Below, in pieces: positions 1 to 64,000 of a stretch of 64,000 bases of DNA. The stretch's first letter is position 1. Each line of letters opens with the position of its first letter. The notes under the pieces were generated by a model. It was not told the origin of the DNA, did no database searches, and worked only from the letters and a program-made list of their open reading frames with translations. Made by a program: the position numbers and the translations under genes. Location of the stretch: contig MU130354.1 of assembly GCA_015039465.1 (NCBI GenBank), positions 167,848-231,847 of the forward strand, in the 5' to 3' direction. This DNA is from Phlegmacium glaucopus. Its lineage: Eukaryota > Basidiomycota > Agaricomycetes > Agaricales > Cortinariaceae.

Positions 1-449
1 AATATTGCAATGGGTTATATTAAGTCCGGCTGGCATAAGAAGGGGACTGATGTCGCTGTTGAAGTCCGAAGGCAACTACGCAAAGCAGTACTAACTCCAA
101 TGCCATTCCACAAACCCAACTACTGGAGAGGTTAGATCCAGCGGCGCCATAGTTGTTAGATGCTGGTCACCCAAGTCTCCACAGATAAATCGTCATGTGC
201 CTTGGGCCTTCAAAACAATTCGGATATCTACAATCTCGTAGCTCGGAAATGACCGTTATTCGAAAGCAACTAAAATTTTGATAATCAATACTTTGGGCCC
301 TGGTGAGAACCAACATCATGTCGGTAGGGCAAATATGGTATTCAAAACTAACATTGAACGTTGAACTTCCCTGCCAAGGCTCTTAAAAGAAAAGAAGAGA
401 ACAATTCATTTATACCAAGTTTGCCACCATTTCAAACGATCAATCGTCA
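1..449. other. No recognisable gene
   Basis: I see no coding frame with a recognisable motif and no terminal repeat. This stretch precedes the point (about 450) where similarity to the second duplication block begins, so it is the left flank of block A. Confidence 0.5.
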
Positions 450-1194
450 GTCCTTCCGTTGCAGAACATCTTCCGCGTACAATCTCCTCAGTGTTATTCA
501 TCTTACATAGTAAATGGAAGACCCATCTCAACGGTCAACTGACATCTTAATATATAGCTATATTCTTCGGGGCAAACGGGTAGGACTTTCCTTACGCTGT
601 TTCTTCATGGAAGCCGCAAGGTCATAAGTGAGCTCTTCGGCGGACGTTCTGTAAACATAAGGATCTTCCCAGCTGGCGGTCCAAGGCCGTTGAGCCGTCT
701 GAAGGTTTCCCGGAACCATTTTTCATAGTGAAACAACCCTCTAAGGTACCATGATAAAACTCAAGATAGTAGGTTCGTCTCCTCCGGAGATGAGATCATC
801 AGGAAAGCGTACGTAAAGAATTTGCATTCCTCCCTAATCGATTATTCCCGTGGGTTTGGAGAGGTCTTTCTTGTCAAAGAGAAGGATTGCATGAGCGAGA
901 TCAGGACGATGGAGGATGCGCGCAAGGTGTGACGAATGAGGAATAAATTGGCAGGCTGATCCATCAAAGCCAAACCTATGATCGGCTGCTCGAAGACTAC
1001 TCCGAGTTAACGCTATACGATATACAAACCCTGCAACGTCCATCAATACATATGTTGCTTCGACAGGATTCACGAAAGACAACTCCTAGACGTGCCAGTG
1101 AATGTTGGGGCAAGTATCTGTGGGTAATGTCCTTGAGACCAACAAGATCTAATCAATGTCCGACAGTCCGACTCGATCAGTATTTTAGCATTTT

Positions 1195-1384
1195 AGTTTC
1201 CACGGGTTTCTCAGTGGCAACCGGCAGAAACCGGCAGAAACCACGAAACGTGGAAACTTGGAAACTTATGTCGATTCAGGGACTAGGAAAATCATAATAA
1301 AATCATACGATATTTGTACTAAATTTCCTTTTCAAGTTTCCGGAAACCAAGAAACCAGCGGAAACCAGCGGAAACCCGGAAACG
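1195..1384. mobile_element. Short MITE-like element, GTTTCC...GGAAAC ends
   Basis: About 190 bp bounded by inverted GTTTCC-CGGGTTTC and GAAACCCGGAAAC. The inside repeats GGAAACC / CCGGCAGAAACC motifs. It is absent from the equivalent place in block B, so it inserted after the duplication or was lost from B. I could not define a clean target duplication. No coding capacity. Confidence 0.55.
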
Positions 1385-4300
1385 ATTTTGACATTTTGCT
1401 GATGCGCTCGTGACCGTGACTACAGACGTCAACATATTCTTGATTGGTGGCTACGCCGGACTCGATGATGGTTTTAAGGTAATCGTCTTCCTATCACTCT
1501 AGAACTTTTTGAATGTCATTTCTTTCAGATATCCGTTAGCCCACTGTCTCAGACAGTGAAAGTTGCTAAACGCTTATCAAAGCCGCCTGTTGTGGTTGAT
1601 AGTTCTTAGAGTCGAGGTTTTCTCCATCTCGAGACGGGCATATCTCTTTCACGGCGACGATCTCGATGAATTTACGACAGCTGGTCTGACTTAAGTGATT
1701 GGTCTGCTACCTCCGCTGGCGAATCATGTCTCCCAATGCCAGGTAAAGATCGGCTGGAGAACGATGGCTTTATCGGAGCCGCAACTGCCAATCCGACTCA
1801 AAGGTGGACACCGAGTGTCACCGACACGACAGATTGGCCTGCAGGTTGTAGAGGTTGCTCTAGCACAACGTAGGTTATTTACGCGTATTTGTTTCATCGG
1901 CATAGAGTGTCAAAGTACTGTCGCTGTCACTGGAGAGGAGGTCCATGTTTGAATGTTACACCAGCATCATATTAAACGCTTTCACTCCACTTGTACGCAT
2001 CGTCGCATCAGGTATTCCATCGCCTACTGGAATTGGTATTGAATTCGAAGGCAGCGCAAAGCTCCACTGCCCCCAATTACTGGGCCTGGAAGGGGCTAAC
2101 CCCATTGCAGCCCATGTCTTCTAGATCCCACCTAGCCCGCCACAGACAGTTGGTCAAACAGCTTGCCCCTTGGGAGGAATTGCACTTGGATGGCCTACAG
2201 TTTCATAGCCCTGAAAGATCATGGTCCGTTATCCGAAAGATGAACGAAACTAGGCGTTGGATCAATAATTTGGCTCATGGCTTTTGGCTTGGGTAACACC
2301 AAAAATTCTCATGGCTTTAGATAACAATAACGCCTCTTACTAACTTGTAAGTTCTACCCTCTCAAAACCCTCTCAACGAACGTCATGGATTTCAAGGGAC
2401 CAAGTGAAACGTTTCTTTGTACATGCCCGCCAAGTCTCCAAAAACAAAAGTGAGTGAAAGAACAGGCAGTCATTCAGGAACACAACCGGGCATTAAAGCT
2501 CAATCCGGGTAGCGAAAAATTTCTTATTAAAGTCAGGTGGAACTTAGACTAACTTAGAGCTTCAGGGGAAGGTCCGGTGATAAAAATCGAAGTTGGCTGA
2601 GGGTCATACCCCACAAAATACGAGTACAATTCTAGAACTTCAATGACTGGTCTGACATCCCAAATTTACGAACATGTCTGAGCCTGGACCTTGCATTATA
2701 CCTAAAATGCTAGCATCATCTACGTTCAAATTGTCTCTTTTCTCATGTTGTGGAGCATCGGTCAATGCTGTGCGACTCGCGGATACGTTCGATGAGTCTG
2801 AGGTTCTGGGCTTGATATATTTTTACTCCACTCTTGTATATCGATTTTCTGCAAGCAGAAAAGGAATGGAACGCTCGCCGCTAAGGTTTTTTGGACCCAC
2901 AGGAGGCTTCAAAACATACTTTAGACATGACAAGCGGGACTGAAGCACATAAGACTTAAGTACAGACGCCTTCAACTGTGACACTTCACCATATACAGCA
3001 GGCTTAGACCACGCCTGTCTTCACCCATACAACCCAATCTCTGAGACATATCAATCTTGGCATCCAACTGAATGGTACTCATATGGGAATCTGAACATCA
3101 CTCTCATTAACAAAGTGTGTGCATTTTGATGAGTAAAATTCAATTTTCTGATCCTGCAACTCGCCAAGGAGATCCGATGTTCGGCATCAGGAAGAATCGA
3201 TCTATTCTTTGACGGCCGTTTGACTCAACATACCGAGATAAGCACAGCTTCTGATTTTAAGTGTATGGTAGGTTTGTAAGATCGGGAAGTTCTTTGTCGA
3301 TACTGAACGTTTAGTCAATGCCATTCGTCCCTGCTCCATTACTGCAAAGACTTTGTACGGTCATGTCAGTCGTGATGATCGTGGCTTTTGACATGTCCAC
3401 GTTGGTTACTCCACCACGAGCCCGAGGTCATGGTTAGTTGGTTATAACAAGGTTATCTAAGTTGCATGTATATTCGAGGGTAAGGGCTGCCAGCGGGCAA
3501 GCTGGCATTGCAAATATACTAACGAAGGGCTGCTCTGTAGCATAATCTGAGACATTGTGGAAACACAGCAAACCATTGCAATCGGTAGTTTCAGATACAA
3601 GAGATAATCACAGATTCGAGCACAACTGGTACGCTGTAGGCTGTAGCTGTCCCTGTCAGTCACACTGAAAGTATTAATAAAGTCGCCAGTTTTCGATTCG
3701 TAATGCCTCGTGTTACTAATATATACAGATATAGTTATAGAGGAGAACTTCCAGATAGTGAAAGAAGATTGCTTGAAAATCGTTCGACTTTTCCGGACAT
3801 ACCTTTCAGGAGTCAGTAGGTTTGCTCTGCCCGTTTGCCGCGCTACAACATGTGGTGATTTACAAAGAATATGCCAGCATTAGTGATCCGTGTCACCGGC
3901 GGGACTGAACACCCATGACATCGTGGAGAAGGGACAGCGTCAGTTTACAGACACATGTATTATGTAAATTCGTAAGAAATTTTAACTAGGAAAGAAAATT
4001 TGCCCAGGCGCTCGCCAGTAAATAGTTTCTTATAAACCAGAAAATAAATAAATATGGACCTTTCGTTACGAGTTAGGAGGTCCGAGTTTCTGGCATATGC
4101 CGTGTTTGTACGTATGGCAGCGTTTGTTTTCACTTCCATAATTTTATTTTTTTTTCCCTACAAATTTATACTTTGATGAAGTGACTCAAGTCCTTACAAC
4201 GGTGCCAGTCATTTTGAAATTGAGGCTGCAGGGCACAAACTTTGCTTTTCAAAAGTACGATCAATCTGATATTGATGCCCGTTCCTGCAACGGCAACTCG

Positions 4301-4789
4301 GAACGGTTATATAGCTTGTGGCCGCTAATCACTATTAATGCATGTAGCAAATCGCACGGTGAGGTAGCTTAAGAGCCATTCCTCATGTGCGGCCTGAGGG
4401 TTGCGGAGCGAAGTCAACACCCTGGCCAAAAAAGTGCAAAGAAGATTTGAAATGTCACCATGTGGTAAACCAACCCAGGAATGGAGACCATTATGGAGTG
4501 AAGTTTGACGCAGTGGAAATTAACATGTGGCTGGAACGCGGACCAGAACTTAAGATCCGCTACTTAAAATTGGGGGGCGGTGATAATCAAAAACGGTCTC
4601 GGAAACTATCTGTGTCCTGACAGCCCGATCGCGAGGTGCCTTTGACACTCCTTGACATGCTCCTTCCATGATCATGTCTACATCTGGGATCATGTGAGTA
4701 AAAATAATGACGGCATGCTCAGCCTCTGTACCTGTCAGAACGTAGAAGGCAAAAGAACAAATATACCACGGGCAAGGGCCATGAAAATG

Positions 4790-4798
4790 TATAAAAGG
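4790..4798 (+). promoter_or_regulatory. TATA box of hydrophobin gene A
   Basis: TATAAAAGG lies 93 bp upstream of the hydrophobin start codon. The same motif sits at the same distance before hydrophobin B (18119-18127), inside otherwise diverging upstream sequence. Conserved spacing in both copies supports a core promoter. Confidence 0.75.
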
Positions 4799-4882
4799 CG
4801 CAACACTACTGGTAAATTCTGCAGTTGAACAAGCCTTAGTTCTACTTTTCAAACAGTCTCTCTACTCCACGAAAAATCCAAG

Positions 4883-5394
4883 ATGTTCTCTCGTGCTGCC
4901 TCTGTCTTTGTTCTCGCTCTCCCTCTCATTGCGACCGCGACCGTCCTTCCTCGTACTGGCCCTAGCAGTAACCAATGCAACAGTGGCTCTCTCCAGTGCT
5001 GCAACTCCACCTCCACTGTGAGTGTCTCTATCGATTGAAATAGAACGAATGTACTAATAAATCGGTACCCCAAACAGGCTTCCGACCCCGTCACTTCCCT
5101 GCTCCTCGGGCTCTTGGGTATTAACGTAGGCTCTGTCACTGGCATTGTTGGCCGTAAGCATTAGCTTCTAGGACTTTTGGATGTCTTGATCTCACATGAC
5201 TGATAAAACAGTTACTTGTTCGCCCCTCACTATCATCGGTGCCAGTGGCACTGGTTGCAGTAATCAGGCTGTTTGCTGCACCAACAACACATTCGTAAGA
5301 TTTTTTTTGCGAAAACATTGATTTCTCTTTCTTAACATTGTTCTAGAATGGTGTTGTTGCACTCGGCTGCACCCCGATCAATATCAATGTCTGA
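4883..5394 (+). CDS. Class I hydrophobin, copy A
   Basis: Small secreted amphipathic protein expected to self-assemble at air-water interfaces and coat hyphae or fruiting-body surfaces. Four exons: 4883-5017, 5078-5153, 5212-5294 and 5347-5394, all with GT-AG introns of 52-60 nt, giving 113 aa. The N-terminus is a signal peptide (hydrophobic [12 protein letters not shown], residues about 8-19). All eight cysteines are present in hydrophobin spacing: single C, CC (LQCCN), C (TCSPL), C (GTGC), CC (AVCC) and a final C (LGCTP). The wide spacing between the third and fourth cysteines fits class I. The start is the first ATG after the TATA box and its exon structure is identical to copy B. The frame is open throughout, so it is probably functional. 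The class is well supported; expression and role cannot be judged here. Confidence 0.93.
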
Positions 5395-5709
5395 TCGAGT
5401 ATACTAGGGTAGGAGATGTTTCTGTAATGACTGCGACGAACACTTCTGTGGAAATTTTGTACCCATTTTCTAATAAAAAAGATATATCGAATAAAATCAC
5501 TTGTTTGCCCAAGAAGCGCGACGCGCCATTGTGAAGTCACGTTATCGTGATCAGCCATGTAGCAGTCGGTCACACTCAAGTCACACTGGTTCTCTGTGAT
5601 ATTGGCAGACACGACCATTGACTAGCTTGACGAGCCAAGATAACCGTTGCCATCTTCCATATATACCGCAAAAGAGGAACGCCCTATAAATCTTGCATTC
5701 TGCCATGCC

Positions 5710-7320
5710 GAATTAGGTTGACAATTTTGCAACGCCAGCCAATCAGAGGTCCAATCACATCGCCGCCCCTTCATCTTTGACTGATACGCATTCGGATCAT
5801 ATCAATGGTTTATCTGCAGAGTCGCTCTTGAGGCATGAGGTTTATGCTGAACGAGAGTTGCAAGCTTTGGAGTTGAGGTCTGAGAAGATTCGTACTCGCA
5901 CTTTCAACCCTCTATTACGCCCAGATGGTACTATGTATTATACAGTCTCAAGAGATCTACTAGTATGTCGTTTCTATGCATCAGTATACAAATTTAACGC
6001 TATCCCAGACTCCCTTGCCCCTCAATACGCCAACACGGATGGGACTCTCAGCTGAGGAGACCATTATTGCAAATCATTGTCCTGGAGCTGTTATGTAAGT
6101 CCTGACCTGAACTCTTCGATGTAATGCAAAATCAACTTCATCTAGGTTTCTTATTGAAGGCCCAAAAGGCGCAGTCTTACACACGAGTGATTTCCGTGCA
6201 GAACCCCGGTCTTTACAGTCTTACTTGCAACCCACTCCTCCAACGATACCTATCACTCTGGGACCAGGAATACATACTCTCGGATCCGAAGCAACTGCTG
6301 CCTACCACTAGCACCGTGCTTGAAGTAATTTATCTCGATACAGCATCCGCCTTATCCGATCTCCGAATTCTTACCAAGGTAAGAGCAGTTTTCAACCTAC
6401 AGTTTTCGGTTGGGTTCGACGTCTTTCTAGGATTGTGCTACAGTGGGGCTTATTGGACTCATGAAATGCTTTCCTGATTATTTCTTCATCAATTCCTGGA
6501 CTTGGGGATACGAAGACATACTCAAAGCCATTACCGGCGAGTTCTAATCGCAGGTTGTCATTTTTTCATCTGATCAAGGCATTCAGGATTTTGGATAGAT
6601 TCACGTTGACCGTTACAAGCATTCAATCTATCAGACCCCTTTCTCGGTCTCATTACTACATGAGACCTTTATCGACATGTTTTTATTGCTATTCGTTTGC
6701 GGCAGTGGGTAATGACTCGGATTCAGCATACCCGCACTCAACGACTCATGGGCAAGTGTGTCATTTACATTAATCTGGTCACTATGGGAAGTGAAAAGTG
6801 GGATTTGTATCTGAAGGACACAAAAGATCGCTTGGGAGCTGGGGAAAAAATCGACATCCTGGTGTCATCATTATCCCTTTTGGCTCATTGACGTTTTTTG
6901 TAGCTCATACCTCTTTCTCGGCATTCCACTTTACCAGAACGCCTTCGTCAAGCTTTTTCAACCTAATCAAATAGTACCCAACATTCTTGACCCTTGACTC
7001 CATGGCCTCGACTGGACGTGCTTCGATCAGATGTTTTCTCACTATCTACACCCATCAGCGCAAGCCCTCCCACTATGTGCCTCCAGCTCACAACTGCGTC
7101 TCGGAGTTACTGGTTATGATCAGCTTACCGTTGATGCTCAAAATGATGTTGATGTAGCACTTAAGAACCTTGTAGGTGATGGAGCTGCAGGCGTGGCTCA
7201 GTGTTGGGCAGACCATGAGAAGAAAGAAAATCCTTTGGGGATAAAGGAAAGGGAAAGGAGACTATTGCCACCAGGTATTATGTGTGAGAGAGAGTGAGGA
7301 CATGGATTTGGATGATAGTG
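5710..7320 (+). pseudogene. SNM1/Artemis-like DNA-repair nuclease, decayed copy A
   Basis: Broken frames match the metallo-beta-lactamase/beta-CASP nuclease family (SNM1, Pso2, Artemis), which process DNA ends and crosslinks. Recognisable pieces in order: the metal-binding region (TDTHSDHINGL, about 5777-5815), the NHCPGAVMFLIEGP strand (about 6070-6170) with the HTSDFR-like motif, FINSWTWGYEDILKA (about 6485-6530), and the C-terminal LFQPNQIVPNILDP region (about 6952-6995). Stops and frameshifts separate them. Where block B reads THTHWDH, this copy reads TDTHSDH, replacing the first metal-ligand histidine by aspartate. About 50 bp following this motif are also missing relative to B. The family assignment is from memory of conserved motifs. 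It lies downstream of hydrophobin A in the same orientation. Confidence 0.7.
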
Positions 7321-7971
7321 ATGACAAGTGAGGCAAGACAGCTCATAAGCTTTTTGCTAGTCTTGCTGAGCCACATCCCATGGAGTCCACACAGGAGTCT
7401 ATGGAGTCTAGCACCAGAATAACCTGGTGGAGTCCATTTTGAAGTCTCCAGGAGTCCACTAGTCTCCTTACTTAATTAAATAATTAATTAAAAAATATAT
7501 TGCCTCTGCAGCTCAATATGATGAACTTGGATCTAGACATGGAGAGTGTATGTCTTGGTGTTGGAAAGTACTAAGTAGTAGTTGATAACTAATATATTTA
7601 CCTAGATGTGGAAACCATACATTGGTAAGTTGACTGTCAGGTTTTTTGGGTTTTAAAACCCCAAAAAAACAATAAAAAACAATAAAAACCACCTAAAAAC
7701 CTGAAAAGCTCAAAAGTTCAAAAGCCAGGTATAGTTCAGAAAAACCTGCAAAAAATATGATTTAGAAGAGAAAACCTGGGAAACCTTGACTGAAAGACTA
7801 CAAAAGAATCTATTACATACTATAATTGGCTACTCTATAGTACTACAACTAGCAACTGAAGGCTAGTGGGGTATTGAGTGAAAGTGGTGGTCTTTGTATA
7901 AGTAAATTGCTTCAGGGTTGGGTGTTACAACTTCAAAGAGTTCAGATGATTTGAATGTCTTGACTCTAGAC
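7321..7971. other. AT-rich transposon debris
   Basis: No gene. Contains AGTCCA/GGAGTCC iterations (7375-7470) that look like a MITE remnant, and 7505-7620, which resembles 52965-53060 (shared TCTAGAC...GAGAGTGTA...GTAGTAGTTGA). A CCAAAAAACC/GGTTTTTTGG-rich stretch follows at 7640-7800. Confidence 0.5.
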
Positions 7972-8321
7972 TGTTAGGGGACACTACATAGGTATTCACA
8001 TATGCTTACACACTCCATCATGACCTCCATCTAGTACTGTATACAACTGGTTATTAGTAGCTCTGGTGAATGTTCCCTAGTAGTTACACATGTGCATACT
8101 CTGAGTAGATTCCTAACACATGTTCCTAGGAATGTGTGTCCTATTTTCTATTTTAGTTACATACAAGTGTTATCAGGGCCTAGGGTAATTACCTAGGTCC
8201 TTGAGTATATAGGGTAGCAGGTGTCGTTTGTAGACGACACCTTTGTATTAAACTTGGTTTACTGCGACTCCATCTTCTCTAAATTAACAGTGGCCTTTGC
8301 TATCATTGACGATCCCTAACA
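7972..8321. mobile_element. Solo LTR (350 bp, family LTR-3)
   Basis: Starts TGTTAGGGGACAC and ends GATCCCTAACA, i.e. canonical TG...CA LTR ends with a short inverted TGTTAGGG/CCCTAACA. Flanked by a perfect 5-bp target duplication TAGAC (7967-7971 and 8322-8326). No internal domain is attached, so it is a solo LTR left by recombination. It lies right next to the hAT MITE at 8340. Confidence 0.85.
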
Positions 8322-8339
8322 TAGACAGTCAGTTTGAAA

Positions 8340-9461
8340 TAGTGTTTGAAGGTTAGGTTAGCTAGCTGGAAAATAACTGGAAAATAACCAGACCTAACCA
8401 CAATGGTAACCTAACCATGGTTAAGGTTAGTCAGTTTGGAAAATAATGTAACCAGTTATAACTGGTTATAGCAAGACCTATTTTACCCCTTCAAAATGTG
8501 CCCAAAAACATCAAGAATGCTCAATATTTGACCAAGTTATTGTCAAATCTCTAAATAGTAGTCAAAATAGTAGAGTCTTGTTACATTCTGTCATATGTTA
8601 CTCTGGTCCAGCTCTGTTGGAGTTGTCTCCGGTAGTCTGTACTCCATTCCAGTACTTTCCCTTGTTTCCAGATCTACTCCTCCTATGTCCAACTCTGAGA
8701 CTTCTCTGTATCATTCCGGCTCTTCCAACTATACTCCAAACCCAATACCACATCTTTGCCACAACCACTATTTCTTTGTCATCACTTTCCCACTATCAGT
8801 CAGCACACCTGCTATGGATTATTCACCCAAGAATGCAGGACCTTCCAGGAGCAGAATGCAGCACTTTATATTTATCCTTTATATTTCAGTTGCTATTCCT
8901 TTTATTATTTAAGTACTCGAAACTTGTATGTTTTCCTCAGTTTGAATATCAACTTAGTTTCCTCCTCTTGTTCATCCTCTAAGTCACCAAGGTCTTCCAT
9001 CTTTCTGTTCTCTTCTGGTTCTGAAATCAGGACATTATAGGAGCTGGGTGGCACAGCACATACACTGAGGCCAAAGTCCTTTCCGTTACTTGTTCCGGTT
9101 TTGTTCCATTCATTCCAGAGTTACTCCAATGTTACCCCTTTGTCTAAACTTAACAAGTTTTAAGAATAATTTCATCAATATGTCAAATTTTCACCAAATT
9201 AAGCATTCTTGGGCTCATTTTAAAGCTAGAATACAGGGGAATAATATTTACTGAGACAGATATGGAAGGATTTGCCTGGTTTCAGCCAATTTCCTGTTTT
9301 TTGGTCCTAACTGGTTAGTAACTGCAAATAACTGACTATAACCAGTTAATTGCAGCCCAGTTAGGTTATTTTTGGATTTGGAACAAAGGCTAACTGGTCT
9401 TGGTCTTGGTTAGAGCCCCTGGGCACCAAATAACTGGACCTAACCAGACTTTCAAACACTA
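8340..9461. mobile_element. hAT-type MITE (TAGTGTTTGAA family), copy 1
   Basis: Terminal inverted repeats TAGTGTTTGAAGGTTAGG... and ...CTAACCAGACTTTCAAACACTA, flanked by a perfect 8-bp target duplication GTTTGAAA (8332-8339 and 9462-9469). The 8-bp duplication and TAGTG ends are hAT hallmarks. The interior is built of AACTGGTTA / CCTAACC motifs and has no coding capacity. A solo LTR (8579-9155) is nested inside; without it the element is about 540 bp. Same termini as the element at 50606-51210. Confidence 0.85.
8579..9155 (+). mobile_element. Solo LTR, 577-bp family LTR-1, copy A
   Basis: Starts TGTTACATTC and ends AAACTTAACA. Exactly 577 bp, like the copies at 31063-31639 and 37965-38541. 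Flanks AGTCT/AGTTT are a 5-bp target duplication with one mismatch. Open frames inside it recur in every copy because the LTR sequence is repeated, not because they code. Copy A is more diverged (many C-to-T and G-to-A differences) than copies C-E and therefore older. Confidence 0.85.
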
Positions 9462-10640
9462 GTTTGAAAAGATGTTGGAAGCGAATAGGAGCCTCAAAGA
9501 TTGCCTTAGAGTCACTCAGGTATTGTCTTCAAGGTTTGAGAAAGAACAATTATCTTTATAGCAATAAGATTCTCAAGAACTAGCTACTGTACATTGCTAG
9601 TAAACTGGGGTTTTATACTAAATAGGTAAGATGAAAAAAATATGGTAAATGTATGGTATCACCATGTGAAACTTGTGTGAAAAGGTAAGAAGATGCATGT
9701 ATGAAAGAAACAAAGAAAAGGCATGTGAAATGTATGTAGATGAAACATATAAAAGGAAATGAAATAAGCATGTATCAAGGATGGAAGAGAAATGTTCATT
9801 GTTGGAATTAAGGAAGAAAAAGAAAATAAAATGTAAATTTGTAACATTGGGTCTGCTTGAGTATTCCATCAATTATGTAAATGTTCCATATGTGATGTCT
9901 GGAGCATTCTGGACTTCTATGGACTGCCCCTGAAGCCATTTATTTATATAAAGACCAACACTTTTACACTAATTCCTCAACTAGTGTTTGCTAGTTGTAC
10001 TATTATTAGAGTATTTAATTAAATAAAGGAGTTTTCAGGGCTTTCAGGTTGTTGGGTTTTTGAAAACCAAAAAACCAGTGAAAGCCCTGAAAGTAAAATG
10101 TCAATTTACTGATGTACTAGGATAGAAGTTAGGTATACATTAATCTGATAATAAAAGAACAATATACTGCCTCAGTGTCAGAAAGTAGTAGGTTGACACT
10201 TAGGAGCAAAAGAAGAAGTGTAGGTGATAAATGAACAGAAGTATCATGATGTGATAGATGATCTGACCTCATACTAGGTCAATGCTCCCCCATCAGGTTG
10301 GTTAGAAAATGAAATCTAGGAAAAATAAAAGAAAAAGTAAATAAAATTATTTAGGAGGAGTAGAAAGTCCAAGAACCTCCTGATGATGTTTGAATAAAGG
10401 AAAAGGAGTGCCAGTGAAGGAGTGTGGACCATAGAAGAGAGAGGCCCCCATGGAGATCCAATAATTATTAATTCTACTGCCCTAAAAAACAAAAAGTGGT
10501 AGCACAACCTCCTGGCAAAAAAATGCTCCCATCATCAAAACACAATAAACTTCAGTTGAAATTGAGAGGGATTTTGATGAAGATGAGCCAATCTGCTGAT
10601 GTGTATATGCTATTAATCTAAACCACCCCATAGGTACAGT
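9462..10640. other. AT-rich region with repeat fragments
   Basis: No supported gene; long minus-strand frames at 9618-9872 and 10316-10507 are low-complexity. 10110-10290 resembles 53050-53230 (shared GCCTCAGTGTC...AAAGTAGTAG and GACCT...ATACTAGGTCAA), so it is a second piece of the family also seen at 7505-7620. A GCTTTCAGG...CCCTGAAAG inverted motif occurs at 10036-10096. Confidence 0.45.
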
Positions 10641-10917
10641 TGTGGACAAGCAAACTCAACAAAAAAAGACAAGTTTTATGGTGCCTAACCACCAGAATGA
10701 ATAGAAACCCATTTAAGGAGCCTCCTGGCCAAGTTTCAGTTCAATCCATCAAGCCATATTCTTTTAAATTACCATTTAAGGAAACCACACTTCAAAATAT
10801 TGGTCAGAACCTTAAAAAAAATGGTAAAAGTATGAAAAATAGTGTAATCACTTTCGCCTCATTGATGGACTTAACATTCCATTCACTCTGTCCACTCCAT
10901 CACTCTGTCCACTTTGA

Positions 10918-10966
10918 CACTCTGTCCAACTCCAACTCCAACTCCAACTCCAACTCCAACTCCAAC
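10918..10966. repeat. CCAACT microsatellite
   Basis: A run of tandem TCCAAC hexamers, producing a serine/asparagine-rich frame that should not be read as protein. It lies at the left side of a diverged LTR-2 copy. Confidence 0.7.
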
Positions 10967-10969
10967 CCA

Positions 10970-11235
10970 ACTCTGGTCAGCCTTTATTTTTTATTTTTCA
11001 CATCATGCCATTTTTATTTATTTATTGATTCATTATTGTATCATTTCTTTATTTATTTTATATCTCCATTATGTCCATATCAGCACTTAAATACCCCTTA
11101 GCCTAGCAGGGATCCACATCCTTTCCTCTTTGGATCCCCTGCTAGGTAAGTCACATGTAGATATCTTTTCTAAAATATTATTAACTTTGGATCCCCTGCT
11201 AGTCTGACTAAGTCAGTACCACAGTTGCTCTAACA
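10970..11235 (+). mobile_element. LTR-2 family fragment, plus orientation
   Basis: Matches the reverse complement of the LTRs at 34640-35052 and 36726-37126: shared TTTTTCACATCA, ATCTCCATTATGTCCATAT, two GGATCCCCTGCTAG blocks and the end GCTCTAACA. The left end is diverged and no clean TGTTAGGGG start or target duplication is visible. It interrupts a plus-strand Gypsy relic. Confidence 0.7.
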
Positions 11236-11563
11236 AGAATGTTCTCAAGAATCCATGCCACACCAATTTCCCAACCCACCAAAGGCTTCTACTCCTTCTT
11301 CATCCACCCCCAATCTATCTTCCAACCCCTCCTCCAGTTCCAGAAAACAGTCTTGGCCTTCAGATCACAAATCTGCTAAGCCCACAGGCTCCAGTAAGAT
11401 TTCCAATCCTCCAAAAATTGATTTGACTGGTAAGCTTGACTTGCAGGGTAGACTTACCCAGCAAGAAAGGTGCCATCAAATTGAAAATAATCTCTGTCTT
11501 TTTTGTGGCAAGCCCAGTCATCGTGTTCCTGACTGTAACTTAGCCAACATCAGCAAACTCTGA
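11236..11563 (+). pseudogene. Gypsy gag C-terminus with CCHC zinc knuckle (relic)
   Basis: A frame from 11255 ends in LTQQERCHQIENNLCLFCGK...HRVPDC, the C-x2-C-x4-H-x4-C zinc knuckle that closes the Gag of agaric Gypsy elements and binds RNA during particle assembly. A serine/proline-rich stretch precedes it, as usual. The capsid part upstream is missing or unrecognisable, replaced by an LTR-2 fragment. Together with 11985-12155 it shows a plus-strand Gypsy relic, a different element from the minus-strand chromovirus at 34640-48372. Confidence 0.75.
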
Positions 11564-11628
11564 TTTTTGCTATACTTTACTATATTTTGCTATAACTCAC
11601 TATGACAAAAAATCAGAGTTTGCTGATG
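11548..11628. repeat. Hairpin (22-bp inverted repeat)
   Basis: Arms 11548-11569 (CATCAGCAAACTCTGATTTT...) and 11606-11628 (...ATCAGAGTTTGCTGATG) are inverted copies differing by one A/T, around a 36-nt AT-rich loop with TATACTTTACTATATTTTGC. It spans the end of the gag frame. Confidence 0.75.
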
Positions 11629-11829
11629 AAGGCAAGCTCCACTAAAGGCCAAGCCCTACCACTATTTCTGAACCCATTTCCAAGTCCATTCCAGCTAAAC
11701 CAAAGGACTCAGTTTTGGAGAAGAAAAAAGACTAGGCAATTCACTAGGACCAGCACAGATGGTGAATTGCAAGAGCCTCTGTGTTGAAATTATTGCAGTC
11801 CTTGATGCAATAGTCTCTCCAAAAACCAG

Positions 11830-11982
11830 AGCTGTTTTTGTTTCTCTTCTGGTTCCAAAATAAGGACAACATAGGAGTTGGGCAGCACAGCACATATGCT
11901 GAGGCCATAGTCCTTTCTGTTACAGTCCAGTTCTGTTCCGTCCATTCTGGATTCTGTCTGATGTTTTCCCTTTAACTTAACA
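11830..11982 (+). mobile_element. LTR-1 family fragment, copy B (3' part only)
   Basis: Carries the last ~150 bp of the 577-bp LTR: CTCTTCTGGTTC, the GGGCAGCACAGCACATATGCTGAGG block and the terminal AACTTAACA. The 5' portion is missing. It sits between Gypsy protease-region debris and a Gypsy integrase fragment. Confidence 0.7.
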
Positions 11983-11984
11983 AC

Positions 11985-12155
11985 TCCTTGGAATTGAACA
12001 TGCAAAAACAATGGCTTTTCATCCTCAATCTGATGGAACCACAGAACAATTTAATCAAGAAATAGAAGCTTATTTATCCATTTATTCCTTCAACAACCCA
12101 ACAAACTGGTTAACCACACTATCAACTCTCAAATTCACTCATAATAACCACCAAC
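11985..12155 (+). pseudogene. Gypsy integrase fragment
   Basis: Translates on + to LLGIEHAKTMAFHPQSDGTT followed by EQFNQEIEAYL, the region around the third catalytic acidic residue of the DDE integrase core (the E of the T-E-x-F-N-Q motif). Only about 55 codons remain; it begins directly after an LTR-1 fragment and ends at a MITE. Confidence 0.75.
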
Positions 12156-12629
12156 AGTAGGGGTTTTGGGGTAAGAGTAAGGGGTATGAGAGAGGTACTA
12201 AGGGTACCAACAGTATATAATTATTAATATAATTGAACTGTTATTTACATTTATAAAATAATATATGAGTATCCTATTGGGTCAACAATCTGCAATACTG
12301 TTAGAATTGGCATCTTGCCAATTTTTCAAACATATATAGCCATAATTGGGACACCAAATTATCCTCAACCTTCAATACAAAGGCTTAAAAGGTTAAGATA
12401 TTAGCCAAAATTTAAATTTTTGAGAAGAATTATTGGTTTACAATATATATATTATAAAACTTTGTTCAAACTGGAGAAATATATCAGCAAAAATATTAAG
12501 TCTTCATACCCCCATACCCCTGTGAAGGGTAGGGGTTTCCTGGGGGTCTCAAACCTCATACCCCTACCCCTACCCCTGCATACCCCTGGCCTGTACCCCC
12601 AGGGGTATGAAAACCCCCATCAATCACTA
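12156..12629. mobile_element. MITE with CCCCTACCCC-rich ends
   Basis: Ends AGTAGGGGTTTTGGGG... and ...AAAACCCCCATCAATCACTA are imperfect inverted repeats. The right end TAGTGATTGATGGGGG (reverse) matches the style of the MITE at 62885-63430 (TAGTGATGG...). The interior is AT-rich with GGGGTATGA / TCATACCCC blocks. The left terminus is eroded, so no target duplication can be shown. Confidence 0.6.
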
Positions 12630-13544
12630 ACAGCAATACACTGCCCCTGCCTCTTGTCACCTATGAAAATTGCTTGCCCATCCTTTATCTGACCCACCCA
12701 TCAGCTTAGAAACTTCAGCCTGTTAATCTGTGTGGATCACTAGTACTTGTATATTTCCAACTGAAGCACTACACTATTAGAGACAAGAAGACAAACAATG
12801 TTGCTAGCAACACTTTTACAGTAATCACAACCCAGATCAAGGTTCTCAAGCCTGCTGCCAAATGCAATCAGTCCCCTTACAAAAGCCTCCTGCTAAAAGG
12901 CCCCATCTTCCTTCCCCAGTCACCCACTGAGAAAAATGCTCAAATAAGTGCAGTCAACACTTTCCACCCAGGTAATGAAATTCTCTCCCATCAGTTTTAC
13001 TCCAATTCTAATTTTGATGTTAGCAACCCTGGTGGGCACATCCAACAATCATCAACGGCAATGTTAACACAGAAACAAGTTGGTCAAAGTCCAACTTTGG
13101 GCCTGATTCATTACAGGAAGACCCCATGCCATGGGCATTATCAAAGGTGGACCAAAGGTGGACAGCAAAAAAGAGCAGTTGATGAAGATGAAGACACTAC
13201 CACCACTGAGGGCAAGTCAGCCATCTCCTGAAAGCCCTGTTAGAAAGAGGAAAAAATAGAACAAATAGTTGCTCATTTTTAACTTACAATTACAAAGATA
13301 AATCATTGTTTGATGATGCCATCAACTTTTATCTTTATCTCATTAGTCTGATTACCTGTGAAAAAATAATTTCAATATTGAAGTGCTTAATAACTCAGCA
13401 AGGTATTATGTCGACAGAGTCGACCCCTAGTGTCAAAGATCTGAGTGATAAGATAGGCCCTTCTTGATGTGACATTTGTGACTTGATCCGAATGTTTTGA
13501 CACTCCGCATTAAGGTCCGCCGGGCATCACCGGCATGGGCACCA
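12630..13544. other. No supported gene; probable transposon remnants
   Basis: Several frames with many stops, none with a motif I recognise. A possible gag-like proline/glutamine-rich stretch at 12800-13230 is not convincing. The stretch ends where duplication block B begins. Confidence 0.4.
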
Positions 13545-16500
13545 CAACTAATGTTGCAGAACATCTTCCGCGTACAACCCCCCCAGTGTCATCTTACATA
13601 GTAAATATGGAACGCCCCCATCTCAACGGCCAACTGACATCTAAATATATAGCTACATTCCTCGGGCAAACGGGCAGGAGTTCATATTGCTTCTTCGGCT
13701 GCTCGAAGACTATTCAACGATATACAACCCTGCAACATCCATCAATACCGTGACATATGGTGCTTCGACAGCATTCATGAAATAATCAGTGTCGGGAACT
13801 TGAAGATTCGAAGATGTCCGGTCCTTGAAAGTCATGACTACGTCCGCAACTTGAAATGTGTTCCATTCAACCGCATGCATATGTCGAATCCTTTTTTTTT
13901 GATTGGTGGCTATTTCCGTGGGGCGATGGCTTTGAGGTAATCGTCTTACTATCACCCTAAAACTGGTTCAATGTTATTTCTTTCAGATATCCGTGAGTCC
14001 ACTGTCTCAGACAGTGAAAGTTGCTAAACGCCTATCAAAGCCGCCTGTGCGGTTGGTAGTTCTCAGAGTCTGAGTTTTTTCTCCGTCTTGTCTCTTCTCG
14101 GCGACGATCTCGATGACATTACGACAGCTCGTCTGACTTGAGTGACTGGTCTGCTGCCTCCACTGCCGAATCAACATGTCTCCCTATGTCAGGTAAAGAT
14201 CCGCTGGAGAACGGCGGTTTTACTCGAGCCGCGACTGACAATCCAACTCAAAAGGTGGACCGACACGACAGATTGGCCTGGTTGCAGAGGATGGATGCTC
14301 TAGCACGACGTAGGTTATTTACGTGTATTTGTGGTGTCGAAATTCTGTCGTCGTCACAACTCGTCAGGAAGTCCACTTGGATGTTACACCAGCATCATAT
14401 TAAACACTTTCACTCCACTTGTACGCATCGTCACGTCAGGTATTCCATCGCCTACTGGGTTTTCTATTGAATTCGAAGGCAATTGCGTAAAGCTCCACTG
14501 CCCCCAATCACTGGGCCTGGAGGGGGCTAGCCTCAATGTAAGCCCCCGGTAGCCCGTGTCTTCTAGATCCCACTGGTCCACTAGCCTCCCACAGACAGTT
14601 GGTCAAACGACTTGCCCCCTAGAAGAAATTGTGTTTGGATAGCCAAGACTGGCCTACAGTTTCGTAGCCCTGAAAGACCATGGACCATTATCCGAAAGGC
14701 GAATCAAACTATACGTTGGATCAATAGTCTAGCCTGTGGCCTTTTGGCTTGAGCAACACCAAAAATTCTCATGGCTTCAGATAACAATAACACATCGTAC
14801 TAACTTGTAGGTTCTACCTTCTCAACTTCTTTAAATCGGTACTTCTCAACGAACGTCATGGATTTCAAGGGACCAAGTTGAACGTTTCTTCTTTGTACAT
14901 GCCCGCCAAGTCTCCAAAAAAAGTGGGTGAAAGGACAGTCAATCAGGTACACAGCCGGGCATTAAAACCAGGGTGCGAAAAGAATCCCTTATCAAATGGA
15001 ATTTAAGCTTCAGGGGAAAGTCCGGTGATAAAAATCGAAGGTTGGCTGAGGGTCATACCCCACAGAATATGAGTAACAATTGTAAAAACTTCGATGGTCT
15101 GACAACCGCAAATTTACGAACGTGCTGGGCCTGAACCTTGCACTATACCTAAAATACTACCATTCTCTACGTTCAATTGTCAATTTTTTCTCATGTTGTG
15201 GAGCATCAGTCAATGCTGTCCGAGTCGCGGATATTTTCGATGAGAGGTTCCCCGAGTCGGTGCTTGATAGATCGTTGTTTTTACTCCATTAGCTAGGAAC
15301 TCCTATCAATTTTCTGCTAGCGGATAAAGGAATGGAGCGCTCGATGCTGGCTTCCGTTGGACCTACAGGAGGCTTCAAAACATCCTTTAGACATGACAAG
15401 CGGGACTGAAGTATATAACTTGAAGTACAAAAGCCTCAGGCTTCTCGACGCTGTCGTCACCAATACAACCCATTCTCTGAGACATATTAAATCTTGGCAT
15501 CCAACTGAACGGTACTCCATGAGCATGGGAATGTGTCAGCTATAACATCACCTCTCATTAACAAAGTGCGTGCCTTTGGGTGACTCGGAGTACTATGAAT
15601 TTTTCTGATCCTGCAACACGCCAATGAGATCCGATATTTTGAAACATCAAAGAATGGATTTGAAATGAATCTATTCTTTGAGGGCCATTTGATTCAATAA
15701 ACCGAGATAAGCACAGCTTCTGATTAAAAGTGTGCACTAGATCGGAAAGTTTATTGTCGAGACTGGACATTTAGCCAATGGCATTCGTCCCTGTTCCGTT
15801 AAAGACTTTGTACGGTCATGTCAGTCGTAATGATGGCTTTTGACATGTCGACGTTGGTTATTCACCACGACTCGGATCCTGGCGTCATGATTAATTGGTT
15901 ATATCAGGATATAAGTTGCATGTATATTCGAGGCTAAGGGTTGCTAGCGGGCAAGCTGGCATTACATATATACTAACGAGGCTGCTCTGTAGCATATTCT
16001 GAGACATTGAGTATGGAAACATAGCGAATCATTGCAATTGGTAGTTGCAGATACAAGAGATTCGATATGACATAACACACGCTGTAGCTGTACCTGTCAG
16101 CCACAGTCAGTGTCATTGAAAGTTGTGATTGAAAATTATAATGAAGTTGCCTGTGTAAGTGTTCCATTCGTAATGCCTCATGTTAATATATGCAGATATA
16201 GTAATAGAGGAGAATCAGATAGTAGAAGACGATTGCTTGAAAATAGTTCGACCTTTGCGGACATTGTGCGGACATACCTTTCAGCAGTTTTCTCTGCCCG
16301 TTTGCCGCTTCGGCGGGATAGACACGTGTTTCACACTTGATCAATGATCATACGGTAGATTGTTGGGTAACACAACTTGTTCATTGACCCTCGCTGGCTT
16401 TCCTTCAAGTTAATATTATCCACATCTGGGGCCTGGAAAAAACATAGCGCTCATGTATATAAAACAAGAATTTGCCAGCACCGCATTATTCGAGCCGTGA

Positions 16501-17101
16501 TCGATTGATCCGTGTCACCGGCGGGACCAATGACATGGACAAACCTTACACAGGACCCTGGATAATGGCCAATCCTTTAATCCAGACAAATTTGGGGTCA
16601 CAAAAACCTTCTAATCTGAGATGAGAGAGTATTTATTTTTTGTCTTCCCTGTTGTCCGGGGTCTTACTACTTACACAGCCCGACATCGTAGAGAAATTTC
16701 TCAAAGACAGCGTCGATTCAAAGACATGCCAGTGCATGCATTAACATTGGTAAGAAATTCTGATTAGGAAGGGTGAGGGCCAATCGGCGCCTGCGTACTG
16801 ACAGCAAAGAAGTGTACATACAGCTGGGTAGTTGGTGCTGGATCACGACAACTCAATATCTTTCTTGCCGCCCGATCAAACAGACCCACTATTTGAGAGC
16901 AAGGAAAGACGGTGACAATACCAAGCTCGACAGGCCCGCAAAGCAACGAACTCGGAATAACTGCGTGCCACATACGAATTTTACGAAAATAACTTGAAGG
17001 TTACAGTGACAGAGAGGACGACAAAATGTAATTGATTTTCAAGTCGAACAAACCTCACTTCTACTTTAAATTAGCCACTCGACCCTCAAGTACATTCCAA
17101 G

Positions 17102-17325
17102 ATGTTTCCTCATGGCCGCCTCTGGTTTCGCTCTCGCTCTTCCTGTCCTTGTGACCGCCACCATCATGCCGTCAACCAATGCAACAGTGGCTCTCTCCAG
17201 TGCTGCTCCTCCACTTAAAATGTAAGTGTGTCCATCGGTTGAAATAGAACGAATGTACTAATGGATTGGTCCTACATAATGGTCTTATTGCCCTGGCTGC
17301 ACTTCCGTCAATCTCATTCTTTGAA
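17102..17325 (+). pseudogene. Degenerate third hydrophobin
   Basis: The start is similar to the neighbouring hydrophobins, but an extra base near the fifth codon shifts the frame. In the shifted frame one still reads signal-peptide text (ALALPVLVTAT) and [13 protein letters not shown], the first three cysteines. The intron 1 start (TAAGTGTGTCCATCGGTTG) is recognisable, but exons 2 and 3 are gone: the sequence runs straight into exon 4 (AATGGTCTTATTGCCCTGGCTGCA), where the last cysteine is also out of frame. It lies about 1.1 kb upstream of hydrophobin B. In block A the equivalent place (about 4010-4020) lacks it entirely. Confidence 0.85.
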
Positions 17326-18118
17326 CTAGTTTGTGGGAGCCACGATCAAATTTTCCAAGGCTCTCTCTATTGGCTCTCCAGTAAAGAGTTTCTTGTGTCA
17401 CACTATAAACCAGAAAATAAATAAATATGGATTCCCCTTTAGAGGTTTTCAATGGTTGGCTCAGCAGTGTCTCTGAGATTACGTTGACTTAGCCCCCATG
17501 GGCCGTGCCCTGAGTTTATTTTCACTTAAATGTACTTTTTCCCACAAATTTATAGTGATTCAAGCCCTTACAAGTTACAACGAGTTAGAACGCTGCCAGA
17601 AAATTGAGTTTTAAATCGGCTGCAGTTGTGCTTCAATAAGTACGATGATCGATCAATCTGACATTGGCCCGCGAGTCGGAACAATTATGCTATTTATAGT
17701 AGATCTCAATCCCGTTCGGGTTGTGGCCGCTAACAAATCGGTGAGGTAGCTTAAGAGCAATCTGTGATGTGCTGCCTGAGGTTGAAGTCAACCCTGGGCC
17801 GAAAGGATTTGAAACGTCACCGTGTGGTAAACCACCCCGGGAATGGAGTGAAGTTTGACGCCGTGGAATTAACATGTGGCTGGAACGCGGACCAGAACTT
17901 AAGATCCGCTACTAAAAATCGGGGGCGGTGGTAATCAAACACGGTCTCGGAAATTTAATACCTGCGTCCTAGGTGCCTGTGACACTCCTTGACATGCTCC
18001 CTCCATGATGTTTATATCTGGGATCATGTGAGTAAAAATAATGACGGCATACTCAGCCTCTGTACCTGTTAGAACATGCAAAAGAACAAATATACCACTG
18101 GCGAGTGCCTTGAAAATG

Positions 18119-18127
18119 TATAAAAGG
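18119..18127 (+). promoter_or_regulatory. TATA box of hydrophobin gene B
   Basis: TATAAAAGG 93 bp before the start codon, the same spacing as in copy A. Confidence 0.75.
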
Positions 18128-18211
18128 CGCAACAATACTAGTAAATTCTGCAGTTGAACACACCTCAGTTCTACTTTTCAAACAGTCTCTCTACTCTACA
18201 AAGAATTCAAG

Positions 18212-18727
18212 ATGTTCGCTCGTGCTGCCTCTGTCTTTGTTCTCGCTCTCCCTCTCCTTGCGACCGCCAGCGTCCTTCCTCGTAACGATCCTCCCCCCAC
18301 CAACCAATGCAACAGTGGCTCTCTCCAGTGCTGCAACTCCACCTCCACTGTAAGTGTATCTATCGATTGAAATAGAACGAATGTACTAATAAATTGGTAC
18401 CCCTAACAGGCTTCCAACCCCGTCACTTCCCTACTCCTCGGGCTCTTGGGTATTAACGTAGGCTCTGTCACTGGCCTTGTTGGTCGTAAGCATTAATCTC
18501 CAGACTTTTGGATGTCTTGATCTCACATGGCTATGATAAAACAGTTACCTGTTCCCCCCTCACTATCATCGGTGTCAGCGGCACTAGTTGCAATCAACAG
18601 GCTGTTTGTTGCACTAACAACACATTCGTAAGATTTTTTTTATGAAAACATTGATTTTTCTTTCTTAACATCGTTCTAGAACGGTCTTGTTGCACTCGGT
18701 TGCACCCCGATCAATCTCAACCTCTGA
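18212..18727 (+). CDS. Class I hydrophobin, copy B
   Basis: Paralogue of the gene at 4883-5394. Four exons: 18212-18349, 18410-18485, 18545-18627 and 18680-18727, 114 aa, with introns in identical positions and phases. Signal peptide at residues about 8-19 ([12 protein letters not shown]). All eight cysteines keep class I hydrophobin spacing (LQCCN, TCSPL, TSC, AVCC, LGCTP). Differences from copy A are few and mostly conservative (for example the PRNDPPPT stretch before the first cysteine), with no stop or frameshift, which suggests both copies remain under purifying selection. The expected product is a secreted surface-coat protein that self-assembles at interfaces. Confidence 0.93.
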
Positions 18728-18861
18728 TCGCCGAATTTTATGCAAGTATGCTGATAGGACGTGTTTCTGTAATGACTGTGACGAATATTTCTGTGTAAAT
18801 TTTTGTAGCCAGTTTCTAGTAAAAAAAAATTTCGAGTTGTTTCCCCAAAAAGCGCGACGCG

Positions 18862-19391
18862 AATTGATTAGTCTATGCGGTCGAAAAAGATTATGTTTAT
18901 TAAGTGTTTTCTGATCCGAAGGATCAGAAAACGAGAAGTAATTGATGATATGTATTTAGAGATAGAGGAACTGGGAATAGGTTTGGGCAAAAACCCGAAG
19001 GGTTTTTCGACTGAAACAAGTGCCGGTACCTATGAGAAAAGCAATCTAAGATGAGCTGTGATGGGCGGGAGGGTCCAAGCAGCAAGAAAATCTGAGATGA
19101 TTGATATAGGTCTATGACATATTGCGTCGAGTCACGGAAACGGATTTGAAAAAGATCGATGGAGAGGCCAAAGTTGAAGTGAGGAGGACTGCTGCGAAAA
19201 AGGGAGAGGAGGGTGGGCAAAAGAAAGAGAGAGCTGCTCTGATGTCGAGCAGTGAAGTCTAACGCGAGGTTGTTGTGGTGGTGACGAAGAAAAGGTAGTC
19301 ACGTCACAACTTAGATCTTCGCGTAGACAAGATTCTATGTTCGCACTCCTTCCTCGTGTTCTCTTAGAATAAAAACTCTAAATTAGAGTCA
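18862..19391. other. 530-bp insertion specific to block B
   Basis: Block A reads directly from AAGCGCGACGCG into CATTGTGA...GTCACGTTATCGTGA, whereas block B has about 530 bp between these anchors. The insert contains a palindrome TTTTCTGATCC-GAA-GGATCAGAAAA (about 18907-18931) and TCTAAATTAGA near the right end. No terminal repeats with target duplication were found. A 98-codon minus-strand frame inside it has no recognisable feature. Confidence 0.55.
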
Positions 19392-19619
19392 CATTGTGAG
19401 GTCACGTTATCGTGACCCGCCTCGTGACCAGCGGGCGCATAGGTCACAGGTCCTTTTCTCACTCGGTTCTCGAAGCATACATTGGTCATGATTATTGCCA
19501 CGAACACGACCATTGACTAGCTTGACCCCGAGCTAAGATAACCGTTGCCATACTCCATACATGTTGCGAAAGAAACATCATACATCCAGAATGCCCACAG
19601 GAACGTCCTATTGTTCTGC

Positions 19620-21697
19620 CATACAGAATTAGGGTTGACGATTTTGCAACCCCAGTCAATCAGGATCCAAGCACATCGCCGCTGCTTCATCTTTTGACTC
19701 ATACACATTGGGATCATATTAATGGTTTATCTACAAAGTCTTCTGGATATAGAGTCTACTGCTCTGAAGACGCGAAACAAATGCCTCTGAGGTATGAGGT
19801 TTATGTTGAACGAGAGTTGCAAGCTTTGGAGCTGAGGTCTGAGAAGATTTGAACTTACTCACATTTGAGAGTCAATCCTCTACTATGTCCGGATGGTACT
19901 ATGTACTACACAGGTTCAAGAGGTTCACCAGTAACTCATTTCTATCCATCAATACCCAAAGTTAACGCTATCCTAGACTCCCTTGCCCCTCAATACGCCA
20001 ACACGGGTGGAACTGTCAGCTGAGGAGACCATTGTTATAACGCTGTTGGATGCACGTCATTGTCCTGGAGCCGTTATGCAAGTCCTGATCTAAACGCTTC
20101 GACGTAACACAAAATCAACTTCATCCATCTGCTACCCTCTAGGTTTCAGGCCCAAAAGGCGCAGTCTTACGCACTAGTGACTTCCGTGCAGAACCCTGGT
20201 TTTTTGAGTCTTACTCGCAACTCACTCCTCCAACGATACCTATCACCTCGAGACCAGGAATACGTACCCTCGGATCCGAAGCAACTGCTACCTACCACTG
20301 TTAGCACCACGCTTGAAGTAATTTATCTCAATACACCATCCGCCTTATCCGATCTCAAAGCCATTGCCCGCGAGTTCCAATCCCAGGTAATGTCATTTTT
20401 CACCCGATCGAGGTATTCAGTATCATGGATTTGGATAGATAAGCATTCAATCTATCATCACATATCAGACCCATTTCTCGGTCTCATTACTACACGAGAC
20501 CCTTCATCAACACGTTTTCATGCATGCAAACGTTTTCTTCGCTGTTCGTTCGTAGCAGTGGATAATGACACGAATTCAGCATACCCCAATTCAACAAGTC
20601 ATATGGGCAGGCGTGTCGTTTACATTAATCCGGTCACTATGGGAAGTGAAAAGTGATCTGAAGGACATAAAAGCTCGCTTGGGAGCTGGGGAAGAAATCG
20701 ACAACCCGGCATCACCGTTATCCCTGTCTCAGTCTTTTGGCTCATTAATGTTTTCGGTAGCTCGTACCTCTTTCTCAGCATTCCACTTTCCCAGAACTCC
20801 AGGCCCTCGTCAAGCTTTTTCGACCTAAATAAATAGTACACAACACTCTTGACCCTCGACTCCATGGCCTCGACTGGACGTGCATCGATCGAATGTTTTC
20901 TCACTGTCTTCACCCATCGGCGGCGATTTGGGGCAAGCTCTCCCACTATGTGCCCCCAGCTCACATCTGCGTCTTGGAGTTAGTCTTGGAGTTAGTGGTT
21001 ATGATCAGCTTACTGTCGATGCTCAAAGTGATGTCGATGTAGCAAGAACCTTCAAAGTGGAAACATTGTTTCATCCTCCGCACCCCCTCCCATGTCCTTT
21101 GTCCTAAATACAACCCCAAATACGTCAGCTAAACGAAAACATCTAACTGACGAGCGCTGGGCCTTCGCCCCTGATAGCTCAAAGAAACAGCGTCATGCGG
21201 CCAGCACCATTAATCTACGGCCTAGAATTACGTTGCATCGGATCAGCAATGTAGTCTCTTCGGCCATCTCATCAAAGGAAGCAAAAAAACTCAAACCCAG
21301 AGATACTAATTCCTTCTGAAGATTTCATCCCCACCGAACGTGAGAGACCAACGCTTCATCGGATGGATATCGCTCAGCAACTAACTAACGCATACCCCCT
21401 GTCGCACTGTCTTATGAGAAAAAGAGAGCTAAGCAGTTAGTGAAGCTCACAAAAAGGACCGAGGACGAGAAGTCGCTGATGCTGTCAGTGAACGTGAGAC
21501 AGTCAACACTATCAACGAGACGCTGGTACAGAGTCAGACGATTCTTTCATTTGAAACTGTGGATGACGACAAGAGGGATGGATTGGAATAGGAGCAGGCA
21601 GTTGGCTGATGATCAACGAGAGGCTATAGCAAACAGAAGAAGACCAGTCCCACCCTCACTCAAGTGTGCTCAATCTCCACCGCCAAGTCCTGAGTAG
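19620..21697 (+). pseudogene. SNM1/Artemis-like DNA-repair nuclease, decayed copy B
   Basis: Better preserved partner of 5710-7320. In order: YRIRVDDFATPVNQ, then LTHTHWDHINGL (about 19695-19735) with the intact H-x-H-x-D-H zinc-binding motif of metallo-beta-lactamases, SSGYRVYCSEDAKQ, the NPLL...PDGTMYY region, a beta-CASP-like stretch (SDLKAIAREFQSQ), HHISDPFLGLITTRDPSSTR, GRRVVYINPVTMGSEK, and the C-terminal region to about 21060. A basic tail (21092-21697; KRKHLTDERWAF, KKRAKQLVK) probably belongs to the same gene. Numerous stops, for example TGA after RSEKI at about 19849, and frameshifts make it a pseudogene. The family is inferred from the motif set. Confidence 0.7.
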
Positions 21698-21810
21698 GTA
21701 TTGATGCCGAGAATGAACCTGAGATCTTAATATAATTATTCGTATTTATGTTGCCGTTTACCCATAAGTATAGACGCAGAGAAGAGGACGTTATTCCGAA
21801 GAATCATTTT

Positions 21811-23159
21811 TCACCACACGGGGTCTATGTTCGGGCCTCGATCTAAACAGACTTCGAAATCATCCTCGCTAATGTGCCTCACCCAGCGGTACATCTTCAT
21901 TTTGGATCCCATCACCTTCCTCGCAGAATCAAACAAGTCAATGTCACTGGTCCTACTCCAATGGACTTGGAAGCTTCTCTGTCGATCATATATCATCATA
22001 TCTGTCGGTTTGGGGGCTAAGGAAATCTGGAATTTGGCAAGGAAAATTTTGCCGTTTTGTATGTTTGCCAACGGCTTGCCATCGGTTGACATGTCTTTAC
22101 CTGCGGTAGAAGCGTCGTGCAAAGGGTCAAGACGGTTAAGAAGCCAGCGGAATGGAGGAGAGCCAGGAGGTTCTTTCACTGAGATTGTACGCCAAGTACC
22201 TCCTTTAAGGGAACGACAGGCCGCTTTGTGGTTCTGCCAATCCCCCTTCTGACACTCTGCGTAGATAAGTAGAAAAACTCGGCGAATGGATTTGGAACTT
22301 GCCTCTGCTGCAATATGATACAGCTAGACATTGGCCGCAACGGCTAATATTTTTCTTCCCGCAAACTTCGCAACCTGGGTCCTTCGTAAGGCTCCCCAAA
22401 TCACGCATACCGATAGGACAAAGCGGCAGAACGAAGGACGCCTGTAAGACAGATTTATCTTCTTCGTTTTTCTCTTGATACTTTGAGTGCAGTCGTCTTG
22501 TGTTGCTGCGAAAAAGTTTCAGCATCGCATGACGTTCCAGGTCGCCCATATTGACGACTATTGGGTCATCTTCGGTCTTGAACAAGGAAATAAGATCTGA
22601 TAGTGCTTGCCCTTCAATTGGGCGGATTTCTCTGTACTTGATGAAGAAAAGTGGGATATCGTTCTTGATGTTGTATACGTCAAGAACCTGGAAAGAAAAT
22701 ACTTAATCCAATTTCATCTTTAGGGCAGAGATTATTTTATGGATATACCTGGACGAAAACGCCCCACCGTCCGTCATCATCTACGAAACATATTTCGCGT
22801 TTTCCCATGTCACGAAGACGAGCGAAGCCCAGTACGCTCTGGCGCAGCTCCTTGAACGTATCCTCCTTGGGCGATAGACTCCCTTTCCTACGTTGAGACA
22901 TGACTTGGTTTAACGCCTCAGATACATTCCCTCGTTGAGTCGCTTGATATAATGCTTTATCGGATGGCCAAAGCGGATACGACGTCACATCGACAGGGGT
23001 TGTGGCGATTATATTTGTGAATTGCTGAGAAGCATCAAATGCCAGTGTAAGACGTTTGTTGAGCTCTTCATCTGGCATTTTCGTAGTTTTCGGGATGGCA
23101 ACTCCCATAGAGGCCAGTAGGATCAACAGATCTTCGCGAGAGATCTCTTTTGAAGGCAT
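21811..23159 (-). CDS. MYND-type zinc finger protein
   Basis: Three exons: 23159-22749, 22687-22303 and 22256-21811, 413 aa. The C-terminal half contains a MYND finger with all ligands: CEVCG, CGQC, SYCSREC (made across the second intron), then H and C in NHKAAC. MYND fingers bind proline-rich peptides, and agarics carry many such proteins of unknown role. The N-terminal 200 residues (PSKEISREDLLILLASMG...) show no domain I know. Intron 1 is GT-AG (61 nt). Intron 2 is GC-AG (GCAAGT...GCAG, 46 nt) and is needed to restore the finger. The start is the ATG at 23159; an upstream in-frame extension exists but lies in the region shared with the F-box gene. Divergent to the F-box gene, with 183 bp between start codons. 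Confidence 0.85.
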
Positions 23160-23342
23160 GGTATGGTAATATGATAGTACAAGAATTCTGCGTTTTTTTA
23201 GATCGCTTATAAGAGCTTTTGAAAATATGCTCAACTGATATGATACAGCAAATCTGTGGAGACCAATGTTTATGTAATGTCAGCCAAGCAGGTGCAATTA
23301 ATCATTGTCGCCCACCCTTTGTTCAAAATCCCCAGCTTGCAG
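23160..23342. promoter_or_regulatory. Shared divergent intergenic region
   Basis: 183 bp between the start codons of the MYND gene (-) and the F-box gene (+). If the F-box start is instead at 23286 or 23256 the gap is even shorter. Both promoters must lie in or overlap this region. No clear TATA box. Confidence 0.5.
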
Positions 23343-24861
23343 ATGACCATGATCCATCCTGGTACATGCCTTCCCCAAGAAATCATCGACCTTATTCTCG
23401 ATTCCGTCGCAGAGTCAGATAGCGACTACTCTTCTTTATGTTCATGTTCCCTGGTCTCTAAATCGTTCTCGTACCGTTCACGCTACCATCTCTTTGGCGA
23501 TATATTTATTTCCGCAGACGAAAACGAAATGTTTGAAATTCTCCAGTCTTTTCGAGACATTCTCAGCAGTAAACAGGCCGTAGTTGGTCGCACCCTTCTG
23601 CATTTTATCAAGTGTTTCGAGATAGAGCTTCGTACAGGTGAGTTGGCGTACGCGTGTCCCTGTAAAAATCTTTAGAATAGGAAATTAATCCTTTCGTGAA
23701 TTCAGAGAAATATCTTGAACCGAAATTATCAGAGGAAATGGACAGCGTTCTGGTTCAGATCATGCGAGCCTTGCATGAACCTAACTACGGTGTCAACCAG
23801 TTTTCGCTGGCGGTAACGAGGCGGGAAAAAGGCGATCAGGCAATGGATTGGGCAAATCTCAGCTCTGAATTCCATCGTTCTTTCCTAGACTTGACCCACT
23901 CACCTCATCTGTCGATCCTGGATCTAGACCACTTCTACAACGTTCCAAACACCCTTCTGAACGGCACCCATATAAAGGAGTTGTTTCTGTACAGTATTAC
24001 TTTCAGCCCCAGTGACATATCTCACAACACTCAGTTCTCTCCTGAATTGAGTAATTCTGATATTAGCTCATTGCCAATTCCTCAGTTGGAAGCTTTCAGT
24101 ACGGACCATCCGTCAACCATCTGCGACTTAAACGGGGGAACGACAGATTTGTCGTTTCTCTGTAGTCTCAAAAGGTTTGATACTTTTATGGATTTTTCGG
24201 AGGACATTGACCCCGGCTGGAAGGTGATGGCGGCGGCTGCGTCTTCGCTCGAATATTTTCACATAGATTTTTACGGTAAGGACCTTGCCCTCCCATGCCA
24301 TTTCCATCTGTTTGAAAAAACGAATACGAAACTATAGATGAATTCCCTGTTTTCAAGGAACCCTTTGATCTGAGCTGCTTAACCCAACTTCGAACTTTGG
24401 GAATCTCTTACTGGCGATTCACTCCTCCTGATTTGGACACATCAGTACCTCACCTAGACCTAGGCGTTGAACAGATTTGTCACATCCTCCGCATTCCCTC
24501 ACCTGCCCAATCACTAAACTCCCTCGTAATTGATATTAAAACTTGGCAGGTGAACCCGCCAGTGTTTGATGGCATAAAATTCGAGGATGTTCATCCCGGA
24601 TTTGAAAAATCGTCGTTATGGCTGATGCTGGATTCTCTCCTAACTGGTCCACGATATCCTTCGTTGCGTAAGCTGGAAATTGCGTTGAACGTCCAGGTCA
24701 AAATGCGTTTTGCAGAGAACTTTGAAGTAGAGATTTTCAACCGTGAAACTCGCCGATACTTCTCCATGGTTCTTCCAGCTCTTTCCGCTTCAAAATCTGT
24801 GACATTTACACTTGATCTCATTGCGAGGCTCGATACTTGGGACGACGATGAAGAGGTTTGA
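23343..24861 (+). CDS. F-box domain protein
   Basis: Three exons: 23343-23637, 23706-24275 and 24338-24861, 462 aa, GT-AG introns of 68 and 62 nt. The N-terminus is a typical agaric F-box: LPQEIIDLILDSV (about residues 9-21), then SLCSCSLVSKSFSYRSRYHLF. The F-box binds Skp1 and recruits substrates to an SCF ubiquitin ligase. The remaining 400 residues are a leucine-rich, diverged substrate-recognition part typical of the expanded agaric family, with recurring LxxLxL segments (SILDLDHF, LTQLRTLGIS, SLRKLEIAL). Start: MTMIHPG just before the F-box; in-frame ATGs at 23286 and 23256 are alternatives. It ends 117 bp before the end of the convergent RING gene. Confidence 0.87.
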
Positions 24862-24978
24862 CCATGCACTTGTCGAATCATTACTTCCTGGTTCAATCCT
24901 TCCTTGTTCTACAATGCTTCATCGTCGTCTTATAATTACATATCATGTGTATAGAACCAATAATGAATTGATGTTCAC

Positions 24979-25956
24979 TTATAATGTGAGGATAGCACGA
25001 GCTTTCAGACCAATGACGCCTCCGCCTTTCCCATCCCATCCTGGAATAGTAGCACGACAAACTGGGCATCTGGGTAGAGAATACTTAGCATGAGCCGTCA
25101 CTCGTTGCCAGGGGACCTACCGAGGAATGGCTCCTTCTGGTGCCATCATCATGGTCGATCGCTGCATCGTGGTTTTGACCGCCATGAAAAGACAAAGACC
25201 ACAACATATATGGCCACATGGCGTCAGCGTTGCGTTGGTAGGAGGAGAAAAACAAATAGGGCAAGAATAACTCCCCAAGAGTTCTTCCTTGGGTTTCTTA
25301 GGTTTCGGTTCTAGGTGAACTGCCTTGTTTTTCCCTTTCAGATCAGATGTCTCTTTCTCTAGGGTGTCGAGAATGGTGATGGTTTCAAGGCTGTCTGGAG
25401 ATTGCAAGTGCAATTCCTTGGCTTTTCCTTTCCCTTTCAAAGAACTAGGGCTTGAAGACATAGGTTGCGATAAGTCTGAATGGCCCGAATATGATATTCA
25501 CCGTGTCAGAAAGGAAACTTCTGGGAGAAGGAACAAGAACACACCAGACATCGTTGGGTAGTTGTCGTCTTGGACCACGATATCTAAATCACTTCTCTTT
25601 CTCTTCATTACGCTGGTTGAAAAAGAGCCTCCAACTTCATTATCCTCGTCCATATTCAACGAAGAACTTGAGGAAGTTGCAACAGATTCCAAGCCGGACA
25701 CGACTACGCCGGTACCTGTCATATCCGAATCTCCACCTGTCATATTCTCCTCTATCGCCAATGATCTACGAGACGAGTTCGAATGTGAACGTCCACGAGA
25801 ACCATGCCTAGAAGTAGACTGAGACCCCGACCTGGCCAACGATGTGGTTCTAGATCGTGGAAGAAGAGGCCTGCTTGTGGACGGTACCGGTAGATCGTCT
25901 GGAATGTCGTGTGATGTAGGCAGTGATCTTGGGGGTATCCTATTGGACTTGCGCAT
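24979..25956 (-). CDS. RING-finger protein, probable E3 ubiquitin ligase
   Basis: Three exons: 25956-25545, 25475-25121 and 25069-24979, 285 aa; GT-AG introns of 69 and 51 nt. The N-terminal half is disordered and Ser/Arg-rich (SRPLLPRSRTTSLARSGSQS), then an acidic patch and a basic KRKRSDLD motif that may be a nuclear signal. The C-terminus is a C3HC4 RING: CPICF, C-GHICCGLC, then RCPVCRA completed across intron 2. The layout of an N-terminal disordered region and a C-terminal RING recalls SUMO-targeted ligases such as Slx8/RNF4, but I see no convincing SUMO-interacting motif, so that is only a possibility. Start ATG 25956 chosen because upstream in-frame codons lack an ATG. Convergent with the F-box gene. 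Confidence 0.82.
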
Positions 25957-26039
25957 CGATAGGGTTGTTAGCGGCACTGGAGATATTTTTGGCGTCGCTG
26001 TGGACGATGGACTGCGCTGCGCTTCGAAGAGAGGTATGT

Positions 26040-27132
26040 AGCAATACTACGCAATACGTTACGTCACCTTGCTGTAAAGCAAGGTCCTGGGTTTAAATCA
26101 CCTGACGAAATTATTGTTGTGTAACTTTGACGTGCTTCAATACAAACAAATACTCAACTTTTTCGTCCTGGGCTGCATTCACTAAAACCACCGAAAGTAT
26201 AGTTATGCTTTGTACTTATTTATTCCCATCTTTTTAATGCGTATTAAGCGAGCTTGGTCCCCAGCGACCTGCCTTTTATAAAGCTGATCGTTCGCCCCTG
26301 TTACACCTCTCCCCCACGAAAAATTGCTGACCTTGACAACGAAAAAATTGTATTTTCAGAGAAAAGTCGAAGTCGTAAATCACGTGGTTACACCTGTTCC
26401 CCTCAAACACAACAACATTGGTCACGTCCTCGTTCTTTGTTCTACTGCCCGCACTCTGCTCGTCTTCGACTCGTTTCCATAATCGACAAGCATCGTCTCT
26501 TGCCCATGCCTTAGCCTAAGCTTACATCACTTCCTCCATTTTGCCTACTTTTTCCCTGTTAAACTTCATAACTTAATCATCCCTCAGTCTCTCAAAGCTC
26601 AGCTATGTCCCTCGTGTTATACAATATATAACTACTGGAAGGAACTGAGCATATGTACTGGGTGGGTCGTGGCACCTGTTTTTTTTTAGAATCTTTGATG
26701 TAATGTTCCTACAATATAGAAGTTTACCACCCTGTCTCCACTCGTGTTCAAAACGTTTCTACTATTGACATGCATCCTTTCCTGCTCATATCTTAGCCTG
26801 AGCTTTCGTCATCTCTTCAGTTCTGCCTGCTTCCTCTCCGCCGGCATCCACCTCAACACCCCACAATATCTCAAAACTCAATTATGTTCAACAACACCCT
26901 TTCGATCTCGAAGCATTTATTTCCCCCTGATGGTTCATGCGATGAGTTTTCCTGCCAATTCATTGGAATCTCGCTGATGAGCTTTTCACAACTTTGATTG
27001 TATGCCGTCCACTATCTCACAAGTTGCTTCCTCCTCATTGGTGCATTGCTTCTTCCTAACAAGGCTTATCATACTTACCGATTCCAGTTTTCAACGTTCT
27101 GACACCTTGCTATGTGTCTCGCAAGCTCCTAA

Positions 27133-27133
<1 letters not shown>
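26040..27133. other. No supported gene; imperfect internal duplication
   Basis: A stretch at about 26470-26600 (CATGCCTTAGCCTAAGCTT...TTTGCCTACTTTTTCC) resembles 26770-26840 (CATATCTTAGCCTGAGCTTT...TCTGCCTGCTTCCTC), suggesting an old ~300-bp tandem duplication. A pyrimidine-rich region precedes the poly(A) run. No coding frame with recognisable features. Confidence 0.45.

Positions 27134-27224
<91 letters not shown>
27134..27224 (+). repeat. 91-nt poly(A) run followed by G6AG7
   Basis: Uninterrupted A x 91, then GGGGGGAGGGGGGG. It could be the 3' tail of a retroposed transcript on the + strand, or an expanded mononucleotide repeat. The exact length may be an assembly estimate. It lies about 100 bp beyond the end of the Helitron helicase frame. 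Confidence 0.85.
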
Positions 27225-27227
<3 letters not shown>

Positions 27228-27321
27228 GGGAGGGGGGGATGGAATGATTGGTGTGTACCTCAGTTATTATATACCTAACGCTTCGAGTTTGCTAATCTTC
27301 GACAGTCCGTTACAGCTTCAA

Positions 27322-30300
27322 CTACCACTGATCTTCACCGTAACCCGCCTTGATCGTTTCATTCAATTGTTCCAGCCTTGCCATGTCAACCCTCAGATCC
27401 TCAGAGGGATGATGCATGAACAGCGCTGGGTCAAAATCCCTCAGAATATGGATTGTCTTCTGTCCCTGGCTTCTTGACAGTGCAACATATACGCCGAATG
27501 GTGATAACTTTCCAGAAGGTGGCTTCAAAATGTCAACTATAACACACTCCATTGTTTGACCTTGAGCCTTGTAGTCCATGAACATGTATCCAGGGACTAT
27601 TGCAATTTGCCTCCTCTCCAACCTGATTTTTTCACCTTCCACCTCAACCCTAAATCCAACCATTGACGGCAAGATGGGTATGAGACCCTTGGTTACTCCT
27701 TCAAAAGAAATTTCTGTCTCCATGTTGGGCTTGAAGTAGATCACAGGAGGTGGATATCGTAAACGAACAGAACCATCCTCATCAGGCCAAGTGCAATCTT
27801 CCCTTGGATCCAATACAAAGCCTTCCACTGTACCACACATCCCATTCGCAACCTCAGCATCTGTTGCAATATTCAACACTACCATCGCTTTCATGCTGAC
27901 TAACAGCTCAACTCATCCTTTCAAGTTCTTTGTTGCGTCATCCTTCAAGCTTGCCACCGCTAGCCTCATCTTTCTATCTGGCACATCTCCACTTTCAAAA
28001 GTGTGTCTTCTGCTGTGATTATGTACTTCCGATTGCCAGACATCTGACAATGTCTTTATAAAGCAGTGGAGTTCCATGCATCCTTAGCCGCATTTCTTGG
28101 TGTGATCAATGTGGCGTTATAAATTGTTGTTTGTGTTGTATATAAACACCAACCAGAGAGCAATGGACTAGTCTTTAAGTCAAAAGCCTCCCTGTTGTTT
28201 GTTTAGGGAAGGTATAACCTTAGACTTGTATCACACAGAGGTAGGGGGGTGAGAATAGAGATGAGAAGGATGAGGATGAATGAGGAAGAGTCTTCAGTAA
28301 GACTATAGCAGTTGACAGTGGTTGACAGTAAAGGACTGAAAAAGTGAACTCAGAGGGGTTAAGGAAGAGGTTGAGGAAGAATAAGAGGGAGTCTTCAGCA
28401 AGACTATAGTAATTGACAGTGGGGATAAATTGACAGTTAAAGGCAGAAAAAAGTGAACTTGGGGAGGGAATTCACTGGAATTCCACTGAGATGATGATTG
28501 TTGGGGGGTAAGAATGAATTGAACTGAACTACCTATCCTGGTACAAAAGAGCAGTATTTATACCCTAAGGATGAGGCTATGTAAAACAATAAAAAAGAAA
28601 GAAAGTACGCGCTGTCAAAGGAAGAAAGATAAAGAGAGGACAGCTGCGAGAAGAAAAGAACAATGGAAAAGAAAAGGAACAGTAAAAAAATCTGTAAAGT
28701 GTCAAAGTGCGAGAGAAAAGAAAAGAAGGCAGTGTACATAGTCCAATAGCAAAAATATATCAACTCCATAGGCGTGTGGTCATGTCAAAAATATGAAAGG
28801 TCCTGAGTCAACACTTGAAAGGCGCAGCCTTGTTCCCGAGAAAACACTACTTGCCCATGGTCCCATGTCGCGCAGCCTTGATAACACTTGACACACTGCG
28901 AGAATAATCCTCTGCTGCTGATTCATCTGCAATTCCTGCTTAGTCGTGATCCTCCTGGACTTCCTAAATTGTCATAAAGAGGGTGGGAAGGCTTCAGGTA
29001 CCGTGTGAATGATGGTTTTGGCAGTGAATGATAAGATAAGAGGTAGATGAGTGAGGATAGGGGACTGAGTGAGATCCAGGAGCGAGGGATGGCAAGATAG
29101 ATGGCTGAGGGGAAGACTTGTGGGTCCATAGCCACAACAACAATGACAAAGCCTTTTACATAATGGGAGATGTAGTTGATGCGTCCATAAAGGGGCCGTT
29201 CTTGAAATGATGGACCAAAGATATGATCAAACGCGAGCCGATGACCGATGCAAATAGTAGATTGATCGCTTTGCTGGATCACTAGCCAAGGAACGAATGG
29301 ATGGCGTATATGCTTAGGAGCATGTCAATAGTGAAAACGATGGAGAGCATAGTGTGAGACATTGAGAGTATGATGAGCGATGGGGATGTTATTGTTGAAT
29401 GAATGATTTTGTTGACCAGGAACACGATTCAGGGCTGCTTCCAAAATAGGTAAGTGAACTTGAAGTCCGCTTATTTTCATGATGGCGACTTTTAAGCTTT
29501 CTTCTCATGCTACCAATCAGTATTGGTGCGCGATAGTGTCACACCAGGGAGCCATCATAAATCTGGTATTTCGCATTTAGGATTGGTCAGGACAAGCTTC
29601 CAGACCTCATTAATGTCGCCCTCTGTACATTCACCGACCCTCAACCTGCTCAGTATTGCTGTCCATACATCATCGGTAACCCTCATCTGTTCGCGCAGTA
29701 TAACCACCTTATCGTATTCTAGAAAGATTGATCGCCCTTTCAGAGCATGGGCATCATCTGTATCGGGCCTGTCGCAATACAATGCCACACTTGCATTCCC
29801 AACTGGCGGAAATTGATGAAAGTCCCCAAAATTGATGATATCCATCCCTCCAAATGATTCCGAAGAGCTTCCAACCCCTTCTGATGCCTGGACTCTTGAG
29901 ACAATTTCCAACCTCCTGTATTTCAATTGCTTTGTGCACATTGACACCTCGTTGGTTATTAGAAACTGGCGACCACCAATATTCTGTTTCCTTCGTTTTT
30001 GAAGTGCGTGGTTGTTAGTTTCCACTCAGTTCTCTCTCCATGGATTGTTAATCGGAATTCCAGCCCATGAATGAAATGTCTGACCCCCAATTATAACTGC
30101 TGCCACCCCCGACGTGCCACACTTTGCAAGTTTGTCCTCGGAGCCCAATGTTCTGAATGTCTCTGTAATGGCACCTATCAACATTGACTTTCCGGTGCCT
30201 CCATGTCCTAACACCAGCATCCAAAGCTGAGGCAGGTGTTCCCCTGTTTGTTTGGTAAGTCTTTGCCCTTTAAATATGTATTGCTAAGATTACCTGCTAA

Positions 30301-30990
30301 CCGTCTTTGTAGTTGATGTTCAATGAGTTGTGTGCACATCTTTGGTCCACATTCAGGAGCTCTCTCTTCGGCCATATACTCCTTTCCATTCAGAACATGT
30401 CAATGTTGTTTCTTTCGACTCCCTCTCGCCTCTCATTTTCAATAAAAGCTGAGGGTGCAGCACCATCAACATTGACAAATAAACCTGGCCCAATTCCCTC
30501 CACTTCCCTTCTGGACACCGTCTTCAACTGTTCCCCCCAAGCTTGAAACATTTTCAAATCCTCGGTGGCAGCTCTCTCAGCCATGGGCCAAAAGACTGTC
30601 TGTGGCTTGACTTCTGAAAACACGCCACACTCAATTGCAATGTTCAATGCAACCTCCGCATACAGCCGTTCCCTCATCATTCCTCTCACTTCATACACTA
30701 ACTCAATATCATCCTCTGTCACCTCTATGCCTTCCAGAGAGAAGACAAGCAAATCACTTGTTAGGTCCTCAGCACGTGCATCATCTTTGTAATCCACTGT
30801 TCTCCACCTCCTGACACCTCTTTGCACTGTCATAGCATTCATAGTAATATTGAATGTTTTCGATGATGTCTCGAGTTTGTTTACTGGCACCGGCTACAAA
30901 CCAATTGAATGCTTCCTCAAAGCTTTCCACCTCCATTTTCAGATCACAGAGATCTGACCAAGGCTTTAAAAGCATGAGTATGCTTGCCAA
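27322..30990 (-). pseudogene. Helitron Pif1-type helicase domain
   Basis: Superfamily 1B DNA helicase part of RepHel, in pieces. 30990-30390 is the linker after Rep (LLKPWSDL, FNWFVAG). 30220-30026 has Walker A (GHGGTGKS) and CGTSGVAA. 30025-29555 has the Walker B position as ITNEVSM, where D-E is expected (an asparagine replaces the aspartate), then NFGDFHQFPPVGN and LREQMRV. After a 1.4-kb insertion, 28020-27322 carries the C-terminal motifs: VLNIATDAEVANG, MDYKAQGQTM and VYVALSRSQG. The frame ends at 27322 after YGEDQW. Frameshifts and stops separate the pieces. Confidence 0.85.
28118..29535 (-). mobile_element. 1.4-kb TAT...ATA repeat, copy 1 (reverse)
   Basis: Family of four copies in this window. 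Reading in its own orientation it starts TATCGCGCACCAATACTG and ends ...ATTTATA. Flanks GCGT (28114-28117) and GTGT (29536-29539) resemble a 4-bp target duplication with one mismatch. It splits the Helitron helicase. Inside is a promoter-like AGGGTATAAATACTGCTC and most of a 166-codon frame conserved in copies 2 and 4, shortened here by a frameshift. Confidence 0.8.
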
Positions 30991-31062
30991 TAAAGCTCCT
31001 TGTCCCTCGGCCTGTTGTTCCTCGGCAGCCAGCTCCCCATGAAATGAGGAAGTGTCTCATGG

Positions 31063-31639
31063 TGTTACATTCCGTCATACGTTACTCCGGTCCGACTCCG
31101 TCGGAGTTGTCTCCGGTAGTCCGTACTCCGTTCCAGTACTTTCCCTTGCCTCCGGATTTTCTCCTTCTATGTCCAACTCTGAGACTTCTCCGTATCATTC
31201 CGGTTCTTCTGATGTTACTCCAAACTCATTTCCACATCTTCGTCACAACCACTATTTCTTTGTCATCACTTTCCCACCATCAGTCAGCACACCAGCTATG
31301 GATTATTCACCCCAAGAATGCAGGACCTTCGGGAGCAGAACGCAGCACTATATTTATATTTTATATTTCGGATGCTATTCCTTTTATATTTAAGTACTCG
31401 AAACTTGTATGTTTTCCTCAGTTCGAATATCGACTTAGTTTCCCACTCTTGGTCTTCCTCTAAGTTCTTTGCAACTTCCGGTTCCGCTCCGCTCCGTCTT
31501 ACTCCGAAATTAGGACACGAAGGTGCTGGGTAGCACAGCACATAAGCTGAGGCTAAGTCCTATCCTTTCCGTGACTCCGTTCCGTGACTCCGTCCAAAAC
31601 TCCGTCCAAAACTCCGGAACAGAGTTCTCTAACTTAACA
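31063..31639 (+). mobile_element. Solo LTR, family LTR-1, copy C
   Basis: 577 bp, TGTTACATTCCG...AACTTAACA, with perfect 5-bp target duplication CATGG (31058-31062 and 31640-31644). It interrupts the Helitron between Rep and helicase. Closely similar to copies D and E, with many retained CCGG and TCCG sites. Confidence 0.93.
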
Positions 31640-31652
31640 CATGGCCATCTGT

Positions 31653-33809
31653 TCAAAAAACTCGACGACATTCCGGCCTACTAAAACCTTGCCAATATGG
31701 AACATGTTGATTCAGTGATCTTCCACAAGTCCTTGGACCAATGCCGGGAGGTACTTGATGACCTCCCCAAGTGCCATCTCTTGTCTCATTTTTTGTGTTG
31801 TATGTATCAAGCACAAAAGAAAGTAAGTTCATTTCAGCCATCTCCTCCCCATGGAACATATATTCATTAAGCTGATCCTTTAAGGTGATAACACCTGACA
31901 CCATTGAGATTATATGGTTGCGATCCTCAGTGCTTGCAGCTAATTGGCTTTCATTTCTGCCAGTTGTTTCAGAATTGTTTTTGCGTTGTGCTTGTGCAAG
32001 CCTTGAAGTTCTCAATCCAGGATATTTTTCCTTTATTGCAGTTATGATCGCATCAGAGTATATTGCCATGTAATGATGTGATTCAAAGTGATCCCCCCAC
32101 CCCATGAGATAACTCATGATCTCTGGCACACTGAACTCCCTGTCTCGAGTGAGAGTATTTGCACACCGTTGAATCAATCGCTTGTTGGTATTGGTCAGGT
32201 CCCTGCATCCCTTTTCTTCTACCAAATGAAAAGCCACTCACTTAGCCAATAACGCAGATATGTTGGATGATCAATGTTGTTTTTTGCTGGCGTAATTGGT
32301 GATATACCAAGTTAACATGCTGGTTTCTCCACCATTCATTATGAGCTTTACATCATGATTTGCCCTAATGGTCATCAACAATGGCGGATTCCAATTGTTT
32401 AAGAAACCACATAGGCATTTTGGCCCCCATCCCCCCCCACTGTCAACCCAATCATCTTGTGCCAAAGAGAATGGAGCTCGACGTTTACACAGCATTTGTC
32501 CCTTTACTATTTTAAGACAGTTGGCGTATGAGCATTGGTGGAACTGTGTGGCGTGGGCTAATGCTAATTCTGTAGACTTCATGATGTCAACATCGGCCAT
32601 CTTCCGTGGATCCAATGGTCGAGAATAAGAGATGGTGTCAAGCTTTGCCATTGCCAGAACTTCAGCTGTGTTCTTCATATCCAGATCAGCTTGTATCGTT
32701 TGTTTTACATATTGTTTTATCTTCTCACGAAAGCCGTTGTTTGACAAAGCACACTTTAGCTTCCTGGCTGTTGGAGTGCCTGCTAACCACAACAGCAGGT
32801 GCAAGTGGAGAGATCCCCTACCCTGCGCCTCAACGGTCCCCACATAGCTCTTCACAACCCCAAAAATCCCCTCTTTTCTCATAATAATCCCATTCCGCCA
32901 CTTGAAAAAACCAATCAAGGCCTCAAGTATTGTTTTGATCATAAGATGAAAAAAATTTGCAGATGCATATAGATCTGCTGCCGTATTCAAAGCTCTGTCA
33001 ATGCCGTCTGGCCCTGCGGTCTTACAAAACACATTGAGGTTGATATTGGCTCCTGCTAACACCTGTGCAATGGGACCTTGTGTGTCTGAAGGATTTATTG
33101 TTACCCAAAGGCTTGGGGGATTATGGAGGAGGTTAGTCCCCCATATTTTGCTTCTTATTGAAATACGTGACTCGTCTGATCCTTGTACCTTTGTTTTCAC
33201 AGCACTCAATTGACTACAAAGTGTTCTGATGGCTGGGTTGGAAAAGGGGATGCCCTGTGTCTCCTTGCGACTTGCCTTTGTAAGATCATCAGCTGTTATC
33301 GTTGATAAGAGATTTTGATATTGGAAGTAGGATCCTTTCTTCATCTGAAGAATTGATGCACGACAGACTTGTCTTTTCTGGCAAACACCTAAGACTTGAA
33401 AGGGGAAATGAGGATCCTTCCTGAAGCGTCTGTCCTCATATCGCAACACCCAATGAACATGGGCCTCATATGGGACATTTACAGGCGACTCTATTTCAAA
33501 CCCGCCTTGGCCAAAGGGAAAAAGAGTGGGAAAAGTCCCCAACAAATGGTTGGCATTGCTTGGCCCACCGTCATTCCTTTGTCCTGTAGAAGGATCCACC
33601 CTTGCATATTCATTCACAAAGGCACTTCCTCTTTGAATCATATAGTCTTCTTCATGTCTCAGTTGGCAACAGTTTGCAAGAGCATGAGCCATCAGCTCCG
33701 ATTCTGACACATCTATGCCATCAACGTCAACAACACCTAGATGTGACAGCGCCAACACCACTGGCTCTGTGGGTGTTCCTATGTCTTCAATGTCTATTCG
33801 CCCAAACAC
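31653..33809 (-). pseudogene. Helitron Rep (HUH endonuclease) region
   Basis: The long frame 33809-32271 (512 codons) is the Helitron-like N-terminal and Rep nuclease part. It contains the metal-binding HUH motif in GSLHLHLLLWL and, near its end, YITNYASKK, the catalytic Y-x3-Y tyrosine pair used to nick and join DNA strands. Stops at about 32274 and 32238 break the frame, but text continues (FHLVEEKGCRDLTNTNKRL; 32237-31653) with the MSYLMGW segment typical of the region after Rep. The frame is then cut by a solo LTR. Rep would cut the element's ends during rolling-circle transposition. Confidence 0.88.
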
Positions 33810-33877
33810 AAAAAAAGATTAGTTGGCTGTGTTATTCATTAACAAAGCTTAAACTCTTACCCCCATCTTCACTTGAA

Positions 33878-34629
33878 TCAGAGTCCCAAATCTACAGCAA
33901 AGTTGATCAGATCACACACTTCATTAACTGATCGCAACCTACCCTCATCATCCCCTCCATCACTGGCCTCCTGAGACTGTACATATCCATCTTGTTCGGC
34001 GTATAGCATGTTCATATCTGTAGAATGCTTTGCTTTTACCATCAGCTCATATGGTACATCATCCTCCGGCAGCTGCGCAAGTCTTGACGCTGAAATTGTT
34101 ATGTTTCTAAAAAGTGGATTATTTTCCTTTAACCACTCCAACACCCTCTTCACGCGTGCCCTCCTAACCCTAAACATATCTGGCAGACATTTCTCAGGAA
34201 GATTTTTCAGCCCAACAAATGTTATGCCTATTGTCACAGCAAGCACCTTCACCAGCTGCGGCATAACCGTGCCATCAATCATGGAGGTGATTTGAGCCTG
34301 ATCAAGCTGGTATGTGGAGATGTTCCCTCTCAACCCACTAAAAATCTGACACTTATCCCAGTGATGTGCACCCCTTTTCTTGGGAAAAAGCTTTATGATG
34401 TATGCAGCCGGAAATACTTTGTGATGAGAATCTGTTTGGGAAGCATCAAATACACCAATTCGTGGGGGACCAGGCCTATCCACAATCCATTTGCAAGAGC
34501 AAACATTGGGACTTTGTCCAACTTAAGGGCCCTGATGCACTCTACACACACATCCCCAGTACCATGATCTGTCACTCCCACTGGATGGAGTAGCATTCCA
34601 TTGAAGATCTTGTGACACAGATGAGCCAC
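33878..34629 (-). pseudogene. Helitron N-terminal DUF6570-like region
   Basis: Frame 34629-34393 contains CVECIRALKLDKVPMFALAN followed by GLWIGLVPHEL, the signature of the DUF6570 domain that precedes Rep in many fungal Helitron proteins. After a frameshift near 34400-34440, text continues in 34400-33878 (AAYIIKLFPKKRGAHHWDKC, then RVRRARVKRVLEWLKENNP). The function of the domain is unknown. The upstream part is missing because a Gypsy LTR begins at 34640. Confidence 0.78.
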
Positions 34630-34639
34630 AACAGGCGAT

Positions 34640-35052
34640 TGTTAGGGCAACTGCAACGCTGACTTAGTCGAGCTAGCAGGGGATCCAAAGTTAATAATAT
34701 TTCAGAACAGATATCTACAAGTGACTTACCTAGCAGGGGATCCAAAGAGGAAAGGATGGGGATCCCTGCTAGGCTGGGGGTATTTAAGTACTAATATGGA
34801 CATAATGGAGATACAAAATAAATAAAGGAATGATACGATAATAATTAATTAATTAAATAAGAAGTGGTGTGATGTGAAAAATAGAAATAAAAGATGGAGC
34901 AAACCGGAGGATCGGAGTCGGAGCAGAACTATGGGGTTCCAGAGTAAACCAGCGACGGAAGCGGAGTTGGATGGAAGGTTGGAGGTTGTTGGAAAGGTGG
35001 GGTGTATGATTCTAAGGTTGAGGTTTGGGTTGAAGTCGGGTGTCCCCTAACA
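34640..35052 (-). mobile_element. 3' LTR of the chromovirus (family LTR-2, 413 bp)
   Basis: In element orientation it starts TGTTAGGGGACACC and ends TTGCCCTAACA. A polypurine tract directly precedes it (35067-35053) and flanks GCGAT/TCCAT do not match, as expected when only one end borders target DNA. It carries two GGATCCCCTGCTAG motifs. The same LTR occurs as a solo copy at 36726-37126. Confidence 0.85.
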
Positions 35053-35067
35053 TCCATCCCCCCCTTC
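35053..35067 (-). other. Polypurine tract of the chromovirus
   Basis: GAAGGGGGGGATGGA on the minus strand ends exactly at the first base of the LTR. This is the plus-strand DNA primer site for reverse transcription and fixes the orientation of the LTR. Confidence 0.8.
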
Positions 35068-36385
35068 AGTAGGTGACGTCCTGGTGATATGATTTAAATC
35101 TGCATAAGCATGGTTTTTGCAATTTTTATCTATTATTTCAGCATAAATATTAATTAATGCACCAATAACTGGTTAATACAACTGATAATAAACAAGGGAA
35201 TCAGAGTTGTCTACCCTACAACTGCTGATTAGACCTATTACTGTGTGACTTAAATGCATATAGTTAATAAGTGTGGTCAATAGACTATCATTTGTTACAC
35301 TACAAATTGCATGTCTGGATTAAAACCAATAAATCCATGAATATCCTTATAGACTTGGCACAGGAAAAGTTAAATAAACAATATTGGGTTAGCAAATGTC
35401 ATGGGGTGTGATTGTGGAGCAACAGAATATTATTAATAAATATTCAGGGGAAGGTTGGTGCCCTAGCAACAGTGGAAGCAGAATAACCAAGATAGTGGAA
35501 CCATGTGATTGTGTGGGAATCATGATGATTAAGGATAGGGGGAGTGCTGAACAATCATAAAGATTGTTTCCAGGCACAATAGGCACAGTTCCCACCAAGA
35601 GGGGTGGAAACTACCTAAAATTAGTAACATGGGGCTAAAAATAGACAACCCCTATATTTCCAGGAACAATGAGTGCACATGGTGCCAGAACCAAAGTAAG
35701 GGTACCAGGAACCAGTATATCTATTTTTGGACATTATCTATTTTTAAATATCTCAAATGTATAAAATACCTCCCAGGGTTTGTAAATAGTCAGAAAATTG
35801 GATTCTTTCTTTCCCCCCCTCATTTGCAACCTAGTACAGCTCACTGTCTTAGACATTGAGCAAGAACACTTGTCTTTGAGTAGTGGACTTGAAAATAAAT
35901 CAGTTTCTCAGAGTTGTTTGACTTGTTGTAAAAGTTGTTGTTGTGTTAAAGTCATAGCAGAAGTTTGAGTCTTCTTGTGTATGCAATTGTGTTGAAGTCA
36001 TAACAGAAGCAAGGGGTCTTCTTGTGTATGCAATTGTGTTGAAGTTGTAACAAAGTCTTGGACTTTTGTGAACACAATTTTAAATCAATCAGTAAAGTCT
36101 TAGGAATTCTTTGACTGATTGTTGGTGCAAGCCATAAATTGCAAAGCTACTTAGAAGTTTGATCATCCTTGAATTGATCCAAATTATTGTTGTTGTTGTG
36201 TGTATTAGTTGAAGTGAAATTCAAAGTCTTGGAAAGGTTATACTTTCTAGAAAACCCAACTTGCATTATTAAGATTGTATAAAGTATTGATTGAGTTATT
36301 GTTTTGAGTAGAGATTTTTATAATCTTGAAAATACACCTTTTCTCAACAACCTCTGTGCAGTTACATCACTGGCACAAAAGGAAA
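35068..36385 (-). other. Long non-coding interval between chromodomain and 3' LTR
   Basis: About 1.3 kb, AT-rich, with repeated GAAGT(C/T)...TTGTGT text at 35920-36080 (AGTCTTCTTGTGTATGCAATTGTGTTGAAG occurs almost twice). No frame I recognise. It could be a long 3' untranslated region of the retrotransposon or an unrecognised insertion. Confidence 0.5.
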
Positions 36386-36389
36386 CTGT

Positions 36390-36725
36390 TTGAATTTGGC
36401 CATCCTGATGTGCTTAGGAGCTCCGGGGTACTTCTTGTGGAATTCTGCAACTAATTCAGGGGCGTGTATGTTTTCCCAAGGCTCCCAGGTGTTATGTTCA
36501 ATTCCGAAGTCTTGCCATTTCACAAGGTATTGGAACCTTCTGTTTATAACTCTGCTGTTGAGGATTTCCTCAACAACCCATTCCTCTTCTCCATCAATGA
36601 TTTCTGGAAGTGGAGGAGTCAGAATGCGTCTTCCAGAGATTGGGTCTATCGGGGCTGGAGTCAGTTTGACTATGTTAAAGACCGGATGGAGTCATTTCAT
36701 GAACAAGGGAAGTTGGAGTCGGTAA
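36390..36725 (-). pseudogene. Chromodomain at the Gypsy polyprotein C-terminus
   Basis: Minus-strand translation reads IDGEEEWVVEEILNSRVINR, then RFQYLVKWQDFGIEHNTWEP and WENIHAPELVAEFHKKYPG. The aromatic residues in EW-VVEEIL, YLVKW and the NTWEP motif are the chromodomain signature; it binds methylated histone H3 and steers integration to heterochromatin. Preceded by VKLTPAPIDPI. The upstream integrase tail is separated by a solo LTR at 36726. Confidence 0.85.
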
Positions 36726-37126
36726 TGTTAGGGCAACTGCGACACTGACTTAGTCAGGCTAGCAGGGGATCCAAAGTTAATAATATTTCAGAAAAGATAT
36801 CTACAAGTGACTTACCTAGCAGGGGATCCAAAGAGGAAAGGATGGGGATCCCTGCTAGGCTGGGGGTATTTAAGTACTAATATGGACATAATGGAGATAT
36901 AAAATAAATAAAGGAATGATATGATAATAATTAATTAATTAAATAAGAAGTGGTGTGATGTGAAAAATAGAAATAAAAGATGGAGCGAAATGGAGGATTG
37001 GAGTCGGAGTGGAACTACGGGGTTCTGGAGCAAACTGGTGATGGAAGCAGAGTTGTACAGAAGGTCGGAGGTTGTTGGAAAGGTGGGATGTATGATTCTA
37101 AGGTTGAAATCAAGTGTCCCCTAACA
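36726..37126 (-). mobile_element. Solo LTR, family LTR-2
   Basis: 401 bp with the same ends as the chromovirus LTR and a perfect 5-bp target duplication GGTAA (36721-36725 and 37127-37131). It is a later insertion of the same family into its own relative, now reduced to one LTR. Confidence 0.92.
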
Positions 37127-37964
37127 GGTAAGTGTTGTTGCCGACTCGTTCTTCGATCAGAAAGGGGCCTAGTGCCAATGGGACAATTTCCTGGATGGTC
37201 TCATTGTTTGTATGTCGCTGGCATCCAGGTATACTTTGTCTCCTGGTTTGTATTCCGGTGCCAAAGTCCTTTTCTGATTATAATATCTTGCCATGTCGTC
37301 TTTAGACTTGACCAGTGCTGCTTTTGCTTTGTCTAGGGTGTTCCGCATTTGTTCCGTGAATTAATTAACAGACTCCATTCAGGATTCCGGTTGGCTTGGT
37401 TCAAAACCCATTTGGGGGATTTGTCCGGAGTCTAGGAGGAAAGGTGGGTGCTGTGTGGCGGAGTGGACATGATTATTGTACTGGAATTCCGCAAGGGGAA
37501 GGAGTTCGGCCCATTGGTTTGTTGCTGGTTTGTAAAGAGTTGGAGATACTGTTCCAGTTCCTGATTTACTCGTTCTGTCTGGCTGTCTCCTTGCAGATGA
37601 TAGGTGGTAGTGGCTGCTAACTTAATTCCGAGGATCTGGTAGAGCTCGTGTGTGAATTCTGCTATGAACTGTGGTCCTCTGTCTGATACCACTCTCCAGG
37701 GTAGTCCATGATGTTTCCAGACATGTTGGATATAAAGGTGAGTGGTTCCGGATGCGGAGGTGATAGTAAGGGTTGGTGCAAAATGAGCTTGTTTGGTGAC
37801 CAAGTCAACTACTACCATTACCGAGTCGTATCCTGAAGACTCCAGAAGTTCCACTACAAAGTCCACACTAATTGTGTCCCATGGAGCATTCAGAATTGGG
37901 AGGGGATGGAGTTCACTGACTGGGTGGCATCTTTGAGCCTTAGTCCGAAGACACAGGTCACAGG
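37127..37964 (-). pseudogene. Gypsy integrase core and C-terminal region
   Basis: Begins with CDLCLRTKAQRCHP (the second half of the HHCC zinc finger), then the DDE core: the first D in VMVVVDLVTKQAHF, the second in VVSDRGPQF, and the E in QTERVNQELEQYL. After about 37430 the frame decays with several stops (text to about 37130 reads HRNTNQETKYTWMPATYKQ). The integrase inserts cDNA into the host genome. The first half of the zinc finger lies beyond LTR-1 copy D. Confidence 0.85.
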
Positions 37965-38541
37965 TGTTAAGTTTAAGACAAAAGGAGAAGTCACGTCGGA
38001 GTTACTCCGGAACGGAACCGGAACAGTAACCCGGAAAGGACGTTGGCCTCAGTGTATGTGCTGTGCCGCCCAGCTCCTAAGGTGTCCTGATTTCGGAACG
38101 GAAGAAGAAAGTAACAAGTCGGAAGACCTCAGTGACTTAGAGGAAAAACAAGAGGAGGGAAACTAAGTTGATATTCAAACTAAGGGAAAACATACAAGTT
38201 CGAGTACTTTAAATATAAAAGGAATTGCAACTGAAATATAGAATATAAATATAAGTGCTGCGTTCTGCTCCTGGGAAAGGTCCTGCATTCTTGGGTGAAT
38301 AATCCATGGCGGGTGTGCTGACTGATGGTGGGAAGGTTGATGACAAAGAATAGTGGTAGTGGCGAAGAAGTGATAACGGGTTTGGAGTATAGGCGGAGGA
38401 ACCGGAATGACACGGAGAAGTCTCGGAGTTGAACATAGGAAGAGTAGTTCGGGATATAAGGGAAGGCACTGTACGGAGTACGGACTACCGGAAACAGCTC
38501 CGACGGAGCTGGACCGGAGTAACGTATAACGGAATGTAACA
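37965..38541 (-). mobile_element. Solo LTR, family LTR-1, copy D
   Basis: 577 bp, reverse orientation, with perfect target duplication ACAGG (37960-37964 and 38542-38546). It splits the integrase zinc finger between its HH and CC halves. Confidence 0.93.
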
Positions 38542-39037
38542 ACAGGTTGAGGCATATTTTCTGATATATTGGGACATCTGTGGCCACCAATAGTTTCGGG
38601 ATATGAGTTCGAGGGTCTTCCATCTTCCCGGATGCCCAGCAATTAGGGTGTCATGGCAGAGGGATACAATCTGTCTTCGCAAGTCAAACATGTCCGGAAC
38701 ATAGATTTTTCCTTGGAAGGAGAGGATGTCGTTGTCATGAGACCATTCCGCCGATGGGATGGATTGTGTGTAAGTGGTTTTCAACTCCTTTACCACTTTA
38801 GCTATGGCCTCTTCTTTTACACCTTCACGGGTACCATTCCGGATATCTTTCAAGACATCTCGTTCTTCTCCTATGACTTCCAGTCCTTCTAAGGCCCAAA
38901 TTGTGAAAAAGCCTGGAGTTAGGAGTGTGATGTTGTCATTGTCACCAGTTCCAGTTCCATGATCCGCTTGTCTGGACAAGGCATCTGGTTTTCCCATGCT
39001 TTTGCCTGATCTGTGGTGCATGAGGAAATCAAACCGG
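38542..39037 (-). pseudogene. Gypsy RNase H end and integrase zinc-finger start
   Basis: Reads FLMHHRSGKSMGKPDALSRQ (the end of RNase H/connection with the usual PDALSR motif), an acidic linker, then HDTLIAGHPGRWKTLELI with RNYWWPQM, the H-x3-H part of the integrase zinc finger. It ends at LTR-1 copy D. The upstream half of RNase H lies beyond the 1.4-kb repeat copy 2, whose target duplication falls between the RY and FDF codons. Confidence 0.85.
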
Positions 39038-40423
39038 TATAAATCATTGTTAGTGATTGTAGCCTAGACTGCTTGAGGAGCAATGAAGACTACAAAGACA
39101 ACCAGAGAGCGTTGGACCAGTCTTTAGATCAAAGGACTCCCTGTTATTCGTTTAGGGAAGGCTTAGCCTGTGACTTGTAACACACAACAGTAGGGGAGAA
39201 GAGTAGAGGTGGATGAGGATGAGTATGGAAGAGTCTTGGAAGATGAATGAGGTATAAGACGAGGATGAGGATGAGCAAGAGAGAGTCTTCAGTAAGACTA
39301 TAGCGGTTGAGGGATAGGGGATAGATTGACAGTAAGGGGCAAGAAAAGCGAACTTAAGGGAGGAATTCACTGGAATTCCACTGAGATGATGAAAGTGGGG
39401 GGTAAGAATGAATTGAACTGAACTACCTATCCTGGTACAAAAGAGCAGTATTTCTGCTCTAAGGATGAGGCTATGTAAAACAATAAAAAGAAACAAAGTA
39501 TGCGCTGTCAGAAGAAGAATGAAGAAAGGACAGCTGCGAGAAGAAAAGAACAAGGAAAAAAAGAAGGAACAATAAAAAAATCTGTACAAGTGTCAAAGTG
39601 CGAGAGAAAAGAAAAGAAGGCAGTGCGCATAGCCCAATAGCAAAAATATATCAGCTCCATAGGCGTGTGGTCATGTCAAAATATGAAAGGTCCTGAGTCA
39701 ACACTTGAAAGGCGCAGCCTTGTTCCCGAGAAAACACTACTTGCCCATGGTCCCATGTCGCGCAGCCTTGATAACACTTGACACACTGCGAGAATAATCC
39801 TCTGCTGCTGATTCATCTGCAATTCCTGCTTAGTTGTGATCCTCCTGGACTTCCTAAATTGTCATAAAGAGGGTGGGAAGGCTTCAGGTACCGTGTGAAT
39901 GATGGTTTTGGCAGTGAATGATAAGATAAGAGGTAGATGATTGAGGATAGGGGACTGAGTGAGATCCAGGAGCGAGGTATGGCAAGATAGATAGCTGAGG
40001 GGAAGACTTGTGGGTCCATAGCCACAACAACAATGACAAAGCCTTTTACATAATGGGAGATGTAGTTGATGCGTCCATAAAGGGGCCGTTCTTGAAATGA
40101 TGGACCAAAGATACGATCAAACGCGAGCCGATGACCGATGCAAATAGTAGATTGATCGCTTTGCTGGATCACTAGCCAAGGAACGAATGGATGGTATATG
40201 CTTAGGAGCATGTCAATAGTGAAAACGATGGAGAGCATAGTGTGAGACATTGAGAGTATGATGAGCGATGGGGATGTTATCGTTGAATGAATGATTTTGT
40301 TGACCAGGAACACGATTCAGGGCTGCTTCCAAAATAGGTAAGTGAATTTGAAGTCCACTTATTTTCATGATGGCGACTTTTAAGCTTTCTTCTCACGCTA
40401 CCAATCAGTATTGGTGCGCGATA
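39038..40423 (-). mobile_element. 1.4-kb TAT...ATA repeat, copy 2 (reverse)
   Basis: 1,386 bp; in its own orientation TATCGCGCACC...ATTTATA, with a perfect 4-bp target duplication CCGG (39034-39037 and 40424-40427). Removing the repeat and one CCGG restores a continuous Gypsy reading frame, so the boundaries are precise. Contains an intact 166-codon frame at 40313-39813 (MFLVNKIIHS...) shared with copy 4. Confidence 0.9.
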
Positions 40424-40427
40424 CCGG

Positions 40428-41660
40428 GCTAGGAACAATGACCAATGGGCTTGTCTCTGGTTGAGCTTTTTGGCTGTCATGAAAAATTCCAAGTTCTTGT
40501 GATCAGTCCAGATCTCGCACTTGTGTTCTGCTCCTTCAAAGAAGTGTCTGCACTCTTCTAGGGCTCAGATGATCACTAGCATCTCTTTGTTGTGGATCTC
40601 ATAGTTCCGTTTGACCAGAGATAAGGATTTAGACAGGAATGCAACTGGGTGCCATTTCTCATCATCGAGGGACTGTTGGGAGAGTACGGCTCCGGTTGCA
40701 AAATTGGAACTGTCTGCTTCGATGCGGAATGGCCTGGAGTTGTCTGGAGAGGCTAGAATCAGGGTTGAAGTGATCAGGTTCTTGAGAGAATCAAACGCCA
40801 ACTGCTCTTCTGTATTCCATCTCCATTTAATGTCACTTTTGGTGAGATCAAACAAGGGACGGGCATGATGAGAAAAGTCTTGGATGAACCTTTGGTAAAA
40901 GTTGGTAAAGCCTAGAAATGACTGGACTTCCTTTTTGTTCATTGGAATTGGCCATTCCGCTACTCCAGCAACTTTTACAGGGTCCATCTCGACAGAGTTA
41001 TGAGATATTATGACTCCAAGGTATTCCACCTTGGTTTGTTTGAATTTGCACTTGTCCAGTTTTAGGAAGAGTTTATGCTTCCATAAAAGTTCCAGTACTC
41101 TCCGAGTTACGGACCTGTGTTCCTATAGTGTCTCTGTGAATATCAGGATATTGTCAAGGTAGACTACTACAACCCCTTGCATTATGAGTTTGCGGAAGAT
41201 GTCATTCATCATTGTTTGGAAAGTAGTCGGACTGTTGGTGAGGCCAAAGAACATAACCAGGGGTTCAAATAATCCCCAGTTGGTTCGGAAAGCCACTTTC
41301 CATTCATCCCCTTCCTTCATTCGGACATTGTTAAAACCCCATCGGACGTCCAGCTTAGTGAAATATTTAGCGCCCCGGAGTTGGGTAATCAGTTCCAAAA
41401 TGAGGGGAAGTGGGTACTTGTTTTTAATGGTGATCGCGTTGAGAGCTCGATAGTCCTGAACAAGCTGAAGACTTCTGTCTTTCTTTTTGATAAAGAAAAC
41501 CGGAGATGCCATCAGAGATTTGGAAGGTCGGATGCATCTGGAGTTTAAATTCTCCTGGAGGAACGTGTCGAGTTCCTTTTGTTCTGTCGGAGCTAGAGGA
41601 TAGACCTTGCATCCTGATGGTTTTTCTCCCGGAATAAGTTCTACTGCGTGGTCCCAAGGT
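40428..41660 (-). pseudogene. Gypsy reverse transcriptase and RNase H
   Basis: In order: ASPVFFIKKKDRSLQLVQDY with RALN, the catalytic D in FTKLDVRWGFNNVRMKEGDE, the FGLTNSPTTFQ motif and VVVYLDNILIFTETL, where the usual Y-x-D-D has become Y-L-D-N. Next come LEYLGVIIS-type text, SFLGFTNFYQRFIQDFSHHA (connection) and RNase H (FRIEADSSNFATGAVLSQ, NYEIHNKEMLVII, TDHKNLEFFMTAKKLN). Stops and frame changes (for example after LIFTETL at about 41123) break the polyprotein. It copies genomic RNA to cDNA in active elements; the D-to-N change probably disables it. Confidence 0.88.
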
Positions 41661-42273
41661 TTCGGATCAGGTAGGATATCAAAAGATTCTTTGGTGAAAA
41701 CACTATCAAATTCTCGGAGATAATCTGGAACTCCTTCTTTTGTTTTGGATTGTGTGTTGTGCTGGAATGCTTCTGCAAGACATTGGGAGATGGTGGAGGT
41801 GGCTCAGATATCTGCCTGTGGTGGTAGTAGGCTTGTGGCGAATATTCTGTCGCCATCCTCAAATTCAGGGTTTGGGCTACTTTCCTCCTCATCATCCTCA
41901 TCACAATCCTCTACATGAGCTGGAAGTGGGCCGGTCAAACATTTTTCAATTCGGTGTATTTCCACCTTTTGAATTTTTCATTCTTCTCAGATTTCATTCC
42001 TGCATTCTGAACAACAATGGGGTGGACAATGGGACATTTTTACTTCTCCGGTTGCCCAGTTGATCTCCGGGTTGTGCATCTTAAGCCAGGAATGTCTGAG
42101 AATCAAGGTTTGTTTTCCTAGTCCAGTGACTGCAAACAAGGATCTCTTGGAATGTCCTTTGTACCTGAGTATCACATCAACCACTTCTGTAATCAATCCA
42201 GCTTTGTTTGGAGTACCGTCAACATTAAATACTGGAATTGGATTTGACAGGGACTTTGTTGTGAGCCTGTTAG
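41661..42273 (-). pseudogene. Gypsy protease C-terminal part and linker
   Basis: 42266-41990 reads RLTTKSLSNPIPVFNVDGTP then EVVDVILRYKGHSKRSLFAV and LILRHSWLKMHNPEINWATG, which are the flap and end of the aspartic protease of fungal Gypsy elements. The active-site half is at 46788-46990, on the other side of the 4.5-kb DNA transposon. The linker at 41904-41641 is acidic and proline-rich. Confidence 0.85.
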
Positions 42274-42491
42274 TGGGGGTGACCACCTCCTGTTATGGTT
42301 GCGGGAGCGTCACGTCACGTCACACAGCCAAAAGCGTGACAAACTGTGAAACACATGAATCTTTTGTTGCTCACTCAGTTTTGCATGCTTTACCTTGATT
42401 CTTTTTAGTGTAAAAAAGTGTTAAAATATATTAGAAGCTTTAAAACCATAATTTATTGTCCAAATAACTAAGTTAAAGTGACATAAACTAC

Positions 42492-45400
42492 CTAATCATC
42501 ATCACATGACTCCCATGCATCTATATCCTCATTTCCTTCTTCTGGGAAGTCAAATTCCTCCCCAGACTCTGAAATATCATCTGTCTCTTTAAGGGGATTC
42601 CATTTCCCATCATTGTAGAGATCTACTGCATCTCTCAAGGCCTGCCTAATCTCTTCAACTTTAGCACCACTCTGCTTGAAATTCTGCAAGTTTGGTGCTC
42701 CAGCACTGTGAAAAGCCTTTAAGTGATCTTTGAGGGCTTTTCCTTTAAGTGCAGTAACTCTGTCTTTGTCCAAGATTAGATTGATTCCAGCCAATCAAAG
42801 TTTAGTTTCTTCAACTGTTTGCTGCTTCTTTGCTTTTTTAGCCAATTTATTTACTCGGGTAGCCTCTCTGTGGTCAACCAACTCTTTCTTTCTCTGCTTC
42901 TCCTCTCCTTGAGACTCTCGTGCCATTTTATGCAGAAATGCATAATCTTCCTTCTCTGTAAACATTTTTGCCATAAATGCTTCAGTATCATTCCGGAAGA
43001 ACATAGCAAGTGCATTATGCTGAAGTAGTGTCAGTTGAGGTTGTTTGCGCATTAGAACACGGAATGACCCAAGAGCACCTTCATCCACATTATTAGTGGC
43101 TGGCATCCAAGCCAGCTTCTTTTCCTCTACAGTTGCTTCATCAATTAAGCCACCAGGAGCAAATTCAGAAGTAAATCATTTCTATGTTTCTGCAGCACCC
43201 TTAAAGAAAGTGACAAGTAGTGGTTTCAGATATGGTAGTTCTGGTTCCATTTTATTGATAGCCTTGATTACATCTGGGTAATGCCACTCCTCTCCATCAA
43301 GTGATCCCATCTCAAATGATGCAGTTGGTCCAATAAGAAAAGTTGGATCTCCAATTATACGCTGCATATGAGAATAGACCTTTTTGTGGAAAGGACCAAG
43401 GTCAAGCATATTCTGCTTATTTTTGCCAGATGCACAAATTACCTTCATATATGGATGGGAAATTGCTTGGGAATATAATGCCATGACAGCAAGTTCAGTC
43501 TTTGTAGCACTGCAGTGAAGAGCATTCCACAAGTTTTGTTCCATGTGGTTGAATTTAGAACTTTGCTTGTTGTCATGAAGGCTTGTTAGGAATTCAATAA
43601 AGCAGGGAAGATGAAGTAGCAGAACCGCTGCAGCATCACAATGTGATTGAAATCAGGTGTTGGAGGTGTCAGGAAATGTAAATTGTGTTCCAATGTTCTC
43701 ATACCACCACCACCAAAATGTATCATGGTGCCCTTTTTTGTCATCTTTGTGGTTAAAAATTGCACCAGCCAGCTGTGTTGCCTTGACTCCACCTCTTGAA
43801 GTCATTTCAAAAGCTCGCTGGTTGTGCTGATGTAGCCACATTGTCAGAATCAGACCCTAGCTCTTTGAGAACAGCAGCATTATCTCGGTTTGCAAGAAGA
43901 ATAGGAGGTTCAATTTTGTTCTCAGACCACCATTTTATAACAGCAGCATACCCTCCCCGCACAGTGTTGAGATCCTTGTGGCATCCACAACCAGCCCAGA
44001 TAAATAGTTTGAGAATTCTCTTTTCATCATCAGAAAGCATGTCAAATGCTTCTCTTCCTAGCTCAATAACCAGCTTCTCCATTGCCACAGCCTGTTTTTC
44101 TGCTTGCTCCTCCTCCGATAGTGCCTTCCATTTTTCCTTTCCTCCTGCTGCCTTGATCATTGCTTTTTCAGATTGTTGAAAATATGGAAGTAGCTCCTCT
44201 TCAGTTTTATCCAACATTACTTTTTCACCAAGAACTTGATTTGTAGCCTCCTCTTTTTTCTTTTCCATTAGCTGAGCATCTTTCTTCTCCTTTGCACAGT
44301 GATCAGAGTGCATCCCTGCCAGCTTGATAAGGATATCCACAATTCGAAGAAGATTTCCATTTCTCTTTCCAAAAGGACTTCTGTTGTAGAGCTCAACAAT
44401 AGCTTTTAAAGTCTTTTCCCAGTCCTTGATAGACTCCTTGCTACTGCCATCAAGTGATGACTGGATTCCAAGGAAGCAGGTAACATGCTGTTGCTCAGCT
44501 TTTTCTCCAGTACCAGAATAGTCCTCTGCAATGAGGTTGACATGCCTGGAATTATAGTTGATACTGCGATGACCTGTTCCATCTGCACTGAATGTCATGC
44601 CCTCAGCATTCTGCATCTCATATCCAAGCTGGATCTGGGCTGCAAAGAAACCCTCCCTCATAATCCGTGCAATTGTGGTTCTGCTGACACTTCCAACTGT
44701 TTTAATTCCAGCTGACTTCAGCACTGCAACAATGACTTTGTTGACATATTGTTGGGAGCATCCTGCCTTAACTAGAAGTCGCACTAAATTGCGAGTATCT
44801 TCTGTATAGACACCCTTGTGCATCAGCTTATGAAAGTTTGTCTCCTTGATAAGCTTCTCTCGTGCAGCCCAGACAGCATGGTTTTGCCATGCATCAGCCC
44901 GATGACGTGCCTTTTTAAGCCATGTAATTTCTCTAACAGACTGTTTAAGCATTTCACGTGCTTGGTGAAACTTCTCCTGTGTTGCATGAAGTCTACCCTC
45001 CCAGAGTGACAAGCACTGTGATAATTCACTTTGCAAGGATTGATTTTCACCTTGAAGTGCTTTTATGGCCAATGAAGGATTTTTGGCCTCCTGCAAGCCT
45101 GAAATCTCTGCTGATTTCAATAGGTCAATCTGCTGCTCCAAAAGAGTTCACCTATCAACACCACATTTCTGGGCTTGACGTTCTATGTGTAACTCATGGT
45201 AGACAGCCTTATATTTCTCTTTTTGAGATTTAAGCTGAGAAAGTAAGCTAGTAACACTTTCTTCGGAGCGTCTCAAATCTGTTGACAATAATGCAACATG
45301 TCTCTCCTTCTCAACCAGAGAAATTTCCAAATCCTGCACAGTTTTTCAACTGTCAAGAAGCTCTTGGTTCAACTCAAGCAAAACTTTTTGGAGAGAAGCC

Positions 45401-45501
45401 ATAGTTTGTGCCTCAGTCTGCTTTTCTCTAGCAGTAGCAAGCTGAGCCTTCTTAGCTTGTGCAGCTGCAGTAGGACGTGGCATCAGAAATCTTTGATCCA
45501 T
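42492..45501 (-). pseudogene. Putative transposase, ~1,000-residue coiled-coil protein (broken)
   Basis: The only gene of the 4.5-kb transposon. From ATG 45501 (or 45483): basic start (MPRPTAAAQAKKAQ), a long coiled coil (about residues 20-180; ELNQELLDS, EISLVEKERHVALL, LLKSAEISGLQEAK), then a well-kept region: NLVRLLVKAGCSQQYVNKVI, SVSRTTIARIM, MTFSADGTGHRSINYNSRHV, HVTCFLGIQSSLDGSS, LFIWAGCGCHKDLNTVRGGY, ILLANRDNAAVL. The C-terminal part has EGALGSFRVLMRKQPQLTLL and an acidic end (WESCDDD). The SADGT strand followed by alternating hydrophobics, plus NRDNA, suggests an RNase H-like DDE core, but that is inference. Stops (near 45350, 45146, 43667, 43181, 42794) and a frameshift (about 43806) inactivate it. 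I recall similar proteins as multicopy hypothetical families in agarics. Confidence 0.72.
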
Positions 45502-46085
45502 CAAAATTGATCTGAGATATAAATAGAATTGATAAAAAAAAGTGTCACAAACCTTTTGATCTATCAAAATTGATCTGAGATATAAATAAAATAGATGAAA
45601 AAATCATCACAAACCTTGGTTTACAGAATACAGAAGTGGGTAACAGATGTATTTTGGGGTGAGGAAAGGAGAATCTTTGATCCATCAAAATTGATTTGAG
45701 ATATAAATAAAATTGATCAAAAAAGCGTCACAAACCTTGGTTTACTGGATACAAAAAAATTGATCTGAGATATAAATAAAATTGATGAAAAAAGCATCAC
45801 AAACCTTGACTGAATACAGAAGGAATCTTTGATCTATCAAAATTGATCTGAGATATAAATAAAATTGATGAAAAAGCATCACAAACCTTGTTTACTGAAC
45901 ACAGAAGGAATCTTTGACCTATAAAATTTGATTTGAGATATAAAATTGATGAAAAAGCATCACAAACCTTGGTTTACTAAATACAGAAGTGGATAATGGA
46001 TGTGTTTCGAGAGGGGGGAGAATATTTGGTCCATCAAATTGATCTGAGATATAAATAGAATTGATGAAAAGCGTCACAAACCTTG
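45490..46085. repeat. Seven-copy degenerate repeat inside the 4.5-kb transposon
   Basis: The core AAATTGATCTGAGATATAAATA recurs at about 45505, 45568, 45688, 45759, 45840, 45924 and 46035 (two copies have GATTTGAG), each followed by AATTGATGAAAAA...CATCACAAACCTTG. Spacing varies from about 63 to 121 bp. The tract lies between the transposase start and the right terminus, and the start codon falls at the edge of the first unit, so it is also the promoter region. Subterminal arrays like this often bind transposase; that role is inference. Confidence 0.85.
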
Positions 46086-46787
46086 GTTTACAGAGTACAG
46101 AAGTATTTATTTTGGGGGCAGAAGTGAATAAAGGGATGTGGTGATGGAGTTTTGGCTCAGATATATGGTGGTTTAAGAGGAAAGGAGATTGAGCCATGAA
46201 GCAAAGGTGCATGCAGCAGCATGTTCATTTTTGGGGTGGCTGTGCCCACCTAAAAAGGGCAGAAAGAATTCCGGCTCTTATAACATCCCACCAATGCACT
46301 TTCGCAACTAGTTTTGGTGACAAGATATATGTATTTTTTGATTCTGAACACACCTATCAGCTCAGAATTTTTAATTTCACACTGTAAGTATGAGATAATG
46401 ATGCATATCCCTTGAAATGGTGACCTTAATGGACAAATTTAAAAATTATAACCTGATAGAAATGTTCAGAATAACATTTAGAATAATTTGTTCCAGCAAA
46501 ACAAGTTGCAGATTTGAGGTGCTGGAGAGTTATAAAGGATAGACATCTCAGCACTCAGATTTAGCAGGGGAATCATCATTATGGCCACAAAAAAGTATAT
46601 TGATTGCATTCTACTTGCAGTTTCTCATTCTAACTACTCTTTATGTACTATTTTCAACTTAAAAATCTCCTGTTAAGTGTTGTGTAAGGAACAAGAGCCA
46701 TGTCTCAATATTTCATCTGTGACACTGCTGTGATGCATGTGTGACATAGGGTCACGTCACTCAAGCATTGGTCACCCCCACTGTTAG

Positions 46788-47095
46788 TCTTGACATAGTC
46801 TCTGTCAATAAACCTTCCGTCGGCTCCAGAGTCTATTAAGGACAGAAAGGAGTTTACTTCTCTGGTATCAGTCGTCTCAATGCTGACTTTGAGTTCCAGT
46901 GATTTAGAGTCAGCATCGAGGGAGCCAATAGTGAACTTTTTTGGGAGGGTTCTTTCCCATCGGGGTTGGAACACTCAGATTTTTTTTGGAATTTCTGATG
47001 TTTGTACGACTTGAATGCTTTCAACTGTCTTGTTTATTTCATCAATGCTATCTACATGTAAAACAGAGAACTGGTTGGTCGTTGACAGCAAGGGC
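46788..47095 (-). pseudogene. Gypsy protease active-site half
   Basis: Reads FQPRWERTLPKKFTIGSL, a beta-rich stretch, then SLIDSGADGRFIDRDYVK, containing the D-S-G-A active site of retroviral-type aspartic proteases. Upstream text (NKTVESIQVVQTSEIPKK, then a TGA at about 46979) joins toward gag. The frame is cut after the VKTN codons by the 4.5-kb transposon. Confidence 0.85.
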
Positions 47096-48064
47096 ATCAG
47101 GAAAAATGATTTTGGCCCTAGGTAGCCTTGGGTAATTTGTTAGTATCACATCACTACTCAGGACATCCCAGGACACCCCAGGACACCCCAGGACATCCTA
47201 GAGCAGCACAGGTAAAATTTGAGTGTTACACACTTATCCAAGGACACCTCAGGACAACCTAGGACAGCATAGATAAAGTTTTGACTGTCACCCATTTTCT
47301 CAGGACACCTTGAGTGTATCCTGGTGCATTGACCATCTGGATTAAATCACATCAGGAGGCCCTGGGAGTCCCTTGGAATTTATGAATTTTGCTAGAAAAT
47401 CTTTAACCGCTGCGTCCAGGAAAGTATTTTGCAGTTTTCTCAATAAGGAGAGCTGCTATTAATATAATTTAAACATATTCAGGGTCCTAAAACAATTCTC
47501 TACCATCTTTAAAAAATTTCCTTTTTTGGAATTTATGTAATCTACCCTGACCCAGCACCATATGCTTGAAATCATGCTTATCTGTGATCATGTGACCAAT
47601 GGTCTGTGCGCCATCCAAAAGATATATAAACCACCCACAATTTTGTTTTCTTATTTCCTACTTCCCCAGTATTATACTAGTATATTTATGTATCATTTTA
47701 TTATTATTTTATTACTAGTATATATGATGTTTAGAATAATTGAATATAATTTTATTATTATTATTATTATTCTGTTGTGTGAGACCACTCAAATATCTGG
47801 TTTATATATGTTTTCTAGCATCAGATCCAAAGGGACTAAGGCTGCCTCAGGATGCTCTCAGGTTGCCTCAGGATGCTCTCAGGTTGCCTCAGGTTGCTCT
47901 CAGGTTGCCTCAGGTTGCCTCAGGTTGCCCCAGGACAGCCTAAGACTTTTCATACATAGGTAACTTGCACCCCAGGGCAACCTCTTGACCTGAGTGCCCT
48001 GAGCTGCCTGGGGCACCCCAGGACATTTCAGGACAGCCTAGGGCAGAAGTCATTTTTCCTGATG
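47096..48064. mobile_element. 969-bp MITE with CATCAGGAAAAATGA ends
   Basis: Perfect 15-bp inverted repeats: CATCAGGAAAAATGA (47096-47110) and TCATTTTTCCTGATG (48050-48064); weaker similarity extends inward (GCCCTAGG). Both halves are built of CCCAGGACA / CCTCAGGNTGC iterations (47160-47310 and 47840-48040) around an AT-rich centre (47660-47780). It separates Gypsy gag from protease. The target duplication is at most 2 bp (AT), or none is visible, so the superfamily is uncertain. No real coding frame; the serine/glycine/alanine-rich frame at 47840 is repeat sequence. Confidence 0.82.
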
Positions 48065-48372
48065 GGCGTGCAGTTCACTTGCTGTTTTGGCAAAAATCCT
48101 TTAAATTGTCAGTCTGACTTTCGTGTTCAGCGTTCTCTGAAGGTTCTGTCGGTTCCAGATCAGGTACTTTGTCATATTCAGCCAGCCGGAACTCCAAGAG
48201 GGTATGGAGTTTGTCATTGGTCATTGTTTGGATGTCAAAACGTTTTTTGCAATGTCTCCCGATGTGTCCGACGCCTCCGCACCAGAAGCACAACAGCGGT
48301 ACAGAACCTGCTTTTTGGGCCATGTCAATGTCCATAGGTACCGGGTTTCCTGGAGTTGGTACGAGGTGTGCA
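48065..48372 (-). pseudogene. Gypsy gag zinc-knuckle fragment, fused in frame to Copia
   Basis: Reads LVPTPGNPVPMDIDMAQKAG, then LCFWCGGVGHIGRHCKKRFD, a CCHC zinc knuckle, and FRLAEYDKVPDLEP. The 155-codon open frame 48542-48075 starts in Copia protease text and runs without a stop into this Gypsy gag text at about 48372, a chimeric frame made by the junction of two elements. There is no LTR or target duplication at the junction. Confidence 0.8.
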
Positions 48373-48559
48373 TTCAAAGCACCAATGGACAATAGATTTA
48401 TGGGTGCATCAGGAGTGTGAAGACATCCTTGAAGAGTGAATAAGACATATTGGTTCCAGTAAGGAACACAAAAGGACACATCTCCGGAGGCCATTGCAGA
48501 AAGAGACCCACAGTTTGCAGTACCAAATTCAACAGCACCCAAAGTATTGTATGTGCAAA

Positions 48560-49126
48560 TGTTACATTCCGTCTTATGTTACTCCGGTCCAGCTCCGTCA
48601 GAGCTGTTTCCAGTAGTCCGTACTCCGTACAGTGCCTTCCCTTATATCCCAAACTACTCTTCCTATGTTCAACTCCGAGACTTCTCCGTATCATTCCGGT
48701 TCCTCCGACTATGCTCCAAACCCATTATCACTTCTTCGCCACTACCACTATTCTTTGTCATCATCTTTCCCATCATCAGTCAGCACACCAGCCATGGATT
48801 ATTCACCCAAGAATGCAGGACCTTTCCCGGGAGCAGAACGCAGCACTTATATTTATATTCTATATTTCGGTTGCAATTCCTTTTATATTTAAAGTACTCG
48901 AACTTGTATGTTTTCCCTTAGTTCGAATATCAACTTAGTTCCCCTCCTCTTGTTTTTCCTCTAAGTCACTGAGGTCTTCCGACTTGTTACTTTCTTCTTC
49001 CGTTCCGAAATCAGGACACCTTAGGAGCTGGGCGGCACAGCACATACACTGAGGCCAACGTCCTTTCCGGGTTACTGTTCCGGAGTAACTCCGACGTGAC
49101 TTCTCCTTTTTGTCTTAAACTTAACA
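48560..49126 (+). mobile_element. Solo LTR, family LTR-1, copy E
   Basis: 567 bp, TGTTACATTCCG...CTTAACA, with perfect target duplication GCAAA (48555-48559 and 49127-49131). It sits in the Copia protease coding region. Confidence 0.93.
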
Positions 49127-50605
49127 GCAAAAGAGATTATGATCCCTAATGATGTAGTCTGTACAACCAGAATCAAGGCACAAATTAAATTGTTCCCCAA
49201 GAGAAAGGAAGGCGACATGATTGATATTGGTTGAGGAAATAGCTGCAAAGGAATTAGGATGTTCACGCATAAGGTAGAGGTCACGGTGGATATTCTCATT
49301 CGAAGCAGTAACTGACAATACAGATAATGTTGTGATAGAAGGTAATAAAGTTTGGTCATCAAGTGTATCAGGAGATGGTGATGAAAAAGACTGGGGATTG
49401 GGATCGCACATTGTGGAATCCTCAGGTAAGTTAAAGGATTCATCCAAACTTGCCAATAGCATTGCAACAAATTTGCCCTTGTCCCGTTTATATGCCCACG
49501 CTGTCCTTCCATCCTGCCACCTGGATTAAAGCAGGTAGGTCCTGAGTGACCTGTTCTTCTGCAGTTGCCACAAATCTGTACTGTAGCAGTAGTTCATTCA
49601 GCAGTAGTGTTGCTAATAGATACGGCATTGCTGGAACTGGTTTTCTGTGGAGGAGAGATTGTTGTTTGCAAGGTAGTCAAAAGACGAGTGGATCATGGAG
49701 CATGATGAGCAGAGTGGAATATTGTTTCCAATTCCAACACGTTCTTGGTGATCATGACAAATGCACCGTAATCTTGATCTCTGGCAGCAGTGATGCGGTT
49801 GGGTAAATCGGCATGCAACATGTTATAGGCAGGAACATGAGGTAGTCCACACACAAACTGGCTGATACAAAGTTTTATGCTGAAAGGGAATTTGGCAGAC
49901 TGAATACGAGAGATCCCAGCGCACCATTTGGAGACATATTCCTGAACACGACCGGGAATGCAAACATTATTGCTGAGGGAATGCAAGAGTTCAGCACAGT
50001 CTGCGAAATTACAAGTCCCATAATAGTGGACAAGGGTCTGGTGAATGTTAAGCGCTGTCCTTGCAACAAGATTGTGGGAAGGGAGCAGTCCACAAGGAAT
50101 GGAACCTATTCATGATGTAAGGATGTGTTGAGTGGCATTATCATCATCCCACCAGTGCGTCAGAGCTGTCAAATCTGCCGGTGTTGGAGAGACTGGGAGA
50201 ATGGGTAATAGAGCTGGTATACAATCCAGTTGTGATGGATCAAGAGCCTCGGAAGGATCCAGTATGTGCTCTATCAATCCATTTGCTTGCAGCAACAACA
50301 TCACAGCATCATCTCAGGTGAAAAAATCAAACCTGTTTGTGAGAAGGGGAATATGGGAAACACTAGGTAATGATTTAGAAGAAGAAGCTAAAGACGAAGA
50401 TGATGAGGGAGGGGGAAGACAATACACATATTGTACAGGAGCTGAAGTCTGATGTTGTATGGGTAATTTATTGTTTATTGGATGATGATGTGAAGGTGCC
50501 GATGACGACAATAAAGGATGCGACAGAAGTTGAATGGATATTGGGTTGAATAAAGGGATGGGATATGTTGGTAAAGGTGGTTGAAAATAAGGTGGATTGT
50601 TCATT

Positions 50606-51210
50606 TAGTGTTTGAAGGTCCGGTTATGAGACCGGAAAAAGACCGTAACCAGACCAGACTGGACCAGAAAAAGACCAGACCAGTGGTCTGGTCTTTTGAT
50701 TTTTGGGAATCAAAGACCGGAAAAAGACCGGTCTCAATTAACCGGTCTTTTGAGGCTCAGACCGGTTTGAACCAACAGAGGAGTAGCCATAATTTACCCC
50801 TTTCCAACGAGCCCAAGATCATAAAAATCCAATTAAAACTAGCTGAGAAATAAATAGATCTGTAAAATAGTCTAAAATATTCGCTAAAATAAGGCATTTT
50901 ACTAGTATTACTGTAGAAAATCCAAATCCTAACGGAATTTAATGTTCTTAGGCTCGTTCGGAAGCTATTATTAAACTTAACAACCGTTTTTGATACAAAA
51001 ATATATATTTGTCAGCATAAAACCAGTTACAGACTGATTAAGACCAGTTAGGACCAGGACCAGTCCTAGGACCGAAAAAACCGATGTAAACCGGTCCTAA
51101 GCGGTCCAGTCCAGTCTTTTTTGATCCTAGGACCGAAATGGACCGGTTACGGTCTCGGTTAAAGGCCTTGAGGGTCAAAAAACCGGACCAGACCGGACTT
51201 TTAAACACTA
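50606..51210. mobile_element. hAT-type MITE (TAGTGTTTGAA family), copy 2
   Basis: 605 bp. Ends TAGTGTTTGAAGGTCCGGTT and CCGGACTTTTAAACACTA, with a perfect 8-bp target duplication TGTTCATT (50598-50605 and 51211-51218). The interior is dominated by GACCGGTC/AGACCAGACC motifs. Termini match copy 1 (8340-9461), but the interior repeat differs (GGTTAGGTTAG there). Inserted in Copia gag. Confidence 0.92.
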
Positions 51211-51810
51211 TGTTCATTGGTGGATGTTTGTATTGTTTAGGTGGTATGGAAAAACCAGGGTTATTATACAAGGAATGAACAGATGAAAAAGAAATATTAT
51301 GTAAAAAGTGTGTAAATGGAAGCTCAGACAAGTGATCTCTATTGATGGGGATATGTGTAATACAAGGCGAAAGTTGATTATATGCATGGTTTGAATTTGG
51401 AATAAAGTGATAAGGAACTTCAGGAATTATATAAGGAAGTGAAGGACGTCCATGTGTAGAGGGGAAAAATAAAGTATCGGAATCAGATGCTATGACATGT
51501 GCCTGAGGTGAATGTATGCAAGGATCAATGAGTGTAGGCTATTCATTGCCATCAGAGATGCTGTCCTGGTAAAGTTTTCCTCCCCAGACATGTTGTTCAT
51601 TCAGACCGGAAGGAGTCGGAGTGTTTAAGTTCATTTTTGCAGATTATATCATTTATATGTGCAAAAATTTGTGCGCAATCGCATTTACAGTAATGCCAGG
51701 CATGTTGACAATGAAGAGTGCACTTGAAGGTTGAATGAACTATAATAAAAACAGAAAAAATATTGAGTTGTCCTTTTCAGACACATCTCTAGGGTCTAGC
51801 TCAGAACCGC

Positions 51811-52942
51811 TATTGCACACCAATACTGATTGGTAGCATGAGAAGAAAGCTTAACAGTTGCCATCATGAAAATAAGCGGACTTTGAATTCACTTACCTAT
51901 CTTGGAAGCGGCCCTGAATCGTGTTCCTGGTCAACAAATCATTCATTCAACAATATCATCCTCATCGCTCATCTTATTTGCAATGTCTCACACTATGCTG
52001 TCTATCGTTTACACTATTGACATGCTCCTAAGCATCTACCATCCACTTGTTCCTTGGCTAGTGATCTAGCAAAGCGATCAATCTACTATTTGCATCAGTC
52101 ATTGGCTCGTGTTTGATTGTATCTTTGGTCCATCATTTCAAGAACGGCCTCTTTATGGACACATCAGCCACATCTCCCATTATGTCAGAGGCTTTGTCAT
52201 TGTTGTTGTGGCTATGGACCCACAAGTTTTTGCTTCAGCCATCTATCTTGCCGCACAACATGGGATCATGGGCAAGTAGTATTTTCTCGGGAACAAGGCT
52301 GCACCTTTCAAGTGTTGACTCAGGACCTTTCACATTTTTGACATGACCACACACCTATGGAGCCGATATATTTTTGCTATTGGAATATGTACACTGCCTT
52401 CTTTTCTTTTCTCTCGCACTTTGACACTTTACAGATTTTTTTTATTGTTCCTTCTTCTTTTCCATTGTTCTTTTCTTCTCACAGCTGTCCTCTCTTTATC
52501 TTTCTTCCTTTGACAGCACATACTTCTTTCTTTTTATTGTTCTACATAGCCTCATCCTTAGGGTATAAATACTGCTATTTTGTACCAGGATAGGTAGTTA
52601 ATCCCAATCCATTCTTAGTCCCCTACAGTCATCATCTCAGTGGAGTTCTAGTGAATTCCTCCCTCAAGTTCGCTTTTTCAGCCTTTTATCTGTTACTGTC
52701 CTATATTGTCCACTGCTATAGTCTCACTGAAGACTCTTTCTTACCCATCCTCATCCTCATCCTCTACCTCAGTCACCTTCCAAGATATTCATCCTCATCC
52801 TCCTCTACTCTCTTCTAACCAAGTGTGCTTACTAGTGTCTGGTTATACCTTCCCTAAATGAACACAGGGGGATATTCTGACCTAAAGTCTGGTCCAGTTC
52901 CCTCTGGTTGGTGTTTTATATCAACACAAACAATGATTTATA
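51811..52942 (+). mobile_element. 1.1-kb TAT...ATA repeat, copy 3
   Basis: Starts TATTGCACACCAATACTG and ends ...CAATGATTTATA. Flanks CCGC/CCAC are a 4-bp duplication with one mismatch. Shorter than copies 1, 2 and 4 because of a deletion after about 52255, which also removes the end of the 166-codon frame. More diverged, so older. Confidence 0.78.
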
Positions 52943-52959
52943 CCACCCGGGGCCCGTAA

Positions 52960-53230
52960 CCTGATGAGATTAGATCTAGACGCAGAGAGTGTAGCCTCAG
53001 TGTCGGAAAGTAGTAGTTGACAACTAAATGTATTTACCTAGATGCAGAGAGTGTACTAGGGTATGAGTTAGCTATACATCTGTATGGTAATGAAGGAACA
53101 ATGTATGCCTCAGTGTCGGAAAGTAGTAGTTGACAACTGAGGAGTAAAAATGAAAAAGAGTATGTAATAAATGAATGATAGTGTCACATAATCTAATGAT
53201 GACCTGACCTTATACTAGGTCAACATCTAC
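52960..53230. repeat. Interspersed repeat with internal duplication
   Basis: Contains two copies of GCCTCAGTGTCGGAAAGTAG followed by TAGTTGACAACT (about 52995 and 53107) and GAGAGTGTA twice. The same text, diverged, occurs at 7505-7620 and 10110-10290. No terminal repeats defined. Confidence 0.65.
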
Positions 53231-53520
53231 CTCCACCATATTGTTCTCTCATCTGTCCTAGCTATCAAATATTGTTCATTTAGTCATATAGTGTTGGTAA
53301 ACCAGCCTATTCTACCTCTAAATTATACTTAGCCTTCAAGATTTAGCTCTGATCTTGATCTGATTGGACTGATATCCTGGTATTGCAGTTCTTGATATCT
53401 AAAAACATGTAAGTTTTAATTTCCTTATGTTTCTCAAGTATATTAGAGCTCTAACTGTTTGAAACTTCAATCTACAGTTACAATTCACCAAATTTCCTCA
53501 CATTTACCTTTTGACCAGTC

Positions 53521-54936
53521 ATGCCCCCAAAAGGAGCTCAAGCTTGAACAGCTAACCTTGAAAATCTCCAAAAGGCAAGAGATGCTAACCCTCTAAAAAA
53601 TTCTGCAGCTTCAGCCTCAGCTTCAGCTTCTGCAAACTTTGAGAGTACAGTAATTTAATATCAGCAGCAACTTGCAGATATAGAGGATCAAATTACTTCT
53701 CTTGAAGTTGAGCTAGAAAAGTCTCATGAGCAGTGTTCTAAATTCTCAGAACTTCTGGAGAATGCTCAAAAATATATTGAGCAGTTAAGATCTGCACTTG
53801 GAGTTGAAAGAGATTGTTACAAAGATCTTTATTGCCAGTTGCAAAATGAATGTCATGCTCAGCAGCATGCCAGTAAAGGCAAAGATGTTCTTAAGGAAAA
53901 GGTTGCTGAGTTGGTGGAATATGAGCAGAAAATAATGAAGGAGGTCAAGGAGCTCCAAAAGCATTCTGATCTTGATGCTCAATATGCAATATGTAGATGT
54001 TCTAAAGACAGACAATGAACATTTGCAGAAAGAGCTCTCAAGCAATTCAGAAGGAGTGGTAGCTACCACTATAGTCACAATAGAATGGCAATTTCCATTG
54101 AGCTGTTGTGTAATGTGCCATAGTTTCTATGAAAGGCCTTTCATAAACTTGCCATGTCTCTTTCAATCCTTTCAATCCCTTTCAATTCCTTTCAATCTTT
54201 TCAATCCTTTCAATAAATAATCAGTTATTTTCTATGTACCCCTGAACCCTAACAGAACCTTAACAGAACCCTAAATGGACCCTAACTGAACCCTAACTGA
54301 AACATATTAAGAGAGGCCATAAAATGACCTCAGCAACAAGATAAAATGCACAAAAAGCCATAATATTCCATGAGGTAGATTATGTAATTTACCATATTCA
54401 ATTTACAATCATATTGAAAAGGATTGAAAGGGATTGAAAGGAATTGAAAGGATTGAAAGGATTTGAAGGAATTGAAAGAATTGAAAGAATTGAAAGAATT
54501 GAAAGGATTGAAAGGATTGAAAGGATTGAAAGGAATTGAAGGAATTGAAAGAATTGAAAGAATTGAAAGAATTGAAAGGATTGAAAGGATTGAAAGGGAT
54601 TGAAAGGGATTGAAAGGGATTGAAACAAGGATTGAAAGAGACATGGCAAGTTTATGAAAGGCCTTTCATAAAAACTATGGCACATTACACAACAGCTCAA
54701 TGGCAATTGCCATTTATTGTGATAACAATGGTAGCTACTACTGTCAGAACACTATGCAAAAGAGCTTGCATATACTTGTGAAAAGCTGAAATCCATCACA
54801 AAGTGCATTGAAAGGCTCTAAGTCAGAGGTATACAATCTAAAGCGAAAATGTGCAAGGGCTACAGCAGTCAAGGAAAATGCTGTTCAGAAAGCTAGGTCT
54901 CAGGTTTTACTGGAAAAATCCAATACTTTACTCTCC
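53521..54936 (+). pseudogene. N-terminal relic of the same coiled-coil transposase family
   Basis: Starts MPPKGAQA (stop) TANLENLQKARDAN, compare MPRPTAAAQAKKAQLATARE of the 4.5-kb transposon. It continues as a coiled coil (QQQLADIEDQITSLEVELEK, SKFSELLENAQKYIEQLRSA, LKEKVAELVEYEQKIMKEVK), broken at about 54056 by an inverted-repeat element, and resumes at 54742 (LKRKCARATAVKENAVQKAR) until 54936. The conserved catalytic-like region is absent. A possible 5' intron ends just before the ATG (...TTTTGACCAG). The family link rests on the start, the coiled coil and overall layout, not on alignment. Confidence 0.5.
54056..54741. mobile_element. Long inverted-repeat element packed with GGATTGAAAG arrays
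   Basis: About 110-bp arms: GTGGTAGCTACCA...CATTGAGCTGTTGTGTAATG on the left and the inverted CATTACACAACAGCTCAATG...GTAGCTACTAC on the right. Inside the arms, CTTTCAATCC units (54160-54215) face a long array of GGATTGAAAG/GAATTGAAAG units (54418-54630). The middle (54240-54300) has telomere-like CCCTAA units. Long arms recall Mutator-like or foldback elements, but the target duplication is unclear. No gene. Confidence 0.78.
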
Positions 54937-54942
54937 CCCCTT

Positions 54943-55051
54943 ATTCCATATGGAATCCATATGGAATCCACATGGACTATATTTCAACTCACAAACAATG
55001 AACTTAAGAACACAGAATCCATGTGGATTCCACATGGATTCCACATGGAAT
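54943..55051. repeat. 109-bp palindromic element (CCATATGG/CCACATGG)
   Basis: Left arm ATTCCATATGGAATCCATAT... and right arm ...CCACATGGATTCCACATGGAAT are inverted, each made of repeated GGAATCCA units, separated by a ~45-nt spacer. It could fold into a strong hairpin. It lies where the coiled-coil relic ends. Confidence 0.7.
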
Positions 55052-55154
55052 CTGACTAAGTGTTCTTAAATATTCCTAAAGTCATGTCAATGATTTCATT
55101 TTTACACAAAACATTTGATGAGTTGGCTATATTACAAAAAGGGTTTCAACTACT

Positions 55155-56094
55155 TTAATCAATAGTTTCATATTCAGGGTCATTGACTTCCTCTGTATCA
55201 TTATCTGCCTGTTTGTTAAGAACATGTTGTGTGTAATAGAACAACATCACATGCAAAAACCAATTAAAGTTGGTTTGGGTCAGTCACTTTAAAATAGATT
55301 CAAAGCCACCAAGCCATCCATTTAGTTGTTCACATGCCTATGTATTAAAGGTCAAATTTATCAATCTATTTATTTACTTGTGCACTTGCCTGAGTATTAA
55401 ATGCTCGCTTCAAATATTTCACTCCAGCATCAGTTTCTGCCTCAATAACCAAATTTGGTGCTGATCCATCAAGTGGTGCTGGATTGCAGTACTTGCGGCA
55501 TAGGAAATCTCCCACCTGATGATTGGTATAATGATATGCATCAACAATCAGGCGGCTTGTATCTTTCCACTCTTCCCATGACCCATTGATGAGACTTGTT
55601 CGAAGAACCAAACATGCTTTGTCAATGCATATATAATCTGGTCTTGTATCCTTCTTAGGATATGTATCTTCAAGGAATTTTAAAATCTTTGTTGGTGATT
55701 CTGATTTTGCAAACTTTGTCCATGCAATGACAACACCACATGGAGCACAAATTGTTTCAACACAATAAAATTGAGCTGGGCTGAAGTAATTTTTACTTTG
55801 AGCTTCAGGTGCCTCTTCATCATGTGGCTGTACATCTTGTTCAACATTTTGATTCCAGGCAAGACCTTCATTTTGATGATTCAACATTCTCCAAACACCT
55901 GCCAGAGTTGATTTTGTTTGTGACTGCCGATGTTGAAACCAATCCTGCTGATGTTGGGGGCATGCCTGGGTACTTTTGACTTTAATATTCCTGCAACCAA
56001 CAACACGGCATCGATTTCCAAATTCGGTGACATGTGTGGCACAAAATGCTTCCCCACGTGCATTTAAAAGATCTGGAGTACAATTGTCTGCAGC
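55155..56094 (-). pseudogene. KDZ transposase, C-terminal part
   Basis: Kyakuja-Dileera-Zisupton transposase with its associated cysteine cluster. From the hAT insertion downward: CAADNCTPDLLNARGEAFC, CRVVGCRNIK, QACPQHQQDW (zinc-binding cluster), then VETICAPCGVVIAWTKFAKS, YICIDKACLVL (catalytic-like D), DAYHYTNHQVGDFLCRKYCN, APNLVIEAE. A GC-AG intron (55389-55338, GCAAGT...ATAG) joins FNTQA to CEQLNGWLGGFESILK, the family's C-terminal signature. A TGA (55286-55284) follows ILK where an arginine is expected; the frame then runs on (NFNWFLHVMLFYYTQHVLN) to TAA at 55155. The gene continues at 62810 on the far side of the hAT element. Confidence 0.85.
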
Positions 56095-56679
56095 ACAATG
56101 AGTAGTGATGTGTGGGCTTGGGCTTGAAGCCCTGGGCCGGCCCAAGCCGGCCCTCCAGAGCCGAGCCAGGCCCGAGCTGTGTTGAGAGCTTTAGGCGGCC
56201 TATGGCTCAGGCCTGGATTTTCCTAAGCCCAGGCCTTGGGCCCGAGCCGCGGCTTTGAGTCGTGAGCCTCCTGATTAAGTAAATAAAACATTCATTTCCA
56301 ACAATCTCACACTTTGGACACAACCATTATGGCTTCCAACCGGCCACCACATACCATCCGCCCTTCCCAAAAGCTAAATAAAGACAACATTGGTGAGCTC
56401 AAGGTGGCATCTCACAGGAACTTTGTAGAAGCCGCCAAGACTGATCCGAAGGGAACATCACCCCTGTCCTCTCATAAGCCGTCCAACGCCGAGCCATCAA
56501 CTCAGGCATCAAATGAAAGTTCGGAATCAGAATCCATCCCTGAAGCTGAACCAGCTCATAGCAATCCACGCAAACGCCGTGTGCCACTATCAGTATCACC
56601 TGTCGAGTCTGAGTGTGAAAACGCTTCACCTGACGATGACAACTCTGATTCACAGGCGACAGAACCTGAGAGGTCTTTA

Positions 56680-58109
56680 CACTCCCCCACATTGTCCGGC
56701 CGGACTTCCGCCGGACTACTTCCGGACACTTTTTAAATTTAATGTAATTTTTCGTGGTGTAAATGAGGGAAATTGTCCGATGACTTTCCGTTGCCAATTC
56801 CGGTAATTGTCCAGCCGGACAATAAGTCCGGCGGACATGTCCAATGGAAAAGTCCGACGGACAGTCACCGGAAACAGCATACAAGTCCGAGCAGACAGTA
56901 CCGGACAAGGACCGGACTCAATTACTACTAATATTTAAAAATCTACCAATAGCAATACATAGAATATTATTCATTATTAGATGGTGGCAATGCCATGTTG
57001 CCATCACAATCCTGTTTTTTGTTCAGCCCGCGAGTTGGTCACGTGACTACATCAACAAGCAGCAACTCGTCATCTCACACCCGTCACTTCCGTCACCTCT
57101 GTCACACAACAACCGTAACCACCACCACGACAGACGAGGACAGAGGGCAACAGACGACGACGACACAAACAACAACAACAACAACAAACAACAACCAACA
57201 ACGACGACTGACGATGGACGACGACAACTAGTGATGACGACGACGACGGCTACCCCCCTCACGAGGGGGGTTATTAGTTTGTTTTTTTTCTTTTAATTTT
57301 ACTTTACTAATTACTACCATCAGGTCAACACCGTCACCCCCCCTCTCACCAGGGGGGGTTTTTTGATTAGATTTTGAATATCGACGAACCACGACACACA
57401 AACAACCCATGAACAACAACAACAAACAAACAACAACAAACAACAACAAACAAACAACAATGAACGAACGAACAACGATGACAACCCCCCCTCGCTGGGG
57501 GGGTTTTTGTTTGATTTTCGTAGGCTACCACGTCAAACCCCCCTCACTGGGGGTTTTTTTTTTGTTTTAACAAGCTACGACGACGACGACGATGACACCC
57601 ACCGGTATAGACCACCCGCCACCTGTTTCAACCACTCGGCTACCCCTTTCGACCCTCTATTCCATCCTTTTTAAGTATATATATTATTGTAAGTAGTTAT
57701 ATTGTTGTAATTACTAGCTACCACAACCCCCTTTACAAGGAGGGGTATAAATTTTAATAAATATGTTGTTAAAATTAAAAAATATGAGTTAGTAAGGAAT
57801 TGAGTTTAATTGATTAAAGTAAATAAATAAAAATATGGATGTACATATAACATTGATAAAGTCAGACAGAATAATGAAAATACTTGCTTAAAATGTATAT
57901 TGTCCGATAAAATTCCGGTGGAAGTCTGGCGGAATCTGACCGGACATATAGTCCGGTCATGTTTCTACATCCACCGGACTCTGACCGGACTTTGACCGGA
58001 CTTCCACCGGACTTCCACCGGACTCCGGCGGAATTTTACCAGAGTCCGTCGGAGTCCACCGGAGTCCGGTCAAGTCCGGCAGAGTCCGGCCGGACAATGT
58101 GGGGGACTG
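56680..58109. mobile_element. 1.4-kb MITE with CCCCCACATTGTCCGGCCGG ends
   Basis: About 30-bp inverted repeats: left CA(C)TCCCCCACATTGTCCGG... and right ...CCGGACAATGTGGGGGACTG, with one mismatch. Flanking TA on both sides may be a 2-bp target duplication. Both subterminal parts repeat TCCGGCGGA/TCCACCGGACT motifs. The centre (57000-57600) holds CAACAA/GACGAC simple repeats and four CCCCCCTC...GGGGGG hairpin-like blocks (about 57255, 57336, 57486, 57540). No gene. It interrupts the hAT N-terminal coding region. Confidence 0.83.
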
Positions 58110-58322
58110 TAAAATACACAAACCTGAGCACAAACAAGCAAAGCCAAAGAAAACATTGAAGAAGAAAAAGAAGATTATCCATAGTATGTCCATTCTTTCT
58201 TCATTTCTAACTATGATTGATAAATAATAAAACATAGATGACAACATCGACAAGGACGGCATGCATGAAGATGTCCACATCCAAAGCATCAGTGATTCTG
58301 ATGACGACCAAGAGACACGCGT

Positions 58323-59707
58323 TGTCGTGCACCAATACTGATTGGTAGCGTGAGAAGAAAGCTTAAAAGTCGCCATCATGAAAATAAGTGGACTTCAAAT
58401 TCACTTACCTATTTTGGAAGCAGCCCTGAATCGTGTTCCTGGTCAACAAAATCATTCGTTCAACGATAACATCCTCATCGCTCATCATACTCTCAATGTC
58501 TCACACTATGCTCTCCATTGTTTTCACTATTGACATGCTCCTAAGCATATACCATCCATTCGTTCCTTGGCTAGTGATCCAGCAAAGCGATCAATCTACT
58601 ATTCGCATCGGTCATCGGCTCGCGTTTGATCGTATCTTTGGTCCATCATTTCAAGAACGGCCCCTTTATGGACGCATCAACTACATCTCCCATTATGTAC
58701 AAGGCTTTGTCATTGTTGTTGTGGCTATGGACCCACAAGTCTTCCCCTCAGCTATCTATCTTGCCATCCCTCGCTCCTGGATCTCACTCAGTCCCCTATC
58801 CTCACTCATCTACCTCTTATCTTATCATTCACTGCCAAAACCATCATTCACGCAGTACCTGAAGCCTTCCCACCCTCTTTATGACAATTTAGGCAGTCCA
58901 GGAGGATCACGACTAAGCAGGAATTGCAGATGAATCAGCAGCAGAGGATTATTCTCGCAGAGTGTCAAGTGTTATCAAGGCTGCGCGACATGGGACCATG
59001 GGCAAGTAGTGTTTTCTCGGGAACAAGGCTGCGCCTTTCAAGTGTTGACTCAGGACCTTTCACATTTTTGACATGACCACACGCCTATGGAATCAATATA
59101 TTTTTGCTATTGGACGATGTACACTGCCTTCTCTTCTTTTCTCTCGCACTTTGACACTTTGCAGATTTTTTTATTGTTCCTTCTTCTTTTCCATTGTTCT
59201 TTTCTTCTCGCAGCTGTCCTCTCTTTATCTTTCTTCCTTTGACAGCGCGTACTTTGTTTCTTTTATTGTTTTACATAGCCTCATCCTTAGGGTATAAATA
59301 CTGCTCTTTTGTACCAGGATAGATAGTTCAGTTCAATTCATTCTTACCCCCCAACAATCATCATCTCAGTGGAATTCCAGTGAATTCCTTCCTCAAGTTT
59401 GCTTTTTCTGCCTTTAACTGTCAATCTATCCCCACTGTCAATTACTATAGTCTTGCTGAAGACTCCCTCTTATTCTTCCTCATCCTCTTCCTTAACCCCT
59501 CCTGAGTTCGCTTTTTCAGTCCTTAACTGTCCACCCTCAGTCACCTTTCATATTCATCCTCATCCTCCTCTACTCTCTCTTAACCAAGTGTGCTTACTAG
59601 TCTCTGGTTATACCTTCCCTAAACGAACACAGGGGGATATTCTGACCTAAAGTCTGGTCCAGTTCCCTCTGGTTGGTGTTTTATAACAACACAAACAACG
59701 ATTTATA
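58323..59707 (+). mobile_element. 1.4-kb TAT...ATA repeat, copy 4
   Basis: 1,385 bp, starts TGTCGTGCACCAATACTG, ends ...CAACGATTTATA, with a perfect 4-bp target duplication GCGT (58319-58322 and 59708-59711). Contains the intact 166-codon frame 58433-58933 (MFLVNKIIRS...), promoter-like AGGGTATAAATACTGCTC (about 59288) and a pyrimidine-rich 3' part. Inserted in the hAT transposase gene. Confidence 0.9.
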
Positions 59708-62700
59708 GCGTGCTCAATAAAACCCGACCAACTGCTGATACCGAGGAATTCTTCAAGCCAGTTGCTCTCTTGGAAAGGCCTGTTAAGGGTGATAAGAAGA
59801 AGCGGGTGAAATGTATACCATGCATGTATGTTCTTCATCCCTTTTTTTTCAAGATGTTAACTCACATATGATATTTATCCCGAAGTAATGGCCTTGGTGG
59901 CTGTCCAAAGAAAGAACACATGTTAGTTGGTGATGTTACCACTCTCCGACGACATATGGCAGCCGTTCACAAGGTAAGATTCCATATTCCTTACATATTA
60001 TCAACTCTAACTGCATTCCAGGGCCTGTATCGCAAATGGGCAAAGCTCAATAACTTCAAATCAATGCTTCCGGAGGATGCAAAAGCCCGTTGTGCACAAG
60101 TACTCGAGGAACATTTTCAGCAAACCAATGTAAATGATCACTTCAAACCCGCACCTAAAGAAGAGAAACCAGAACCATATTCCAATCAACTCTTCAAGCA
60201 GGCTGCTATAGAATGGTTGATTGAAACAAATCAGGTAATGTAACTGCGCATATATTTTTAATATTAGACTCATTTTTTGTTGGTAATGTAGCCAATTCAA
60301 GCATTCGACCACCCCGCATTCCAGAAGATGGTCAACACTGCTGCTCGTGCGACATGAGGTATCAAGCTGCCATCTTGGAAGCAGATGTGAAACGAAATCA
60401 TTCACATGTTTAAGGAACAGATGAAAGCTCCGAAGGAACGGCTTAATGTAAGTTCTTTATTAATCTCATCATCATATTATCTCTTACTGCTTCACTTCAG
60501 AGCAAGGCTGTCAGCGGTGAAGTTAGTCTCACCTGTGATGCATGGCAGGCATCCAATGCCGATGCGTACTTTGCTGTCACCGGTCATTGGATTGAAGAGG
60601 AACAACCTGGGGAGTGGGTTGAACAGGAAGCACTTTTGGGCTTCACTCAGATGAACACTGCTCACAACGGAGTTCGGCTGGGCCAAGCGTTATACCAAAT
60701 ATGCAACCGACTGGGCATAGTTCACAAGGTTTGCTCAAATCATATGAAATGAAGCTCGCTAACATTTAATGCGTTAGATTGGGCATATCACATGCGATAA
60801 TGCAAGTAACAATAACACAATGTTAGATGAATTTGCAAGGTGCTTTCACATGAAGACTGGAAAAAAGTTCAATGTTTCTAAGTGCCACATTCGGTGAGAA
60901 CTTATATCTATTCTTTCCCTATTCTCTCTCTATTCTCACAGTTGTGAGAACACAGATGTCTCGCCCATATAATAAACCTCGCAACACAAGCTCTGATTTC
61001 AACTCGAAGCAAGGCGAAATTCTACTCTGCCGATGCCGAAGATGCACCTTTACCTGAGACTGCAGGTGCTGAGCGTGACGAGCTTGGGCTTATTCGAGCA
61101 ATATGTGTCAAGGTAACTGCATTTTTTGGATTTTTTGCACCAACTGACCTTGAATTAGGCACGATCATCATCGCAACGCAAGCAACTATTCAGAGAGCTA
61201 CAAGAACAGAAGCATGAGAAGCCACTGCAATTACTCATTGATATGAAAGTCCGTTGGGGGTCAACACTTGCGATGCTGAATAGAGCAGATATTAAGCAAG
61301 AAGTAAGTCACTATCTACTCTCATTTGTGCTCCCAGCTACTAATGGTTTATGCAGTTCATCGATGAATTTGTATTTGAGCTTAGAAGGAAGGAGACGAAC
61401 ACTGAGAAGCGCCGGAAACTTGGTGACTTGGCCCTCACAGAGGAGGAATGGGACCGGGTTAGATTATTTTGTAATCTTCTCCAGGTATTATTTTTTTTAT
61501 CAAGTAGATGCTCATTTCTCACCTCTTCCCTCACCTTAGCATGCCGACAATGCTCAGCAGGCATTTTTGGCAGGAACACGACCGACTCTTCACAATGCCC
61601 TTCCCGCGATCGAAAAAATGTACAGTGCTTGGCAGAAGGCGGAAGATAAGCCATGCTACAGTGTTTTCAAGCCTGCGCTTGAAGCAGCTATGGCCAAGTT
61701 AGATGAATACTACCAGAGGACTGCTGCGTCAGATGCACATATCATTGCTATGGGTAATTTTTGCTTTTTGTTCGTGTTACAGAGTATTTTACTGAATAAA
61801 GGCCTAGTTCTCGACCCAAGAAAGAAGTTTGAACATTTCACTAGGAATTGGGATGAGGATCTTCAAACTGACGTCAAGGATATGGTTCAGAAAAAGGTGT
61901 GTGCACCTGTTACAACATTTCTGTTTCATGTTAATGATAGCATTTAAGTTTATTGAGCGGTATGAGTCCCTTAATCAAACAACAAACTTCGAGCGTCCCT
62001 CCCAGTCAAAAAGGACCTTAGCCACCACTGGAAAACAACCCCGTCAGAATGTGGATGATACCGACTCAGAGGAAGGTCACAATGGGGAGGTCCATGATGC
62101 AGAAAGGCCTTGGTTCGCTGAGTGGAATCGCTATGAGAAAACACACGAGGCAATTCCAGATGGCATGGGGATTGTCCGCTGGTGGGGGGTATGTCCATAC
62201 ATCATCTAATCATTTTCCCGCTTCAATACTGACATGTTCGCCTTTGTAAGATGAATGCATATCAGTATCCAACTTGGGCATCCCTTGCTCGAGATTACCT
62301 TGCCATTATGGCATCATCTGTCTCTAGTGAGCGTGCGTTTTCGGCTGCAGGAATTACGATAAGCAAGCGCCGTAATCGACTTCAAGGAGATATTGTTGAA
62401 GCCCTTGAGTGCCTCAAGTGCCTCATTCATCGTGACATTTTATTTCGTGAGGTTCTCAACATGGAACAGGTGGAGAAGGACTTGGAAGATCTTGTCATTG
62501 ATGAAGAGGTTGGTCAATCTGCTGATGCAGTATTACAGGGTGATAGATTTAGTTGGGATAGTATTCTCGTTGACGAGGTGGACTCAGCACCTGAGGTAGA
62601 TACCATAGAAATTATAGATTAGCAACATAGATTCTTCTAAATTACACAGGACCTATTCTGAACCTAGAAGCTGTGGCTCGAGCCCAAGCCAGGCCCGAGC

Positions 62701-62809
62701 CCTGGGGGCCTACGGCTCAAGGCTCGGGCTTGAAATGCTACAAGCCCAGGCCCTCCAAGCCTGAGCCTAAGCCACGGCTTTCAGGCCGAGCCGGGCCTGC
62801 ACATCACTA

Positions 62810-63560
62810 ACAATGAGTTGGCCCCATAACAATACCATCTAGGACTATCATTTTGACTGGAAAATTTGTGACAGCACGAGCATGTAGTGATGGTCAAGGG
62901 TAACCCCGGGGTGGAATTAGGCTGACCCTTACCCTTACCCTCCAAAAACCCTTACCCTTGGCTGAGGGTAAGGGTTTTGGAGGGTAAGGGTAAGGGTTTC
63001 TGAGGGGTTGGAGGGTAAGAAACCCCAGCAGGGTTTAGTGCAAGGGTTTGGCCCAAATCCTTCCTCAAGCGTTGTAATCCAAAGGAGCCTTCAAAGTAGC
63101 TATTATTTAAAACATGTTCAGGGTGTTAAAGGTGTTTAGCAATAGATTTTAAATGAAATAGAGAGGGTTTGACTAGTATTTTAAGCTACTGATTGTTGTG
63201 AAAGCAGTGAGGCCTCTTTAGATTGCTTTTTCTCTGATTTAAAGTCAATTTTATAGATACACAACAATCAGATCACTCTGATATCAGAGAAATAAAAATT
63301 CCCAAAAATACCCTGACCCCTCCAGAAGGGTAAGGGTTTTTCAAGGGTCAAAAAATCTGTACCCTGACCCTGACCCTCCTTACCCTTACCCTTGTACCCC
63401 AGGGGTTTCCCAAACCCCTGCCCATCACTACGAGCATGTTACATGTTTGTAGGCATGCTGCATGTGCCGCTTGTGCCGTGCGTCCAACATTTCGAGTCCA
63501 TTCAAACTCTGATGCGATACACCTCTCTCTCAAGCTCGCATCTACAATAAAGGTATTCTC
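62810..63560 (-). pseudogene. KDZ transposase, upstream part (beyond the hAT insertion)
   Basis: Minus-strand text LEMLDARHKRHMQHAYKHVT, then C-S-C-CHKF (about 63510-62850, interrupted by the MITE 62885-63430), and after a frame change VKMIVLDGIVMGPTHCAADNC, which continues directly into 56094 once the hAT and one ACAATGAG are removed. The IVLDGIVMGPTHC text is the start of the cysteine cluster typical of agaric KDZ proteins. Sequence upstream of about 63560 is not recognisable. Confidence 0.7.
62885..63430. mobile_element. hAT-type MITE (TAGTGATGG family)
   Basis: 546 bp. Ends TAGTGATGGTCAAGGGTAAC and ACCCCTGCCCATCACTA-type, with a perfect 8-bp target duplication CGAGCATG (62877-62884 and 63431-63438). 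Subterminal tracts of GGGTAAGGGT/ACCCTTACCC surround an AT-rich centre. No gene. It is inserted in the KDZ transposase gene. The MITE at 12156-12629 has a similar build. Confidence 0.92.
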
Positions 63561-64000
63561 TCTGCCAAAAAAGATACTCGTTATATTTTGCATGCACCTT
63601 CATTGTACCTATTTTGGGATATTGGATTCTAATTTGCGTAGATTTTTTGTCTGCCTCTCTGAGGTCCGTATGTGTTTTCGTTTTCTCAAGTTTTCTCTTT
63701 TGAACTTTGGCTTGTCATTTTTATTTTAGATCCTCGATTAAAATCGACAACCTTTGTCTTGCTCTCGACACCCTCAACTTCAAGCGCTCACTTCACCTTG
63801 CATCATCGCCGTCATGTCACCTAGTCGTAGATGACTAAGATATTCCTGACTTGCCCTTAGATTTCATCTAGCATAGGTATTCAACGAATGAAGTGGCTTA
63901 GCGAGGATACAGGCGTCGATAGGACAGTTAGAGGTGCACGCAATGAGGGCATGCTCCACTTGAAGGGGGCACAATTAGAGAACACGGCCTCTCTTCGCCA
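63561..64000. other. No recognisable gene
   Basis: No motif I recognise in any frame. A short + frame at 63436-63729 overlaps the KDZ relic and has no family features. Confidence 0.4.

Follow-up and report, generated by a model that had tools for sequence, protein, structure and literature searches.

The element and its insertion site

A DNA transposon of 4,507 bp was found in the window, i.e. the whole stretch of 64,000 nucleotides of Phlegmacium glaucopus (order Agaricales) that was analysed. It is inserted in a Gypsy retrotransposon, and the element and its surroundings comprise the following features:

41123..42273, minus strand: part of the host Gypsy retrotransposon on the downstream side of the insertion, carrying the rest of the protease and the reverse transcriptase (from the joined frame and Pfam)
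42267..42273: target-site duplication, left copy, CTGTTAG (from the sequence)
42274..46780: transposon (4,507 bp), with TGGGGGTGACCA termini and 7-bp duplication
42274..42285, plus strand: left terminal inverted repeat TGGGGGTGACCA, exact 12-mer match
42274..42423: left subterminal zone of 150 bp, in which GTCAC/GTGAC was counted 5 times
45480..45989: imperfect direct repeats (63-85 bp per unit) that surround the gene start and lie upstream of it (self-comparison)
46631..46780: right subterminal zone of 150 bp, in which GTCAC/GTGAC was counted 5 times
46769..46780, minus strand: right terminal inverted repeat TGGGGGTGACCA, exact 12-mer match
46781..46787: target-site duplication, right copy, CTGTTAG (from the sequence)
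46788..46974, minus strand: host Gypsy retrotransposon, upstream part of the broken protease frame (from the joined frame and Pfam)

With up to one mismatch allowed, TGGGGGTGACCA matched the window at just two places, both of them termini of the element (0.32 matches expected; two or more in 5 of 100 shuffles). When the flanks were fused with a single CTGTTAG, an uninterrupted host reading frame was obtained over the insertion site. The fused host protein matched the retroviral aspartyl protease family RVP_2 of Pfam with an E value of 8.1e-4 and 19.6 bits, slightly missing the cut-off of 20.3 bits, and a reverse transcriptase (RVT_1, 3.1e-21) adjoins the protease frame. The perfect 12-bp inverted termini, the 7-bp duplication and the Gypsy protease frame restored by excision, all claimed in the preliminary description, were thereby confirmed, the protease match being a weak one.

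The ratio of observed to expected CpG was 0.20 in the element versus 0.58 in the whole window. A sister copy (L061) was 98.8% identical to the window element and had its own duplication; 22 of the 49 substitutions between the two fell on CpG sites of one copy, as would be expected if methylated repeats decay. GTCAC/GTGAC words were found 10 times in the outer 300 bp of the element versus 8 times in the inner 4,207 bp, and the subterminal words are likely to be binding sites of the transposase. The region 45480-45989 was self-similar in L061 too; its repeats are possibly promoter or binding-site repeats.

The predicted transposase gene and its product

The gene of the element lies on the minus strand, with the following predicted key residues:

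42492..45501, minus strand: transposase pseudogene, with in-frame stops and a frame change
44581..44583, minus strand: predicted first catalytic Asp (SADGT), conserved as D in 69 of the 70 relatives aligned
44302..44304, minus strand: predicted second catalytic Asp (HSDHC), conserved as D in 68 of the 69 aligned relatives that have a residue at this position
43978..43989, minus strand: C-x-x-H motif (CGCH), with which the helical insertion opens; among the aligned relatives that have a residue at the position, C is present in 68 of 68 and H in 67 of 67
43080..43082, minus strand: predicted catalytic Glu (VDEGALG in the window copy), E in 70 of 70 aligned relatives

In-frame stops and one frame change divide the gene of the window copy into several separate open stretches, so that it is a pseudogene and not coding-competent; its NCBI entry, BYT27DRAFT_7221984 (713 aa), is the product of a gene model. 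The single gene of about 1,000 residues described before was thus correct in its span, but not as an intact gene in this copy. In the relative L065 a single open frame of 999 codons from stop to stop was found, giving 983 residues when counted from ATG, and many relatives among the protein matches listed had 975-1,010 residues.

Profile searches and modelling indicated that the N-terminal part is a plain coiled coil. The predicted catalytic set consists of SADGT (D), HSDHC/TDHC (D), CGCH (C-x-x-H) and DENEGALG (E). The conserved blocks pointed out earlier include GCGCHKDLNTV and NRDNA; the former contains the CGCH of the predicted set, while NRDNA is conserved yet lies outside it. An RNase H fold, proposed earlier as a check, was obtained in two predicted models in which the acidic residues could be placed (a residue-by-residue superposition was not printed), and the three predicted catalytic residues agree with the column conservation. 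The best structural match of both models was Hermes, the hAT transposase of the housefly, whose architecture of RNase H core, helical insertion and C-x-x-H is shared by the predicted core and insertion. The reading as a DDE transposase was supported by the predicted fold, but this fold is not a new one, being nearest to Hermes.

Copies in the genome and in other fungi

When the central 446 residues were compared with the 60.5-Mb genome, at least 81 matches were obtained out of 87 candidates, all of which were scored. The 12-mer TGGGGGTGACCA occurred 16 + 16 times genome-wide versus 1 + 2 times for a control with reversed letters. Protein searches gave 233 and 252 matches, of which 120 each were listed. 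Most of the matches listed were without any name and none with a functional name was seen; the names present were "hypothetical protein" or "glutamic acid-rich protein", and the proteins came from Laccaria, Coprinellus, Coprinopsis, Galerina, Pholiota, Gymnopilus and Candolleomyces, all agaric genera. The earlier suggestion that similar proteins form large, multicopy families without annotation in agarics agreed with these at least 81 genome matches and with the relatives lacking a functional name in seven further genera. Outcomes named beforehand as speaking against a transposase family, i.e. homologues present in single copy, a profile matching some known superfamily or a captured non-transposase protein, were looked for and none was found within the libraries searched.

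One listed match (P0065) was labelled as a bacterial metagenome bin and is probably misbinned fungal DNA. A 90-residue family match at G000:C224:118953-119222 was located inside an open frame of 6,446 codons, which may reflect a gap or a long repeat.

Ends and duplications of other coding copies

Ends were searched in 17 coding copies, comprising the window copy and two sets of six and ten. Inverted termini of a common pattern together with an exact 7-bp duplication were found in 7 of the 17:

Window copy: CTGTTAG
L061: TTTTAAG
L063: TTACTAG
L066: GTTATTG
L016: TTCCAAA
L019: ATAATAG
L012: CTTCCAG

L016 and L019 had their own perfect 11-bp termini, TGGGGGTCGGC and TGGGGATGAAC, respectively. The least regular pair was that of L066 (TGGTGGTGCAC and TGGAGATGAAC), and the left terminus of L012 differed in length by one base. 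A 9-bp direct repeat around L012 was rejected as a target duplication; it belongs to a stretch that is directly repeated at an offset of 3.73 kb in a region shared with L093 and L094 (G000:C164:486556-493248).

No terminus pair with a duplication was found in the remaining 10 of the 17 copies. L062 retained the left end alone, L064, L006, L014 and L018 had one end each, and L008 and L013 at most a right-end-like stretch. Both ends were present in L010, with unlike flanks; L065 had no end on the upstream side of the gene, where the contig starts, and L011, whose sequence contains N, had no usable end. The left 2.85 kb of L062 (G000:C241:43300-49000) was 99% identical to the window element, and its gene continued as one open frame into sequence matching the Gypsy frame next to the window copy, which looks like a recombination or deletion between neighbouring elements.

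By protein identity over the searched region, 15 copies fell into six groups:

Group 1: window copy, L061
Group 2: L063
Group 3: L066
Group 4: L006, L019, L011
Group 5: L010, L012, L014, L016, L018
Group 6: L065, L008, L013

Identity between groups was 40-64%, and 42-64% among the five groups with duplications; no duplication was found in group 6. The terminal letters tracked the protein group, as expected of a transposase and its own sites. Inverted repeats with a duplication of fixed length were thus observed at independent insertions, as is required of cut-and-paste DDE transposons, and the suggestion that the site reveals a transposase with its termini and a 7-bp target size was supported by divergent coding copies bearing related termini and 7-bp duplications.

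Relationship to known transposases

Pfam searches with the pieces of the window copy and with L065 gave no transposase family among the rows listed, and NCBIfam searches with three proteins gave two weak rows far below the cut-offs. Against the PDB, single-sequence searches yielded weak chance rows on viral haemagglutinin and the full profile yielded mostly coiled coils (best 60 of 138). No relative was found in a scan of IMG/VR with the family alignment. No publication describing the family was found in the literature searched, a scope lying outside most subscription papers, Repbase and Dfam; earlier cataloguing, e.g. in Repbase or Dfam, is possible. In the available text of a survey of transposable elements in Laccaria, 23 families with terminal inverted repeats are reported and the word "transposase" is absent (PMC3411680).

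The family might be a very divergent branch of hAT, e.g. one related to hAT7 of rust fungi, a placement that we regard as possible but doubtful. Hermes (PDB 6dwz/4d1q/2bw3) was the top structural match in both models, and the C-x-x-H and the helical insertion are held in common. According to the available text of Kojima 2025 (PMC12730594), the hAT7 families of rusts are likewise fungal DNA transposons with 7-bp duplications; they were, however, put in hAT by their transposase sequence and cluster with fungal hATs and plant Ac/Tam3, whereas no such similarity was detected in the agaric family. No Pfam hAT domain was found in the window-copy pieces or in L065. For 40 relatives, the best 25 of 50 Pfam families consisted of coiled-coil models and weak chance rows, with no hAT, KDZ, P, THAP or other transposase family among them, and the rows beyond these would be weaker than E 0.12 if the order holds. 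A hAT profile of 44 fungal members, taken from 71 matches and seeded with the hAT gene of the same window, detected Hermes at 5e-21 as a positive control, whereas the family core profile (29 members) detected no transposase in the PDB at E values up to 10 and gave one chance row. Profile-profile comparison of the core with the 44 fungal hATs gave an E value of 0.26, no better than the controls (0.063 reversed; 0.039 for the best of 10 shuffles). A second alignment gave 6% probability and E 0.006 over 40 columns, which paired the C-x-x-H region of the family with the first-Asp region of hAT and were thus mismatched; these profile-profile tests are limited by a low Neff. Compared by eye, none of the 116 hAT dimerisation-domain matches in the genome lay at the 81 family places.

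The family also differs from hAT in its long N-terminal coiled coil, with no BED finger and no hAT dimerisation match among the rows listed, and in its TGGGG termini and 7-bp duplication versus the usual 8. Target duplications of hAT elements are 8 bp, sometimes 5-7 bp; a length of 7 bp occurs in hAT7 but is atypical. As far as prediction goes, the family would work like a hAT-fold enzyme, while neither PF05699 (among the rows listed) nor a hAT profile match, by which hAT is recognised in sequence, was found in it. At 59872-62622 (plus strand) of the window lies the gene of a fungal hAT transposase, divided into several exons or pieces; its frame 62233-62622 contains the Pfam hAT dimerisation domain (E 1.2e-14), and its relatives in other agarics are annotated as AC transposase.

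It is unlikely, to a somewhat greater degree, that the family belongs to a named superfamily thinly covered by the tools used (Kyakuja/KDZ, P, Dada, Kolobok or MULE) or is already in Repbase. KDZ is abundant in the same genome and Kyakuja gives 7-bp duplications; the Kyakuja ends, however, are CA..TG without inverted repeats in the available text of PMC12730594, versus the perfect TGGGG inverted termini of the family. None of the 76 KDZ matches lay at the 81 family places (compared by eye), and the KDZ domain PF18758 was absent from the window-copy pieces, L065 and the best 25 of 50 families for the 40 relatives. Dada, as far as described in the available text of PMC3706591, resembles the family in its occurrence in Laccaria, its DDE with DxxH, its 6-7 bp duplications and, in Laccaria members, an extra domain (an exonuclease) between the second D and DxxH, but it has zinc fingers, lacks terminal inverted repeats and strictly targets small RNA genes. 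The window element has perfect 12-bp inverted termini and lies in a Gypsy element, and 0 Rfam matches were found in 16 insertion loci. For the P element/Galileo, no P or THAP match of Pfam was seen among the rows listed and the fold match was far below that of Hermes; the IS256/MULE group (ISCth4, PDB 6xgx) has a smaller insertion, gave a weaker fold match and showed no sequence match. No Pfam transposase family of any kind was among the rows listed.

A further reading is that a non-autonomous transposon captured a host coiled-coil gene and that an unrelated transposase moves it. This would fit the plain coiled coil and the pseudogene state of the window copy, but it is already disfavoured and highly improbable: each of the divergent protein subfamilies is enclosed by related termini and 7-bp duplications, the columns of the predicted catalytic residues hardly vary, and an RNase H transposase is predicted for the core.

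The element is a genuine transposon with well-defined boundaries. It belongs to an unnamed agaric family that is present in many copies and has a transposase predicted to be a Hermes-like DDE enzyme. We consider the family a new lineage of a known kind, for which superfamily rank is plausible but not settled. On balance we favour an undescribed DDE lineage of that rank, multiplied in Agaricales and hidden among "hypothetical" and "glutamic acid-rich" proteins. Its catalytic body would resemble Hermes while its sequence no longer shows a detectable similarity to hAT; a long N-terminal coiled coil would replace the BED finger, and an additional helical block would separate the second Asp from C-x-x-H. 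Further marks of the lineage would be TGGGG termini, GTCAC words in the subterminal zones and 7-bp targets of the form N-T-N-N-N-A-N. The branch of DDE enzymes with C/DxxH and a helical insertion (hAT, P, MULE, Kolobok, Dada) would gain one lineage. Multiplied unannotated mushroom proteins become a transposase family that can be tested, its ends and duplication size being known; family members could be dropped by annotators from gene counts and expanded-family analyses, and a probe for recent insertions is gained for agaric genomes.

Proposed transposition, target sites and short copies

Members of the family are very probably autonomous-type cut-and-paste DNA transposons of Agaricales without a recognised superfamily, moving as proposed here. 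The transposase of about 980-1,000 residues would have four parts: an N-terminal coiled coil, probably for oligomerisation; a small, mostly helical segment that probably binds DNA; a catalytic core (D, D, E) of the RNase H-like type, interrupted by a large insertion that is all-helical and opens with C-x-x-H; and a helical C-terminal part. By analogy, the enzyme would recognise TGGGG-type termini and subterminal GTCAC words. Enzymes of the hAT type excise through hairpins on flanking DNA, and the element may be cut out in the same way; its ends would then be joined to target strands staggered by 7 bp, giving 7-bp duplications, with N-T-N-N-N-A-N as the preferred target. Short copies with the same ends would probably be mobilised in trans.

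Target preference was analysed in 20 copies picked for exact 7-bp repeats, all 20 having a duplication by construction; in a swapped-flank control, a 7-bp match occurred in 2 of 380 cases. The preference was palindromic, with T at position 2 in 17 and A at position 6 in 18 of the 20 copies.

There were 32 exact occurrences of the 12-mer in the genome, 30 of which became loci. An exact 7-bp duplication was present at 11 of 18 places checked for a partner terminus about 1.54 kb away and absent from the other 7. Two more short copies with a 7-bp duplication were found among the 30 loci, L038 (1,163 bp) and L048/L049 (1,538 bp). At L047 the terminus was present and 3 of the 7 flank bases differed; L053, L054 and L056 may not be of the same short family. 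The ends of L031/L067 aligned with those of the window element past the 12-mer, and two further short copies looked alike. From these shared ends, the short copies are most simply taken as internally deleted relatives of the window element.

Many of the 1.54-kb copies (L031, L032, L034, L045, L048, L057 and others) contained an additional word resembling a terminus, about 1.2 kb in from one end, and L049 and L054 had common sequence beside this inner word; nested or composite short elements are possible. In L053 and L059 the 12-mer was followed by AAGAGCCTTTCAGTTGGACC, unlike the ends of the window transposon, a context due to chance or to another repeat family.
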